Source: Halieaceae bacterium MED-G27
GTDB lineage: Bacteria > Pseudomonadota > Gammaproteobacteria > Pseudomonadales > Halieaceae
Direction of reading: 5' to 3'
DNA length: 62,248 nucleotides
Assembly: GCA_002456975.1 (NCBI GenBank)
Contig: NTKA01000006.1
Coordinates: forward strand, 1 to 62,248
Under the pieces are notes generated by a model. The model saw only the letters and a list, made by a program, of their open reading frames with translations, ran no database searches and was not told where the DNA came from. This document shows, in pieces, positions 1 to 62,248 of the stretch; position 1 is the stretch's first letter, and the number at the start of each line of letters is the position of its first letter. Made by a program: the position numbers and the translations under genes.

Positions 1-168
1 ATTTAGTCACGGCCGGGACTCTTCCCGAAGCGCGGTGCGCGTTATACCACAACCCTCGCAAGCACTAAAGCCTAAGGTTAGAAAATATGTGCATTACTGC
101 GGTAAACTAAGCCGTAGGGCGATTCGTCCCGACTTGCCTGTAGGCTTTTAACCTTTGGAGTATGTTCA
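1..168 (-). promoter_or_regulatory. Upstream region of map; probable divergent rpsB leader
   Basis: No gene is seen here. On the minus strand the first about 50 bases contain a short hairpin (CGGGA/TCCCG around positions 13-28) and a C/G-rich stretch. In many gammaproteobacteria map is divergent from rpsB-tsf, and the rpsB mRNA has a structured leader, so this may be the 5' end of an rpsB transcript running out of the window. That is inference from synteny, as rpsB itself is not present. On the plus strand the map ribosome binding site TTTGGAG is at about 154-160. Confidence 0.35.
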
Positions 169-963
169 GTGAGTAATATTGCGATCAAATCGGCAGACGA
201 CATTGAAGGGATGCGTCGCGCGGGCCAACTCGCGGCCGAAGTTCTAGAAATGATCGCGCCGAAAGTGCAGCCGGGCATATCTACAGGCGAACTCGACCGA
301 ATTTGCCACGATTACATCGTCGATCAACAGAATGCCATCCCAGCACCTCTGAATTACAAAGGCTTCCCTAAATCCATTTGCACCTCGGTCAACGACGTGA
401 TCTGTCACGGTATTCCATCGGACACCAAACTCTTGAAGCAGGGAGACATCATCAACATCGACGTTACCGTTATCAAAGATGGCTGGCATGGCGATACCAG
501 CATTATGGTCCCGGTCGGAAAAGTTGCGCCTCATGCCGATCGATTAATGCGGGTCACACAGGAATGCTTGTATAAAGCACTCGCGATTGTGAAGCCCGGC
601 ACTCGACTAGGCGACATCGGTGAAATTATTCAGGAGCATGCCGAGGGCTGTTATTATTCAGTGGTGCGCGAATACTGCGGACACGGCATTGGCAAGGTTT
701 TCCACGAGGAGCCGCAGGTTCTCCATTATGGGAGAGCAGGAACAGGGTTAGTGCTCGAGCCTGGAATGACGTTTACGATCGAACCCATGATCAATGCTGG
801 CAAGCGCCACACAAAACTCAATACTCGGGATGGTTGGACCGTCACCACCCGCGATGGTCGACTGTCGGCACAATGGGAACACACGATTGCAGTCACCGAT
901 ACAGGTATCGAAGTACTTACCGCTCGATCAGACGAAGTTTTTCCCTTCGAACAGAGCCGTTAG
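169..963 (+). CDS. map: Methionine aminopeptidase type I
   Basis: Removes the initiator methionine from nascent cytosolic proteins. It is 264 residues, the usual length of type Ia enzymes without N-terminal extension. The five metal ligands of the pita-bread fold are visible: D98 (NIDVTV), D109 (HGDTS), H172 (CGHGIG), E205 (TIEPM) and E237 (WEHTI). The start is GTG at 169, chosen because TTTGGAG lies 8 bases upstream; the ATG at 162 is in another frame. It is followed by glnD after a 54-base gap, as in Pseudomonas and E. coli. Nothing unusual. Confidence 0.97.
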   Translation: MSNIAIKSADDIEGMRRAGQLAAEVLEMIAPKVQPGISTGELDRICHDYIVDQQNAIPAPLNYKGFPKSICTSVNDVICHGIPSDTKLLKQGDIINIDVTVIKDGWHGDTSIMVPVGKVAPHADRLMRVTQECLYKALAIVKPGTRLGDIGEIIQEHAEGCYYSVVREYCGHGIGKVFHEEPQVLHYGRAGTGLVLEPGMTFTIEPMINAGKRHTKLNTRDGWTVTTRDGRLSAQWEHTIAVTDTGIEVLTARSDEVFPFEQSR

Positions 964-1017
964 ACCGAGTCTCGTCTAGCCGCGTATTTTCTCCATGGAA
1001 TTTGTGGTGGTAATCCC

Positions 1018-3627
1018 ATGAGCAGTGCCAATCCGGCCGATGACATCAGTAACCTACGGGCTCACTTAAAGCGACGTGCTGAGGAGATCAACGCGTCATT
1101 TGACCCCAATCTCCCAGTCGACTCGCTACTGATCGAACGTTCTAATTCAGTCGACAAAGCGCTGCAAACTCTGTGGGCACTCTGCGATCTTGATAGCACA
1201 GACTCCAGCCTAGTAGCGGTAGGTGGTTATGGGCGCGGCGAACTGTTCCCCTACTCCGATGTCGACATCCTTATTTTACAGCCCAATAAGAGCACCACTA
1301 ACGATACAAAAGTATCTGCGTTTGTGAGCGCGCTATGGGACCTCGGACTCAAAATTGGGCACAGCGTTCGATCGATAGACGAATGTATCGATATCGCCCA
1401 GGGTGATCTGACTGTCATCACCACCTACCTCGAGACACGTGTGCTAGTTGGAGACCCCTCGCTACTAGACACCCTAAAACTCACGATCGAGCAGAGTAAT
1501 CTATGGCCCAGCGCCACCTTCTTCGCCGCCAAACGTGAAGAGCAGGAAACGCGTCACGACAAATATGGGCGGACCGGCTATAGCCTCGAGCCCAATGTTA
1601 AGTCGAGTCCCGGTGGCCTTCGGGATCTACAGGTCATTGGCTGGATTACCCAGCGGCATTTTGGCTGCTCGATCAATGAACTGCCCACGGGGGAGTTCCT
1701 GACGGTGGAAGAGCGCGGACAACTCGCCGCGGGCAAGGATTTTTTAAGTCGGGTTCGTGCAGCACTGCACATCATGACAGGTCGGGATGAAGACCGACTT
1801 CTGTTTGAACACCAGCGCTCGCTCGCCTCTCTATGGGGCTTCCAAGACGAGGCCAAGTTGGGCGTAGAACAATTCATGCAGCTCTACTTCCGTCAGGTGC
1901 AATCGGTAGTGCACCTGACAGATCTGCTAAATACAATTTTTGACCAGAAACTTCTCCACGATTGTGAGTCACGGCCCGTCATCATTGATGAAGATTTTGA
2001 ACTGATAGACCAGCGTATAGCAGCCAGACGCGACAATGTTTTTAGCGACAAGCCGGCCAATCTACTGCGCCTATTCGTCATCATTGCCAATGATGAGCGC
2101 ATTGCGAAAATAGACCCTCATACCATCCGCCTATTGCGACAATCAGCGCAACTCATCGACGACGATTACCGAAGCGATGAGGTTCATCGCCAGCTCTTCC
2201 GCGAAGTATTGAAAGGCCAGTTCTGGATGACAAAACAACTGCGGCGCATGTTGCGGCACGGCGTCCTAGCGCGCTACCTGCCCGAGTTCGGTCAGGTCGT
2301 AGGACAGATGCAATTCGACATGTTCCACACCTATACGGTGGATGCCCACACCATGGAAGTCATCGCGAATACGCGGCGTTTTCTTCGCGCAGACTATACC
2401 GATAAGTTCCCCGTAACCACGCGAATCGCGCAGCGTTTGAGAAACCCCCTACTGCTTTTTGTTGCGGCGCTGTATCACGATATTGGCAAGGGTCGTGGGG
2501 GCGATCACTCAGAACTAGGTGCCGTCGACGCTCGACTATTTTGTGAGCAGCACTTCTTCAACGAAGCCGACACCGAACTCATTGTCTGGCTGGTGAAAAA
2601 CCACCTGTTTATGAGCTCTTTTTCGCAGCGACGCGACATCTCTGATCCCGCTGAAATCCAGCAATTTGCTGAGATAGTCGGAACAGAAGAGCGCCTAAAC
2701 TACCTCTTCACATTAACGGTCGCCGACATTAACGGCACTAATCCTGATTTGTGGAACGCCTGGCGCAGTTCATTGCTTCGTCAGCTGTATACCGAGACCA
2801 GGCGTGCGCTTCGCCGCGGGCTCACCAATCCTATAGGCAGAGTCGAAGTCATTGATGCCACCCGCAAGTCGGCAGCCCAGCTTCTTGAAAACCGGGGATT
2901 CCTCGAGGATGACATCGAAGACATTTGGTCAGCGCGGGGCGATGACTACTTTTTGCGCGAGCAAGCGGAAGATATCGCCTGGCACACGGAAGCGATTGCC
3001 GATCACGGCGAGAGCGACGAACCATTGACCCTGGTGCGTCAGTCCTCGGAGTCACCCGTCGCCAACGCGACACAAATCTTTGTCCACGCCAAACAGATCG
3101 ACAACGTTTTTGCTCGAGTCTGCTCGAGCCTCGAGGTCCTAGATCTCAGCATTCAAGATGCGCGAATCTACTCGGGTACCGACGGCGCCACCCTGGATAC
3201 CTTCTTTGTATTGCGGGGCGATGGTAGCCCCATCGATGGCACAGCTGAAAACTTCCAACAAATAGCAGACGCCATTAATAAGTCACTGGCATCGACGCAT
3301 GTCGCTCAAAGCCAACAGCGAATAGCGCGGACTTTGCGCTCCTTTGCGTTGCCGACCGACATTAGCTTTTCGATGGACAAGGATCGACAACTCACTGTCA
3401 TGGAGTTATCGGCAGCTGATCGACCCGGATTGCTGGCTCAAATTGCCCTGGTGATTAGTCAGCACGATATCTCTATCCAAGCGGCGAAGATTCAGACCCT
3501 GGGCGAACGCGTGGAAGACATATTTTTCCTCAATACAGATGACAGTGGTGCGCTCTTGGATCCAGAGCTCTGCAAAACCCTGAAAGCCAATTTGTGCACT
3601 ACCATCGATGAGGGCTTAGCAGCGTGA
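1018..3627 (+). CDS. glnD: Bifunctional PII uridylyltransferase/uridylyl-removing enzyme
   Basis: Senses glutamine and uridylylates or deuridylylates the PII proteins GlnB/GlnK, setting nitrogen assimilation state. The 869 residues carry the full four-domain order. The nucleotidyltransferase motif GGYGRGELFPYSDVD lies at about 69-83, with catalytic D81 and D83. A GlnD-type linker follows, then an HD domain near residue 486 (YHDIGKG, HSELG). Two C-terminal ACT domains start near 685 (QIFVHAKQIDNVF) and 795 (VMELSAADRPGLLAQIA). Its stop overlaps the dapC GTG start by 4 bases, which suggests translational coupling. Confidence 0.97.
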   Translation: MSSANPADDISNLRAHLKRRAEEINASFDPNLPVDSLLIERSNSVDKALQTLWALCDLDSTDSSLVAVGGYGRGELFPYSDVDILILQPNKSTTNDTKVSAFVSALWDLGLKIGHSVRSIDECIDIAQGDLTVITTYLETRVLVGDPSLLDTLKLTIEQSNLWPSATFFAAKREEQETRHDKYGRTGYSLEPNVKSSPGGLRDLQVIGWITQRHFGCSINELPTGEFLTVEERGQLAAGKDFLSRVRAALHIMTGRDEDRLLFEHQRSLASLWGFQDEAKLGVEQFMQLYFRQVQSVVHLTDLLNTIFDQKLLHDCESRPVIIDEDFELIDQRIAARRDNVFSDKPANLLRLFVIIANDERIAKIDPHTIRLLRQSAQLIDDDYRSDEVHRQLFREVLKGQFWMTKQLRRMLRHGVLARYLPEFGQVVGQMQFDMFHTYTVDAHTMEVIANTRRFLRADYTDKFPVTTRIAQRLRNPLLLFVAALYHDIGKGRGGDHSELGAVDARLFCEQHFFNEADTELIVWLVKNHLFMSSFSQRRDISDPAEIQQFAEIVGTEERLNYLFTLTVADINGTNPDLWNAWRSSLLRQLYTETRRALRRGLTNPIGRVEVIDATRKSAAQLLENRGFLEDDIEDIWSARGDDYFLREQAEDIAWHTEAIADHGESDEPLTLVRQSSESPVANATQIFVHAKQIDNVFARVCSSLEVLDLSIQDARIYSGTDGATLDTFFVLRGDGSPIDGTAENFQQIADAINKSLASTHVAQSQQRIARTLRSFALPTDISFSMDKDRQLTVMELSAADRPGLLAQIALVISQHDISIQAAKIQTLGERVEDIFFLNTDDSGALLDPELCKTLKANLCTTIDEGLAA

Positions 3628-4817
3628 ATAATGGCATGCGGAACTTACAGGCCTATCCTTTCGAAAAGCTAGCAGAGCTAACCCGTCACTCGATAGTACC
3701 GGATATAGAAGCGATACCGCTGACCATTGGCGAGCCGCAGCATGAGCCACCGCAGCAGGTATTGATCGCGCTCACTGAAGCACTCGCAGGCGCGGGGAAG
3801 TACCCATCGATCGCAGGGACACCTCCGCTTCGACAAGCCATCGCAAGCTGGCTGACGAATCGTTTCCACACTCGAGCGATTGATCCAGACCGCGAGGTAC
3901 TGCCCGTCAATGGCACCCGCGAAGGCTTGTTCGCTATTGCTCAAGCGCTAACAGCAGGCTGTGACAACCCTCGCATAGCGCTACCGAATCCGTTTTACCA
4001 AATCTACGAGGGCGCCGCTTTGTTGGCTGGGGCCATCCCGCTGTTTATAGCCGCCTCAGAAGAGAGTGGATATCTCGCCAATTATCAACACATGTCAGAC
4101 GACAAGTGGAAAGCCTGTAACCTGCTGTTTTTGTGTACACCGGGGAACCCCTCGGGGCGGGTCATCCCCATGACCGACTTGCAGCTGCTGATTGAAAAAG
4201 CGCTGGAACACGATGTCGTCTTAGTCAGCGATGAATGCTATAGCGAATTATATTTTGACGAAGAGTACCCGCCGACTGGCCTCTTAGAAGCGGCGCACGC
4301 CATGGGGAATACTGAACTCAAGCAATGCTTAGCGTTTCACAGTCTGTCGAAGCGATCCAACCTTCCCGGACTTCGATCGGGCTTCGTCGCAGGAGACGCA
4401 TCACTTATCGAGACATTCAAACGGTACCGAACCTATCATGGTTGCGCGATGCCACTGCATCACCAGGCCGCGAGCACGGTTGCTTGGTCCGACGAAACCC
4501 ATGTACTCAATAATCGAGAGCTTTATCGCCAAAAATTTGCTGCAGTATTGCCCATCTTGTCCGAGCATCTCGATGTTGAACAACCCGATGCCGGTTTCTA
4601 TCTCTGGCCACGTATTCACGGTGATGACCAAGTCTTCGCCAGGTCGCTGCTAGAGCAACAAAACGTCAGGGTGCTGCCGGGTAGCTACCTAGGCAGAGAG
4701 GTCGATGGCACAAACCCCGGATCGGGACACGTTCGAATCGCCCTCGTTTCAACCTTGCAACAAACCGTAGAGGCAGCTGAGCGAGTCGCTTTATTTCTAT
4801 CGAGGCAGGCAAAGTGA
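3624..4817 (+). CDS. dapC: Succinyldiaminopimelate transaminase
   Basis: PLP-dependent class I aminotransferase of the succinylase branch of lysine/diaminopimelate synthesis. It converts N-succinyl-2-amino-6-ketopimelate to N-succinyl-LL-diaminopimelate. The 397-residue protein has the Schiff-base lysine K243 in SLSKRSNLPGLRSGF and the fold-type I motif LFLCTPGNPSG. The reported start is the GTG overlapping the glnD stop (GTGA); an ATG four codons later (3636) is possible. Placement between glnD and dapD matches Pseudomonas, where this gene is dapC, and distinguishes it from the related argD. Its stop again overlaps the next start by 4 bases. Confidence 0.93.
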   Translation: MNNGMRNLQAYPFEKLAELTRHSIVPDIEAIPLTIGEPQHEPPQQVLIALTEALAGAGKYPSIAGTPPLRQAIASWLTNRFHTRAIDPDREVLPVNGTREGLFAIAQALTAGCDNPRIALPNPFYQIYEGAALLAGAIPLFIAASEESGYLANYQHMSDDKWKACNLLFLCTPGNPSGRVIPMTDLQLLIEKALEHDVVLVSDECYSELYFDEEYPPTGLLEAAHAMGNTELKQCLAFHSLSKRSNLPGLRSGFVAGDASLIETFKRYRTYHGCAMPLHHQAASTVAWSDETHVLNNRELYRQKFAAVLPILSEHLDVEQPDAGFYLWPRIHGDDQVFARSLLEQQNVRVLPGSYLGREVDGTNPGSGHVRIALVSTLQQTVEAAERVALFLSRQAK

Positions 4818-5539
4818 TCGACGGAACGAATCTAAAAGCGACCAGCGAGACCAGCTCTCATGCAAAGCCCAATCTGAAACCCAATCTGAAAAAAGCCGAG
4901 CGAATCGCTTACATCGATCAGAAACTCAAGGCGCTGTATCCGGAACCCCCCGTGCCACTGGATCATCAGGACCCATACACCTTGCTGGTCGCTGTGTTAC
5001 TCAGCGCACAGTGCACAGACGAACGCGTCAATCAGGTAACTCCCGCCCTCTTTGAATTAGCCGACAACCCCTTTGACATGGCGCAGCACTCAGCAGAAAC
5101 CATCCGAGAAATCATCAAGCCCTGCGGTTTATCGCCTCAGAAGTCGAAGGCGATCAAACGCTTGAGTGAAATTTTACTGGAAGAGCACGGCGGCGAGGTT
5201 CCGGCCGAATTCGAAGCACTAGAGCGCCTACCCGGTGTGGGGCACAAAACCGCATCGGTGGTGATGGCGCAATCTTTCGGGGTGCCAAGTTTTCCTGTCG
5301 ACACCCATATTCACCGATTGGCGCAACGCTGGGGGCTCACCCGCGGCCGCAATGTCAACGAGACCGAACGAGATCTCAAAAAAGCATTTGCAAGGGATAG
5401 ATGGAACGACTTGCACCTTCAAATAATTTTTTATGGGCGAGAGTACTGCACCGCGAGAGGTTGCGATGGTCGCGTGTGCGAGATTTGCACTACCTGCTTC
5501 CCCCAAAGAAAACACCCCAAAGTAGTCAATAAGCCCTGA
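4814..5539 (+). CDS. nth: Endonuclease III (DNA glycosylase/AP lyase)
   Basis: Base-excision repair enzyme that removes oxidised pyrimidines and nicks the abasic site. The helix-hairpin-helix LERLPGVGHKTA carries catalytic K145, and VDTHIHR carries catalytic D163. At 241 residues it is longer than the usual about 211, with a polar N-terminal tail containing the repeat PNLKPNLKK. The C-terminal cluster cysteines are spaced C-X4-C-X4-C-X2-C-X2-C rather than the classic C-X6-C-X2-C-X5-C, so a [4Fe-4S] cluster would have to use four of five cysteines. The gene is overlapped with dapC (GTGA) instead of following rsxE, its common position in gammaproteobacteria; rsxE in this window has no nth behind it. 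Confidence 0.93.
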   Translation: MIDGTNLKATSETSSHAKPNLKPNLKKAERIAYIDQKLKALYPEPPVPLDHQDPYTLLVAVLLSAQCTDERVNQVTPALFELADNPFDMAQHSAETIREIIKPCGLSPQKSKAIKRLSEILLEEHGGEVPAEFEALERLPGVGHKTASVVMAQSFGVPSFPVDTHIHRLAQRWGLTRGRNVNETERDLKKAFARDRWNDLHLQIIFYGREYCTARGCDGRVCEICTTCFPQRKHPKVVNKP

Positions 5540-5559
5540 GGGTAGGGAGTTAGATAACG

Positions 5560-5919
5560 ATGACTAAGGTTTATGGTATTCCAAACTGCGATTCGGTAAA
5601 AAAAGCCCGCCAGTGGCTCAGCACCAATAAAATCGATTATGAGTTTGTGGACGTAAGAGAAAGCACACCAAGTAAGTCGCATATCGACGGATGGATCGCT
5701 ACACTTGGCGCCGCTCTGCTGGTCAATAAGCGGAGCACCACCTGGAAAAACATGGATAACGAGGAGCGAGATAACGCAGAGAACGGTGACACATGTGCCG
5801 TGCTGCTCGCGAATCCGACCTTAATCAAGCGACCCGTGCTAGAGCATAACGACATTCTAGATGTCGGATTTACCGCGGCCAGCTATGCCGACCACTTCGG
5901 TATCGAGGAGAGCGCGTAA
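5560..5919 (+). CDS. ArsC/Spx-family protein (YffB type)
   Basis: 119-residue thioredoxin-fold protein of the ArsC/Spx superfamily, the family size. A single redox-type cysteine is at C10 in GIPNCDSVKKA. There is no CXXC and no arsenate-reductase HC(X)3R loop, and the family member next to dapD/dapE in many gammaproteobacteria is the uncharacterised YffB type. It starts 20 bases after nth and ends directly on the dapD ATG, so it is part of the dap operon. Its role there is unknown; calling it an arsenate reductase would be unsafe. Confidence 0.88.
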   Translation: MTKVYGIPNCDSVKKARQWLSTNKIDYEFVDVRESTPSKSHIDGWIATLGAALLVNKRSTTWKNMDNEERDNAENGDTCAVLLANPTLIKRPVLEHNDILDVGFTAASYADHFGIEESA

Positions 5920-6933
5920 ATGAGTACTGGCCTACACGCATTTGGCTTGGGCATTGCGGAAACAAACAACCAGAACAACATCATTGATGTGTTTTTCCCA
6001 GACCCCATGGTCGATTTGGGTGCTGATGCGGCATCCGCTTTGAATGGTGTCTCAGGCATCGTGAACAGTGCTGAACTCGCTGACATCGCAGAAAACGCTC
6101 GCCAAGCTGGACTCGATGGAGTCTCCGCATTGGCCAGTCGTCTGAGTGATAGCGATAAATCGATTGTCGCGGTCAACCTGCAAGACAACGAGGCCCCCGG
6201 TTCGGTAGCCGAGGCCTATTTGAAGTTACATCTGCTATCGCATCGACGGGTCAGGCCCCACGGCACCAATCTCGATGGTATCTTCCAGTTATTACCTAAT
6301 GTAGCTTGGACCAGTGAAGGTGCGGTTGACCTACACGAACTTCCGGAGCGACAGCTTACCGCTCGACTACAGGGCCGCATAATCGAGGTCGCCAGCGTCG
6401 ACAAATTTCCAAAGATGACCAATTATGTGGTGCCGAACGGTGTTCGTATCGCCCACACAGCAAGGGTTCGCCTCGGTGCCTACCTTGGCGAGGGTACGAC
6501 CGTCATGCACGAGGGCTTTATCAACTTCAACGCTGGCGCAGAAGGTCCAAGTATGGTCGAGGGTCGTATCTCGGCAGGCGTGATGGTGGGCGCAGGATCT
6601 GACCTCGGCGGCGGTTGCTCAACCATGGGCACATTGTCCGGTGGCGGCAACATTATCATCTCCGTAGGCAGCGAATGCCTGATCGGCGCCAATGCAGGCC
6701 TAGGCATACCACTGGGTGATCGATGCACCATCGAAGCGGGGCTATTTGTCACCGCGGGTACCAAGGTCACTATCCTCGATGGTGCTCGTCGTCCCGTCGA
6801 AACCGTCTCGGCTCGAGACCTATCAGGACGCTCCGATCTGTTGTTCCGTCGTAACTCGACCTCGGGTGCAGTCGAGTGCCTGACCAATAAGTCTTCGATC
6901 GAACTCAATAACATGCTGCATGACAACAACTGA
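5920..6933 (+). CDS. dapD: Tetrahydrodipicolinate N-succinyltransferase
   Basis: Transfers succinyl from succinyl-CoA to tetrahydrodipicolinate, committing it to the succinylase branch of lysine synthesis. The 337 residues match the long Pseudomonas-type DapD rather than the about 275-residue E. coli enzyme. The C-terminal half is a left-handed beta-helix of hexapeptide repeats rich in Gly, for example VMVGAGSDLGGG, CLIGANAGLG and ALINISV-like turns. The start ATG immediately follows the upstream stop. The last 14 bases overlap dapE in a different frame, so the two are co-transcribed. Confidence 0.95.
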   Translation: MSTGLHAFGLGIAETNNQNNIIDVFFPDPMVDLGADAASALNGVSGIVNSAELADIAENARQAGLDGVSALASRLSDSDKSIVAVNLQDNEAPGSVAEAYLKLHLLSHRRVRPHGTNLDGIFQLLPNVAWTSEGAVDLHELPERQLTARLQGRIIEVASVDKFPKMTNYVVPNGVRIAHTARVRLGAYLGEGTTVMHEGFINFNAGAEGPSMVEGRISAGVMVGAGSDLGGGCSTMGTLSGGGNIIISVGSECLIGANAGLGIPLGDRCTIEAGLFVTAGTKVTILDGARRPVETVSARDLSGRSDLLFRRNSTSGAVECLTNKSSIELNNMLHDNN

Positions 6934-8068
6934 CTTATCGCAACCCTCGATCGAGCTAACCAAAACGCTGATCGCTCGCCCATCGGTCACACCAGATGAT
7001 CGAGGCTGCCAAGACATCATGAGCGAGCGTTTGCAGCGCTTGGGGTTCCAGTGCGAACAGCTTGATTGCGGCGGCGTTCAAAACCTCTGGGCAACCTGGG
7101 GCAGCAGCGGTCCTATGTTGGTCTTTGCGGGGCATACAGACGTGGTGCCGTCCGGCCCCCCAGAGCACTGGGAGAGCGACCCCTTCGAACCAACAATCCG
7201 AGGTGACTACCTATTTGGACGCGGCGCTGCCGATATGAAGTCCAGCCTAGCCGCAATGATCGTTGCCACCGAGCGCTTGTTAGCTGACGCCCCTCCACCG
7301 TGCGGGCAAATCGGTTTTCTGATCACGTCGGATGAAGAAGGCCCGGCAGAACATGGTACGCGATACGTTGTCGAGGAACTGCAAAAGCGGGGCGTTGATA
7401 TCGATTGGTGCATTGTCGGTGAGCCGTCCAGTAGCGACGTCTTGGGCGACACCATCAAAAACGGTCGCAGAGGCTCCATCAATGCAAGACTAGTGATCAA
7501 AGGAAAACAGGGACATGTGGCGTATCCGCACTTGGCTGATAACCCAATGCATCGCGCCTTTGCCGCTCTCGACGCGCTAACCAAGGTCGCTTGGGATCAA
7601 GGCAATGATCACTTTGACGCGACCTCGTTACAGTTTTCAAACATCCAATCGGGTACGGGCGCAAGCAACGTGATTCCCGGCGAACTCGTTGCCGATTTCA
7701 ACTTGCGGTTTTCCACGGAGATCACAGCGGATCAAATCAAGGAGCGCTGTGAGAACCTGTTGAGGGAGCATGCTATTGATTTCGAAATCACCTGGCGCTT
7801 AAGCGGGAACCCCTTCCTAACCCAACCCGGTGCGCTGGTCAGTGCCTGCCAAGACAGTATTCTCGAGCACACCGGAGTCACGACCGAGTTAAGCACCGGG
7901 GGCGGCACGTCGGATGGAAGATTTATCGCTACCACGGGTTGCCAGATTGTCGAATTGGGCGTGGTGAATCGATCGATTCATCAGCGAAATGAGCACGTGC
8001 TAATCTCAGATATTCCGAGGCTAACAGCGATCTATCAGGCCGTGATGCACCGTCTCCTCGCCGACTGA
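6920..8068 (+). CDS. dapE: Succinyl-diaminopimelate desuccinylase
   Basis: Zinc metallopeptidase (M20 family) that hydrolyses N-succinyl-LL-diaminopimelate to LL-DAP. The 382 residues show the expected order: H72 and D74 in FAGHTDVVPSGP, bridging D105 in GAADMKSS, catalytic Glu in TSDEEGPAEHG (E139/E140), a third Glu in GEPSSSD, and the C-terminal His in NRSIHQRNEHV. It closes the glnD-dapC-nth-spx-dapD-dapE run. dapA lies about 5.6 kb away on the minus strand. Confidence 0.96.
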   Translation: MTTTDLSQPSIELTKTLIARPSVTPDDRGCQDIMSERLQRLGFQCEQLDCGGVQNLWATWGSSGPMLVFAGHTDVVPSGPPEHWESDPFEPTIRGDYLFGRGAADMKSSLAAMIVATERLLADAPPPCGQIGFLITSDEEGPAEHGTRYVVEELQKRGVDIDWCIVGEPSSSDVLGDTIKNGRRGSINARLVIKGKQGHVAYPHLADNPMHRAFAALDALTKVAWDQGNDHFDATSLQFSNIQSGTGASNVIPGELVADFNLRFSTEITADQIKERCENLLREHAIDFEITWRLSGNPFLTQPGALVSACQDSILEHTGVTTELSTGGGTSDGRFIATTGCQIVELGVVNRSIHQRNEHVLISDIPRLTAIYQAVMHRLLAD

Positions 8069-8080
8069 CTCGACAGCCCT

Positions 8081-8596
8081 TTAGTCGGAAACGAGCTCCA
8101 TACTGAGTTTGGCGCTGGTGTATTCGTCTGATAATTCGGACAAAAGCGCGCTCCACCAGTCATTACGAGCCCGACTCAAAGTACAGCTAGGTTGGCCTGC
8201 TAAGATTTGATAGTGGCCTTCTGGCCAACGGCTCAAGGCCATGTGTAACAGCCTGATGGGCAGAGCTAATTTTGTGCTGACAAACTCAAGCAACTCTGAA
8301 TTGGAGCGTTGAGCAAATTCAGCGCTCGAGCCCTGATCAGCGGTCAGGCAAAGAACAATTAGAGAGGGACTGCTATTTTGTCGAATCCAATCACCGACGC
8401 GCCCTATGTTCTCCTCTGTGGCAGCGGAGTAAGTTAGCAAAGTCCAAGATGGCTCGAGCGATACTTGATGCTCGCCCTCAATTTGCTGACAAATTGTGGG
8501 AGCCATCAAAGCCGTTAATCTCACCTCTGCTCGCAGCCACTCCTCGATCAACGATGCCGGGGGCGCGGAGTCGGCTATCAACAATACATCTGACAT
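8081..8596 (-). CDS. Uncharacterised protein downstream of rsmJ
   Basis: 171 residues with no signal peptide, membrane segment or motif I can assign. It starts MSDVLLIADSAPPASLIEEW and contains an alternating strand/helix pattern (VLLIADS, WTLLTY, PSLIVLCL) that would suit a small alpha/beta fold, but I do not recognise the family. It lies 10 bases downstream of rsmJ on the same strand, so the two are probably co-transcribed, and it is convergent with dapE. The start ATG at 8596 is the only sensible one. Confidence 0.6.
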   Translation of the reverse strand: MSDVLLIADSAPPASLIEEWLRAEVRLTALMAPTICQQIEGEHQVSLEPSWTLLTYSAATEENIGRVGDWIRQNSSPSLIVLCLTADQGSSAEFAQRSNSELLEFVSTKLALPIRLLHMALSRWPEGHYQILAGQPSCTLSRARNDWWSALLSELSDEYTSAKLSMELVSD

Positions 8597-8606
8597 TTTC
8601 TATATC

Positions 8607-9362
8607 TCACTGGATAAATACATCGTATCGAATGGTCTTACCGATAATGCTGTGGCTCGGCCTAGCGCTGCCAACTACTGTGGCTTTAACAGGTCGCTTC
8701 ACGACAATCCTCGGTACAGATTGCTCTTTGGCCCAGGCAAGCAATGCTGTCGCATCGATATCTTGTTCACTATCACTGCGTAGCGCTTGCAGCGTTGCCA
8801 AGTCCTTTTTTACCGCAGCTGTTTTTGATCGCTCAGGAAACATGGGATCCAAATAGATAACATCGTAGCCCGAGGCATCAGAAGTAGTGCTGTCGGCGCA
8901 GGTTACTGTCATTCTGCCCGCTGCCATTTGAACTTTTTGGAGCGTGCTCATCTTTGCTAGTGAGACAGCTTCCTCGAGCAGGTGAGCAACCGGAGTCATC
9001 TGCTCACACAATGTGATTCGACATCCGAGATCGGCCAATACGAAGGCATCTCGGCCCAAGCCCGCGGTCGCATCGAACACGGTAGGACACCGGTCCGCCC
9101 TGACCCCGACCGCCCGACCGATGGGCTCATTGTGCCCAGCTCGACGTCTATGCAACATTGCAGACGAGGTAAAATCCACAGTCACTGGACCGAGCACCGG
9201 CTCACTCACTCGCTGTAGCCATGAGCGCTCCACATCGATCACTAACACAACCGAGGTTGTCACTTCTGTGAGGCGCTTTGCAAAGGGAAGCCCTAATCTA
9301 GTTGCAATCCCCTGAGCCCGATGTCGATCTGCGCCGCTCGACGGGCACACCGTGCAATTCAT
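8607..9362 (-). CDS. rsmJ: 16S rRNA (guanine1516-N2)-methyltransferase
   Basis: SAM-dependent methyltransferase that makes m2G1516 in the small subunit rRNA. It is 251 residues, the family size. SAM motif I is DATAGLGRDAFVLADLG and the catalytic motif IV is YLDPMFP, both typical of RsmJ (YhiQ). Its start overlaps the stop of the upstream cyclase-like gene by 4 bases (ATGA), implying coupling. Assignment rests on motif I, DPMFP and length. Confidence 0.92.
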   Translation of the reverse strand: MNCTVCPSSGADRHRAQGIATRLGLPFAKRLTEVTTSVVLVIDVERSWLQRVSEPVLGPVTVDFTSSAMLHRRRAGHNEPIGRAVGVRADRCPTVFDATAGLGRDAFVLADLGCRITLCEQMTPVAHLLEEAVSLAKMSTLQKVQMAAGRMTVTCADSTTSDASGYDVIYLDPMFPERSKTAAVKKDLATLQALRSDSEQDIDATALLAWAKEQSVPRIVVKRPVKATVVGSARPSHSIIGKTIRYDVFIQ

Positions 9363-10444
9363 AGGCGCTCGCGAATACCGAGTTCAAGATTAATTTTACC
9401 CAAGCCGGCAGACAGACCCACCGAATGCACGGTATGAGGCTTACCGTGTTTATCGATCAGTTCGATGGAGCGCGCCGAGCTACCACCTGTTGACCAGTCG
9501 AGAAATTCAAGATTATCGATACTCCGATCAGCCACTTTAAGGCCATTCATCTCCAGCAGCTCGCTTCGACAGCGAGACAAGAAGTCGCTGGGGCCACTGC
9601 GCCTATCAGGCTCGTCGGGCAAGCAAGATGAAAAATTACCCAAGCGAATGGCACCCGGCTCAGCATCATCAAGGAGGCGTGCCAACTCAATGGTCACATC
9701 TCCGACGATATAGCTAAATACGGTGGGGTTTACCCCTTTTGCCTGAGACAATTCGTAATGACTACCAACATGAAAACCAGCACGAATCAGCGGCACCGTA
9801 CCCACCGCAGATTGGCTTCTTGCCGCCGCATTATCGATCAACACCAGTAAGAAAAAGGTCAGCAAGTCTAAATTGGGGTAGGTGCCGGTATCTCGATTCC
9901 ACAGGTAATAGCCATCACCCGTGGTTGTTCGAGCAAAGTTAACTTCGACCCCCTCACGCTTCAACTTAGTGTGAGCGGAGTTCATTGAATACGACAAGCT
10001 ATTAAGCTGACTGGCCTGCTGGAAGGGCTTGAACAAGGAAAACTCGGCTATATCGAACAATGCGACCGCTCTATTCTCGACAAAACCGAGGCTGTAACGA
10101 CTGATGACTGCGTCAACCGCATCGAGTGTTTCATCATCGAGGGCAAACTCCTCGTCGAGCTTTATAAAGCTCGTCGATACACCGAGCCGATGTGCGACCT
10201 CAAAAATTTGGTCGTGGGAGGTGCGTCGACTCTCGCTAATCAGCTGCCGAACAAACAACTCATCGCTATCTAGAGTATCGCTATCCGCGTGAGTCGCCGT
10301 GAAATTACCCAGAAAATAGTGGGGCACAACAATCGTGAGTAAACCGTGAGGGTCGGGTGCCCAGCACAGCACCATATTCTGACCCAAACGCCAGTGGCGC
10401 CGAAGCATACTCTCTAATTGTTCTAACGCCGAAGTCCCCAACAT
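9359..10444 (-). CDS. Divergent class III nucleotide-cyclase-like protein
   Basis: 361 residues. Residues about 120-275 follow the layout of a class III adenylate/guanylate cyclase homology domain. There is a first metal Asp in ENRAVALFDIAEFS (D131), the beta-hairpin TTTGDGYYLWN with the second metal Asp (D177), a strand RAGFHVG (221-227), and the segment YIVGDVTIELARLLDDAEP, which mimics the family's GxxVNxAARLxxxAxPG. The N-terminal 110 residues and the C-terminal 80 resemble nothing I know. It may be a real but divergent cyclase or a catalytically dead sensor; the purine-specifying residues cannot be assigned by eye. It is upstream of and overlaps rsmJ. Confidence 0.6.
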   Translation of the reverse strand: MLGTSALEQLESMLRRHWRLGQNMVLCWAPDPHGLLTIVVPHYFLGNFTATHADSDTLDSDELFVRQLISESRRTSHDQIFEVAHRLGVSTSFIKLDEEFALDDETLDAVDAVISRYSLGFVENRAVALFDIAEFSLFKPFQQASQLNSLSYSMNSAHTKLKREGVEVNFARTTTGDGYYLWNRDTGTYPNLDLLTFFLLVLIDNAAARSQSAVGTVPLIRAGFHVGSHYELSQAKGVNPTVFSYIVGDVTIELARLLDDAEPGAIRLGNFSSCLPDEPDRRSGPSDFLSRCRSELLEMNGLKVADRSIDNLEFLDWSTGGSSARSIELIDKHGKPHTVHSVGLSAGLGKINLELGIRERL

Positions 10445-10540
10445 GGTTCAGCAGTGCCCCGTTCTTAGCCAATAAGCTCGTAGGTCTCGTCTGACAGTAC
10501 CTAGACTGGCATGATGCACCTTGAAATCCTAGGACTTCCC

Positions 10541-11050
10541 ATGGCGCGTTTACTGTCTCTATTGTCGATTCTACTGGTACTGGTCATCGGTTGTACCAAT
10601 TTGCGCGAGTACGACATTACGCTCAACGATCGTCCGATTTATAGTCCAGTATCACTGTTTACAAACTACACGCTCTCAGATCCAGCGCTGGCCATCTGCA
10701 TCGAGCAAATGATCGCAGATCAACGTGTCGAAACAGCATCTCAGCTCACTTACATTAACTGCAGTAATGCAGGCATTCGATCGCTCGATGGTCTTAGCAC
10801 CTTTGTTGGACTGGAGGCGATCAAACTATCGGGGAACAACATACGAAACCTAGTAGAGATAGGCCTACTGAGTGGGATTATCGAGCTGTACTTAGACGAC
10901 AATCAAATCGTAGACGCCGTGCCGCTATCCAATCTGACACGGCTAAAAAGACTAGATCTTAGTGGCAACTCTTCACTGCAATGCCATGGGCTCAAGCGAC
11001 TCACGCAAGGGGCTGACATCAATGCGCCTGAGCACTGCGCCGAATCATGA
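10541..11050 (+). CDS. Leucine-rich-repeat lipoprotein
   Basis: About 169 residues if started at the ATG at 10541, which gives a clean lipoprotein signal (MARLLSLLSILLVLVIGC); an ATG at 10511 would add ten residues before it. The lipobox Cys is followed by about 70 residues of unassigned sequence, then three to four short leucine-rich repeats (LTYINCSNAGIRSLDGL, LEAIKLSGNNIRNL, IIELYLDDNQIVDA, LKRLDLSGN). No enzymatic domain is seen, so a binding or structural role in the envelope is likely. It overlaps the next gene by 4 bases (ATGA). Confidence 0.82.
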   Translation: MARLLSLLSILLVLVIGCTNLREYDITLNDRPIYSPVSLFTNYTLSDPALAICIEQMIADQRVETASQLTYINCSNAGIRSLDGLSTFVGLEAIKLSGNNIRNLVEIGLLSGIIELYLDDNQIVDAVPLSNLTRLKRLDLSGNSSLQCHGLKRLTQGADINAPEHCAES

Positions 11051-11910
11051 CCTATTGGTTTTATCGAACAATGGCGATTCTCCCGCTATCTTTAAAGTAT
11101 GCGATCGCCGGTGTTTTCGTCTTTTTCGTACAGCACATCATCCGCTACCGTCGCAGTACGGTCGATAGCAATCTGGCAAAGGCATTTCCCGACGAGTCAC
11201 TGCGGTGGCGGCAGAATATTCGGTCTAAGTTTTATCGTCAGTTTGTCGACACTGCAATGGAGACCTTCCACGGATGGCGAATCAGCGAATCGGAATTGAG
11301 AGAGCGAATGACGCTGTCCGGATGGGAAGCGCTGGCGGTGGAGTCAAGTGGCGAATTACCCCCAGGCATCATCCTGACTGCACACCACGCCAATTGGGAA
11401 TGGCTGATGCAGCGTGCGAGCCTCGAAGTGGCCGCACCACTCGATGCGGTCTATAAGCCATTGCACGATAAAGGCGCCGACCGATTCGCCCTTGAAACAC
11501 GAGGTCGCTGGGGCGGCACACTAGTCACCATGAAGGCTGCACCCAGACATGTACTCAAGCATCGGAGGCATCCAAGAGTGCTTGCATTACTCGCCGATCA
11601 ATCGCCCGGCAAACGTGAGTCCGTCCATTGGACCACATTCATGAATCAGCCCACGGGATTTTTCATGGGGCCAGCGACACTAGCCAAATTGACCGGACAC
11701 CCGGTTTATTTTGCGCGCAGTTTTCGAACTCAGCAGGGGCGTTATCACGTGACCTTGGAGCTTCTATTCGATGACCCCGCTAACATCACAGAGGCCGACA
11801 TTGTGGAACGCTACGTACGCTGTGTTGAGGAAACAATCAAAGCGCAACCCGAGAGTTACCTCTGGAGTAATCGGCGCTGGAAGCGATCACCACCCGATAC
11901 GGCTAATTGA
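11047..11910 (+). CDS. LpxL/HtrB-family lipid A acyltransferase
   Basis: Inner-membrane lysophospholipid-type acyltransferase that adds a secondary acyl chain to lipid A, or a related lipid. It is 287 residues with an N-terminal hydrophobic segment (about residues 12-35) and the HX4E catalytic motif in AHHANWEW, then LLADQSPGK and GPATLAKLTGHPV as expected. Which member it is (LpxL, LpxM or another paralogue) cannot be told from sequence alone. It is coupled to the LRR lipoprotein and convergent with the MBL hydrolase. Confidence 0.88.
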   Translation: MTYWFYRTMAILPLSLKYAIAGVFVFFVQHIIRYRRSTVDSNLAKAFPDESLRWRQNIRSKFYRQFVDTAMETFHGWRISESELRERMTLSGWEALAVESSGELPPGIILTAHHANWEWLMQRASLEVAAPLDAVYKPLHDKGADRFALETRGRWGGTLVTMKAAPRHVLKHRRHPRVLALLADQSPGKRESVHWTTFMNQPTGFFMGPATLAKLTGHPVYFARSFRTQQGRYHVTLELLFDDPANITEADIVERYVRCVEETIKAQPESYLWSNRRWKRSPPDTAN

Positions 11911-11920
11911 CAGCAAATAC

Positions 11921-12682
11921 CTAGGGTGCGAGCCAGTCAAAACCATCGGTCTGCGACGCGTACACAATCTGACTACCCAGCGGCTCAGCCCAACCCTCCA
12001 ACAAAGTAGCGACCTGCTCCAGCGAATTGTTTTGTTCACTGATATGTCCCGCTACCACCACTTTAGGTGGGCGCTCGGACAACTGCTCTAGCAGAGTCAT
12101 TGCCTGCTGATTGTTAAGGTGGCCATAGTCGCCAGCAACACGGCGTTTTAGCGAAGCTGGATAAGGTCCCTGGCGGAGTTGATTGAGGTCATGGTTGAAC
12201 TCTAACAGCAGTAATTCACAGTCCGAGAAGCCTCGAGATACATGCGGCGTTATTGAGCCCAGGTCGGTAAGTACTCCGATAGAACAACTGTCGCTTTGGA
12301 AGCGAAACTGCACCGGCTCACGAGCATCATGTGGCACCGTAATCGCGTTGATTTCAATATCGCCGATCTCGAACACGCTGTCGCTGGTGATTTCGGTCAC
12401 CGAAAAGCTGCTCTCGAGCCGACCGGATTGTACGGTGCCATGGGTGGCGAAAACCGGTGCTCGCGCTGCTCGGGAGGCCGCGGCAATTCCGGCGATATGA
12501 TCTCCGTGCTCGTGTGTCACTAGAATCGCATCGATTTGATCAACGGCTACAGCGAGTTTCTCAAGTCGAGCGATGAGCTCCTTTACCGTGAATCCACAAT
12601 CGACTAATAACGTTGTGGTTGATGATGCAATCAGCGTGGCGTTTCCTTTGCTCCCAGACCCCACGGAAGCGAGTCGCAACAT
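11921..12682 (-). CDS. MBL-fold hydrolase, YycJ/WalJ type
   Basis: 253-residue cytosolic metallo-beta-lactamase-fold protein. The zinc motif LVTHEHGDHIAG is at about residues 55-66, with LEFNHDLNQL and VVAGHISEQNNS as later ligand motifs. Family members act as 5' exonuclease-like or DNA-processing hydrolases; the exact substrate is unknown. Its start overlaps the bamC stop by 1 base, and dapA-bamC-MBL is a conserved gammaproteobacterial arrangement. Confidence 0.88.
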   Translation of the reverse strand: MLRLASVGSGSKGNATLIASSTTTLLVDCGFTVKELIARLEKLAVAVDQIDAILVTHEHGDHIAGIAAASRAARAPVFATHGTVQSGRLESSFSVTEITSDSVFEIGDIEINAITVPHDAREPVQFRFQSDSCSIGVLTDLGSITPHVSRGFSDCELLLLEFNHDLNQLRQGPYPASLKRRVAGDYGHLNNQQAMTLLEQLSERPPKVVVAGHISEQNNSLEQVATLLEGWAEPLGSQIVYASQTDGFDWLAP

Positions 12683-13719
12683 TACGTGATGTTACCCTGA
12701 ATCAGGGTCAGTAAACCCTGTTGGACCGAGGGCTCCAACGGACTGCCCTGAGCATCGACAATACTGATTGTCACGCGATTTGGGGCTCCGCTTACCAATA
12801 CCACCTGATATTCCCTGCCAACGTAAGGGTTGTCGCTGTCGCCGCCAAATAGCCAGCCAAATAATCCTCGTCCTTCCTCACCGTCAGGACCGAGGTAGGT
12901 CACATAAAAGAGACCCGCGCTTCGGTTTTTGTCATCAACCCTAAAGCCCGCGTCACTGAAACCTTTTTCAGTCGCGGCCCAAGCACGGTTAAACGGCAGT
13001 GATAAATTGAGATTCACTCCCTCGGAGGACTCTTCCATCTCGATGCGACCCGCCCCGGTCATCGACTGGTCTGCCATCATCGACACAGGCGAGGTTTCCG
13101 CGCTGTTAGCTATGTACTGCGCTACGTTGCGAAGCATTGTTTGCTCGAGTGCCTCGTCATCTGATTTTTCGGGCCATTCCAGACTCGCGCCATCACCCAA
13201 CTGTGACTGCTGCAAAATATGCAATTCGGAGGTGTTGCGTTGCACCCCAGACTCGACCCTGAGACGGAATCGAGACCCAGTCTCGCTTCCTTCAAGCTGT
13301 ACCCACGTGGTGTCGATAAGTCCACCCGTGGCATCAATACCGGCAACATCTATGGCGCTGGTCACCAGGAATGCCCTCACCTGCGGCCATAGCTGTCCCG
13401 GTGCAAAGTTTACCACCGCCCAGTTTTCACCCCCTAGACTCTGCAGTCTCACAGCATCAAGCTGCGAACCCGCCGTCAGTGGCAGTGGTCTGGGTGTCTT
13501 ACCCGTGATCGGAACGGCAACATTCTCGGTCACATCTGGTATTGGGAACATCTGCTCGATGGCATCGGAAGACAGCCCTTCGGGCACCTCAATCTCGGCA
13601 ATTTCAATGGCGTCTTGGTAATTGCCATCCATGTCCTGGGGTGTCTCCCAACCGATAACACTGCACGCTGACAGCGAGGCCGTCACGAGACCACTTAGGG
13701 AGAGTTTTACGATTTGCAT
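12682..13719 (-). CDS. bamC: Outer membrane assembly lipoprotein BamC
   Basis: Lipoprotein subunit of the BAM complex that inserts beta-barrel proteins in the outer membrane. The signal MQIVKLSLSGLVTASLSAC ends in a lipobox Cys at residue 19. The 345 residues match BamC/NlpB in length, with an unstructured N-terminus followed by two helix-grip domains; LPFNRAWAATEKGFSDAGF begins the C-terminal one. It overlaps the end of dapA by 13 bases, as in the dapA-bamC pair of E. coli. The 230-residue open frame on the opposite strand (12929-13621) is a shadow. Confidence 0.93.
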   Translation of the reverse strand: MQIVKLSLSGLVTASLSACSVIGWETPQDMDGNYQDAIEIAEIEVPEGLSSDAIEQMFPIPDVTENVAVPITGKTPRPLPLTAGSQLDAVRLQSLGGENWAVVNFAPGQLWPQVRAFLVTSAIDVAGIDATGGLIDTTWVQLEGSETGSRFRLRVESGVQRNTSELHILQQSQLGDGASLEWPEKSDDEALEQTMLRNVAQYIANSAETSPVSMMADQSMTGAGRIEMEESSEGVNLNLSLPFNRAWAATEKGFSDAGFRVDDKNRSAGLFYVTYLGPDGEEGRGLFGWLFGGDSDNPYVGREYQVVLVSGAPNRVTISIVDAQGSPLEPSVQQGLLTLIQGNIT

Positions 13720-14579
13720 TGAGCGACCGCCTGTTTAACCGTTTCCTCATGCTCCGCCGATAGCCTAATCAGCGGTAAGCGCACAAAATCTTTGATTAAC
13801 CCCATGGTACCCAGAGCATACTTCGCGGGTACAGGGTTAGGTTCGAGAAATAAGTCACGATGCAATGGCTGTAACCTCTCATCCGCACGCCTCGCTTCGT
13901 CGATGTTTCCCGACAGCGCCATCTTACACATCAATGCCATGTCAGCGGGACAAATATTGGCAGTCACGGATATACAGCCATGAGCACCTGCTGCCAGCAG
14001 ATCACAAGTGGTTGCATCATCGCCGGAATAGACGCCGAATCCATCAGGTAACAGCGCCATCAAATCGCGGGCCCGAGCAACATCGCCGGTGGCGTCTTTC
14101 AAACCCACAATATTTTCGATCTGGCTCAAGCGCAACACGGTCTCATTGCTGAGATCGGATGCAGTACGCGATGGTACGTTGTAGAGAATGATTGGCAAAT
14201 TGACCGACGCCGCAATGGCCTTGAAGTGCTGAAACATTCCTTCCTGCGTTGGTCGGTTGTAGTACGGCGTCACAATCAGTCCTGAGTCGGCGCCGGCCTC
14301 TGCTGCGGCGACCGTAAGCTCAATGGCTTCCGTGGTCGAGTTAGAGCCAGTACCCGCCATAATCGGAATACGTCCGCCCGCATGTGCCACACCAATGCGA
14401 ATAACTTCTCGGTGCTCCTCGTGGCTGAGTGTCGACGCTTCACCAGTAGTTCCCACCAAGCTGATAACGTCGGTTCCAGAATCAATATGCCAATCGATTA
14501 GGCGCTCAAGACCGCGCCAGTCGACGCCACCCGATTCGAGCATTGGAGTTACCAACGCAACAACACTTCCGGTTATCAT
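13707..14579 (-). CDS. dapA: 4-hydroxy-tetrahydrodipicolinate synthase
   Basis: Condenses pyruvate and aspartate semialdehyde in the first step of diaminopimelate/lysine synthesis. The protein is 290 residues from the ATG at 14579 (MITGSVVALVTPM), preferred over a 30-residue upstream extension because GGAG sits 8 bases before it and homologues start there. It shows GTTGEASTLSHEEH, the Tyr of the catalytic triad in VTPYYNRPTQEG, and the Schiff-base Lys in NIVGLKDATGD. It supplies the substrate used by DapD/C/E at 3.6-8.1 kb. It is divergent from the DUF3806 gene with only 47 bases between starts. Confidence 0.96.
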   Translation of the reverse strand: MITGSVVALVTPMLESGGVDWRGLERLIDWHIDSGTDVISLVGTTGEASTLSHEEHREVIRIGVAHAGGRIPIMAGTGSNSTTEAIELTVAAAEAGADSGLIVTPYYNRPTQEGMFQHFKAIAASVNLPIILYNVPSRTASDLSNETVLRLSQIENIVGLKDATGDVARARDLMALLPDGFGVYSGDDATTCDLLAAGAHGCISVTANICPADMALMCKMALSGNIDEARRADERLQPLHRDLFLEPNPVPAKYALGTMGLIKDFVRLPLIRLSAEHEETVKQAVAQCKS

Positions 14580-14626
14580 TAAGAGACTCCAGCGGCCTGA
14601 CGGCGAGAAAAAGGGTGTGCAAAAAT

Positions 14627-15190
14627 ATGAGCGCGCAATTATCCATGTCGAGCGAGGTTTCACAACCAATAAAACCGGCTTATGTCCGGCTGTTTTGTGT
14701 TTATTGGGCTACTGTCGTCGCGCTGGCTGCGATCAGCACTGTCGAGGCACAACCCCTTGATCGTCAGATCGGAGAACTCAGCGCGATTGATCGTCAATTT
14801 ATGGCGGAGCAGCGATCGCGGATTGAGTCCCTAGCCAACCGGTTGGGGCGGCGCCTATCGGGCATGCCTGAACGCGATCTTGATACTTTGCAGGAGATTC
14901 TAGACCGACGCTGGATCGACCCTGAAGATCAGCTCACCCAACAAGCCATGGGCGTGGTTTTCGGCGACTTATTGGCGAAAGAGCTTGGGTTTAACTGGGT
15001 AGTTTACCGAGACCGTGCTGGACGCAATCGTGCCTTGCGCTATCGACAAGACGATATATTTATCTTCCCTATGACCATGTTATCGCGTCGAATATCGGCG
15101 GGTGCGGCACTCGATGTCACGGCGTTGTACGACACTCAAGTGGTTAAACAACGTAAGCGAATACCAGGCGGAAAATGGCTGCTCGACTAA
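14627..15190 (+). CDS. DUF3806-like exported protein
   Basis: 187 residues from the ATG at 14627. An open frame reaches back to 14543, but that would run into dapA. Residues about 15-42 form a signal or anchor segment (PAYVRLFCVYWATVVALA) with possible cleavage after VEA. The rest is a soluble domain with the pattern QQAMGVVFGDLLAKELGFNWVVYRD and DDIFIFPMTMLSRRI that I associate with DUF3806. No function is known. It is flanked by divergent dapA and convergent NUDIX genes, so it is monocistronic. Confidence 0.75.
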   Translation: MSAQLSMSSEVSQPIKPAYVRLFCVYWATVVALAAISTVEAQPLDRQIGELSAIDRQFMAEQRSRIESLANRLGRRLSGMPERDLDTLQEILDRRWIDPEDQLTQQAMGVVFGDLLAKELGFNWVVYRDRAGRNRALRYRQDDIFIFPMTMLSRRISAGAALDVTALYDTQVVKQRKRIPGGKWLLD

Positions 15191-15897
15191 AGCGCCATCC
15201 CCGCATCAGTATTCTCGTAAGTAATGACTCCATCTTGCCAGGTTGACCGATGCCGGACACCCTCGGCGTCAATATCTGAGCTGTCATAACCCGCGTCGCC
15301 AGGATACAACATCACCATCTGCTTACCCTCACCCGGAAGAATTTTGGGGAAATAAAAGGGAGCGTCTCGGTGCCGCGCCGCCTCAAGCGCCCCGCTAACA
15401 GTGCCGTGCCTGGATAAATCGACCAAACTAACCACCGTGGGTGGCGGCAGTCTCAATTCACCTGCTCGATGCTCCTGAAGCGCAACCTCTGGGCGTACCC
15501 ACCGTGCTTGAACCATCTCGGAACTATCGACAATCACCGAGATTTCTGTGGGCATTGGGGCCAAATAGAACCAGGTTGCGAAGCGTCGCTTCTCAACCAC
15601 AGGGGTCAGCCAGTGCGAAAATCCAACAAGGGTGGACGGCTCGACAGTGATCGACGCCTCTTCCTTAATTTCTCGAACCGCTGCAGAGGCCGCGCGCGCT
15701 ACTTCATTTTCGCCGGGATCCTCTGCGTCCACTTTGCCACCCGGGAACATCCAGGCACCCCCCATATTGCGGGCTTCAGGATTACGCTGTAGCAACAGCA
15801 CTTCGGGGCCCGACTCGGAATCACGAAGGATCAGCACGGTCGCCGCGACAACAGCACCGTCGCGCTCGACATGAAGCGCGGGATGATCAGTAAACAT
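15187..15897 (-). CDS. NUDIX hydrolase
   Basis: 236 residues from the ATG at 15897 (MFTDHPALHVERDG). The longer open frame upstream only reads through the end of sppA. The Nudix box runs from GGKVDAEDPGENEVARAA to AAVREIKEEASI, where the REXXEE signature REIKEE is present but separated by an insertion of about 7 residues. It resembles the NUDT19/CoA-diphosphatase-like subgroup, which has such an insertion, so a (di)nucleotide-CoA substrate is possible. It overlaps sppA by 11 bases and is probably co-transcribed with it. Confidence 0.87.
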   Translation of the reverse strand: MFTDHPALHVERDGAVVAATVLILRDSESGPEVLLLQRNPEARNMGGAWMFPGGKVDAEDPGENEVARAASAAVREIKEEASITVEPSTLVGFSHWLTPVVEKRRFATWFYLAPMPTEISVIVDSSEMVQARWVRPEVALQEHRAGELRLPPPTVVSLVDLSRHGTVSGALEAARHRDAPFYFPKILPGEGKQMVMLYPGDAGYDSSDIDAEGVRHRSTWQDGVITYENTDAGMAL

Positions 15898-17704
15898 AAT
15901 TGCAGTCAAAACATTGCAGATACACGTGCTTGGGATCCCGCAATGTATCGATAAATGCCAATTGCTGACGAATAGGCGCAAGCCATTGCCAAACCGAATC
16001 AAAGCCGCGAACGCCCGCGAGACCAAAGTTGCGCCCCAGCTCCTCTAATACGAGCTGCTGCGGCGATACTTCGGTACCGTAGCGTACCGCTTGATAGCCC
16101 TCAGCTACGCCTGCACGTGTTGCTGCGGCAGCTACGGCTTGGTCCAAGCTTCCCAGCTCATCGACTAGGCCAATGCCAATCGCGTCGCGCCCTATCCAGA
16201 CTTTACCACCAGCGATTACTTCTACTGCTTCTGGACTCATGTCTCTGCGCTCAGATACCAAGGCAATAAAATCGTCGTAGATGCCATCGACCGTTGCCTG
16301 AAAAATTGCGGCTGAGCGATTATCAAGCGCTTGTGATGCGTCAAAACTTGCCGCCAGATCGGTGGTGCCTACGCCATCTACAGTCAGTCCGGCGTAGTCC
16401 AGCACGCCTTCGAGGGTTGGAAATACTGACCAGACACCAATGCTACCGGTGATTGTTGTGGGCATCGCCCAAATCTCATCAGCCTGGGCGGCTATCCAAT
16501 AGCCACCCGATGCCGCCGCCCCCCCCATTGAAGCAATCACCGGTATACCATCTGCGGCAATTGCCTCGATCTTGGTTCTGATCACCTCTGAGGCGAAGAC
16601 ACTGCCACCCCCAGAGTTGATACGGACCACAAGGGCTGCAATATCATCGTCGTGCGCGCGTTCGAGATGGCTGATAATGGAGTCGCTACCAGCCACCCCC
16701 TGCCCGCTTGATCCCGGCATCAGGCTACCCTCGATAGCCACCACCGCTATGACTGCATCGTCGGAGCCACTCTCAGCACTCTGGTAGTCATTGATGTATC
16801 GGCGCAAACCCACGAGTTCAGCTTCACCCGAGGAATCGGTGGCCCCGACCGTGTCGGCTAGCCAAGTCTCTAAGTCATCATCATTCAGGAGCTGATCCAC
16901 CAGACCGGCTTTCAAGAATGTTTCCGCGACATCGCCATTGCTAGCCACGAGGCGCTCCGGGAACGAATTGATGAATGCGTCTAGACCCCCGGCTTCAAGG
17001 CCTCGCGACGTCTCAACCATTTGGCTGTAGTCGCGCCACAAACTTCCCAACCACTGACCCACAACCTCGCGCTGTGAATCGGACATGTCGTCGCGCATGT
17101 AGGGCTCGACCGCTGACTTATTCTCCCCGACTCGAAACACGTGGAAGTTCACTTTAATGTTGTCGAGAAATTGCTTCATGTAGGTTCGATAAACGCCAAA
17201 CCCAGTCAGCATAGCCCCGCCCTCTGGATGAACCACTAGCTCATCCGCCGATGACGCCAATAAATATTGAGACTGTGACAGGTAGTCCGCGTGAGCCAGC
17301 ACAGGTTTACCCGACGCCTTGAAACGATCAATCGCCTCTACAATTTCCATGGTCTGGCTGGTCGACGGGCCTACCATGCCTTCAAGGTCTAGAACTATCG
17401 AGGTAATTCTTGGATCGTCGGCCGCTTGATCGATGGCCTCGATCAGGCTCGACAACAAGAGCTCTGCAGGAAAGTCGGCAGCAAACAGCGCGTCAAATGG
17501 CTCCAGTTCGCTTCTGTCTTCCACCAAAGGTCCGTTCGGAGCAATTAACAAGCCCGCTTGCTCTGGCAAGGCCTCGGGCACGCTCTCTGACACGCTCGCT
17601 GAAAAAATAAGAATCACGAATCCAAAAAGAACTAGCGGGACTAGGACAGAGATTGCTTTACTAATAGCAGCGAGGATACGCCAGATTGATTTCAATAAAT
17701 CCAT
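15887..17704 (-). CDS. sppA: Signal peptide peptidase SppA, 67K type
   Basis: Membrane-anchored serine protease that degrades released signal peptides. It is 605 residues, the long two-domain form, with one N-terminal transmembrane segment (about residues 17-36, ISVLVPLVLFGFVILIFSAS). The Ser-Lys dyad is visible as the Lys in GENKSAVEPYM (N-terminal domain) and the Ser in MGGAAASGGYWIAAQ (C-terminal domain). GGGSVFASE is the conserved oxyanion region. It starts 32 bases downstream of the DUF2069 gene on the same strand. Confidence 0.94.
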   Translation of the reverse strand: MDLLKSIWRILAAISKAISVLVPLVLFGFVILIFSASVSESVPEALPEQAGLLIAPNGPLVEDRSELEPFDALFAADFPAELLLSSLIEAIDQAADDPRITSIVLDLEGMVGPSTSQTMEIVEAIDRFKASGKPVLAHADYLSQSQYLLASSADELVVHPEGGAMLTGFGVYRTYMKQFLDNIKVNFHVFRVGENKSAVEPYMRDDMSDSQREVVGQWLGSLWRDYSQMVETSRGLEAGGLDAFINSFPERLVASNGDVAETFLKAGLVDQLLNDDDLETWLADTVGATDSSGEAELVGLRRYINDYQSAESGSDDAVIAVVAIEGSLMPGSSGQGVAGSDSIISHLERAHDDDIAALVVRINSGGGSVFASEVIRTKIEAIAADGIPVIASMGGAAASGGYWIAAQADEIWAMPTTITGSIGVWSVFPTLEGVLDYAGLTVDGVGTTDLAASFDASQALDNRSAAIFQATVDGIYDDFIALVSERRDMSPEAVEVIAGGKVWIGRDAIGIGLVDELGSLDQAVAAAATRAGVAEGYQAVRYGTEVSPQQLVLEELGRNFGLAGVRGFDSVWQWLAPIRQQLAFIDTLRDPKHVYLQCFDCNYVY

Positions 17705-17736
17705 ACGAACAACTCTTTATGAGGGGCAAATGTGAC

Positions 17737-18776
<1,040 letters not shown>

Positions 18777-18819
18777 TTATACTCCCGTTCGGAAAGATTT
18801 AGGACTCGAACGATCGCTC

Positions 18820-19263
18820 ATGGCCCATCGACGCTTGTTTGCAATACTACCGCTGGTATTACTTGTACTGGGGTGCTCTGATGCGCCAACCCTAACGGGT
18901 AGCGGTACCTGGCGAGTGATCAACTATTGGGCTATCTGGTGCACTCCTTGTCGGGAAGAGATACCCGAGCTCAACCGCTTGGCGCTGCGTGACGATATTA
19001 CCGTCTTAGGCGTTAACTTTGATGCTAAGCAAGGCAATTCATTAGCGGCCGATAGCGCCGCGCTTGGTATTCAATTCCTGACTATTGACGACCCCAGCGC
19101 GATGCTTGGTGTGACGCGACCCGACAAGCTGCCTACCACACTCATCATCGATCCCGATGGCAACCTTGTTGTTTCACTCGTTGGACCTCAAACCGAGGAT
19201 GGTCTTGCAATGGTTATCGCGAATTCTGGACAAAAAAACGCCGACCCACGGGTCGGCGAATAA
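18820..19263 (+). CDS. TlpA-like thioredoxin lipoprotein
   Basis: 147 residues: a lipoprotein signal (MAHRRLFAILPLVLLVLGC, Cys 19) then a compact thioredoxin domain with the redox pair in YWAIWCTPCREEIPEL and the cis-Pro region DKLPTTLIIDPDG. It probably reduces or isomerises disulfides on the periplasmic side. The last about 25 bases form the stem of a terminator that works on the opposite strand, so the C-terminal residues (NADPRVGE) are encoded by a hairpin. Confidence 0.9.
   Translation: MAHRRLFAILPLVLLVLGCSDAPTLTGSGTWRVINYWAIWCTPCREEIPELNRLALRDDITVLGVNFDAKQGNSLAADSAALGIQFLTIDDPSAMLGVTRPDKLPTTLIIDPDGNLVVSLVGPQTEDGLAMVIANSGQKNADPRVGE
19231..19258 (-). terminator. Intrinsic terminator for the PTPS-family gene
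   Basis: Perfect 9-base inverted repeat CGCCGACCC/GGGTCGGCG at 19239-19247 and 19250-19258. On the minus strand it is followed by seven T (19238-19232). No T-run follows on the plus strand. It lies about 150 bases past the stop of the minus-strand gene at 19410 and inside the coding end of the convergent thioredoxin gene. Confidence 0.8.
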
Positions 19264-19409
19264 AGGAGCCACTCAAGTCGGGAGATGGTCTATTCCTGTC
19301 CATCTGACCTTCAGGCGTTTCCCATGCGCTGCCCCCGCGGCAAAGCCACCTGCTGGCTATAAAGTAAGAACACGGCTGTTAGCGAAAGTTCAAAATAAAT
19401 CTAAAAAAG

Positions 19410-19895
19410 TTAGCGATCGTCGGTCCAAGTCGCCGAACTTGCCTGTCCGCTACCCGAGGAGACCGTTAATTCAACTTCCACCAAATCAGGATCATGCTCG
19501 AGAGTGAGAAGTTCCTGAAGCATAAAATGAGCGAGCTCTTCGACGGTGACATTGGTGATTGGCAAAATCCAGGTCTCATCTACGGGAAACTTCAGTACCC
19601 GGTTATCAAAGGTGACATGGTACTCCTCACCGACCTGATCCACCGTTTGATACAGTGACTGACCCGCTACTAAAATATATTCGTCGTAGCGATCGCAAAG
19701 CATTTTAATGCGTCGCTTGTAGACGTTGTAATCAGCCGAAAACCCATTGTCGCCCATCTGCGCAACGAGACGGACAGAGACAAAATAGTTATGACCGTGT
19801 AGGCGCTCACGCTCAGTTACCGAGAAAATCGTGTAGTGCGCCGCCGAAAACTTGTGCGCTTCTTTGGTGATGTGCAATGTCGTCAGACGAGTCAA
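19410..19895 (-). CDS. 6-pyruvoyltetrahydropterin synthase family protein, Glu-type (PTPS-III-like)
   Basis: About 161 residues. No ATG is available. TTG at 19895 is preferred because GGAG lies 6 bases before it; TTG at 19907 is the alternative. The three zinc histidines are present in FSAAHY and RLHGHNY. QueD and classical PTPS have a catalytic Cys four residues before HGH (CxxxHGH). Here that stretch reads TERERLHGHNY, with no Cys and with Glu at -3 and -5. From memory, the PTPS-III group, which replaces FolB in folate synthesis, carries such a Glu. So it may make 6-hydroxymethyl-dihydropterin rather than the queuosine precursor. The nearby YhhQ gene leaves a queuosine role possible. Confidence 0.78.
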   Translation of the reverse strand: MTRLTTLHITKEAHKFSAAHYTIFSVTERERLHGHNYFVSVRLVAQMGDNGFSADYNVYKRRIKMLCDRYDEYILVAGQSLYQTVDQVGEEYHVTFDNRVLKFPVDETWILPITNVTVEELAHFMLQELLTLEHDPDLVEVELTVSSGSGQASSATWTDDR

Positions 19896-20030
19896 TGGGT
19901 ACTCCAACTACCAAGGTGACACTATTAACGGCCACCGTGCGATATCAGATCAATCTGCCGCTCAAGAATCCTAGGCGTCAGCTGTCGCGTAGGATAACCT
20001 GGTCCTTTATTACCCATAAACGGCCGCTTA

Positions 20031-20735
20031 ATGAGCAATATTGCAATTATCACGGGTGCGAGTTCCGGTATTGGAGCCGCAACAGCCGCACGGTTCATGT
20101 CACTGGGACATCAAACCATTAATATTTCGCGTCGACCTTGCCCGGTTGATGGCGTGATTAACATCAGTGCCGACCTCGCAACCCATTCGGGTGCTGAGAC
20201 AGCCGCATTAGTCGCACTCGAGTATTTAACTGGCGCGCCCATGACATGCCTTGTTCACAATGCATCACTCATGCTGAAAGATACTATCGACAGCTGTGCG
20301 GATGCTGAAATAGAGCGCGTCATGCGAGTCAACATATCCGCGATAAACACGCTAAACCGATATCTCTTGCCCGCTATGGGCCAGCAGTCCAGCGTGCTGT
20401 ATGTCGGCTCGACACTGTCCGAAAAAGCCGTCGCTGGCGCCTTCAGCTACGTGATCAGTAAGCACGCGCAACTTGGCATGATGCGAGCCTCGTGTCAGGA
20501 CCTAGCGGGCACAGGCATCCATACGGCGATGGTTTGCCCTGGCTTTACGGAAACCGAAATGCTGAAGCAACACCTGGGTGGCGATACCTCACTTATGCAC
20601 GAAATTGGCTCGCAAAACGGATTCGGCAGGCTCGTCGCTCCCGACGAAATTGCCGCTGCATTGGTCTGGGCACAGGCTAATCCTGTCATCAATGGCTCGG
20701 TCATTCATGCCAACCTGGGACAAACTGAGCGATGA
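20031..20735 (+). CDS. Short-chain dehydrogenase/reductase
   Basis: 234-residue Rossmann-fold oxidoreductase. The cofactor motif is ITGASSGIGAATA (about residues 7-19), the strand motif is VHNAS, and catalytic Ser-Tyr-Lys are seen as YVGSTLSEK and SYVISKHAQ. The ISRRPC segment after beta-2 suggests NADP(H) preference. The substrate is unknown. Being divergent from a PTPS-family gene, a pteridine substrate is conceivable but only inference. Its stop overlaps the next start (ATGA). Confidence 0.85.
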   Translation: MSNIAIITGASSGIGAATAARFMSLGHQTINISRRPCPVDGVINISADLATHSGAETAALVALEYLTGAPMTCLVHNASLMLKDTIDSCADAEIERVMRVNISAINTLNRYLLPAMGQQSSVLYVGSTLSEKAVAGAFSYVISKHAQLGMMRASCQDLAGTGIHTAMVCPGFTETEMLKQHLGGDTSLMHEIGSQNGFGRLVAPDEIAAALVWAQANPVINGSVIHANLGQTER

Positions 20736-21502
20736 ATGAACTCACCCCTGAAGCCTTAACCGAGCGAAGAGAGCGTGTATTCATTGCGCTAGCTGCTGTA
20801 TTTCTATCGGCGATGACCTTGCTAAATGTGATCGGCATTACCAAGTTCATTCAGTTAGGGCCATTGGCATTAGCGGTAGGAGTACTGCCCTACCCTCTGA
20901 CCTTTCTCTGCACCGATCTGATCAGTGAGTTGTATGGTAAAGCTCGTGCAAATTATCTGGTGACCGTTGGGTTGTTTATTAACGGCTTCATCCTACTGGT
21001 GATGACCATAGGAGAATTTGCCCCTTCGGTGGCGCCCTCGACGATGCCACCCTGGCAGACGCTATCGCTGGCGAGTCCCGTAGGCCTTCCCAACGGGGAT
21101 GAAGTGAACGGTGACGTGGGCCTGTTTTCACTGCTGTATGCGACCACCTCAGGCGCTGTTGCGGCCTCTATGCTCGCTTACATCACTGCTCAGTATTGTG
21201 ATGTACATTTATTTCACTTCTGGAAACGAGTAACCAAGGGCAAACACCTGTGGATCCGGAATAATTTCAGCACATTGGTCAGCCAGTTGGTCGATTCCGT
21301 GATGGTGGTGACGGTGACGTTCGGCGCAGTTTACCTCGCGGGCGGAATATCGTTTAGCACATTACTGACTTTGGTGGCGAGCAATTATGCTTTCAAAGCG
21401 CTAGTTGCGCTGTTAGACACACTGCCACTTTACTATCTGGTGGGAAAACTCCGCGTTTACCTGCAGGTCGATGTTCACGAGACAGCGACGGCCTATCACT
21501 AG
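20732..21502 (+). CDS. yhhQ: Queuosine precursor transporter, YhhQ/VUT family
   Basis: 256-residue inner-membrane protein with about six transmembrane segments. It carries the family signatures GVLPYPLTFLCTDLISELYGK and WIRNNFSTLVSQLVDSV. YhhQ members import 7-cyano/7-aminomethyl-7-deazaguanine in E. coli. The central loop (about residues 92-125) is longer than usual and polar. It is translationally coupled to the SDR and convergent with hda, 2 bases apart. Confidence 0.88.
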   Translation: MNELTPEALTERRERVFIALAAVFLSAMTLLNVIGITKFIQLGPLALAVGVLPYPLTFLCTDLISELYGKARANYLVTVGLFINGFILLVMTIGEFAPSVAPSTMPPWQTLSLASPVGLPNGDEVNGDVGLFSLLYATTSGAVAASMLAYITAQYCDVHLFHFWKRVTKGKHLWIRNNFSTLVSQLVDSVMVVTVTFGAVYLAGGISFSTLLTLVASNYAFKALVALLDTLPLYYLVGKLRVYLQVDVHETATAYH

Positions 21503-21504
21503 GC

Positions 21505-22203
21505 TCAAATCCCCAAGGGCAGCGTTTTCAAAAAAGGCACCGTGGGCGAGCGCTTCTGCGCGAGGCTCGACTGGTCGATTACAGACATAGCCTTGGCCAC
21601 TGCAGCACCCGTCCTAGGGAGTCTAGTCGCAAGGTATCGAGTTGCCTTGGGTGTTAAAGATAGACCATGTGCGGCAGCTCGATTAACCAAAAGGCTTTCG
21701 AAATCATCCAACTGCCAGACTGGCAACTGAAACACAGTCGTGGCGGCGAGTCGGGATCTGAGGTCTGGCAATATCGATTCCAATGCTGATGGGGCGAGCG
21801 TTGCAGCAAATAACATCGAGGTGTCTGCAGCCTGACATCGGTTGAAGGTGTGAAACAGCGCCTCCTGCCAATCCTGACTCACATCGATACAATCGACGTC
21901 ATCGAAGGCAATCAAATCGGCAGCCTCAATCGCCTCTAAGAGGGCAGCTGGCGGGTAGTCAAGCAGGGACCGAAGCGGCAGGTAAATAGCCGTCGCATTG
22001 GCTTGCTGGCAAACGGCCTGTAGCAAGTGGCTTTTTCCAGTGCCTACACCACCCCAAACATAAAGAGTCGAAGCTTTGATCTGGCAGAGATCATTCGCAG
22101 CCTGCTCGATTTCACGAGTGGCGGACCGCCTGACCCACTGCGCCCAGGTAGCTTCAGGATTTAATGAGACAGCGAGAGGTAGCTGCTCCGTCGGTGCACT
22201 CAC
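21505..22203 (-). CDS. hda: DnaA regulatory inactivator Hda
   Basis: AAA+ protein that, with the DNA-loaded sliding clamp, stimulates ATP hydrolysis by DnaA and prevents re-initiation. The 232 residues contain an N-terminal clamp-binding motif QLPLAVSL, Walker A GGVGTGKSHLLQ and Walker B LIAFDDVDCID. They end in a lid with the sensor 2 helix RTGAAVAKAMSVID. This is a typical Hda size and gene context beside a PerM permease and purM. Confidence 0.94.
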   Translation of the reverse strand: MSAPTEQLPLAVSLNPEATWAQWVRRSATREIEQAANDLCQIKASTLYVWGGVGTGKSHLLQAVCQQANATAIYLPLRSLLDYPPAALLEAIEAADLIAFDDVDCIDVSQDWQEALFHTFNRCQAADTSMLFAATLAPSALESILPDLRSRLAATTVFQLPVWQLDDFESLLVNRAAAHGLSLTPKATRYLATRLPRTGAAVAKAMSVIDQSSLAQKRSPTVPFLKTLPLGI

Positions 22204-22231
22204 AGGGTTCCGTACTCCGGTTTAAAGACGT

Positions 22232-23302
22232 TCAATCACCGGCCTTGTAGACATCGGTTTCAAGGTAAGCGCCCAACACCCGCTTCAAGAAAACCAAGAG
22301 AACGGCAGCGACGGGCAACGCGAGCAGCACCCCAGTGAAGCCTGCCAGCTGACCGCCTGCCATTAACGCGAAAATGACGGCCACGGGATGTAATCCGATT
22401 TGATCGCCGAGTAGAACGGGCGTCAGTAAAAAACTCTCCACCAACTGCCCAATCACGAACACCATCGCAACTAATGCCAAGGCGTATGGGTCGAGACCAA
22501 ATTGAAAATAGGCGACCATCATTGCACTGCCTACCCCTATGATCGAACCTGCGTAGGGAATGATGGATACGAGCCCCGCGGTCAGTCCCAATACCAGCGC
22601 GTAATTCAGACCCACTGCCCAAAGCCCCAGGCTGTACATCACTGCCTGTGCCAACATGACTACGAGTTGTCCTCGGACAAACGAACCCAGAACCCCATGC
22701 GCCTCGATCACTGAATCGCTAACCGTGGTCTCCCAGCTCCGTGGGACTAATCGCAACAGTGCCGCCATCATAATGTCCCAGTCGCGCATCAGATAGAACG
22801 CAACCACCGGTATCAACGCCAGATTGAGCACGGTGGCAACCAGTGACAGCCCAGAGGTCGTCAGTTGCTTCAGGATGTTGCCTGTCGCTACTCCCAAGGA
22901 TTGCCAATGATCAGCCATACCACTCTCCCAATCGATCGAGGGCAGCGCGACCGGACTGAGGCTTAAACGGGCTTGGACCGAGGGGATAGCAGTCTCAGAC
23001 ACCCATCGATACGCATCAGGCACCGACTGCACCAATTCCGCCAACTGTTTTACTAACAAGGGCAACACGACCGACAGCACCACCGTCAGAAAACCTACTA
23101 GTACCACAAAGACAATTGCCACTCCGGTGGATCTAGAGAACCCTCGAGTTTCGAGGCGGTCGACCACGGGATCACCCATGTAAGCAATCAGGGCGCCTAT
23201 GACAAAGGGCGCCAGTATGGCGTGCAACTGCCACAGAAAAACGAGCGCAACCGCCAGTAGTAACCAGGGCAACCATTTAGCATCCAGCACGGTGTTTTTC
23301 AT
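22232..23302 (-). CDS. AI-2E/PerM family permease
   Basis: 356-residue polytopic membrane protein with about eight transmembrane segments in the family arrangement. The N-terminal pair is LPWLLLAVALVFLWQLHAIL, there is a periplasmic domain rich in short helices, and the signature is PYAGSIIGVGSAMMVA with QLVESFLLTPVLLGDQIGLHPVAV. The substrate is not predictable; members export AI-2 or act as antiporters. Its ATG overlaps the DUF2066 stop by 1 base. perM next to purM and hda is a conserved arrangement. Confidence 0.9.
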   Translation of the reverse strand: MKNTVLDAKWLPWLLLAVALVFLWQLHAILAPFVIGALIAYMGDPVVDRLETRGFSRSTGVAIVFVVLVGFLTVVLSVVLPLLVKQLAELVQSVPDAYRWVSETAIPSVQARLSLSPVALPSIDWESGMADHWQSLGVATGNILKQLTTSGLSLVATVLNLALIPVVAFYLMRDWDIMMAALLRLVPRSWETTVSDSVIEAHGVLGSFVRGQLVVMLAQAVMYSLGLWAVGLNYALVLGLTAGLVSIIPYAGSIIGVGSAMMVAYFQFGLDPYALALVAMVFVIGQLVESFLLTPVLLGDQIGLHPVAVIFALMAGGQLAGFTGVLLALPVAAVLLVFLKRVLGAYLETDVYKAGD

Positions 23303-24348
23303 TAGCCCTCACCCCATAGCAAATTCAATTGATTACGACTGACAATATTGTCAATGCGAAGGCCTGAGCGCTCCGGGATCAGTCGCACCACTTCTTCTGC
23401 TGAAGACACACCCAGCACCCGATAAATCAAGCGATCATCAGCGACACTGTCGACTCTCAAATCCACCAGCTCACCGAGATCATCAAACAGCGAAGTCACA
23501 GCCCGATAATCCGCATAATCCGAAACTCCCGCCACTGACACTTTGATGGCAAAGGCGTCGGTAAAACGCTGGAGCGTGACGGCATACTGATCTCTCATAG
23601 AATCGACCGCCAGGTCGATACCCAGCTGCCAACTTCTTTCATCGTTGTCAGTTCGTAACTGACGATTATCGATCGATGAGGGCCCAACATACGTCCAGTC
23701 GACAAGCTTTGAGCCATCACTCAGAGCAATCCAACGTCCCACTAAGGCGTGTTCCGCGTTGTAGCGCCCCGTCGCGAGTCGAATCCGATTCGTATCGCGT
23801 GACCAAGCGGAGTCGATTGGAAGCGCTGCTGCATCCTCAAGATCGAGCAGCGGAAACCGGACGGTAACGCCACGGTCAGCGAATGGAGTGATGGATTGGG
23901 TCAGCACATCAGGATCGTCAGAACGAGCCGCAAACCGCCTTGAAAATGGTTCATCGACCACCAACCAGACCACAATCGGTGGTCGTCGCTCATCCCAGTA
24001 AGGCACGCCCTCTTCCCGGAACAGGCTCCGAACCCACAGGTCATCGAATTCAAAATAAGCCTCAGTCCCAGTATCGGAGTCACGATAGCTGTAAAGCGAT
24101 AAGTGACGTGTTGCCTTTTTGACGGCAGCCGAAAAAGCGGGACGCTCTACAACTGTCTCATCGCCCGAGACACGAATAAGCATTCGGGTCATCGCCATCT
24201 CTGCCGCCTGATCCAGCGATGACTGACTGCGATCGTCAACGGGTATCGATTCGGCAAAGAACTCATTGGCTACTGCAGTGTCAAAACTCAAGAGCATCGA
24301 CACAGCGAAAACAAGGGAGCACCGGTGTTTGATGAAATTGGAGATCAT
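23302..24348 (-). CDS. DUF2066 exported protein
   Basis: 348 residues with an N-terminal signal (CSLVFAVSMLLSFDTAVA, cleavage likely near residue 27). The body matches the DUF2066 pattern seen next to purM in gammaproteobacteria: ALTRMLIRVSGDE-like text near residues 50-63 (AMTRMLIRVSGDETVV) and IVVWLVVDEP. The function is unknown; it is probably periplasmic. The permease gene downstream overlaps it by a single base, so they form one transcription unit. Confidence 0.85.
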   Translation of the reverse strand: MISNFIKHRCSLVFAVSMLLSFDTAVANEFFAESIPVDDRSQSSLDQAAEMAMTRMLIRVSGDETVVERPAFSAAVKKATRHLSLYSYRDSDTGTEAYFEFDDLWVRSLFREEGVPYWDERRPPIVVWLVVDEPFSRRFAARSDDPDVLTQSITPFADRGVTVRFPLLDLEDAAALPIDSAWSRDTNRIRLATGRYNAEHALVGRWIALSDGSKLVDWTYVGPSSIDNRQLRTDNDERSWQLGIDLAVDSMRDQYAVTLQRFTDAFAIKVSVAGVSDYADYRAVTSLFDDLGELVDLRVDSVADDRLIYRVLGVSSAEEVVRLIPERSGLRIDNIVSRNQLNLLWGEG

Positions 24349-24451
24349 AGATTGAGTTTACCAGCGAAATTTGATTCGGTCGCTTTCATCCTAAGCGGGC
24401 GCTAAGTAAACTTCGCGTCTAGCAGATAACGATCACAGGCTCATACACACC

Positions 24452-25474
24452 ATGACGGGACTGACCTACAAAGATGCAGGCGTTGATATCGACGCTGGTA
24501 ATGAGCTAGTCGAGCGAATCAAGCATGTCAGTGCCGCGACGCGACGACCCGAGGTGCTCGGCGGAATCGGTGGTTTTGGAGCTCTATGTGAGATCCCAGA
24601 GGGTTATCGGCAACCCGTATTGGTATCGGGTACCGATGGCGTCGGCACCAAGCTAAGACTTGCAATGCAACTCAAACAGCACAGCACGATCGGAATCGAT
24701 CTGGTAGCCATGTGCAGCAACGACATCGCCGTAGTAGGTGCCGAACCATTATTGTTCTTGGATTACTACGCCACCGGCAAATTAAATGTCGATATAGCGG
24801 CCGACGTCGTAGCCGGAATCGGTCGTGGTTGTGAACTAGCTGGTGCTGCCCTTGTCGGAGGCGAGACTGCTGAAATGCCCGGCATGTACGAAGGCGATGA
24901 TTACGATCTCGCCGGCTTTTGCGTGGGCGTCGTTGAGAAAAATCAGATTATCGACGGCCACCGAGTGGCGCCCGGCGACAAAATCATCGCGTTGCCGTCA
25001 TCAGGCCCACACTCCAACGGCTACTCGCTGATCCGCAAAATCATCGATACAAGCAATGCCGATTTGACTCAAGATTGTGATGGCGTGGCATTGTCGGAAG
25101 CCCTAATGGCACCGACCGAGATATACAACAAGCCGCTCCTTGCGTTGCAGCGCGAAATGCGCCCGCATGCACTGGCGCATATTACCGGCGGCGGTTTACT
25201 GGAGAACATACCCCGAGTGCTTCCCGAGGGCTGTTCAGCGAGTATCGACGCTCAGTCGTGGTCATTGCCTCCAGTTTTTCAATGGCTGCAGGCAGGGGGC
25301 AACGTCGAGAGTGCAGAGATGCTCCGAACCTTTAATTGCGGCGTGGGAATGGTGGTGATTGTCGCACCCGCCAAGGCCGACGCAGCGATGCAATTATTGA
25401 AAGAGCAGCAGGTTGATAGCTGGGTAATCGGTGAGATCCGCGACGGAAACCGCCAGGTCGAGATGGGGCTTTGA
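24452..25474 (+). CDS. purM: Phosphoribosylformylglycinamidine cyclo-ligase
   Basis: Forms aminoimidazole ribonucleotide in purine synthesis using ATP. The 340-residue length is typical. Family motifs are seen in order: [69 protein letters not shown] and [17 protein letters not shown]. Its stop shares one base with the purN start. It is divergent from DUF2066, with about 100 bases between in which I see no clear PurR operator. Confidence 0.97.
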
Positions 25475-26133
25475 TGCCCGGTGCGGAGCGACGCATTGTC
25501 ATTCTAATCTCGGGCCGTGGCTCGAATATGGAAGCCATCTTGAATGCCTGCAAGAGCGGCTCACTGCATGGCACAGTAGCCGCCGTTATTAGTAATCGTC
25601 CCGATGCCAAAGGTCTCAGTACCGCGAGCGCAGCCGGTATAGAGACTAAAGCTATCGACCACAAAGCCTACGAATCTCGAGACAATTTTGATCGTGCGCT
25701 GGCCGATGCCATCGACTCCTATCGCCCCGACGTGTTGGTGCTGGCTGGCTTTATGAGAATTCTCACCGAGGGCTTCGTGGCGAAATTTTTGGGCAAAATG
25801 ATCAACGTACATCCCTCACTATTACCGGACTATCCCGGTCTCAACACCCATCAACGAGCGATCGACAATGGCGATGAAGAAGCCGGTGCCACAGTGCATT
25901 ACGTAACGGGCGAGCTCGATGGAGGGCCAGCGATTCTGCAGGGCAGCGTGAACATCCTCGACAACGATACAGCAGACGCGCTCGCCGCCCGGATTTTGCC
26001 CACTGAGCATCAAATGCTTGTCACTGCGGTTGGCTGGCATCTCGATGGCCGGCTGGCGCATTGCGAGTCTGGCGCCTATTTGGACAATTCGCGGCTACCA
26101 CTGCGTGGTGTTAACTGGAGCACAGTAACATGA
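25474..26133 (+). CDS. purN: Phosphoribosylglycinamide formyltransferase
   Basis: Transfers a formyl group from 10-formyltetrahydrofolate to GAR. It has 219 residues from the ATG at 25474 (a TTG one codon earlier is the outer limit). Motifs are ISGRGSNMEAIL, the catalytic block MINVHPSLLPDYPGLNTHQRA with the Asn-His pair, and the conserved Asp in VTGELDGG. It overlaps purM and the following DUF3108 gene by 1 and 4 bases. Confidence 0.96.
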   Translation: MPGAERRIVILISGRGSNMEAILNACKSGSLHGTVAAVISNRPDAKGLSTASAAGIETKAIDHKAYESRDNFDRALADAIDSYRPDVLVLAGFMRILTEGFVAKFLGKMINVHPSLLPDYPGLNTHQRAIDNGDEEAGATVHYVTGELDGGPAILQGSVNILDNDTADALAARILPTEHQMLVTAVGWHLDGRLAHCESGAYLDNSRLPLRGVNWSTVT

Positions 26134-26858
26134 TGCGATCCACCAAAAATAAAGTGCTCGCGACGATCAGGTGGTTATTTACCCTGTTGATGAGCGCCTT
26201 GCTGGCTCCAAGCAGTGCGCTGGCTGATACGCCACTAACGCCATTCGAGGCGACCTATGACACCCGTGCTCTTGGCATGAGTATGTCGCTGTCTCGCAAG
26301 CTCGGACTGGAGGGCGACACCTACACACTGTCGAGCCTTGGCAAAAATATGTTGCTAACCCTCAAGGAGCAATCCAGTTTCACGATTGAAGATGGCCAAG
26401 TGTTGGGACAGCGGTTTAAATCGGAGTCCAAAGCACTGAAAACACAGCGACGTGCTGTGAATTTTGATCGGTCAGCCGGTGTCATCGACAGCATGAAGCA
26501 GGGGAAATGGACGCAACATGAATGGCAACCGGGTCTGCTCGACCGATTCTCGCAGCAGCAGCAGATTCGCCTGACCCTGCTGGGGTCCGACACTCCCCCC
26601 GACCAACTCGCTTTTAACGTGGTCGATGGCCCCAAAGTAAGCGAAAAAATTTGGCAGCGCGTTGAGGCTGACCCAATCGATACGCCATTGGGACAACTTG
26701 AGGTCGTGAGTTATCGCGAGGTCCACGACAATCCAAAAAAGCGCGCGTCACGCATCTGGCTAGCACCTGGGTTGCAGTACCTCATGGTTAAAACCGAGCA
26801 TATCGAGCGCTCGTCCAAGATACGCGTCAATATCGAGTCACTGAACTGGCTCGAGTAA
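26130..26858 (+). CDS. DUF3108 exported protein
   Basis: 242 residues with a signal peptide (WLFTLLMSALLAPSSALA, cleavage near residue 32). The mature part follows the DUF3108 beta-rich pattern starting FEATYDTRALGMSMSLSRKL, with the terminal RIWLAPGLQYLMVKTEH. The DUF3108 gene behind purN is a conserved gammaproteobacterial neighbour of unknown function; an outer-membrane lipid or polysaccharide role is sometimes guessed. It overlaps purN by 4 bases. Confidence 0.87.
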   Translation: MMRSTKNKVLATIRWLFTLLMSALLAPSSALADTPLTPFEATYDTRALGMSMSLSRKLGLEGDTYTLSSLGKNMLLTLKEQSSFTIEDGQVLGQRFKSESKALKTQRRAVNFDRSAGVIDSMKQGKWTQHEWQPGLLDRFSQQQQIRLTLLGSDTPPDQLAFNVVDGPKVSEKIWQRVEADPIDTPLGQLEVVSYREVHDNPKKRASRIWLAPGLQYLMVKTEHIERSSKIRVNIESLNWLE

Positions 26859-26874
26859 GCGTGGTAGGATTTTC

Positions 26875-26917
26875 GAAGCGACGTGGGGAACGCTCTTAAC
26901 TGAGCGACCGTCGCTTC
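26875..26917. repeat. Nested inverted repeat in the DUF3108-dcd gap
   Basis: Outer 9-base arms GAAGCGACG/CGTCGCTTC at 26875-26883 and 26909-26917 enclose a second 5-base stem CGCTC/GAGCG (26891-26895, 26902-26906). It would fold as a stacked hairpin. It sits 16 bases after the DUF3108 stop and may end that transcript, but no T-run follows. The rest of the gap (26918-27094) holds no gene or tRNA that I can see. Confidence 0.5.
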
Positions 26918-27094
26918 AGGCTACGTTATCCCAACCCGCCCCTGACGCTTAGCATCCGGATTCGGGTAGTGGATCTCTCACACCTCATCTAGTGCGCGGA
27001 CTCGTTGAGATAGTGGTAGGACTGATTCAGAGGCCGACTGACTCAGCTGACTGCCTAAATTTGATAGCGCAGGGAATACAGCACTCCGATTTGT

Positions 27095-27661
27095 TTAGGC
27101 TTTGGGTAAGGTCACCCCGGTCTGTCCCTGATACTTACCACCGCGATCCGCATAGCTAGTTTCGCACACCTCATCGGACTCGAAGAACAGCATTTGAGCG
27201 ACACCTTCGTTGGCGTAGATCTTCGCGGGCAATGTCGTGGTATTGGAAAACTCCAATGTCACGTGACCCTCCCACTCGGGCTCCAATGGTGTGACATTCA
27301 CGATGATGCCGCATCGAGCATAGGTCGATTTACCGAGGCAAATAGTCAGCACATTGCGTGGGATACGGAAGTACTCGACCGTCGATGCTAGCGCGAAGGA
27401 GTTGGGAGGAATGACACAGACGTCGCTCTCGATATCGACGAACGAATCACTGTCGAAGTGCTTGGGATCGACAGTCGCCGAGTTGATATTGGTAAACACC
27501 TTAAATTCGCGAGAACACCGCACGTCGTAGCCGTAACTCGAGGTTCCGTACGAAATCAATCGATCGCCGTCTTTAGAACGCACCTGACCGGGCTCGAAGG
27601 GCTCGATCATGCCATGCTCTTGTGCCATTCGGCGGATCCATCGATCGGATTTAATACTCAC
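27095..27661 (-). CDS. dcd: dCTP deaminase
   Basis: Deaminates dCTP to dUTP for thymidylate synthesis. 188 residues, typical for the monofunctional trimeric enzyme. Motifs are [32 protein letters not shown], the active-site stretch [20 protein letters not shown] with catalytic Ser and Arg, and the catalytic Glu in [11 protein letters not shown]. It lies downstream of mrp, as in many gammaproteobacteria. Confidence 0.96.
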
Positions 27662-27693
27662 TTCATTCCTTCCTTGTTGCGTTTTACCAAGCG

Positions 27694-28521
27694 TTAATCG
27701 GCCATGGTGATTGTTGGTGTCACCGGCACTTCCTGAGCCTTCAGTTGCTCCATAACCGCGACAAGCGCCTGGCGATAAGCCTCGGCTTCCGTTGAATCCG
27801 GCGCGGCTGTCACCAACGGAGCACCACCATCGCTCTCCTCACGAATGCGCCGGGTCAGAGGTATATTCGCAAGAAGCTGCAGATTGTATTCATCGGCGAG
27901 ATCAGCGCCACCATCGCTGCCAAAAATAGGATCTTCATGCCCACAGGCTGTGCACACATGAGTGGCCATATTTTGCACGACCCCTAGCACGGGCACTGTC
28001 ACCTTTTCGAACATTTCGATCGCGCGGCGAGCATCGAGCAAAGCCATGTCCTGAGGTGTGGTGACCACTACCGCTCCCGCCACTTTGGCGCGTTGAGTCA
28101 GGGTCAGCTGAATGTCGCCAGTCCCCGGTGGCATATCGACAAACAGGACATCGAGCTCACCCCACTGGGTTAACTCGAGCATTTGCTGCAGCGCACCACT
28201 CGCCATAGGGCCGCGCCATACCATCGGGGTCTTTTCATTAGTCAGGAAAGCCATCGACATCGACCTGATGCCGTGAGCCTCCAGTGGCACTAGGAGTTTT
28301 TCGTCGATCACGTCAGGTCTGACATCATCGGTAAACCCCAGCATTCTCGACTGGCTAGGCCCGTAAATATCGGCATCGAGTAGGCCCACCTTGAGCCCGG
28401 CCTCTGCAGCAGCTGCCGCAAGGTTGGCCGTCACCGTCGACTTGCCAACACCCCCTTTACCCGAGGCCACGGCAACCACGAATTGAGTAGATGAGATTCC
28501 TTGCACAGAGTCCTGCTCCAA
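27694..28521 (-). CDS. apbC: Iron-sulfur cluster carrier protein Mrp/ApbC
   Basis: MinD-like P-loop ATPase that carries and transfers [4Fe-4S] clusters. It is 275 residues with the deviant Walker [13 protein letters not shown] near residue 18, [14 protein letters not shown], and the cluster CXXC in [10 protein letters not shown]. The N-terminal DUF59 domain found in the longer 360-residue Mrp is absent; short forms are common. It is divergent from metG, a conserved pairing. Confidence 0.93.
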
Positions 28522-28645
28522 AAAAACGGCGAGTATATATCAGCGCGCGGCCTCTGGGTGGCTCAATAAAAACAGGGACAAACGGTTCGATCTCAGCCAT
28601 CCCTCGGCTACAATACGCGGCTTTTCGCCAAGGGCCTAGCTGCCA

Positions 28646-30283
28646 ATGACATCGCGCAAAATTCTCGTGACCTCCGCTCTACCCTATGCCAACGGGCCTT
28701 TGCACCTTGGCCATATGCTCGAGCAGATTCAAACTGACATCTGGGCCCGATTCCAACGGAGTCGCGGTCATCACTGCCGCTATATTTGTGCAGATGACGC
28801 TCACGGCACAGCGATCATGCTGTCGGCAGAGGCTCAAGGCCGCACCCCTGAGGCGCACATTGCCGATATCCAAGTGCACCACCAGTCCGACTCCGAGGGG
28901 TTTTTGGTTTTTTTCGACAACTACCACTCGACCCATGCCGATGAAAACCTGAAGTGGTCAGAGAAGATCTTCACCACCCTTGAGCAGAACGGCCATATCG
29001 CCATTCGCAGCGTGATTCAGGCTTTCGATGAAGAGAAAGGTCTGTTTCTGGCCGACCGGTTCATCAAGGGTAATTGCCCGCGCTGTAAAGCGCCCGATCA
29101 GTACGGGGATAATTGTGAAGCCTGTGGTGCGACGTACTCACCCATGGAACTGATTGATGCGGTATCGGCGCTGTCGGGAACACAGCCTGTCGAAAAAGCG
29201 TCGGACCACCTGTTCTTCACCCTAAGTGCCTTTCATGATCTGCTGGATGGCTGGGTGTCTGCCGACAACCTGCAGCCCGCAGTGGCCAACAAGCTAAGAG
29301 AATGGATTGATGCAGGTCTTCAGGACTGGGATATCAGCAGAGACGCGCCCTATTTTGGCTTCGAGATACCCGGCCACCCCGGCAAATATTTCTATGTCTG
29401 GCTCGATGCACCGATCGGCTACATCGCCAGCCATCAGAACTTCTGTGAGCGAAGCGGCGATGACTTTGATAGCTATTGGCAGTCAGGATCCGACGCCGAG
29501 CTCTACCACTTTATTGGCAAAGATATCATTAACTTTCATGGATTGTTCTGGCCGGCCATGTTGTGGAGTGCGGGCCTGCGATTACCGACCGCCATCTATG
29601 CTCATGGATTCCTAACCGTCGATGGCACCAAGATGTCGAAGAGTCGCGGCACGTTCATCATGGCCTCGACCTATCTCGAGCACTTGAATCCAGAGTACCT
29701 ACGCTACTACTTTGCAGCAAAACTGGGTTCGGGTGTCGATGACATCGATTTAAATCTCGAGGACTTCGTTCAGCGCGTAAACTCTGATCTTGTCGGCAAG
29801 GTGGTCAACATCGCTAGCCGCTGCGCTGGCTTCCTGCGCAAAAAGTTTGATAACCAACTCAGCGTCGACTGCTCAGAGCCCGAACTGATCGGCGAGCTGA
29901 TGGCGGCCGGAGACGGCATTGCCGCGCTTTATGAGGCGAGAGATTTCCAACGTGCAATGCGCGACATCATTGCGCTGGCCGATCGCGCTAATCAGTACAT
30001 CGACGACAAAAAGCCCTGGGTCATGGCCAAAGAAGAGGGCCAAGAACAAGCGGTTCAAGACGCCTGCTCGGTCGGCATCAACTGCTTCCGCGTACTCATG
30101 ACCTACTTAAAACCAGTCCTCCCGGCGATGGCGGAGAAGTCCGAGCAGTTCCTCAATGTGTCGCTGGATTGGGCCTTGCTCGATGCGCCCCTGGAGGCAC
30201 ATACCATCAGTGACTTCAGCCCCTTGATACAGCGTGTAGATCCGGCTTCGATCGACGCTATGGTCGAGGCAAGCAAGGCGTAA
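28646..30283 (+). CDS. metG: Methionyl-tRNA synthetase, short form
   Basis: Charges tRNA-Met. The class I signatures are PLHLGHM (HIGH-like, near residue 18) and KMSKS (near 332), and the zinc-binding knuckle [18 protein letters not shown] is near 144-161. At 545 residues it stops after the anticodon-binding helical domain. The C-terminal EMAPII-like tRNA-binding/dimerisation domain of the 677-residue E. coli enzyme is missing, and no separate fragment follows, so the enzyme is probably monomeric. The end aligns with a natural domain boundary, so this does not look like a truncation. Confidence 0.95.
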
Positions 30284-30376
30284 GGTATTCTTTACACCCA
30301 CTGTCAGATCGCCTTAATTTTCTCTAATATGGGTGACCTAGAGAGTAGATGGGTAGCGTGAGCCCACTGGAGAATC

Positions 30377-30955
30377 ATGTTCGGGGAATATGCAGCGTTA
30401 TTGGTCGCTGCGGTACTGGTCAATAATTTTGTGCTGGTGCAATTTTTGGGTCTCTGCCCCTTTATGGGCGTGTCCAACAAATTGGACACTGCTATCGGCA
30501 TGTCTGCGGCCACGACCTTTGTACTCACCCTGGCGTCTGTGTGCAGCTTTCTCACCTATGAGTATTTGTTAACACCTCTCGATCTCACCTACTTGCGCAC
30601 GCTAAGCTTTATTTTAGTTATTGCGGTAGTGGTGCAATTCACCGAGATGGTCGTTCGCAAAACCAGCCCGCTCCTGCATCGAGTACTCGGCGTTTATTTG
30701 CCCCTGATCACCACGAATTGTGCGGTGCTAGGGGTTGCTCTGCTCAATATCAACCAGGCACATAACTTTATGCAGAGCTTGTTCTACGGACTGGGCGCGG
30801 CATTGGGTTTTTCGCTGGTGCTGGTGCTGTTTGCAGCAATGCGTGAACGTCTCGTGGTTGCCGACATACCAGAACCCTTTCAGGGCGCTGCGATTGGGAT
30901 GATTACTGCCGGGCTGGCGTCCTTGGCCTTTATGGGCTTTGCGGGCTTAGTCTGA
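30377..30955 (+). CDS. rsxA: Electron transport complex subunit RsxA/RnfA
   Basis: Integral membrane subunit of the ion-translocating NADH:ferredoxin oxidoreductase (Rnf/Rsx). 192 residues with six hydrophobic segments. The paired Cys-containing motifs [13 protein letters not shown] and [11 protein letters not shown], inverted in the membrane relative to each other, hold the intramembrane iron-sulfur centre in recent structures. It starts the six-gene operon; the next gene begins at its stop. Confidence 0.96.
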
Positions 30956-31563
30956 TGCTTGATGTTCTTGTGGACTCACCGATTCTGCTCGCGCTCACTG
31001 CGATCGTGGGCATGGGTGTTGTGTTGGGCAGTCTGCTCGGATTCGCGTCGGTGAAGTTTGAGGTCGAAGGCAACCCGCTCAGCGACCAGATCAATTCCAT
31101 ATTGCCCCAGACGCAATGCGGCCAATGCGGTTACCCCGGTTGTCGCCCATATGCCGAAGCCATTGCTGACGGCGATGCGATTAACAAATGCCCCCCAGGC
31201 GGCGAGGACACCATTCAAGCACTGGCGAACCTCTTGGATGTCGAACCTGAGCCACTCGATGCTGAGCACGGTACTGAGAAAGAGCCATTGGTCGCTTATA
31301 TCCGAGAAGCGGAGTGTATTGGTTGTACCAAATGCATTCAGGCCTGCCCTGTCGATGCGATTTTGGGCGCTGCAAAAGTCATGCATACCGTCATTGCCGA
31401 TGAATGCACCGGCTGTGACCTCTGCGTTGAACCCTGCCCGGTCGACTGCATCGATATGGTTCCCAGGAAAACGGGTATTCGCCATTGGTCCTGGCCATTG
31501 CCTAACTCAGACAACTCACCTCTGGTGATCGCGTCGGATCGAAACGTGGACGTAGCCGCGTGA
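30955..31563 (+). CDS. rsxB: Electron transport complex subunit RsxB/RnfB
   Basis: Iron-sulfur subunit of the Rsx complex. The 202 residues have one N-terminal membrane anchor (about residues 8-28). A 4Fe-4S binding domain follows with [18 protein letters not shown], then a two-cluster ferredoxin domain ([12 protein letters not shown] and [12 protein letters not shown]). It overlaps rsxA by one base and rsxC by four. Confidence 0.96.
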
Positions 31564-33086
31564 GGCAGATCCACGACATCCACGGTGGGATCCACCCGCC
31601 CGAGCGCAAAGAACTCTCGCGCCCCGGCAACGTTATCGACGGGCCGGTACCTGCTCAACTAGTCCTACCACTCAGTCAGCACATCGGAGCCCCGGCCAGT
31701 CCGGTTGTCAATATTGGTGATCAGGTGCTCGGAGGACAGATGATTGCCGAGGCCCAAGGCCCCGTGAGCGTTCCAGTCCACGCGCCAAGCTCCGGCACCG
31801 TAATCGCCATCGAATCGAGAGCCGTACCACATGCCTCAGGTATGTCGGATACCTGCATCGTTGTCGAACTCGATGGGCAAGATACGTGGACGCCGACCTC
31901 GGGCATAACAGACTGGCGTCAACACAACCGGCTAGAGCTGATGAACTGTGTGCGCCAAGCAGGCATCGCTGGCCTCGGCGGTGCCGGTTTCCCCACGGCC
32001 ATTAAATTGGCTTCCGACCGCGATGAAGGCATTCACACCCTGATTATCAACGGCACCGAATGCGAGCCGTATATTTCAGCTGACGATACGGTGATGCAAT
32101 GTTATGCCGAGGAGATCGTAGCGGGTGCAGAGATCCTCGCGCACATCGTCGGCGCTGAGACCATTTTGTTAGCGGTGGAAGACAATAAGCCCGACGCAGC
32201 GGCAGCTATGACCGCCGCAGCGCAGAACTGCGAGATGGCCGAGGTGGTCACCTTCCCCACCAAATACCCGTCAGGCGGCGAAAAACAGCTCATCGAAATC
32301 TTGCTGAACGCGCAGGTTCCCAGTGGTGGCATTCCTGCCGATATCGGTGTCCTGTGTCAGAACCCCAGCACTGCGATAGCGGTATTGGAGGCGATTACAC
32401 TGGGCAAACCGCTGACCACCCGAGTAACGACGGTTACGGGCGAAGCGGTAGGTGACCCCGGCAACCGTCGTGTCATGCTTGGTACCCCTATCAAAGATCT
32501 ACTCGGCCAAGCCGGCTTTGACTCAACCGCCGGCAATAGGGTGCTTCACGGCGGACCGATGATGGGATTTGCTGTGACCGATCTTGATATGCCGGTGGTT
32601 AAAATCACGAACTGCGTCTTAGCGCCCACGGCGGAGGAACTGCCCCCGCCGCAGCCGGCACAACCCTGTATTCGATGCGGACATTGCGCCGAGGCCTGTC
32701 CGGCCTCACTATTACCACAGCAGCTGTACTGGTACGCCCGTGCCAAAGACCACGAGCAACTCGAACGTCATAACCTATTAGATTGCATCGAGTGCGGCGC
32801 CTGTGCCTATGTCTGTCCTAGCCACATTCCGCTGGTGCAGTACTACCGATCAGCCAAGAGCGGTATCAAAGACGCGCAACAGGAAAAAATCCGCTCGGAT
32901 AATTCTCGGGGTCGCTTCGAGGCGCGTCAGGAACGACTCGAGCGCGAAGCTACCGCTAAAGAGGCAAAACGGGCAGCGCGAAAAGCGGCAGCCGAAGCGC
33001 GAGCCGCCTCAGGCGAAGATCCCGTTCAAGCGGCTATCGAGCGTGCGAAGGCGAAAAAGGCAGAACAACAGGAAGCGGATTCATGA
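31560..33086 (+). CDS. rsxC: Electron transport complex subunit RsxC/RnfC
   Basis: Peripheral subunit that binds NADH/FMN and two [4Fe-4S] clusters. The clusters lie in [12 protein letters not shown] and [12 protein letters not shown] near residues 371-420, and the flavoprotein region has [13 protein letters not shown]. At 508 residues it is shorter than the E. coli protein because the alanine-rich tail is reduced to one unit ([17 protein letters not shown]) after a charged coiled-coil. The start ATG/GTG overlaps rsxB by 4 bases. Confidence 0.95.
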
Positions 33087-34114
33087 GTCTGCTTCACGTG
33101 TCATCACCCCACATCCACGGGCCCAATTCATCGGTCGAATCGGTGATGAAGCAGGTATTGCTCGCCACGATTCCCGGGGTAGTGGTGATGACCTATTTCT
33201 TTGGGCCGGGAACCCTGCTCAACATCCTGGTGGGTGGCGCCATGGCTCTGGCCTTTGAAGCCTGGGCGCTCTGGCTACGAGGCCGAGACTACAAAACAAT
33301 TGTGCGTGACCACAGCATCGTTGTGACCTCGACCCTGCTGTGTATTGCAATCCCGCCCTACGCTCCCTGGTGGCTATTGCTTGTGGGTATCGGGATATCG
33401 GTTCTACTCGGCAAGCACGCCTTTGGTGGCCTCGGCTACAACCCATTCAATCCGGCCATGGTGGGCTATGTCGTTCTGCTGATCTCGTTCCCACTGCAAA
33501 TGAGCAGTTGGACCGAGCCGCGCGGTATCGGCGAGGTGCCTGGTTTTGTAGACGCCATCACCGCGTTGTTTGTACCAGGTAGCTACGATGCCATTACCGC
33601 CGCCACACCTCTCGATCTTTTCCGGCAGAACGAAGGCATGATGTTCAGCGATCTGATGAGCGCGCGTCCCGAAATGATGGGCACCATCGCGGGCGTCGGC
33701 TGGGATTGGGTCAACCTCGCCTTTTTGCTCGGCGGTGTCTGGCTGTTGCGACAACGTGTTTTTACCTGGCACGCGCCGGTGGGCATGCTAGGAGCATTGG
33801 CACTGTGTGCTGTTATCGGCTTCGATGACGGCAGTTCAACCGGTGGCGGCTCGATGCTGTTCCACCTGTTTTCGGGTGCCACGATGTTCGGCGCGTTCTT
33901 CATTATTACCGACCCGGTAAGTTCCGCAGTCTCCAACCGCGGGCGGCTGATATTCGGTGCCTTGGTGGGCCTATTGGTCTATCTGATCAGAGTCCATGGC
34001 AACTATCCCGACGCCGTGGCCTTTGGGGTACTGATCATGAATTTTGCTGCCCCCTTTATCGACCAATACACTCAGCCAACAGTGTATGGCATGCGGCAGG
34101 AGACAAAGGAATGA
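33083..34114 (+). CDS. rsxD: Electron transport complex subunit RsxD/RnfD
   Basis: Membrane subunit that carries covalently bound FMN. 343 residues with about nine to ten transmembrane segments. The flavinylation threonine lies in FSGATMFGAFFIITDP, and FGGLGYNPFNPAMVGYV is also conserved. It overlaps both neighbours by 4 bases. The complex is expected to couple electron transfer to sodium or proton movement, and to help keep SoxR reduced in enterics. Confidence 0.95.
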   Translation: MSLLHVSSPHIHGPNSSVESVMKQVLLATIPGVVVMTYFFGPGTLLNILVGGAMALAFEAWALWLRGRDYKTIVRDHSIVVTSTLLCIAIPPYAPWWLLLVGIGISVLLGKHAFGGLGYNPFNPAMVGYVVLLISFPLQMSSWTEPRGIGEVPGFVDAITALFVPGSYDAITAATPLDLFRQNEGMMFSDLMSARPEMMGTIAGVGWDWVNLAFLLGGVWLLRQRVFTWHAPVGMLGALALCAVIGFDDGSSTGGGSMLFHLFSGATMFGAFFIITDPVSSAVSNRGRLIFGALVGLLVYLIRVHGNYPDAVAFGVLIMNFAAPFIDQYTQPTVYGMRQETKE

Positions 34115-34755
34115 GGATTGTCACCGCCAGCATCGTGGGTGGCGCCCTACTCGCCGGTTTCGCAGCAATAGGCGCAGGCTTGATCAGCTCGATTTACGAG
34201 CAGACCAAAGAACCGATTGCCGCAGCGGAGCGGGCAGCGGAAGCACGTCAACTGCTAGAAATCTTCCCCGCATCAACTCATGACAATGTGCTGATCGACG
34301 ATACCTTTGACGTACTAGCCAATGACCCCCTACTGGCCCTGCGCGAAGTCGGAACCGGCTATCGTGTGCGCCAGTCCGATGAGGTTGTTGGCGTAATCCT
34401 GCCTTCGACCGCACGGGACGGGTATAGCGGTGATATCCGCTTGTTGGTGGGTGTCGACCGCAACGGTAGTCTTGCTGGCGTTAGGGTGCTCAGTCATCGA
34501 GAAACGCCCGGACTCGGCGATAAGGTAGAGCTCAAAAAGTCCGATTGGGTCCTGTCATTTGATGGCCGCTCACTTGAAAATCCATCGAGCGATGAATGGG
34601 CGGTCACCAAGGATGGTGGCGAGTTTGACGCCTTCACGGGCGCCACGGTGACACCACGAGCAGTGGTGAAAGCGGTGCGTGAAGCACTGCGTTACGCCGA
34701 AGAAAATACCGCTGATTTATTTGAAGCCAGCGACGCTATGGAGACTGAATCATGA
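34111..34755 (+). CDS. rsxG: Electron transport complex subunit RsxG/RnfG
   Basis: 214 residues: an N-terminal membrane anchor (about residues 3-25) and a periplasmic FMN-binding domain with the flavinylation motif [14 protein letters not shown] near residue 172 (Thr of TGAT). [14 protein letters not shown] and [11 protein letters not shown] are family motifs. It is coupled to rsxD and rsxE by 4-base overlaps. Confidence 0.95.
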
Positions 34756-35459
34756 GCACAATCAGCTATGGACAGCTCGTTCACAATGGTCTGTGGAAGA
34801 ACAATCCTGCGCTCGTGCAGCTGTTGGGGCTGTGCCCTCTTCTTGCGGTCACCGCTTCAGTGGTGAATGCACTGGGACTAGCCGCCGCCACCTTATTCGT
34901 ACTGGTGACGTCCAATCTCTGCGTATCACTGATCCGAAATGTCGTCACCGATTCGATTCGACTACCTGCCTTTGTACTAATCATCGCGGCGGCAGTCACC
35001 GGCACCGAGCTACTGATGCAAGCCTACACCTATGAGCTATACCAAGTACTCGGGATCTTTCTGCCGCTGATTACCACGAATTGCGTGATTCTTGGTCGTG
35101 CCGATGCCTTCGCGGCCAAGAATCCGCTGGGACCGGCGCTAGTTGATGGGCTGATGATGGGCGTTGGCTTTGGCGCGGTTTTAGTGGTCCTCGGAGCAAT
35201 TCGAGAGTTGCTTGGAACCGGTATGTTGTTTGCCAACATGGATTTATTATTCGGCGCACAGGCTGCCAGCTGGACACTTGTGATCGCGGAAAACTACGTG
35301 GGCTTTTTGCTCGCTATTCTTCCTCCAGGCGCATTCATTATTACCGGACTGCTAATTGCCGCCAAAAATATTATCGATACCCGTATCGAGCGACGTAAGC
35401 AGATCGAGGTGGTAACCGCGGGTAATAAACGAGTGCGCGTGACGGGTGACGTGGCTTAG
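34752..35459 (+). CDS. rsxE: Electron transport complex subunit RsxE/RnfE
   Basis: Homologue of RsxA with inverted topology: 235 residues and six membrane segments. The Cys motifs are [11 protein letters not shown] and [16 protein letters not shown]. It is the last gene of the operon. nth, its usual partner downstream, is instead in the dap operon near 5 kb. Its stop overlaps the tail of the convergent gene on the minus strand by 4 bases. Confidence 0.96.
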
Positions 35460-35860
35460 CTCGCGCTATCCCCGAGTACCAAGGTGTTTAAAATCTCATC
35501 GACCGAGGCATCATCGAGCCCTGCATCGTCCTCATGACAGAGATAGCTCATGTACAGCAACACCGACCCGGCGCCGACATACCATTCTCTGATCGACGCA
35601 TCGCTCTCAGAAAAAAACCCCGTAACTCCGTTAAAAGCGCCTGTGGTTGCGGCTGACCAAGTCTCAACCTCGGGCGATTCTTCGGTTGCCATCGCGACCA
35701 GCTCGTCTGGAGTCACCACGCCAGACTCTTTACACAGTGCGGTAATCACTAACTCACCAACATCGTCCTGATCAACGATCCGAACGCTATTTTCTTCGTG
35801 ACTGGCAGCCCACTCCACAGGCAAAATCAAACACCAGTAATCGGTTTCAAGTACTTTCAT
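35456..35860 (-). CDS. Uncharacterised protein downstream of rimI
   Basis: 134 residues, acidic, with no signal peptide or membrane segment. It starts [20 protein letters not shown] and has a compact mix of strands and helices with two Cys. I do not recognise the family. Its ATG overlaps the rimI stop by 4 bases, so it belongs to the holD-rimI transcript; it converges on rsxE with a 4-base overlap of the two stops. Confidence 0.65.
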
Positions 35861-36315
35861 GATGGGCTTGTCGCGCTCGGGTTCAATGATTTTCGCATAA
35901 CCAGTGCGTCTTCGCGCCCCTGTGCTCCGCGATAATACCCGCGCCGCCGCGACTCGAGTGAAAATCCCAATCGTTCATAAAGCGCAATCGCCGCACTGTT
36001 GGTCTCTCGGACATCGAGGAAGATATCGGTACGCTCCTGAGTCAACAAATTAGGAGTTACGGTGTCGATTAGATGACTCGCTATCCCTTGGCGCCGATAG
36101 GCGTCTGCCACTCTGACATCGATAATCTCGACAGCATCATCACTCAGCAATAGCCACAGGACGCCAACCACTTCACCATGAATATTGACTCGAAATGCGC
36201 GGGTGTGAGGCTTCTGCAAGAGCTGAGACAGCGCTTCAAAGGATGGACCATCGGTATGGTCATAAAAGCTCGCGAGCTCTGACAAATCATCAACGCCGAT
36301 CTCAATGACCTGCAT
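35857..36315 (-). CDS. rimI: Ribosomal protein S18-alanine N-acetyltransferase
   Basis: 152-residue GNAT enzyme that acetylates the N-terminal alanine of S18. The acetyl-CoA loop is RRQGIAS in VADAYRRQGIASHLI, and the C-terminal block FLDVRETNSAAIALYERLGF and GYYRGAQGREDALVM is characteristic of RimI. It lies downstream of a divergent holD-like gene, the same order as E. coli holD-rimI. Confidence 0.92.
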   Translation of the reverse strand: MQVIEIGVDDLSELASFYDHTDGPSFEALSQLLQKPHTRAFRVNIHGEVVGVLWLLLSDDAVEIIDVRVADAYRRQGIASHLIDTVTPNLLTQERTDIFLDVRETNSAAIALYERLGFSLESRRRGYYRGAQGREDALVMRKSLNPSATSPS

Positions 36316-36325
36316 TGCGAGTACG

Positions 36326-37042
36326 TCAGCTAGTCAGCGTCCGCAGGGGTTTGAGGGCTTCCCATGCGGTTGCCTTGAGCTGGGGGTTTTCGAGCATGGC
36401 AAGCGTCGAGGGAATTAGGACACCCGCGTCCGCAATCCTTGCCGGCAAGTAATCACAGGGTCCCATTGCAATCACGCGCTTGGCTTCATGGTCGCGGGCC
36501 AAACGTTGAATTAGCCCCTGCAATGCCTGAGCTGCACTATCGCTATCGCTATTGAGGGCCGATGCACCAGCCGGCGGCCAATCAAACTGCTGATGATTAA
36601 CCGAAACGCTCGAACCCGACACAGCGCGAGCCATAGCGGCCACCAGCGCTAGCTGATCTTGGCGGATTAAGCCATCCGCTATTTGCTCCACCCACAAGAA
36701 GGGGCCGGCAGCGACCAACACCATAGAAAACTGCACGGACTCCGACTTTCTCGCTGCTGGTTGAGACTTGGTCTCTGCGTCCACCCGAGGAGTCGATGCG
36801 ATTGTCGGAGCAATCGGAGGCCTAGAAACGTTAGGTCGAGCCGCGTCAGCGCTTGCCACCGACTGCTTCGCTATGGGCTCCTGCTTAGGTAGGAGTTTCC
36901 GCACTGACGGCTTAGCACCCGCGACATCTCTAATCGATACCAACGAGGGTATCCCCATGGCCTGCAAAGCCTTACGGCGTGCCATTTCAACCCGAAGCTC
37001 GTTATCCGTAGCTGTCGGCATGTTGTCGTTTTCAGCTGACAT
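36326..37042 (-). CDS. holD: DNA polymerase III psi subunit (HolD)-like
   Basis: 238 residues from the ATG at 37042; starts at 37117 or 36982 are possible and none has a clear ribosome binding site. The N-terminal part MARRKALQAMGIPSLVSI resembles the E. coli HolD N-terminus (RRDWQLQQLGITQWSLRR), which binds the tau/gamma clamp loader. A low-complexity Pro/Ala/Ser linker (about 40-110) follows, then a globular domain ending TLAMLENPQLKATAWEALKPL, like the HolD end. The position just before rimI matches E. coli, and the longer linker matches Pseudomonas psi. The identification combines weak sequence and strong synteny. Confidence 0.7.
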   Translation of the reverse strand: MSAENDNMPTATDNELRVEMARRKALQAMGIPSLVSIRDVAGAKPSVRKLLPKQEPIAKQSVASADAARPNVSRPPIAPTIASTPRVDAETKSQPAARKSESVQFSMVLVAAGPFLWVEQIADGLIRQDQLALVAAMARAVSGSSVSVNHQQFDWPPAGASALNSDSDSAAQALQGLIQRLARDHEAKRVIAMGPCDYLPARIADAGVLIPSTLAMLENPQLKATAWEALKPLRTLTS

Positions 37043-37287
37043 TACGGCAGTGTCGCATGCATGATCAAGTGACGCCAGGCGCACTGGTGGGCGTGGCAGG
37101 CTATGCGCTCGGGACATTTATAGGTACAGCGCTATTTCAGTTCTGGTAGGTCCTATCCTGAGTTAGCACTCGAGCCAAGACGGCTTGGCCTCTTCCCATG
37201 AAACAGCGATAATAAACGTATGGTCTTTATTCACGACCGTCGCGTAATAACCTAACCTAATAATTGTTGCGACCCGGCATCTCTACT

Positions 37288-38154
37288 ATGAATGACATTG
37301 CGTCAGAATTCGTTGAACCCGCATTCGAGTACTACTTAGTCGACGAGCCCAAACTGACTTACGAGTCGCCTGATGATGGGCCGCTCGCGCGTGCGTTTGT
37401 GCGACTTCTGGAGCGAGTATTAGGGCGCAACAAGATGGAAGAGCATTATCAGGGACTTAAAGATCGCAACTTATCGCCCAAAGATTTCTTCCACGAAGCC
37501 TTCAAGCTGACAAATATCACGCTCGATGGCGACATGTCGCAACTCGACAACCTCCCGAAAGAAGGGCCGGTGTTATTTATCGCGAATCACCCTTTCGGTG
37601 TCATCGACGGCTTAATCATGTGCAAAATTGCGCTAGATTACGCCAACGATTTTAAGGTCGTCATCAACTCATTGCTGTGTCAGGACCGCGATTTGGTCCC
37701 GCACTTTCTCCCGATCGATTTCTCCGAAACCAAAGAAGCAGCTAAGCGAAATGTTAGATCAAAGCAATTATCCGGTCAGGCACTCGCAGATAATATTCCA
37801 CTGATTCTGTTTCCATCGGGTATGGTGTCTACCGCATATGCGCCTGGCTTTGGCAAGGTGGTTGATGCGCCATGGACGACCTTTATTGCCAAATTGATCA
37901 TGCAATATCAGCCGACCGTGGTTCCTGTATTTTTCCATGGGCAGAACACGCGGCTTTTCCATGTCGCATCGAACATCGCTGAGCCATTCCGAATGGCGAT
38001 GCATATGCGCGAGGCCCTACTTCGATTCGGCACAACCATTTCGCTGGATGTGGGTGCGCCGATCACGCCCGAGGAATATGCCGATATCGATGGTCGGCAA
38101 GCGATGACCGAGCATTTCTACAATATCGTGCAGAACACCCGGGTAGCACGCTAA
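37288..38154 (+). CDS. Lysophospholipid acyltransferase family protein
   Basis: 288 residues from the ATG at 37288 (a TTG at 37264 is the outer limit). The PlsC-type motif appears as IANHPFGVIDGLIM, the NHP-G-DG version found in hemolysin-like or DUF374-related acyltransferases. Later blocks are IPLILFPSGMVST and PTVVPVFFHGQNTRLFH. It probably acylates a lysophospholipid or aminolipid; the exact acceptor is unknown. It is monocistronic, divergent from holD and convergent with the MFS gene (1-base gap). Confidence 0.85.
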   Translation: MNDIASEFVEPAFEYYLVDEPKLTYESPDDGPLARAFVRLLERVLGRNKMEEHYQGLKDRNLSPKDFFHEAFKLTNITLDGDMSQLDNLPKEGPVLFIANHPFGVIDGLIMCKIALDYANDFKVVINSLLCQDRDLVPHFLPIDFSETKEAAKRNVRSKQLSGQALADNIPLILFPSGMVSTAYAPGFGKVVDAPWTTFIAKLIMQYQPTVVPVFFHGQNTRLFHVASNIAEPFRMAMHMREALLRFGTTISLDVGAPITPEEYADIDGRQAMTEHFYNIVQNTRVAR

Positions 38155-38155
38155 A

Positions 38156-39454
38156 TCAATCGGCAGGCGGCTCGTCGTCTCGACTGATTCGCATGAGCCA
38201 AAATGCCAAAGCCGCGCCGACAAAACCGAAAACGGCGACACCACCGAAGTAAATCTGGAACCCCAGTGGCCCGGGGTAAGCAGTTGTGAGTTGGGTATTG
38301 ATCCACGGCAAGTAGATTTCGGGGGTATACCCCAGCATCGAAACTAGTCCTATCGCCAACCCCATGCGCTCTGGCGGGATATTACAAGTCCGAAAGGTGG
38401 CCCAGTAAATACCTCTGACGCCAAAAACAAGCGCCGATGAGCCCGCGACAACGCATACGAGCATGGCCCAAGGAGCACTCGATGGCATCGCTATCAGCGC
38501 GAATAAGGATAAACCACTCACTGCCAATAAGACGCCAAGCGATCGCACGGGGTGAAAACGATCACCCACAAAACCAGCGATGACGGCGCCTAAAGGCCGC
38601 ATCCAAAGTCTAACCGTCGTGAGGCCGCCAACGGCCACCGCGCTCAAGCCGAACTGCACCTGCAGATAATTCGAATAGGAGTAAGTGGCATAGAACATCT
38701 GATAGCCCGCAAGGATGCAGAGTGCTACCAACCAGATTCTAATATTGCGCAACAAACTGCCGAGATCTCGTAACGTCTGACTGAAAGAAGCACCGCTCGA
38801 CTCAGGTCTCGCTGCCTCACCCGATTGACCCGAGCTGCTATCTAGAATCAACCACAGTAGTGGTCCCGTCACTAGACAAACACTGCTGTAAAAATAGATG
38901 ACCTGAACCATCGCACTTTGATCACTGACATCTAAGGACGATAAGGCGTACGCAAACCAGGCCACCGCGATGCTAGCCAACAGCGCTTCAAATAAACCCC
39001 GTCCAGCCTCCAGCAAGCCAAAATAGCGGGCCTGCAAATGGCCCGGCGCAAGTAATGCGACCCCTTTCAACAGCGCCGACCAGAAGGTCAGACCTGTGGT
39101 CACGCCCCAAGCGCCGAAGATGATTAAAAGCTGACTCGGTGAGGGGATTTGGGCATACCAAACGCCGAGAAGCCCTGTGGCGAAGACGGAGAATGACAGC
39201 AATACTCGTGGCGTAAAGCGATCGGCTACCCAACCACTGGGTACATAGCTGAGAAAAAACATGATGCCCAAAATGCTCGAGTGCTGATTCAACTGCGCAA
39301 GGCTGATATCAAACGTGGATAGCAGGGTCAGTTCGAAATTCTGGCGAAGGTATAGCAGTGGGTAAATCGAGCCCCCTGCCACGATAAACAGAGTCAATCG
39401 AATATAACGGAGCAACTCCGAACCGCCTTCCGGTGGGTTATTTTCTGATGTCAT
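38156..39454 (-). CDS. Major facilitator superfamily transporter
   Basis: 432 residues from the ATG at 39454 (MTSENNPPEGGSELL), preferred to a TTG seven codons earlier. There are twelve hydrophobic segments. The loop 2-3 motif is VPSGWVADRFTPRVLLSFSV, and its second-half counterpart is GFVGDRFHPVRSLG. It resembles sugar-phosphate/nitrate-type MFS permeases in general layout only; the substrate cannot be named. A strong hairpin separates it from the ACR3 gene upstream. Confidence 0.87.
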   Translation of the reverse strand: MTSENNPPEGGSELLRYIRLTLFIVAGGSIYPLLYLRQNFELTLLSTFDISLAQLNQHSSILGIMFFLSYVPSGWVADRFTPRVLLSFSVFATGLLGVWYAQIPSPSQLLIIFGAWGVTTGLTFWSALLKGVALLAPGHLQARYFGLLEAGRGLFEALLASIAVAWFAYALSSLDVSDQSAMVQVIYFYSSVCLVTGPLLWLILDSSSGQSGEAARPESSGASFSQTLRDLGSLLRNIRIWLVALCILAGYQMFYATYSYSNYLQVQFGLSAVAVGGLTTVRLWMRPLGAVIAGFVGDRFHPVRSLGVLLAVSGLSLFALIAMPSSAPWAMLVCVVAGSSALVFGVRGIYWATFRTCNIPPERMGLAIGLVSMLGYTPEIYLPWINTQLTTAYPGPLGFQIYFGGVAVFGFVGAALAFWLMRISRDDEPPAD

Positions 39455-39473
39455 AGCACCAGGATAACGCGCC

Positions 39474-39520
39474 AAACCGAGCCCGTCTCTCCCTATTGAG
39501 AGTCAAGCGGGTCGGTTTTT
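39474..39520 (-). terminator. Probable intrinsic terminator between acr3 and the MFS gene
   Basis: Long hairpin: AAACCGA (39474-39480) with TCGGTTT (39512-39518), CCCG with CGGG, and CTCTC with GAGAG (39498-39502) around a 6-base loop. The best T-run (39516-39520) is on the plus strand, while the minus strand has only TTT, so it may act in both directions. It begins 8 bases after the ACR3 stop, before the MFS start. Confidence 0.55.
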
Positions 39521-39527
39521 ACGACAA

Positions 39528-40541
39528 TCAACCGAAACGGTGTCGTGTCCGGTTGGCAATAGCCACTAAGGACAGCATGACAGGCACCTCAACTAGTACA
39601 CCCACCACAGTTGCGAGCGCGGCGCCCGAATTCAGTCCAAACAGGCTTATCGCTACCGCGACGGCCAACTCGAAAAAGTTGGAAGTGCCAATCATCGCGC
39701 AAGGTGCCGCAACGTTATGAGGCACCCGCCAGATCCAAGCCGCTCCATAAGCCACCGCAAAGATTCCATAGGTTTGTATCAAGAGCGGAATCGCGATCAG
39801 CACGATCGCGAGGGGCTTTTCAAGTATGGTTTGCGCCTGAAACCCAAATAGCAATACAACCGTGGCTAATAGCCCCAGCATGGATGCCGGTTTGACCGCA
39901 CCCAGAAAGTTATCCAGCGCCGAGTTGCCCTTGCGCAGAAGGAGCGCGCGCGCAATGACACCGGCCACCAGTGGCAAAACGACATACAGCAAGACTGAAT
40001 ATAAAAGCGTATTCCACGGTACCACGACTTCCGAAATACCCAGCAAGTAGGCAGCGATTGGCGCGAAAGCCACAATCATGATCAGGTCGTTAATCGACAC
40101 CTGAACCAAAGTGTAATTCGGATCCCCTTTGGTTAGCTGACTCCACACAAATACCATGGCAGTGCACGGCGCCACCCCGAGTAGAATCATGCCAGCGATG
40201 TATTCTGAAGCGGTCTGTGGGTCGACCAAATCGACAAAAACGATGCGAAAGAAAAACCAACCCAGTAAGGCCATGGTGAACGGCTTTATGAGCCAATTGA
40301 CCACTAGAGTAATAATCAATCCCTTTGGTCGATGTCCTACCCCGTTAATCGAAGAAAAGTCGACCTGAACCATCATGGGAAAAATCATGACCCAAATAAA
40401 AATTGCGACAGGGACATTGACCCCGGCGTACTCGATCGAGGCAAATAGCCGAAAGACTTCGGGCACCACCGAACCTAGAAAAACCCCAGTCACAATGCAA
40501 AGGGCGACCCACAGTGACAAAAAGCGTTCGAATAAACCCAA
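39528..40541 (-). CDS. acr3: ACR3-family arsenite efflux permease
   Basis: 337-residue membrane protein with ten hydrophobic segments, exporting arsenite. The essential cysteine motif is [15 protein letters not shown], with [13 protein letters not shown] and [18 protein letters not shown] near the C-terminus; all are typical of ACR3. It is alone: no arsR, true arsenate reductase or arsA lies in the window, and the ArsC-like gene at 5560 is not an arsenate reductase. Confidence 0.9.
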
Positions 40542-40966
40542 AACCGTGCTCCGTCTTCTACTCAGCTAAAAAAAATATGTATGCAAGGGATACCCGCTTA
40601 AAGTAACCGAAATCCTGTTACATTTTTTCGATTCCCACCAAGCTTTATCGCAAAACCACTCGAACCCGACGTGATGATGGATGCAATTTTCCAAGCGTTG
40701 CGAGAGCATCAACAGGCCTAGATCTCTAGGTGCGAGCTAACCCGTTGGCAGAGATCTATGGCTGACTAGTATCCTCACATTCACTAGGCAATTGCATTTG
40801 ACCTCCACCTGCTCGATACACAGAAAACTGATCAAATAGCTCTGTGCCGGATAATTCCCGTCCAGGTATTTTGCATCTCGGACCCTCGGGGACTTCTAAT
40901 GTTAAACACCGATGAGTAGAGTAAATCAGGCACTGGAGTAACCTAGGCGAGCGGGGAGTTCAACCG
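40542..40966. other. 425-base stretch without a recognised gene
   Basis: Upstream of acr3 (minus) and of the small membrane protein (plus), so it should hold two promoters; I see no strong -35/-10 pair. It contains a 9-base perfect inverted repeat, listed separately. A 15-codon open frame from about 40676 (MMDAIFQALREHQQA, ending TAG at 40719) stops directly at the first repeat arm and may be a gene remnant, but is too short to judge. Confidence 0.4.
40719..40758. repeat. Inverted repeat TAGATCTCT/AGAGATCTA
   Basis: Perfect 9-base arms at 40719-40727 and 40750-40758 with 22 bases between. The arms begin and end in TA and flank a GC-balanced spacer. It could be an operator or a recombination scar; no mobile gene is adjacent. 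Confidence 0.5.
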
Positions 40967-41296
40967 ATGACCAACTGGCAGAAAATAAAAAGGGTTCTTT
41001 TCAGTCCTTACGGGGTGCTAACCGTCCTGACTCAATTACTCGTTTTGTACGCTCTTTCTTTCTTTGAGTTTCCCACAAAGGGGGGGCAACAAAGTAGAGA
41101 CAACCCCCTCTACATCGTCATTTATTTTTCGGTGTTGTTATTTCCGTTCGGCATTTTCTTCTGGGGTTGGGAAAAATTTGAGGACAAAGATCGTCAGCGT
41201 AGGCTAGAGGACAACCCTCACCTCAAAAGAGAACTTAAGGAAGGTGAAAGTCTGATTGATTTTCTTTACGAGAATGAGCACGAAGAGGAAATGTAA
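40967..41296 (+). CDS. Small membrane protein of unknown function
   Basis: 109 residues with two transmembrane segments (about 15-35 GVLTVLTQLLVLYALSFFEF and 48-67 YIVIYFSVLLFPFGIFFWGW). A long charged cytoplasmic tail ends ENEHEEEM. The ATG is preceded by GGGGAG at 8 bases. I do not recognise a family. Codon use looks more AT-rich and less typical than in the housekeeping genes, which suggests accessory DNA. Confidence 0.65.
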   Translation: MTNWQKIKRVLFSPYGVLTVLTQLLVLYALSFFEFPTKGGQQSRDNPLYIVIYFSVLLFPFGIFFWGWEKFEDKDRQRRLEDNPHLKRELKEGESLIDFLYENEHEEEM

Positions 41297-41340
41297 TTAG
41301 TGGTGGAGAGGGTTAGGACAAATGCACATAACATTATGAA

Positions 41341-41390
41341 GGGTTGGCGACGTTAACCCTGGTCTACTCAAAAGGGGTTAACGCCACCCA
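41341..41390. repeat. Imperfect inverted repeat between convergent genes
   Basis: Core arms CGTTAACCC (41351-41359) and GGGTTAACG (41375-41383) are perfect. They extend outwards as GGGTTGG and CCACCC with a 3-base offset. It lies between two convergent gene ends and may form a hairpin ending both transcripts, but has no T-run. Confidence 0.45.
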
Positions 41391-41414
41391 GAAGGCTTGT
41401 CGACACGCCTCGTG

Positions 41415-42731
41415 CTAAGCAAGTTTGCCCATCGCACTAACCAAGACCTCGATATCATTGGGCGTATTGAACACCTGTGGCGTGATTCGAACGCAGGCAC
41501 CGCCATTAAGACCGTCGCGCATCACGGTGAACACACCGAACTCCGCTTCGAGTCGCTTTTGAAGCGAGACGGCGTCTGACACAGTTTTTTTACCTCGAAT
41601 TCGAAACGAACTGATGCCGGTGATCGATGCCGGATTGGTGCCACCCAATAACTCGATATGAGACATACTGCGCGCCTCGGCTACCCAGAGATTGCGGAGG
41701 TACTTGAGCCGCGCTTCTTTGGCAGCCGGTCCCACCGCCTCATGAAACTCAAACGCCTTCGGGATCGCCAAGGTCGCGGCGAAGTTTCTGGTCGCGGGAT
41801 GCACACGGGCTCGAATACTACGGCTCTCTTCAGGCGCGTCACCATGAAACGGCGCAATCGCATCGATAGCCGACTCGCTGATATACAAGGCCCCGAGTCC
41901 GAGGGGTGCACCAATCCATTTATGTAAATTGAAGGCTGCGAAATCGACACCCAGATCAGAAATTGAGAAATCGAGCAAGCCCCAGGACTGTGCTGCATCG
42001 CAGATTACAGTGATACCGCGCTTTCGTGCTTCGGTTGCGATTCGAGCTACCGGCACAACGAGACCATGCTGATTACTGACGTGGGTGACCAGCATGAGTT
42101 TGAGCGAGGGGTTCGCATCAAATGCGTTGAGATACTGCTGAAATACCTCATCCTGATTAGCACGCTCAGGGATGATGACCTCGATGAGGGGGCCTTGGTT
42201 CTGCACCGCCTGCCAGCGCATGAACCGCTTGAAGGCTGGATAATCAATATCCGCCATCAAAACCCCATCACCCGGCTCAAAACCCCGGTATTGGCGCATC
42301 AAATTGTGAAAGGATTCGGTCGCATTTTCGGTAATGGCAATCTCACTGGGTTTGGCACCAAGACCATCGGCCACTGCCATCACCGCCTTGTCCATGTCGG
42401 CGTTGTAGTCCTTCCTCGCATAGAGAGAGGTCTGAGTATTCACCATTTCCAGCGCTTGAAAGTAGGTATCCTTCACCGGGTTGGCCATTTTGGCCCAATA
42501 GCCCTGCTCTAGATTAACAATGCCCTCGGTACGATCGTAAAACCTGGCGACACTGCGCCAGTAAGCCTCATCACTGGCAAGCGAAGCCGCGGATTTAGCA
42601 CTCCGATCAAAACTGATCGGCGCCGCCAAACTTTTAGGAGCGCCACCCAGAGTAACGGCCGCAACCGACGCAGTCAGCAAGTCCCGACGCGACAAGCCTG
42701 AGGGAGGAAAAGACGGTTGTTCATGCTCCAT
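41415..42731 (-). CDS. Tat-exported class V aminotransferase, isopenicillin N epimerase-like
   Basis: 438-residue PLP enzyme with a twin-arginine signal at the N-terminus (SRRDLLTASVAAVTLGGAPKSLA, about residues 14-36), so it is likely exported folded to the periplasm. PLP contacts: ITENATESFHNLM, the Asp of VICDAAQSWG, and the Schiff-base Lys K271 in FNLHKWIGAPLG. It is closest in layout to the CefD/isopenicillin N epimerase-like family; the substrate is unknown. Its ribosome binding site (GAAGGTG) lies directly after a terminator hairpin, so expression would depend on read-through or a promoter hidden in the hairpin. Confidence 0.87.
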   Translation of the reverse strand: MEHEQPSFPPSGLSRRDLLTASVAAVTLGGAPKSLAAPISFDRSAKSAASLASDEAYWRSVARFYDRTEGIVNLEQGYWAKMANPVKDTYFQALEMVNTQTSLYARKDYNADMDKAVMAVADGLGAKPSEIAITENATESFHNLMRQYRGFEPGDGVLMADIDYPAFKRFMRWQAVQNQGPLIEVIIPERANQDEVFQQYLNAFDANPSLKLMLVTHVSNQHGLVVPVARIATEARKRGITVICDAAQSWGLLDFSISDLGVDFAAFNLHKWIGAPLGLGALYISESAIDAIAPFHGDAPEESRSIRARVHPATRNFAATLAIPKAFEFHEAVGPAAKEARLKYLRNLWVAEARSMSHIELLGGTNPASITGISSFRIRGKKTVSDAVSLQKRLEAEFGVFTVMRDGLNGGACVRITPQVFNTPNDIEVLVSAMGKLA

Positions 42732-42742
42732 AAAACACCTTC

Positions 42743-42768
42743 AAAAAAGGGCGCTGAGCGCCCTTTTT
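42743..42768 (-). terminator. Intrinsic terminator after the acyl-CoA dehydrogenase gene
   Basis: Stem GGGCGC/GCGCCC (42749-42754, 42758-42763), loop TGA, with six A on one side and five T on the other, so it would work on both strands. It lies 15 bases past the stop of the acyl-CoA dehydrogenase gene and only 11 bases before the aminotransferase ATG (42731). Confidence 0.85.
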
Positions 42769-42783
42769 GATCGTTTATTTTCG

Positions 42784-43989
42784 TTAGCCGGTAGGAACAT
42801 CGGTAAAGGGAATTCCTTTATCCATCCGTGGCTCCTGCGGCAAGCCCAGAACACGCTCGGCAATGATATTGGTCATGATCTCGTCAGTACCACCGGCAAT
42901 CCTTAGCCCGGGCGCGCCCATGTAAGACCCCACGATCATCTCGGCAAACTTGGAGTGTTTCGAATCCCAGATGGCGCCCGATGTCTCCAAAAGGTCCATA
43001 CAGAATGATCCGAGCTGCTGGAGCTTAGGCGCACCCACCAACTTACCAATCGAGTTTTCAGGACCGGGTATATCGCCACGAGACAGCGCTGATAAAGTGC
43101 GATAGCTAGTGAATTTGAGCCCCGCTTCTTCCACGTAAAAGTTCGCGATACGCGCCTTGACTGCGCTGTCTTCGATCGCTGGCTTGCCATCGATCATCAC
43201 TTCTTTCGCAAGTTGAACGGCCAATGCGACGTTCACGCCACTGCTTCCCGCACCGATTGCCGCGCGCTCGTTCATCAAAGTTGTCAACGACACCTGCCAA
43301 CCTTGACCGACCTCACCCAGCCGTTGCGAATCAGACACGCGAACATCGGTAAAGTACACTTCATTGAAGTCGGACTCACCGGTGAGCTGTTTAATCGGCT
43401 TGATCTCGATACCTGGTGACTTCATGTCGATATAGAAATAGCTCAAGCCCTTGTGCTTCGGGACAGTCGGATCGGTTCGCACCACGACACAACCGTAGTC
43501 CGAATAGTGCGCGCCCGAGGTCCAGATTTTCTGACCGTTGATGACCCAGTCATCGCCGTCGCGCTCTGCCTTGGTGCGCAATGCTGCGAGGTCGGAGCCG
43601 CCAGCAGGCTCTGAAAAGAGCTGACACCAAATTTCTTCACCGCTCGCAAGCTTAGGCAGGTAGCGATCGAGCGCTGCTTGATCGGCATACGTCATCAAGG
43701 TTGGCGCCATCATGCCCTGGCCGATCACAAAGAAGCTCGCTGGCACATCGTACTTGCCCTCTTCCTGTTTCCAAATGACCTGCTCGATAGAGCTCGCACC
43801 ACGCCCCCCGTATTTGGGGTCCCAGCCAATGCACGCCCAGCCAGCATCGTACTTGCGTTTTTGCCACATCTTGGCAACTTCGAGTCGGCTCATACCCTTG
43901 GTTTCTTCCTGCGAGGGTACATTAGCCGCTAGCCACTCGGCGGCTTCCTGACGAAACGCCGCTTCCTCTGGAGTATCCTTAAAATCCAT
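42784..43989 (-). CDS. Acyl-CoA dehydrogenase
   Basis: 401-residue FAD enzyme oxidising an acyl-CoA to the enoyl-CoA. The FAD-binding motif QLFSEPAGGSDLAALRTKAE, INGQKIWTSGAHYSDYG and the C-terminal RIAGGTDEIMTNIIAERVLG are as expected. It follows a second, dissimilar dehydrogenase by 25 bases. Such unequal pairs (about 400 and 370 residues) form alpha2beta2 heterotetramers in actinobacterial steroid side-chain degradation; heteromerisation here is inference. RBS AGAGGTGAG is well placed. Confidence 0.93.
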   Translation of the reverse strand: MDFKDTPEEAAFRQEAAEWLAANVPSQEETKGMSRLEVAKMWQKRKYDAGWACIGWDPKYGGRGASSIEQVIWKQEEGKYDVPASFFVIGQGMMAPTLMTYADQAALDRYLPKLASGEEIWCQLFSEPAGGSDLAALRTKAERDGDDWVINGQKIWTSGAHYSDYGCVVVRTDPTVPKHKGLSYFYIDMKSPGIEIKPIKQLTGESDFNEVYFTDVRVSDSQRLGEVGQGWQVSLTTLMNERAAIGAGSSGVNVALAVQLAKEVMIDGKPAIEDSAVKARIANFYVEEAGLKFTSYRTLSALSRGDIPGPENSIGKLVGAPKLQQLGSFCMDLLETSGAIWDSKHSKFAEMIVGSYMGAPGLRIAGGTDEIMTNIIAERVLGLPQEPRMDKGIPFTDVPTG

Positions 43990-44014
43990 GACTCACCTCT
44001 CTTTATTCGTTTCG

Positions 44015-45127
44015 TTAGGCTGACGCTGCAAGACCGTCAACAAGACGCCCTTGCCATTGATTTTCACTGCCAATCGCAAGACTTAACAGCTTCGCTCGGC
44101 GGTAGTAGAACTGGCAATCGAACTCCCAGGTAAAACCCATACCGCCGTGGGTCTGAATGTTTTCCTCCGCGGCAAACAGTGACGCTTGAATCGCTGAGAC
44201 GCGCGCGGTCGCAGCAGCCACATCCAGATCTTTACTACCAGCGTTGAGCGCCCAAGCGCCGTAATAGGCATTGCTTCGAGCCAGAGTGTTTTTGACGTAC
44301 ATCTTGGCGAGCTTGTGCTTGATCGCCTGATAAGAGGCAATCGAACGACCGAAAGCGAAGCGCCCCAGCGCGTACTCTCGTGCCTGATCCAGCGCGGTGT
44401 CGGCGATACCGAGCTGCTCCCAGGCAAACATGACAGCTGCACGATTCATCAACGCTTCAACCGCAGACCAACCCGCGCCCTCTGCACCCAAGACCTCAGC
44501 ACACGCGCCATTAAAAGTAAGTGATGCGTGACCTCGACTGAAGTCAATTGTTTGGATTTTATCGCACTCAACCGCATCCTGACTCAAATCAACCAAAGCC
44601 AGGGTTGCACCATCACCGCTGTCAGACTTGCAAACCACAATCGCCACGTGCGCAATGCCACCATCGGCAACCGGTAGCTTCGTACCATTAATCACTCCAT
44701 CGCTAATGCTGGCAGTGAGCTGCTCAACAGTCATGCGACCACCGGCCTCACCCATCGCAAAACAGCCGATCGCAGAGCCATCGGCAAACTTGGGTAACCA
44801 GGCCTGTTTTTGCGCTTCGCTACCATGCGCCATGATGGCCTCGGCCGCGAGATACATGGTTGAACTGAAAGGCACGGGTGCACAGGCGCGACCCAATTCC
44901 TCTGCAATCACCACCAATTCGAGGTGAGACATACCGAGACCACCGTACTCCTCTGGGATAGTAGTCGCTGTCCAACCCATTTCTGCAATGCCGTTGTGCA
45001 GATTGGCATCGTGGGTCTCACGGTTATTCAGTATCCGTCGCACCAGCGTAGTGGGGCAGTGCTGAGTCAGGTAACTGCGCGCCTGATCGCGGAGCATCTG
45101 CTGCTCATCAGAGAATTCAAAGTTCAT
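44015..45127 (-). CDS. Acyl-CoA dehydrogenase, second of a pair
   Basis: 370 residues from the ATG at 45127 (MNFEFSDEQQMLRD), the usual N-terminus; an upstream reading to 45217 is rejected. The domain layout is that of an acyl-CoA dehydrogenase: FAMGEAGGRM, AFGRSIASYQAIKHKLAKMYV, and GGMGFTWEFDCQFYYRRAKLL. The FAD-loop serine-rich motif seen in its neighbour is poorly kept (GEAGGRMTVE), and there is no GGTxEIxR Glu. This supports a partner role in a heteromeric enzyme whose active residues are split. Confidence 0.9.
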   Translation of the reverse strand: MNFEFSDEQQMLRDQARSYLTQHCPTTLVRRILNNRETHDANLHNGIAEMGWTATTIPEEYGGLGMSHLELVVIAEELGRACAPVPFSSTMYLAAEAIMAHGSEAQKQAWLPKFADGSAIGCFAMGEAGGRMTVEQLTASISDGVINGTKLPVADGGIAHVAIVVCKSDSGDGATLALVDLSQDAVECDKIQTIDFSRGHASLTFNGACAEVLGAEGAGWSAVEALMNRAAVMFAWEQLGIADTALDQAREYALGRFAFGRSIASYQAIKHKLAKMYVKNTLARSNAYYGAWALNAGSKDLDVAAATARVSAIQASLFAAEENIQTHGGMGFTWEFDCQFYYRRAKLLSLAIGSENQWQGRLVDGLAASA

Positions 45128-45418
45128 GGTGTGAGATCTCGTTGTTGTCGTTTTTTTCAAGGGTAACGGCAGGCCGCGTCGCTGCCAACGGTTTACCGAG
45201 CAAAATTTGGCTAGCACGCGGACTCAACCGCGTCATGACCGTTTCCGACATCGACAACCAAACCCTCCACGGCACCCAAAGACGCCAAAGGTTAATAAAC
45301 ACTCACTATATAATGGCACGCAGCACGATAGACTGATGGTAGTCCACCCGTAAATTTCGGGGTTAATATCGCTATCATACGCGGCAATCAAAAAATCAGA
45401 ACTTGAGAGACCCATTCG

Positions 45419-46690
45419 ATGACGTCCCGGCAAAAACTTCCTTTAAGCGTTAATCGCGCCCGCGCTTTACGGCTACGTGCCATCGCGAGCTCTTACCTCT
45501 TAATCGCGCTCCTGAACGCGTGTGGCGGAGGTGCAGGCTCGAGCGCCCCTCCTCAGAATACATATACTGGGAGCACTCCCCCAACAAGTGATTCAACAGG
45601 CGATACCTCGTCGGGCCCAGGATTCTCAACGGTTGATGCGGCCTTTCAGGCATTTATTGACAACAGCGATGTCTTCGACGGTATTAGCTATGTTGTGGTC
45701 AATTCAGCTGGAGTTATGCATCAGCAAGTATTTGGTGATCACAGTGAGGATTTAATTGTGATGCTGGCATCGACCAGCAAAGTCCCGGCAGTCATGGCTA
45801 TGCTCGCCCTGCAGGAAGACACCGATGCCGCGTTTTCGATTGATGAACCGGTGAGCACCTATTTACCCTATGACGGAGTGTATGCAAACCGGACGGTAAA
45901 ACAGATGGTGAGCAATACCTCTGGCATACCAGGGCTACGCCTCTTGGATCAGTATGGTGATCCACTGGGTGCCATTGCGGGTGGCGAGGGAGGAGTAAAC
46001 CATCTTTGTCAGATGAGTTCACAGCTTCATTGGGACTTTGAAACCTGCGGTCAGATCTTAGTGCAGAATGAATTGCCCGAGACCCGGCTGGCAGGTACAA
46101 CATTCGACTACGGCGGTAGCCAATGGCAAATTGCCGGTGTCACCGCATCGATCGTCGCTAACTCCACCTGGAATCAACTGTTCGACAAATACATCGGCGA
46201 GCCTTGTGGTCTCGAGGTCTTTACCTTCGGTAACCCCTGGGAAGAGCTGAGCTTCTTCGGATCAACCAGTTTTGATGGCGTATCGGTAGAAAGCATGCCG
46301 GGACAACACAACCCTCAGATCGAGGGGGGTGCCATTAGTAACCTCGCTGACTACGCCAAGCTATTGCAGATTCATGTCAATGGCGGCTACTGTGGTGACA
46401 CGCGGGTGTTGAGCGAGGACTCATTGGCGGCTATGCGCGAAAACATCGGCGGTGATGTCGATCCGAACCCCATACCATACGGAATGGGTTGGTGGATTCA
46501 ACTGGGCATGCCTGGCGTTTACACCGATCCGGGTGCTTTTGGGGCCGTGAGTTTTATTGACGTTAATCGCGGTATTGGCGGTTATATGGCGATCGATGAC
46601 TACAGTAGAGTCGATGCTGGCGCCCCACCCGACTTTTTTGTGGATGAGGCGATCGAATTGATTCAAGCGGCAGTGGATGCGGCCAACTAA
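45419..46690 (+). CDS. Serine hydrolase/beta-lactamase-family lipoprotein
   Basis: 423 residues. A lipoprotein-type signal with an unusually long basic start (SYLLIALLNAC, Cys 35) is followed by a Ser/Thr/Gly/Pro-rich linker to about residue 70. A penicillin-binding-like domain comes next with S118-T-S-K121 (MLASTSKVPAV), a Tyr motif in TFDYGGSQW, and GMGWWIQLGMPG near the end. Likely a surface esterase or D-Ala peptidase relative rather than a true beta-lactamase. The 290 bases before it carry the divergent promoters. Confidence 0.86.
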   Translation: MTSRQKLPLSVNRARALRLRAIASSYLLIALLNACGGGAGSSAPPQNTYTGSTPPTSDSTGDTSSGPGFSTVDAAFQAFIDNSDVFDGISYVVVNSAGVMHQQVFGDHSEDLIVMLASTSKVPAVMAMLALQEDTDAAFSIDEPVSTYLPYDGVYANRTVKQMVSNTSGIPGLRLLDQYGDPLGAIAGGEGGVNHLCQMSSQLHWDFETCGQILVQNELPETRLAGTTFDYGGSQWQIAGVTASIVANSTWNQLFDKYIGEPCGLEVFTFGNPWEELSFFGSTSFDGVSVESMPGQHNPQIEGGAISNLADYAKLLQIHVNGGYCGDTRVLSEDSLAAMRENIGGDVDPNPIPYGMGWWIQLGMPGVYTDPGAFGAVSFIDVNRGIGGYMAIDDYSRVDAGAPPDFFVDEAIELIQAAVDAAN

Positions 46691-46741
46691 GGTATTCGTT
46701 GAACCGCTGATGGCAGGTTGATCTGACTCACAAGTGAGGAA

Positions 46742-47074
46742 ATGCTGCAGATGTCGATTCAGCAGTTAGCGAAACTGGTCTTTTGGTGTTGTTGCGCGCT
46801 CGTGCTCTGGGGCACATTGAATTCGCCGTCGGGTATCGCAGCTTCGTTCCCGTTTCAGGACAAGCTACTTCATGTTGGCGCCTTCGCAACCCTCGCGTGG
46901 ATCGGCTACTTGGGCTACCCCAATCGACTAATTTTTGTTGCTATTGGGCTCTTCGGATTCGGGGCCAGTATCGAGATAGCGCAAGCATACATTCCCGCTC
47001 GATCGACCGAGTTTGCCGACCTCCTCGCCGATATGTTTGGTATTGTCATCGGACTAGCCGCTGCGAGCCGGTGA
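46742..47074 (+). CDS. VanZ-like membrane protein
   Basis: 110 residues with three to four hydrophobic segments and the VanZ-family motifs DKLLHVGAFATLA and EIAQAYIPARSTEFADLLADMFG. The start may be ATG 46742 or 46751 (RBS spacing favours neither). It lies 51 bases after the serine hydrolase and could share its transcript. The function of VanZ-like proteins outside teicoplanin resistance is unclear. Confidence 0.85.
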   Translation: MLQMSIQQLAKLVFWCCCALVLWGTLNSPSGIAASFPFQDKLLHVGAFATLAWIGYLGYPNRLIFVAIGLFGFGASIEIAQAYIPARSTEFADLLADMFGIVIGLAAASR

Positions 47075-47124
47075 CGCTGTGGCTATCGGACTAGCAAACC
47101 ACCCCGCCTTCGAATGAGGCGACT

Positions 47125-48645
47125 TTAACTCGCTGAAGCAGGCACCCAGGTTGCATGAAATCCACCCGGGACACGCTGCGGGAGCTTTACTTTAGCAACG
47201 GGCCCCTGCTCGATATCGGTGGCGTCAAACACTAGAAAATACGACGACCAATCACGGGTGTCGGTCACGATGTTGACGACATAACCATCGTCCTCGGGGT
47301 CTTGCGAATTAGCGCCTACTTTAGGGGCATACACGGCTTCGCTACCCAAGACGCCATCGCCATAATCCCATTGCCAGCGCTCCCCCGTCTCGTTGTCATA
47401 TTTCACAAGCCCGGTAAATCGGAGCGTATGACCACCCTCTTCCAGCGTCGGGATACGTTGGTGATAGGCGTAGCGACCCTTGATGCCCGCGTAGAGCGGA
47501 TTGGTCTTATTGAACTCGGTGTTCAAGTCATCGATATCCTCTTCACGCACCTCGCCGGTGACTAGATTGAAGCGCCACCGATAGTTATTCGCCTCAAGGC
47601 GCATATAAGCCAGCATGTGCGACAGTTCGCCCTCGTCCCCAAGTACTGACGGCATTGGATTGACCGAGCGGCAGCCATCCATGATGAGCCAGTCACCCTC
47701 TTCCCAGCAATTGGATACGTGCAGGATGTAGCAGGGCTCGCAATCGAACCAGCGGATCGTCTTTGACTCACCAAAGCGCGGAATCACACCAAATCGAGTC
47801 GGTATATCGCGATGGAAAGTCAGTACCCGCATCTTGTGCTTTTGAAGAACGTTCAGATCGTGGAAAAACGGCAGGTCATGGAGGATTGTGTGGTTGCGGG
47901 TAAAGCCAATGTCATGAGGTAAACGCGCACCGGGCAGATCGATAGGCACTTCGTGCACCACCTCGCCTTTGGCATTGGCAACGCCATAGGTCATGTAGGG
48001 CGGCGTGTCGTTATAATCGAAATACAGCAACTCACCCGTCGCCCAATCAACTTTGGAGTGCGCGGACATCTTGGTGTCACCACGTCCATCGAGTCGAAAA
48101 CTACCTTTGGTGGCGAGTGTCTGTGGGTCGAGCGCCACTGGATTGCCCGCGTTGTACCAGAGACTAACTAGTTCGCCGTTCAGTGCAAATAAATCTGTAT
48201 TACTGGTGTCTTTGATACCAAACTCAGACACCGAATAATCAAAGGGGCCCATGACACCGGGCGAGACTGAGGCGCCGGCGGCGCGTTCATCGATGAGCGC
48301 TGGCGTTTCAACTAAACGGTTAACGTATTGCGCCCCCGACTCACCCACGTGCAAGGCATGTACCATGCCATCGCCATCAAAGGGGTGATAACGACCGTTC
48401 GGTTCAAATACAGGGTTAGTGCCATTGCGGTAGTAACTGCCACGCAGATCGGCTGGGAGCTCGCCTTCCACTACCAAACCAGCGCCCTCGATTTCTCGGG
48501 TTGTTGGCGCATAAACACCGTGCAAGTAGGGGTTATCGTGGTTATAAATCCAACTAGGTGCGTCTTCAAAGACTGTCGTGTCGCCAAGGCATTTGTCGGA
48601 TATGGGGAAGACAGACTGCCGGCCTGGCTTTACTGGAGCATTCAT
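47125..48645 (-). CDS. Carotenoid oxygenase (RPE65/lignostilbene dioxygenase family)
   Basis: 506 residues from the ATG at 48645, chosen because GGAGG lies 10 bases upstream. A seven-bladed propeller enzyme cleaving a carotenoid or stilbene double bond with non-haem iron. The four His iron ligands are placed as KMSAHSKVDW, RLPHDIGFTRNH, CYILHVSNCWEEGD and the terminal GGFHATWVP. FDGDGMVHALH is the usual N-terminal signature. No carotenoid synthesis gene is in the window, so the substrate is open. Confidence 0.92.
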   Translation of the reverse strand: MNAPVKPGRQSVFPISDKCLGDTTVFEDAPSWIYNHDNPYLHGVYAPTTREIEGAGLVVEGELPADLRGSYYRNGTNPVFEPNGRYHPFDGDGMVHALHVGESGAQYVNRLVETPALIDERAAGASVSPGVMGPFDYSVSEFGIKDTSNTDLFALNGELVSLWYNAGNPVALDPQTLATKGSFRLDGRGDTKMSAHSKVDWATGELLYFDYNDTPPYMTYGVANAKGEVVHEVPIDLPGARLPHDIGFTRNHTILHDLPFFHDLNVLQKHKMRVLTFHRDIPTRFGVIPRFGESKTIRWFDCEPCYILHVSNCWEEGDWLIMDGCRSVNPMPSVLGDEGELSHMLAYMRLEANNYRWRFNLVTGEVREEDIDDLNTEFNKTNPLYAGIKGRYAYHQRIPTLEEGGHTLRFTGLVKYDNETGERWQWDYGDGVLGSEAVYAPKVGANSQDPEDDGYVVNIVTDTRDWSSYFLVFDATDIEQGPVAKVKLPQRVPGGFHATWVPASAS

Positions 48646-49005
48646 TTCAGTGCGCCCTCCAAGAACTAAGTTCACCGCGTGCATCATACGGAACTTCCGC
48701 TATCAGGATAACTTGCCTGGAGAAAAAATCCGCACATGGCACCGCCAATGGAGCTGGTGTCATAGACTATATGAGTACTGCTTGGACAACCCGTTCTTTA
48801 CCTGTCTTGTGAATGGTTTCAAGATATGGGGCAGGTATTCTTATGGAGGGAATACCAGTGGACGATAAGTTTCGTCGTCCAAAATTCCTTGTTGCGATGT
48901 TAGCTACTCGGCGCGCGATGCGGTAACGTAACCACCTCTTGACGTTGGCTGCAATGGTCGGAGCAGATGGTTACTGCCTGAAGGCTACGGTCAAACCGCT
49001 TTCAC
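48646..49005. other. 360-base stretch without a recognised gene
   Basis: Region upstream of the carotenoid oxygenase and downstream of the QIIG-repeat gene. The only structure I notice is a 7-base inverted repeat GGTATTC/GAATACC near 48835-48857. Short open frames here lack ribosome binding sites and family resemblance. Confidence 0.4.
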
Positions 49006-49542
49006 CTAAAGTGGCGGTTCAAATTCCTCTGATTTTCCGATGATTTGGATGGTGTCCTCGTCAACCAGACTCGGAGTATCAAACTCCTCTGCCTCACCAA
49101 TTATTTGAACTCCGTACCCTCCATCGAGTGCATTTGCATCTGGATCCTCGGGTAAAGATAGGTCGCTGGGCTCGTAGGTAACGTCATTTTCATCGGCATC
49201 GAGCGGCTCCCCTATCACCTGCACCACGCCGTCGGCAGGATCGAACTCAAATCCATCAGGGTCTTCGAACTCTCCGATTATTTGATCGCCGTAGACGACC
49301 TCTTCTGCCGCCGGCTGAGGATTAGAGGCAACCGTCTCCATTGACAATCGCTGCACTAGCTCGCTGCTGGCTGATTGCCCGGGCGTCGCGTCTGTGTAGT
49401 CGGGAGACGATGACGCAAGGCTAGCGGGTTCCACAATTGGGAAGGCACTCTGCTCCAACGATGGGTCTTTGGGCTCATAATACGAAACTATGACCACCGC
49501 GATTAAGACAATCGCGGCGGCATAAGTCTGCCATTTAAACAC
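49006..49542 (-). CDS. Acidic exported protein with QIIG repeats
   Basis: 178 residues: a single N-terminal membrane segment (about 7-21, YAAAIVLIAVVIVSY) and a strongly acidic, Pro/Asp/Glu-rich exterior. A short motif recurs four times: QIIGE at 87-91, QVIGE at 108-112, QIIGE at 146-150 and QIIGK at 166-170, each followed by acidic residues. Spacings of 21, 38 and 20 suggest five roughly 20-residue units with one decayed. I know no family with this repeat. It sits 32 bases downstream of a gene start-to-stop gap on the same strand as the small secreted protein. Confidence 0.7.
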   Translation of the reverse strand: MFKWQTYAAAIVLIAVVIVSYYEPKDPSLEQSAFPIVEPASLASSSPDYTDATPGQSASSELVQRLSMETVASNPQPAAEEVVYGDQIIGEFEDPDGFEFDPADGVVQVIGEPLDADENDVTYEPSDLSLPEDPDANALDGGYGVQIIGEAEEFDTPSLVDEDTIQIIGKSEEFEPPL

Positions 49543-49574
49543 GAGTGCTAAAAACCTCGTGACGTGGCGCTACC

Positions 49575-49958
49575 TTACTGTGCAGCTCCTACTGGCGCGG
49601 CTAACTGGACCCGGTCCGCGTAGCAATAGCCGTTGATCTTCACGTTATCGAAGATTTTTACTTTGATAGGCGTGTTCGTCATCATGCCCAACAATGCTAC
49701 ATCAAACCGACGCTGACCCGCTGCTTTAGTGTTACCTTCAACAACACCAGCGCAGTCCATCGATATATACTTTTGGCTACAATTTAGACGGTTGTAGTTG
49801 GCGTCGATGTCCACAAGGCAACCACCCCACTTACTGTCCTGTGACGCCTGCACGTTTAACACATTGCCCTGCGCATTCATTGATGCAGAAAACGCCACAC
49901 TGCTCGCACACGCGGCAATACCTGCTACGAACACTGCGATTTTTTTGTTGCTTAACAT
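49575..49958 (-). CDS. Small secreted Cys-rich protein
   Basis: 127 residues with a clear signal peptide (KIAVFVAGIAACASSVAFSA, cleavage near residue 25). The mature domain of about 100 residues holds four Cys (C47, C60, C69, C112), enough for two disulfides, and ends FDNVKINGYCYADRVQL. The layout recalls small OB-fold periplasmic proteins related to toxin B subunits, but that is a faint resemblance. It is upstream of the QIIG gene by 32 bases and probably shares its transcript. The start ATG has AGGAGAAGCG upstream. Confidence 0.7.
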   Translation of the reverse strand: MLSNKKIAVFVAGIAACASSVAFSASMNAQGNVLNVQASQDSKWGGCLVDIDANYNRLNCSQKYISMDCAGVVEGNTKAAGQRRFDVALLGMMTNTPIKVKIFDNVKINGYCYADRVQLAAPVGAAQ

Positions 49959-50292
49959 AACGCTTCTCCTCAGACCGTTACCTGTAAGAATAATCGGATA
50001 TTTACAAAATTCAAGCGGGTAGCATAGCCCCCGTAGCAGTTTAACGTAACAATAGTGAGACTAGTCGTATTTGATCCTGTCGAATGCAACATTTGTCGTA
50101 ATTGGGCCAGGCAATATTCAATAGGCGAGCTATCGACGGGCATCAATTGAATGATCCCGAGCCACCTTGGTAGAGCGTGACACAGCCACCCGATCAAACG
50201 ACCGCGCTCATCAAATCTCGATTAATTTTTTCAGTCCGAGAAAGGCGTGTTATCGTCACGCCCCTTGCTAAGTAGAACGGTGGAACATCACA
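49959..50292. other. 334-base divergent intergenic region
   Basis: Lies between the secreted-protein gene (minus) and the glycan operon (plus), so it should hold both promoters. AT-rich in parts. A 6-base perfect inverted repeat GGCGTG/CACGCC (50244-50249, 50257-50262, 7-base spacer) is about 30 bases before the first glycosyltransferase start and could be an operator or leader hairpin. No other gene is seen. Confidence 0.4.
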
Positions 50293-51453
50293 TTGCGAGT
50301 CGCGATCGTGCATTACTGGCTTGTTGATATGCGAGGCGGAGAAAAGGTCCTAGAAGCGATTTGCGATCTGTTCCCTGAGGCAGACATTTATACCCACGCC
50401 TACCAACCTAGCAACGTATCCAAGGTATTTTCACATCATAAAGTTACTGAAACCTTTATCGCCAAATTGCCGGGGGGCCGAACTAATCAGAAAATGTATT
50501 TGCCCCTAATGCCCCGAGCCTTGGAGTCGCTAGATCTCACCGGCTACGACTTGGTGATCTCTAGTGAGGCTGGTCCGGCCAAAGGCGTAATAACACACCC
50601 CGATGCCTTTCACGTCTGCTATGTCCACTCTCCCATGCGGTATTTATGGGATAAATACTGGGTTTACAAAGAGCAAGCCGGTGCCCTACAGACGCTGGCG
50701 ATGAAGATTTTTGCTCCCTCTTTACGCCAGTGGGATGTATCGAGTGCGGCTCGGGTTGATTTATTCATAGCCAACTCATCCTTCGTACAACGACGAATAC
50801 AGAAAGCCTGGCGACGAGCTAGCGTTGTCGTGCACCCGCCCGTTGCTGTGGACTCCTTCCTAAATGAGACCCCGCCCGATGACAAAAATACCGCGCCTTA
50901 CCTGTTCATAGGAGAATTGGTCAGTTACAAACGACCCGAGCTCGCGTTAAGGGCCTGCCAAACCCTCGGACGTCCGCTTAAGATAATTGGAGATGGTCCG
51001 CTGGAGTCGCTACTGCGCAAGGAGGCCTCACCAAACACTCAAGTTATGGGGCGGCTAGGTTTCGACGAACTTAAAAACGAGATTGCATCTTGCCGAGCAC
51101 TCATCTATCCCGGTGAAGAAGATTTTGGCATCACACCATTAGAGGCGTCCGCGTCTGGGCGACCTGTAATTGCGCTAGCCAAGGGAGGGGCGACCGAGAC
51201 GGTCGTAGATCGATCAACAGGCATTCTCTTCAAAGACGGATCGGTGACGGGGCTACAGAATGCAATTTCATCCTTCGAATCCTGGGAGACTGACTTTTCC
51301 CCAGAAACAGCTCGCAACCAAGCCGCACAATTCTCGGTGAAACGATTCCAACTGGGCTTCTCGGACGCAGTCGTGAAACATGCACCCTTTCATCTGCGCG
51401 AGGCAATCGAAGAGCGTTTGACTGAGGTTGGAACTCAGAGACTCAGTAACTAG
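50293..51453 (+). CDS. Glycosyltransferase family 4
   Basis: 386-residue GT-B enzyme that adds a sugar in surface polysaccharide assembly. The N-terminal strand RVAIVHYWLVDMRGGEKVLEA and the nucleotide-sugar motif GEEDFGITPLEASASGRPVIA (EX7E) are typical. The start is TTG at 50293, since no ATG precedes the first beta-strand, with GGTGGAA 8 bases upstream. It opens the plus-strand glycan operon. The sugar donor cannot be predicted. Confidence 0.9.
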   Translation: MRVAIVHYWLVDMRGGEKVLEAICDLFPEADIYTHAYQPSNVSKVFSHHKVTETFIAKLPGGRTNQKMYLPLMPRALESLDLTGYDLVISSEAGPAKGVITHPDAFHVCYVHSPMRYLWDKYWVYKEQAGALQTLAMKIFAPSLRQWDVSSAARVDLFIANSSFVQRRIQKAWRRASVVVHPPVAVDSFLNETPPDDKNTAPYLFIGELVSYKRPELALRACQTLGRPLKIIGDGPLESLLRKEASPNTQVMGRLGFDELKNEIASCRALIYPGEEDFGITPLEASASGRPVIALAKGGATETVVDRSTGILFKDGSVTGLQNAISSFESWETDFSPETARNQAAQFSVKRFQLGFSDAVVKHAPFHLREAIEERLTEVGTQRLSN

Positions 51454-51476
51454 GTATAAATACCGGAAGCAATTGA

Positions 51477-52589
51477 GTGACCGACCACGTGACAAAGTTG
51501 TTGTTTATCTCTGTGCGAGCAGACCTTGGCGGTGGTCCAGAGCACCTGATGCAGTTGACCAGTGCATTAGGCTCCCGAGTAGAAGCCTATATCGCCTGCC
51601 CCGATGAGGAGCCGTACGCAACGCGATATAGCAGCCTGCCTAACGCTACCGTGTTGCCGTTGCTGCCACATCGACAGTTCACGCTAACAGCAGTGTTTAC
51701 CTTACTGGGCATCATCAAAAAGAAAGAAATTCAGATAATTCACAGCCACGGCAAAGGTGCAGGCGCCTACTCAAGAATCCTTGGCCTGTTATCCAAAACG
51801 CCTGTCATCCACACATTTCATGGTGTGCATGTTGGATCATACAACGCGCTAAAAAGAGCGGCTTATTGCCTCTATGAACAAGCACAGGGCGCACTAACCA
51901 AAAAAATTATAGCGGTATCAGCCGGCGAGCGAATGGAGCTCGTCGAGCACCTTGGCATCACGAGCTCAAAAATATGCGTAATCGAAAATGGTGTGGAAGG
52001 CTCATCTAACCCGAAGATTTCGATTGGGTCTTTTCGAAGTCCACTTCGGGTCTTAAACGCGAACCGATTTGATTTTCAAAAAAATCCAGAGGACATATTT
52101 TCGATTGCTAAGGAGGTCAAAAAACGGGCACTGCCTGTCAGGATAACTGTGATAGGAACGGGAGAGCGACTGGAGGAATTTCGACGCCTAGTTGTCGATG
52201 AAGAATTGCAACCCTACATCGATTTACATGGCGGCACCGATAAGCCCCGAGAAATCATGAGAGAGTCCGACGTCTTTCTATCGACTTCGCGATGGGAAGG
52301 CATGCCGCTAGCCCTCCTCGAAGCGATGTCTGAGGGCTTGGTCCTAGTGGCAAGTAACGTGACCGGTAACAAAGACATCCTGGAACAAGGTCCAGCGGGC
52401 CTACTGTTCGATCTTCATGACATAGATACTGCCGTTCAGCACCTGAGCTGGATAATAGACAATCCCTCAGAAGCGAGTGATCTGGGTGCGCGCGGTCCAA
52501 ACGTGATCGAGTCACACTACTCGATCGAAGCCATGGCAGAAAAAACACATGCGCTCTATCTTGAGGTCATAACAAATTCACGAAAATAG
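51477..52589 (+). CDS. Glycosyltransferase family 4
   Basis: 370 residues with a GT-B layout: N-terminal LLFISVRADLGGGPEHLMQL and HSHGKGAGAYSRIL, and a C-terminal donor domain with STSRWEGMPLALLEAMSEGLV (EX7E). The start is GTG at 51477, with GGAAG 7 bases before it; GTG four codons later is an alternative. It follows the first GT by 23 bases. It is related to but clearly different from the gene upstream. Confidence 0.9.
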   Translation: MTDHVTKLLFISVRADLGGGPEHLMQLTSALGSRVEAYIACPDEEPYATRYSSLPNATVLPLLPHRQFTLTAVFTLLGIIKKKEIQIIHSHGKGAGAYSRILGLLSKTPVIHTFHGVHVGSYNALKRAAYCLYEQAQGALTKKIIAVSAGERMELVEHLGITSSKICVIENGVEGSSNPKISIGSFRSPLRVLNANRFDFQKNPEDIFSIAKEVKKRALPVRITVIGTGERLEEFRRLVVDEELQPYIDLHGGTDKPREIMRESDVFLSTSRWEGMPLALLEAMSEGLVLVASNVTGNKDILEQGPAGLLFDLHDIDTAVQHLSWIIDNPSEASDLGARGPNVIESHYSIEAMAEKTHALYLEVITNSRK

Positions 52590-52596
52590 TCGTACC

Positions 52597-53832
52597 ATGA
52601 TGACGTCATCGCCTGCGAGTCGGTCACAGTTGTACTATCAACCCAAAAAACACCCACTGCTGTCAGTCTTACTATTCTTCGTAATGCTCGGTCTGTTCAG
52701 GTCGATTGGGCACATTCCTATCTTTATTGGCTACGTCGCAGGTGCCGCGGGCCTAGTCTGGCTGGGACTCAACAGACGTATCACAAAACAGTTCTTGCCA
52801 ACCTATTTATTGGTCATCTGGGGCGCACTATCCGCGGTCAATAGTGGCCTTGGATTTACAAACTACCTGCAGCTTTTATTAGTAGTTGGCGGGGTGGGAA
52901 TCGCAGAGATCATAGCGCGCACTGAGCCTGAGGAACTCGCGAGAGGCATATCACGCTATTGGGTTTGGCCAATCCTAATCGTCACAGGGATTGAATTCAT
53001 ATTTTTCGCACTCGATATGGGGCAGCGAACCCGGGTAATTAATGAATCCGTAACCGCTGGTTTATTAAATGAAACCACCTGGAGTCTCCCGCGGCTAATG
53101 GGGTCGATGGGGGGATCCGCCTATTCGGCCACTATGCTCGGCGCACTCGCCTGCTTTTGTTGGGTTGAACAGCGCAAGAGAACTGCCGCGATCCTCGCAA
53201 TAGTGTCGCTATTCATGGTAAGCAGAGGGCCACTAATTGCGCTCCTAGTCGCCTTGATGTTCCAAGCCTTTCGAGAACAGAAAATCTCGAGATGGGGAGC
53301 AACAGCCCTTTTGGGAGTATGCATCGGATTTCCCTTAATGATTTGGCAATTGGAGCAAAGCCTATCTTGGGAACAACAAATTTTTCTGATTCAGATCAGT
53401 TCCTCGCGCTTCTTACACTATCTTAGCTTCCTAGATTTTGGGTTGGAAAATCCAATTTTTGGAATTGGCTACTCTAACTGGCGAGGGGTGTATGAGGAGT
53501 ATTTTTGGGGAGACGGGTTCCAATACTTACTCGAATCAAACAACGTAGGACTCATCAGAGAAGCGCACAATCTAATGCTCGACGTCTTTGGCGAATTAGG
53601 CGTTGTCGGGTGGCTACTAGCAGCTTGGCAGGTCGCCACAATGGGGTTCATCGCAATTCGCGGCGATGCTCGTCATGGCGCGATGTTCGTCTATACCACT
53701 ACCTGCTTCCTATTTTTATCTGGATTTTCCAGCTGGTCTTTCTGGTTCACCAATGGTGTATTGCTGGGACACCATCAGCGTCAGAGGGCTCGCGCTCAAG
53801 AGTCAAAAAGCACTCGACAAGGAATGCGCTGA
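52597..53832 (+). CDS. O-antigen polymerase/ligase-like membrane protein (Wzy/WaaL type)
   Basis: 411 residues with about ten to eleven hydrophobic segments and the periplasmic loop signature REAHNLMLDVFGELGVVGWLL typical of Wzy_C proteins. It also has Arg-rich cytoplasmic loops. It would polymerise repeat units or ligate the glycan to lipid A core; sequence does not separate these. It is the third gene of the plus-strand operon, 8 bases after the second GT, and converges on the sulfotransferase block. Confidence 0.85.
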   Translation: MMTSSPASRSQLYYQPKKHPLLSVLLFFVMLGLFRSIGHIPIFIGYVAGAAGLVWLGLNRRITKQFLPTYLLVIWGALSAVNSGLGFTNYLQLLLVVGGVGIAEIIARTEPEELARGISRYWVWPILIVTGIEFIFFALDMGQRTRVINESVTAGLLNETTWSLPRLMGSMGGSAYSATMLGALACFCWVEQRKRTAAILAIVSLFMVSRGPLIALLVALMFQAFREQKISRWGATALLGVCIGFPLMIWQLEQSLSWEQQIFLIQISSSRFLHYLSFLDFGLENPIFGIGYSNWRGVYEEYFWGDGFQYLLESNNVGLIREAHNLMLDVFGELGVVGWLLAAWQVATMGFIAIRGDARHGAMFVYTTTCFLFLSGFSSWSFWFTNGVLLGHHQRQRARAQESKSTRQGMR

Positions 53833-53878
53833 TGTCAAGCGCGAGTGACACCCTCTTTCACAAGGCTCTTAAAGTACG

Positions 53879-54799
53879 TTAACCGGGAGCTTTCCAACTC
53901 GACAAATCACGCCGAATCAAGGCCTCGAGCTCGACAACATCGCTGTGGAAAGAAGCATATAGCTCTCGCTCAAATTCTGCCGAAATAGCACGCCGTTTAG
54001 AACTAACCCTGAGCATTGATTTAACAGCGTCTATGATCCATGGACGTCTGAGTCGTGCCCATCGTCGGAACCTGAACATGGGCTCTTCCAAAAAGCGTGG
54101 AGGTCTCAGAATAAAGTCTGCAAACCATTCGAAGCGATGCTTGTGAGAGGGATTTACGACGGGGAATACAACTCGTCCGTCATCATGAAGGTCCAGAAAT
54201 TTAAGAACCTTTCGATAGACTTCTGCTGGGTCCTCCTTGAGGTCATCCAGAAGCAAAACCAGAACCTGCTCCGTTGGCACCACAGTCTGTAGCCTTTTAA
54301 TTTGCGGAGAAAATGTCGCAAGGTCCTGATACTGCAAAAACTGCTCAGCAACGCAGCTTCGCGGGATTCTCTGACCAGATTTTCGAGCGCTCTGCAATCG
54401 CCAAGCCGTCTCGAAATTCGGTTCATCCTCATTGCGTGCCCATACTTGTTCCATATGGTAAGCGTGAACCACCTGCACTGGGTTTCGGAGCATTACGATA
54501 AATTTGGCTTTTGGGTTGAGGCCGATCGCATTACTCACTGCGTTCTTCGACGCAAGGTAATTGGTAGAGCCCTCTCCGATGGATTGATGGATACGCGGAT
54601 CGGCGTCTTGAAACAACTTCAAATAATCATCCAGTTCTCGCAACAAATGCTGCTCTTTCAATTTTGGATAGTCATCGGAAAGATAAAACGGCTCTTTAGG
54701 CTCCGAGAAAAACACAGCGGGGTGTTCGCTTAAGTAGTGCCCCAGGGCTGTGGTTCCGCACTTAGGTGCGCCGATAATGAAAAAATTTGGCCTAATCAA
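53879..54799 (-). CDS. Sulfotransferase (Sulfotransfer_1 type)
   Basis: About 306 residues from TTG at 54799, where AGGTG lies 8 bases upstream; an outer TTG at 54883 would overlap the neighbour by 80 bases. No ATG is near the N-terminus. The 5'-phosphosulfate loop is FFIIGAPKCGTTAL and the 3'-phosphate motif is VMLRNPVQVVHAYH. This resembles heparan-sulfate-type enzymes that transfer sulfate from PAPS to a sugar hydroxyl. It is last of four minus-strand sulfotransferase genes. Confidence 0.87.
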   Translation of the reverse strand: MIRPNFFIIGAPKCGTTALGHYLSEHPAVFFSEPKEPFYLSDDYPKLKEQHLLRELDDYLKLFQDADPRIHQSIGEGSTNYLASKNAVSNAIGLNPKAKFIVMLRNPVQVVHAYHMEQVWARNEDEPNFETAWRLQSARKSGQRIPRSCVAEQFLQYQDLATFSPQIKRLQTVVPTEQVLVLLLDDLKEDPAEVYRKVLKFLDLHDDGRVVFPVVNPSHKHRFEWFADFILRPPRFLEEPMFRFRRWARLRRPWIIDAVKSMLRVSSKRRAISAEFERELYASFHSDVVELEALIRRDLSSWKAPG

Positions 54800-54803
54800 T
54801 TGC

Positions 54804-55820
54804 TTAGCACCTATCGATCCTAGTTCGCCATGCTTGCCTGATACGATAGAAAACTTTGGCGGGGCGCTTGGGTAATAAGGCAAGCCAATGCATCGTCGTT
54901 TTGAAATAGTGGACCGCCCGTCTTTTACGACTCAGGAGACGTAAATTTGCGACTGCTTTTTGGATCTCCTGCTCAGTTTTGTTCACTGAAAAGTAAGGGG
55001 CGTATCCTGCAGACGTCAAACTATCGCCCAGCAACGCTTCTATTGCCATCCCAGTATGTTCCGCGAGTTCAAATTTCCAGCTATCGCTACGATTGCTGTC
55101 CGCACTCGCATTTGCTCTGGGATGAAGATTGCTCTCTAACGCCGATAAGTTAAGCCCAGCAGATTCGGATTGACGCACGCCGAAGTGACGTTCGATAAGT
55201 CCAGTCGCATAAGCGTCGTCACTTACAAGCTTTTCGAATAATACTTTGACAGCCTGGCTGCTCCTCTGATCGCGTAGGCGCAACGACGCCAATCGGTACT
55301 GCTTCCATTCGTCAAGCGCGCGCAGCGGGTCTCCGCCAGCCATGGCCCCCCCGTAGGAATACACTGTTTTAGTGGTCGACATTGAATTAACCACACCTCG
55401 AGGATCTCGCAGTACCTCTATCAAATTTGCATCGGGGAACACGTCAAGTAGCTCAGTCATTTGATAAATAAGACGCCCATTTTTTACTAAAAAGTGAGAG
55501 CCAGTGGTTCCATGAGTTCGCCGGTAAGCCTCGAGCACGCCACAGAACACAGCCCTTCGCCCGCGACCCGACAACTCTTGGGCTAGTAATTGCTGCTGCT
55601 CCAAACAGAATCCCAAATTGTCAAACTGGATGTCTTGTGAAAATAACCTCTGCAAACCATTAGGCGACAGGGCCATACACTGCGCTTCGGTCATGCCCAA
55701 AAGCATCTGCGGCAAACGAAATTCAGGAAGCACAACAACATTCTCCGCCCACTTAGCTACCTGGCTAGCAAAAAACGTGGAGCCCGAGCGAGCACAATAG
55801 AGTAAGAAGCTAATCTTCAA
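54804..55820 (-). CDS. Sulfotransferase (Sulfotransfer_3 type)
   Basis: 338 residues beginning MKISFLLYCARSGSTFFASQVA, so the PAPS loop is at the very N-terminus (ARSGST). The 3'-phosphate motif is IEVLRDPRGVVNSMS near residue 135. The C-terminal part is unlike the other three sulfotransferases. No signal peptide: it acts in the cytosol on nucleotide- or lipid-linked sugars. It lies 64 bases downstream of the next sulfotransferase gene in the block. Confidence 0.85.
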   Translation of the reverse strand: MKISFLLYCARSGSTFFASQVAKWAENVVVLPEFRLPQMLLGMTEAQCMALSPNGLQRLFSQDIQFDNLGFCLEQQQLLAQELSGRGRRAVFCGVLEAYRRTHGTTGSHFLVKNGRLIYQMTELLDVFPDANLIEVLRDPRGVVNSMSTTKTVYSYGGAMAGGDPLRALDEWKQYRLASLRLRDQRSSQAVKVLFEKLVSDDAYATGLIERHFGVRQSESAGLNLSALESNLHPRANASADSNRSDSWKFELAEHTGMAIEALLGDSLTSAGYAPYFSVNKTEQEIQKAVANLRLLSRKRRAVHYFKTTMHWLALLPKRPAKVFYRIRQAWRTRIDRC

Positions 55821-55884
55821 CGTTCTTCCAGTGAAACTTTCAATATCAAGATTTCATTCAGTTGCACCATCTAATCTAGGCGAC

Positions 55885-56832
55885 CTACAGATATCCATTA
55901 TGTTTTAAAAAGGTTTCGGCCCCGAACAAAGTTATCGCGCGTTCGTAAAATGCTTTTTGCTCCTGCTCTGACATAGTAAGGGGCTCCTTAGTCTTCCGGG
56001 ACTGAGCTGACGATCTGGATCGGATACTCGACCTTGCTGCCAGTTTAGCCGACCAGTTCGGATCCATGGCGGACAAAAACTCTAGCCCGGCGAAGTCGCC
56101 GTTCGCTAAGTCCTCGTATCGAATAATTGAAACGGCAGAGTCGTCTTTCTCGATTAAGGGAAACCATCGGATAAATAACGTGAGCATACGTCGCTGAAAT
56201 TCATTCCCAGATGCCAGAACGGTTTCACATAGTTCTAATGCCTCGCCGGGCAATCGTTTCCTGACCTCTGAGTGCGCCACACAATACGCCAGCTTTTCCT
56301 GTGTTCGAAAAAAGTTCATTTGTGACTTAATCGTATTCAGGGGGTGGCGAAGCAGGTAAAGATTTCTAGCTCCGTATCGGTTTGCATACCATGCGGAAAC
56401 CCAGGGCGTATTCGCCCACTTCGAAACAACTGAAACCGTACTTGCGCCCATTCCCGCTGAATCAAAATTGACACTGCCCCCACGCCGCAATGCAAATACG
56501 TCATCTAGATAATCAGCAGCCTCTTCCATTTCTGAGGCCGTGAAATATAAAGGCCGGAGCTCAAAACCATAGAGCTTTGCGTAGGCAAATCCGTTCCGCT
56601 CGATTAATGGGTCTTGGACAACAACGGTATTGCTCAGACCAGCTAGCATCTCAATTAGCCAAGTAGAACCAGATCTGGGCTCGAAGGTGATAACCACAGG
56701 CTGTAGCAACTCCGTAGCAGCCAAAAAACGAAGAAAACGTATTTCTTTAAGCGCTATCCGAGCCGTATTTTTGAGATACCAGTCAAACCCAGCGTTACCA
56801 AATGCAGATGTTTTGCTCTTTCTCCTGGACAT
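55885..56832 (-). CDS. Sulfotransferase family protein
   Basis: 315 residues. The PAPS loop is VITFEPRSGSTWLIEML near residue 47 and the 3'-phosphate motif is LYLLRHPLNTIKSQM near 168. The sequence is otherwise quite divergent from its neighbours. ATG at 56832. It follows the fourth gene of the block by a gap of 106 bases in which I see no gene. Confidence 0.82.
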   Translation of the reverse strand: MSRRKSKTSAFGNAGFDWYLKNTARIALKEIRFLRFLAATELLQPVVITFEPRSGSTWLIEMLAGLSNTVVVQDPLIERNGFAYAKLYGFELRPLYFTASEMEEAADYLDDVFALRRGGSVNFDSAGMGASTVSVVSKWANTPWVSAWYANRYGARNLYLLRHPLNTIKSQMNFFRTQEKLAYCVAHSEVRKRLPGEALELCETVLASGNEFQRRMLTLFIRWFPLIEKDDSAVSIIRYEDLANGDFAGLEFLSAMDPNWSAKLAARSSIRSRSSAQSRKTKEPLTMSEQEQKAFYERAITLFGAETFLKHNGYL

Positions 56833-56938
56833 AGGCTTTAGACCGCGTTTCGAGACCTGATATAGCGCATGCCAGATCGAAACGAGCCCCAGATGGAGGT
56901 GACTTCGAGACCAGAAATCATGAGAATCCTGGGAAGAT

Positions 56939-57652
56939 TCATCGAATCAATTCGTCCATTGACGACGCCTTTGGGTAATTCCCCCCAACAAACCATCGTT
57001 GGTATTTCCCATTTACAATGCGGAGAGAGGCCTCCGTAAAATAATCGCTGATTTTCAATCTGCTGGACTTGCGAGAGCGTTGCTTGAGAGATGGCATCTC
57101 GCCAGCATCGATTCGATTTTTCAGGCTGCAAAGATCCAGCCGATCTGCCAAATCTCTCAAATCGGTGACTAATTCTTCAAACCTGATTACTGCATCCACC
57201 CGATTACTGCCCTGCACATCGAAATATATATTTTGATTTGAATTTTTTTTCACGCTTTTCAAAAATAGTTGCTTCAATCGATCAGGGTTGCGCTGATGAA
57301 CTTCCAAAGCCTGCTCGACCGACAAATACTTTTGATGAAAAAACGAGACTGCCGCGTCATAAGGATCCCTAACCGAGGCTACAACCAGACAACGCTCAAA
57401 CTGATCTTTACCAAGCCGGTTATAAATCGCCTGCAACGGCATATGATTATAAAAACGGCACCACGGGGGCCGCCACTTACCCCGAAAACCTACTATGCCC
57501 GAGGGCGTGATGATCTCTCGAGTCGAATGTGCAGAGTGCTGCAGTTCCGATTTATCCACGCAAAAATCCTGCAGCAGAACCTCAATGGTGGTCCCTGCAG
57601 TTTTTTTTGTTTTAACAAATATGAATCGATGCTCTTTTGACCACAGCATCAT
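56939..57652 (-). CDS. Sulfotransferase (Sulfotransfer_2-like)
   Basis: 237 residues from the ATG at 57652, chosen because AAAGGG lies 5-6 bases upstream; the TTG at 57709 is less likely. The PAPS loop is FIFVKTKKTAGTTIEVLL and the 3'-phosphate motif is VVASVRDPYDAAVSFFHQKY. This KT-x-GTT pattern is the one found in carbohydrate 2-O-sulfotransferase-like proteins. It is the first of the four after the flippase gene. Confidence 0.85.
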   Translation of the reverse strand: MMLWSKEHRFIFVKTKKTAGTTIEVLLQDFCVDKSELQHSAHSTREIITPSGIVGFRGKWRPPWCRFYNHMPLQAIYNRLGKDQFERCLVVASVRDPYDAAVSFFHQKYLSVEQALEVHQRNPDRLKQLFLKSVKKNSNQNIYFDVQGSNRVDAVIRFEELVTDLRDLADRLDLCSLKNRIDAGEMPSLKQRSRKSSRLKISDYFTEASLRIVNGKYQRWFVGGNYPKASSMDELIR

Positions 57653-57751
57653 TGCTGCCCTTTCACAAGCGAATATGGGGTAACCCAGGGTTTGATTTGC
57701 GAACCACAACGTCAGACAACCAGGGCCGCGCCCAGTCTACTAAAAATCGAC

Positions 57752-59068
57752 TCAACGAGACAGGCGCAAAAGCGCGGTGATGGTCGTGTTGATTCCGACA
57801 CGCCGCCAAGCCAAGTATGCTGCCAGTGAGGCCGTCGCGGCGAGCTCGAACGCCACCGATACTGCGGCACCCCTTGCGCCAAACAAAGCAGTCATCGGAA
57901 TTAAAAGCGCTAGCGCTAGTCCACTGGTAACCAGTGATAGTCGCAAGAACAGTTCTTCCTGATTCATCATTTGAAGCACCGCACTCGCAGGCCCAACCAA
58001 GACCTTCAACAAATAACCCGTTGCGAGAATCAACAAAAGCTCATTTCCTAAAGAAAAGTCAGGTGAAAAAAATCCCAAAATATCTGAACCAGCGAACCAA
58101 AATATAGCGATCAAAGCGATAGCAATAAAGCTCGAAAATGTTGTAATCACTGAACATATAACCGAAGCCTCGGCCGTGTTCTTCCGCTCGAAAGCTCTAG
58201 ATAAAAGCGGCCTGCATAAAATATTAGCGCCCACGGTCACAAGATTTACCGCGATCGCTAGTCGAAATGCTGCAAAATACTGGGCAGCACTCTCCACTGA
58301 TAAGTAAATGCCAACCAACACCACCGCTAAGTTGGCTGTTGCCGCTCTGACTAGGCTTGTCGACCAGAAAGCTCGCGCAGCCCTATTCCATGTTGGCGTC
58401 ACTCCCTTTATCGAAGCACCGACCCCCAGTCGCGCGCCCTTTAGACTTGGCTCCAACGCCCATTGCGAGAGACCTCCTAACGCCAAGACCACCGCCATGA
58501 ATAGGATCAGCTCTGTAGCGGTAGAGATCGATAACACCTGTATTATTGCAGCGCCGAAAATGGCCAACGAGGCCAGATGCCACAAAACGTCGCGCAACAG
58601 CAATGCGGCGAGTATTCGACCAAAGCCTCTCAACACATGCGCTTGAAACTCGACTAGGGCGAGCACTATTGCCAACCCGACAGTAGCAATAGCAAGGTTT
58701 GGCGATAAGTGCCCAAGATCGAATCGTGACAGCAGCAAATAAAGCAGGCCTAGCGAGACCACGCCCCCAAACACAAGAGTGTATCCTCGGCCAATGAGTT
58801 GAGCCGCTAACTCTCCGTCTCCCCGCTCTTGATAGACGGGAACAAATTTTAGCATTAAGAGTCGTTGACCGAGGCTTCCTCCCAACACGAGTAATGTAGC
58901 GGTGCTAAACGCAATACCAAAGAAGCCAAACTGGGTCGAGTCCAACACGCGAGCCGCCAACAAAAAGGTCACAAAAGACAGCCCAGCCGCCGCCGCCTTC
59001 AGGCCGAGCGCGACAATACTGCCGCTGATTACTGTCTGGACGATGCCGAGTTGTGGTGCGTCGGTCAT
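57752..59068 (-). CDS. Polysaccharide flippase, Wzx/MATE-like
   Basis: 438-residue membrane protein with about twelve to fourteen hydrophobic segments and the general layout of the polysaccharide transport family (MVF/Wzx): an N-terminal GSIVALGLKAAAAGLSFVTFLLAARV and repeated Gly/Ala-rich helices. It would flip lipid-linked repeat units across the inner membrane. It is upstream of the sulfotransferases and downstream of the gmd/rmlB chimera on the same strand. Confidence 0.86.
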   Translation of the reverse strand: MTDAPQLGIVQTVISGSIVALGLKAAAAGLSFVTFLLAARVLDSTQFGFFGIAFSTATLLVLGGSLGQRLLMLKFVPVYQERGDGELAAQLIGRGYTLVFGGVVSLGLLYLLLSRFDLGHLSPNLAIATVGLAIVLALVEFQAHVLRGFGRILAALLLRDVLWHLASLAIFGAAIIQVLSISTATELILFMAVVLALGGLSQWALEPSLKGARLGVGASIKGVTPTWNRAARAFWSTSLVRAATANLAVVLVGIYLSVESAAQYFAAFRLAIAVNLVTVGANILCRPLLSRAFERKNTAEASVICSVITTFSSFIAIALIAIFWFAGSDILGFFSPDFSLGNELLLILATGYLLKVLVGPASAVLQMMNQEELFLRLSLVTSGLALALLIPMTALFGARGAAVSVAFELAATASLAAYLAWRRVGINTTITALLRLSR

Positions 59069-59382
59069 TGACTTATAACCTTAGTAGAGCGCTTATTTTG
59101 TGGGCGAGACTTTTCAAAGCTAATTACATCTCACGATGTCTGTTAACAAACCCCACCAAGCTGTTAATGGACCTCGCCCGTATTGTCACGGTCGGCTCAT
59201 TTGCCAAATAAGTTTGACAACTTCTGAGCCCTAAGAATTGCATTCTCGGATATCGTAACCAGGTATAGCTTTGTTGTAAGGGTCGCAGCGGCACACTAAG
59301 TCTACTCGATGAACTAGCCACTCGAATTCGACGAAGCACGTTTCCTAACTGGCGAGAGGAATGCCTTAGCAGAAGCTGCGAT
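59069..59382. other. 314-base gap between the chimera and the flippase gene
   Basis: No gene seen. An 88-codon open frame (59124-59390, minus) overlaps the rmlB end and lacks a ribosome binding site and any family resemblance. The gap may hold the promoter for the flippase-sulfotransferase operon. Confidence 0.35.
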
Positions 59383-60494
59383 TTATTCACGGTTAACCAT
59401 GCTTTTTATTGAGCGTAGAACCTTGTCCTGCCACCAATCTCGGTTCGATATGTACCACTCCACCGTTTTACGTAGACCGGACTCAAACGTTTCTTCAGGC
59501 ACCCAGCCGAGGTCTTTCTCGATCTTTGAGGCGTCAATAGCGTAACGCACATCGTGGCCCGGACGATCATCAACGAATTTGATGAGGTCGCGATAGCTTT
59601 GCGGTTTGCCCTCATTCATTGGCACCAAGTCATCTAATACATCACAAATTGCGTGTACAACATCGATGTTTCGCTTTTCATTGCGCCCACCAATGTTGTA
59701 CGTCTCACTCAATCTACCCGTGATCGCTGCAGCTACCAATGCACGCACATGATCCTCTACAAAGAGCCAGTCCCTAATCTGATCACCCCGACCATAAACT
59801 GGGATTTGCTTTCCCTCTAGTGCATTAATAATCGTCAATGGGATGAGTTTTTCGGGATGATGATAAGGGCCGTAGTTATTTGAACAATTAGTTATCACCA
59901 GTGGCAGCCCGAAAGTGCGACCCGACGCGGTGACTCGTGGTTAAACAATATGCCATTGCATGCATACATGCCGTAAGCCTCGCGATAATTAACAGCGATC
60001 CAATAGGCATAAAGCTTAGCAACGCCGTAAGGAGAGCGAGGATGAAACGGTGTGGTTTCCTTCTGCGGGGTTTCCTGTACCAATCCATAGAGCTCTGATG
60101 TCGATGCCTGGTAAAACTTAGTTTTCTGCTCAAGACCGAGAAAACGAATCGCTTCCAGTAGCCGCAGCGTCCCGATCGCATCAACATCAGCCGTGTATTC
60201 AGGCGCTTCAAAACTCACCGCCACATGACTTTGTGCGCCGAGGTTGTAAACCTCGTCGGGCTCAATCTCTGACAGCAAACGAGTTAGATTTGATGTGTAA
60301 CTGAGATCACCGTAGTGAAGCTTAAACTGCGCGTTATCAACGTTAGTATCTTCGTAAATATGGTCTACACGCGCTGTATTAAACAGTGAAGAACGGCGCT
60401 TAATGCCGTGTACCTCATAACCTTTATCGAGCAGAAACTCAGCAAGATACGACCCGTCCTGCCCAGTTATCCCCGTAATTAATGCTTTCTTCAT
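59383..60494 (-). pseudogene. Broken gmd'-'rmlB chimera
   Basis: Two sugar-nucleotide dehydratase halves joined out of frame. From the ATG at 60494, residues 1 to about 191 are GDP-mannose 4,6-dehydratase (Gmd): [37 protein letters not shown] with the YxxxK pair, ending [11 protein letters not shown]. The frame then runs eight residues (VALSGCHW) to TGA at 59895. From about 59919 downward, in another frame, the sequence is dTDP-glucose 4,6-dehydratase (RmlB): [20 protein letters not shown], then [16 protein letters not shown], to a normal RmlB end. The join lies in CGTCGGGTCGC, with GGG shared by both parents. GTG at 59898 overlaps the TGA and could restart translation, but neither half is a complete enzyme. 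Confidence 0.85.
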
Positions 60495-60706
60495 GCAGCC
60501 CCCTGTCGCAAGCCCATTAATCTTACCACTAACAGGTCTCAACTCGTGTTTGGAGTCAGGCGCAGCTCAACTCAACTCTTCTAGAATGAGACACAACCTA
60601 CCAGGGTCCACCCAAATCAAGGAGCGTTGTTTGGCGGTACGCGCGACCCCACTCAGATTTTTTAAGCGCCAGTAGACTTCACATAACGAAGTACTCCGTT
60701 TAACGC

Positions 60707-61354
60707 TCAATCCGCGTTAAGCCGAACATCGAACGCCACGATGTTGTTAGGGGTTAACAGCCCTAGCTCGAGACACACCGTATAGAAGCTCGTGACAGAA
60801 AAGTCTCCAATTTCTTCGCTGGTATGCACAAGCGTTAGCTCATTACACAGTTGCCCAAGTGCCGCTTTGGAGACCTCCTGCAATAGTGCAAAAGAACGGT
60901 AGTAATCCGCCAGAGGTGGCTTATCCAGGTGCTCGCGGCTTTTGTTCTTCTCAGCAAGCAATGTGTCTACTGCCGTCTCGATCAGCAACACTGTGCCCGG
61001 ATGATCCTCCTCTAAGCGCTCAACGAGTTGAGAGTAACGCGCCTCCATGACTACATTGTCGCGATCTGCATTGGGTGCGTGGTAGCTCGCTATGTCTTCA
61101 TCTAAGACGATCAACCCGCGCTCTAGACCGAGTTCGGTCGCAACCAGGGGGGTGATAGCTGAAATACCCCGTGGCTCAAGGGGATCGCCCTGAACGATAA
61201 GTAATGGCGGCTTCGATGGCGGGTGCAGTCGCCAGTGTGATTGAACTGACTCCACAACGTCCTGAGCTACGCGCTTGGGATCACGCGTATCGTAGCCACC
61301 CATACCCTCGACAAACAGTGGATGATGATGCTCGAATCGTTTCATGGGTGTCAT
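60707..61354 (-). CDS. Uncharacterised protein between the glycan locus and the rRNA operon
   Basis: 215 residues, cytosolic, no signal or membrane segment. It starts MTPMKRFEHHHPLFVEGMGG (an ATG three codons later is possible) and shows an alternating strand/helix pattern (PPLLIVQGDP, RGLIVLDEDIA, GTVLLIETAVD) that suggests an alpha/beta fold, but no family motif is recognised. No ribosome binding site is convincing. It is isolated from neighbours by 150 to 350 bases on either side. Confidence 0.6.
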   Translation of the reverse strand: MTPMKRFEHHHPLFVEGMGGYDTRDPKRVAQDVVESVQSHWRLHPPSKPPLLIVQGDPLEPRGISAITPLVATELGLERGLIVLDEDIASYHAPNADRDNVVMEARYSQLVERLEEDHPGTVLLIETAVDTLLAEKNKSREHLDKPPLADYYRSFALLQEVSKAALGQLCNELTLVHTSEEIGDFSVTSFYTVCLELGLLTPNNIVAFDVRLNAD

Positions 61355-61660
61355 GGTGACATGTTGCGGGCTAAATCGGCGCGATCATTATTGAAAGGAT
61401 AGGCGATAACGTTGATGTAGCATTCCTGCGGTAAAGGCCGCTGTTGACCATAACATATCGCCATAGAGGGAAAGCCCGGCGATGACCTTCAGTGTGTTGA
61501 AAGCGTTGCTTTCAATCACTTCGTGACGCCTACGGCGCACCGGCTGCCGCACCTTCGGTGCAGGCGCTGTGGTCTCAGCCAAGGAGCGTAAGCGACTGCT
61601 TTAGGGTGCACATACTCCGCTTCGCTCCGTCATAGGGGAAGAGATATGGCAACGCATCCC
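61355..61660. other. About 300 bases downstream of the rRNA operon
   Basis: No gene I can support. It holds a perfect hairpin TTGAAAGC/GCTTTCAA with a GTT loop at 61497-61515, and a second small hairpin GCACC/GGTGC near 61551-61563. A 64-codon open frame (61388-61582, minus) starts at TTG without a ribosome binding site and is rejected. Confidence 0.4.
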
Positions 61661-61695
61661 AAATAAAAAAGGGCCACCCGCTGGGTGACCCTTTT
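61661..61695 (-). terminator. rRNA operon terminator
   Basis: Arms GGGCCACCC (61671-61679) and GGGTGACCC (61683-61691), loop GCT, with T-rich sequence on the minus strand (61670-61661). The one mismatch is C with A on the plus strand but G with U in the minus-strand RNA, which supports minus-strand action. It follows the 5S gene by 10 bases. Confidence 0.85.
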
Positions 61696-61705
61696 CTATT
61701 TAGAA

Positions 61706-61822
61706 GCCTGGCGATGACCTACTCTCACATGGGGAAGCCCCACACTACCATCGGCGATGCATCGTTTCACTTCTGAGTTCGGGATGGAGTCAGGTGGTTC
61801 CAATGCTCTGTTGTCGCCAGGC
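61706..61822 (-). rRNA. rrf: 5S ribosomal RNA
   Basis: Minus strand, 117 bases. The ends pair as GCCTGGCGA with TCGCCAGGC, and the internal sequence (GAACCACCTGACTCCATCCC, CCGAACTCAGAAGTGAAACG, CCATGTGAGAGTAGG) is conserved 5S sequence. It is the last gene of the operon, downstream of 23S. Confidence 0.95.
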
Positions 61823-62004
61823 AAACCGGCATAGATGACAGATGAACTGCAAGCAGCACAAAGGCCATCTAAATAGGGTAGGTAAATCAAACTGAATCTT
61901 TTTGCAGGTGATATGGCCTGCTACACACAATGACTTGCCACAACATCCAGTGCCTTCTTTATCGGCTTTCGCTTGCGCTACTCACACAACAAATAACTTT
62001 GGAT

Positions 62005-62248
<244 letters not shown>

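Follow-up and report, generated by a model that had tools for sequence, protein, structure and literature searches.

Deletion scars with short microhomology arise in bacteria by illegitimate recombination or by alternative end-joining. The locus described here resembles such scars in having few shared bases at a join from which the intervening DNA is missing, but differs in that its 3 bp lie near the chance level. The closest gene arrangement is the gmd-fcl-rmlA-rmlC-rmlD-rmlB cluster of the congener G074, which has the same end genes, strand and order, and a gmd that is 91% identical to our gmd half. The G074 cluster is intact, however, it lies between other flanking genes, and its rmlB is only 69% identical to ours. 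Compared by junction layout, chimeric junctions produced in multiple displacement amplification (MDA), as described in one study (PMC1855051), likewise join segments less than 10 kb apart through short shared bases. Our join is in direct orientation, whereas direct joins of segments less than 10 kb apart form the rarest class in that study (11 of 475). We analyzed a stretch of 62,248 nucleotides, hereafter the window, which is the whole of contig 56 of the 2.02 Mb draft genome of Halieaceae bacterium MED-G27 (68 contigs, 75% complete). Overall, the gmd–rmlB join that it contains is probably an ordinary deletion scar.

On the minus strand, the junction letters are CCGCGTCGGGTCGCACTTTCGGG. Past CGTCGGG, the reading switches from gmd to rmlB, and the rmlB part ends at position 59383. 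The 5′ part of gmd (59922–60494, minus strand), comprising codons 1–191, was assigned by its match to TIGR01472 and its amino acid identity to the G074 gmd. The 3′ part of rmlB (59383–59922, minus strand), which starts at about residue 174 of 353 in G074 numbering, was assigned by its match to TIGR01181 and by 69% amino acid identity over the matched part to the RmlB proteins of both G074 and G006. The two parts meet at a GGG (59921–59923, minus strand) with their frames off by one, and both are open, without any stop codon. The gmd frame encodes 199 amino acids, from the ATG at 60494 to the TGA at 59895–59897. According to the ORF reading, this TGA overlaps a possible GTG start of the rmlB frame at 59898, within a GTGA (59895–59898, minus strand); in RmlB, this GTG encodes an internal valine. 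The out-of-frame state of the halves hinges on the length of one G run, the kind of spot that some sequencing methods miscount. An 88-codon ORF (59124–59390), without a Pfam match, overlaps the rmlB stop at its start, and is possibly a remnant or a chance ORF.

The first-pass annotation had described a Gmd that breaks off after its first half and is fused, out of frame, to the second half of an RmlB, with a GTGA overlap and with the strand that precedes the Gmd and RmlB motifs present twice, and our analysis bears out each of these points. The gmd half matches positions 1–191 of the 342 in TIGR01472 (GDP-mannose 4,6-dehydratase, Gmd), and the rmlB half matches positions 162–319 of the 321 in TIGR01181 (dTDP-glucose 4,6-dehydratase, RmlB). 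The overlap is real at the TGA and GTG positions given above. The duplicated strand follows from the alignment of residues 175–191 of the G074 Gmd with residues 178–194 of its RmlB, given that the RmlB part of the window begins at about residue 174. Neither half covers a whole family profile or reaches the score of a whole-protein member (351 bits against a cut-off of 415 for Gmd, and 238 against 365.1 for RmlB); the intact G074 genes encode a Gmd of 372 codons and an RmlB of 353 residues. As a control, NCBIfam profiles were run on 38 of the window's 63 other ORFs, and 21 of the 38 exceeded a cut-off. Twenty of these span 90% or more of such a profile without interruption, and the remaining one (TIGR00697) matched in two stretches. 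No second half-length gene was seen among the scanned ORFs, of which the 17 below the cut-offs cannot be judged in this way. The MetG ORF (28646–30283) matches 529 of the 530 positions of TIGR00398, but only positions 3–544 of the 676 in NF001100, with the C-terminal part missing.

The strongest indication of how the join arose comes from gene order in the genus. Contig C27 of G074, an assembly that is 58% complete, carries intact gmd (2225–3343), fcl, rmlA, rmlC, rmlD and rmlB (6697–7758) genes, all co-directional on one strand. The points equivalent to the window junction lie 4,421 bp apart in this contig, and the arrangement in the window is that of G074 minus its middle, with four genes missing entirely and gmd and rmlB each missing the half that faces them. 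An intact parental arrangement, as expected for a deletion scar, is thus present in a relative, although in only one of the nine genomes with a gmd over the TIGR01472 cut-off in the genus set (57 genomes, our own included). Among the matches listed for these nine, G074 is the only one with an rmlB over the cut-off close by on the same strand. The first reading had proposed a deletion of two enzymes at once, to be proven by sister strains with an intact gmd and rmlB and with genes between them. The G074 cluster backs the deletion and supplies the intervening genes, but the loss had been understated, since fcl, rmlA, rmlC and rmlD would go as well, together with the halves of gmd and rmlB. Moreover, G074 is no sister strain and its flanks differ; when the window ORFs were compared with 20 kb of its contig, only the two halves found a match. 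The gene order of G006 differs as well, and no sister strain with the intact arrangement between the same flanks was found. On a wider scale, 10 of 80 gmd loci (L021–L100) also carry an RmlB of at least 50% identity within the stretch, which extends up to 10 kb on each side. Three of these have gmd before rmlB on the same strand (L030, L085 and L098), three have the reversed order (L027, L049 and L099), and four have the genes on opposite strands (L031, L033, L053 and L074). The parental order therefore recurs among the 80 gmd loci without being general. None of six loci chosen among the 30 best RmlB matches, all six outside the genus, contained gmd in the stretch.

The bases shared at the join contribute less. 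The GGG is read directly from the window, as described earlier, while its presence in both lost parents is probable from the comparison of the relatives' gmd and rmlB genes. At the Arg-Gly point, CGGGG occurs in 17 of 86 distinct gmd sites of relatives, one of the 17 being CGTCGGGG, and at the corresponding rmlB point TGGGG occurs in 9 of 37 distinct sites, two of the nine, G006 among them, being TGGGGTCGC. If the parents were of the CGGGG and TGGGG types, each would carry four G and the product three. The gmd of G074 has CGTCGAGG at the same point, without the four G. Four G in a parental gmd is a minority state among the relatives and is absent from G074, which slightly weakens the case for the deletion. 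In random joins between the G074 gmd and rmlB, three or more shared bases occur in 5.4% of cases, and about three are observed; at a chance of 0.054, such microhomology lends little support to any mechanism. The exact 31-base junction was found in 4 of the 197 loci compared, all copies of the window, and in no other locus, and the junction letters had no exact match in viral_contigs.

The two halves have different relationships. In a quick-mode tree of 88 rows, the gmd half pairs with the G074 gmd (SH-aLRT 84) and has a short end branch (0.082). Over all aligned positions, the rmlB half shares 65% identity with G074 and 69% with G006, as against 76% between these two, and its best identity (74%) is to a genome of another family. 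Its end branch is long (0.67) and lies in an unresolved part of a tree whose bootstrap had not settled. Because of this tree position, the long branch and the closest match in another family, the rmlB side of the deletion argument rests on gene order rather than on phylogeny. The rmlB half has evolved faster than its relatives with the frame kept, which fits relaxed selection or a fast lineage.

The gmd half shows no decay: with G010 as the third sequence, it has 7 private residues, as against 6 in G074, whereas a surplus would be expected had it long escaped selection. Given that neither half holds a stop and that the gmd half is undecayed, the event should be either recent or an artefact; by a rough hand estimate, it would be younger than about 2% neutral change. 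With a conservation threshold of 95%, departures were counted at 4 of 139 columns in the gmd half, which ranks 4 among 88 rows, and at 3 of 62 columns in the rmlB half, which ranks 2 among 62 rows. Lowering the threshold to 90% gave 6 of 147 (rank 3) for gmd and 4 of 77 (rank 8) for rmlB. Rows were dropped from this test if they were duplicates, more than 99% identical to the window, stop-holding, shorter than about 88% of the query, or below 60% (gmd) or 45% (rmlB) identity. We considered early decay as the cause of these somewhat high departures, but did not accept it, since the gmd departure H51N is also present in G074 and the rmlB departures fit the long branch. The dS values were saturated, and dN/dS was therefore not usable.

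A search for intact gmd and rmlB elsewhere in the genome had been suggested as a check on the first reading, and in the 75% complete assembly it yielded no second gmd over the cut-off and, among the matches listed, no second rmlB over the cut-off. The same assembly gave no rmlC match, no rmlA or rmlD over the cut-off, and only remote fcl matches (25–28%), while the same searches found fcl, rmlA, rmlC and rmlD in G074 as a positive control. A DNA search of the genome with the middle stretch of G074, run without a positive control, returned nothing, so the argument relies on the family-level searches. As the assembly is 75% complete, these absences are weak and only suggest that gmd, rmlB, fcl, rmlA, rmlC and rmlD are gone from the rest of the genome.

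The neighboring genes identify the setting. The next sizeable gene downstream (57752–59068, minus strand) encodes a Wzx-type polysaccharide flippase (PF01943, 28.6 bits against a cut-off of 28.2), and it is followed by four ORFs (53879–57709, minus strand), two matching sulfotransferase families and two without a Pfam match. The locus thus carries the flippase, at least two sulfotransferases and two glycosyltransferase-like genes that score below the cut-offs, and the sulfotransferase ORFs suggest a sulfated surface polysaccharide. Upstream of gmd lies a conserved gene (60707–61354, minus strand) without a Pfam match, present in 19 of the 57 genus genomes, our own included. In G006, a single contig, homologues of this gene and of the dioxygenase-like gene at 47125–48687 adjoin rmlB and glycosyltransferase-like genes, and the gene order at this polysaccharide locus differs from that of the window. 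The locus seems to be a site of frequent gene exchange, where such losses would be expected. In another single-contig genome, G077, a decayed gmd-like copy, fragmented and interrupted by stops (L143, 17619–18561; G077:C1:1232622–1233561) lies about 4 kb from an intact gmd.

Judged from the assembled sequence, the join is probably best explained by a recent, real deletion within one cluster. The parent would have carried co-directional gmd-fcl-rmlA-rmlC-rmlD-rmlB genes in a polysaccharide locus. Illegitimate recombination at two points sharing about three bases would have removed about 4.4 kb, so that gmd breaks off after its first half and continues, out of frame, as the second half of rmlB. 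The two enzymes would thereby be lost, as would the locus-encoded pathways to GDP-fucose-type and dTDP-rhamnose sugars. The G074-like parent, the occurrence of the event within the cell and the repair mechanism are what we infer from these comparisons; a benefit, such as escape from phages, is speculation. The GC3 values of the halves are 0.482 and 0.477, compared with 0.482–0.540 for eight other genes of the locus and 0.591–0.656 for four genes outside it. Since order and orientation are kept and the composition is common to both halves, we favor a real deletion over a random mis-join. Counting against it, the rmlB half has no particular affinity to that of G074, the halves differ in branch length, which one simultaneous loss alone would not produce, and the parental order is shown by a single congener.

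Another possibility, which we regard as unlikely but worth weighing, is that the join is an artefact, arising from a chimeric molecule in library preparation or amplification or from bridging during assembly, and that the cell itself keeps the two stretches apart and intact. The undecayed gmd half is what would be expected for such an intact gene, the genome is a draft in 68 contigs, and about 2.3 kb separate the junction from the contig end at 62248. In addition, such joins in gmd probably occur in assemblies of this kind, since a gmd-family gene of the congener G021 (L112, 1357–2565; G021:C35) runs into foreign-looking DNA. Past its first part, the reading frame carries on into asparagine-rich, low-complexity sequence ending in a membrane segment at the C-terminus, a tail that we take to resemble a eukaryotic SNARE-like protein, and this join is itself probably artefactual. 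However, the stretches joined in the window are cluster neighbors with equal order and orientation in G074, they are alike in composition, and the 3′ half of gmd, the 5′ half of rmlB and the middle genes were not found over the cut-offs on other contigs of the assembly. An MDA chimera would have to belong to the rarest class of the study cited above (PMC1855051). The form in which an artefact had first been proposed, an assembly join between two similar genes, fares poorly as worded, although other artefacts are possible: the Gmd and RmlB of G074 are 27% identical, and about three shared bases fall far below the k-mer overlap that an assembler needs to bridge two stretches.

It is improbable that the join marks a recombination edge, at which gmd and rmlB parts from two polysaccharide clusters were brought together by non-homologous exchange. 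The halves do differ in evolutionary rate and in closest relatives, and the gene order at the locus varies among G006, G074 and the window, but the halves are alike in composition, and a single deletion within a cluster like that of G074 is the simpler route to the same order and orientation. A working hybrid dehydratase that combines the cofactor domain of Gmd with the sugar-binding domain of RmlB, made as a GTGA-coupled pair, or as one chain if the G run is miscounted, is very improbable: both parts are open and conserved and the GTGA overlap is present, but a strand is present twice, each half falls short of its family profile, the GTG is an internal codon, no such pair was seen among the matches listed in the 56 other genus genomes, and the exact junction is absent from viral_contigs. 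A literature search for a gmd/rmlB hybrid or truncation found none, and nothing points to a new enzyme.

To conclude, this locus is mainly useful for illustrating to what extent a deletion scar and a chimeric join can be distinguished with assembled sequence. If the deletion is real, a single recent event has stripped two deoxysugar pathways from a surface-polysaccharide locus, and it would represent ordinary gene loss, one of the usual ways in which bacteria alter their surface.
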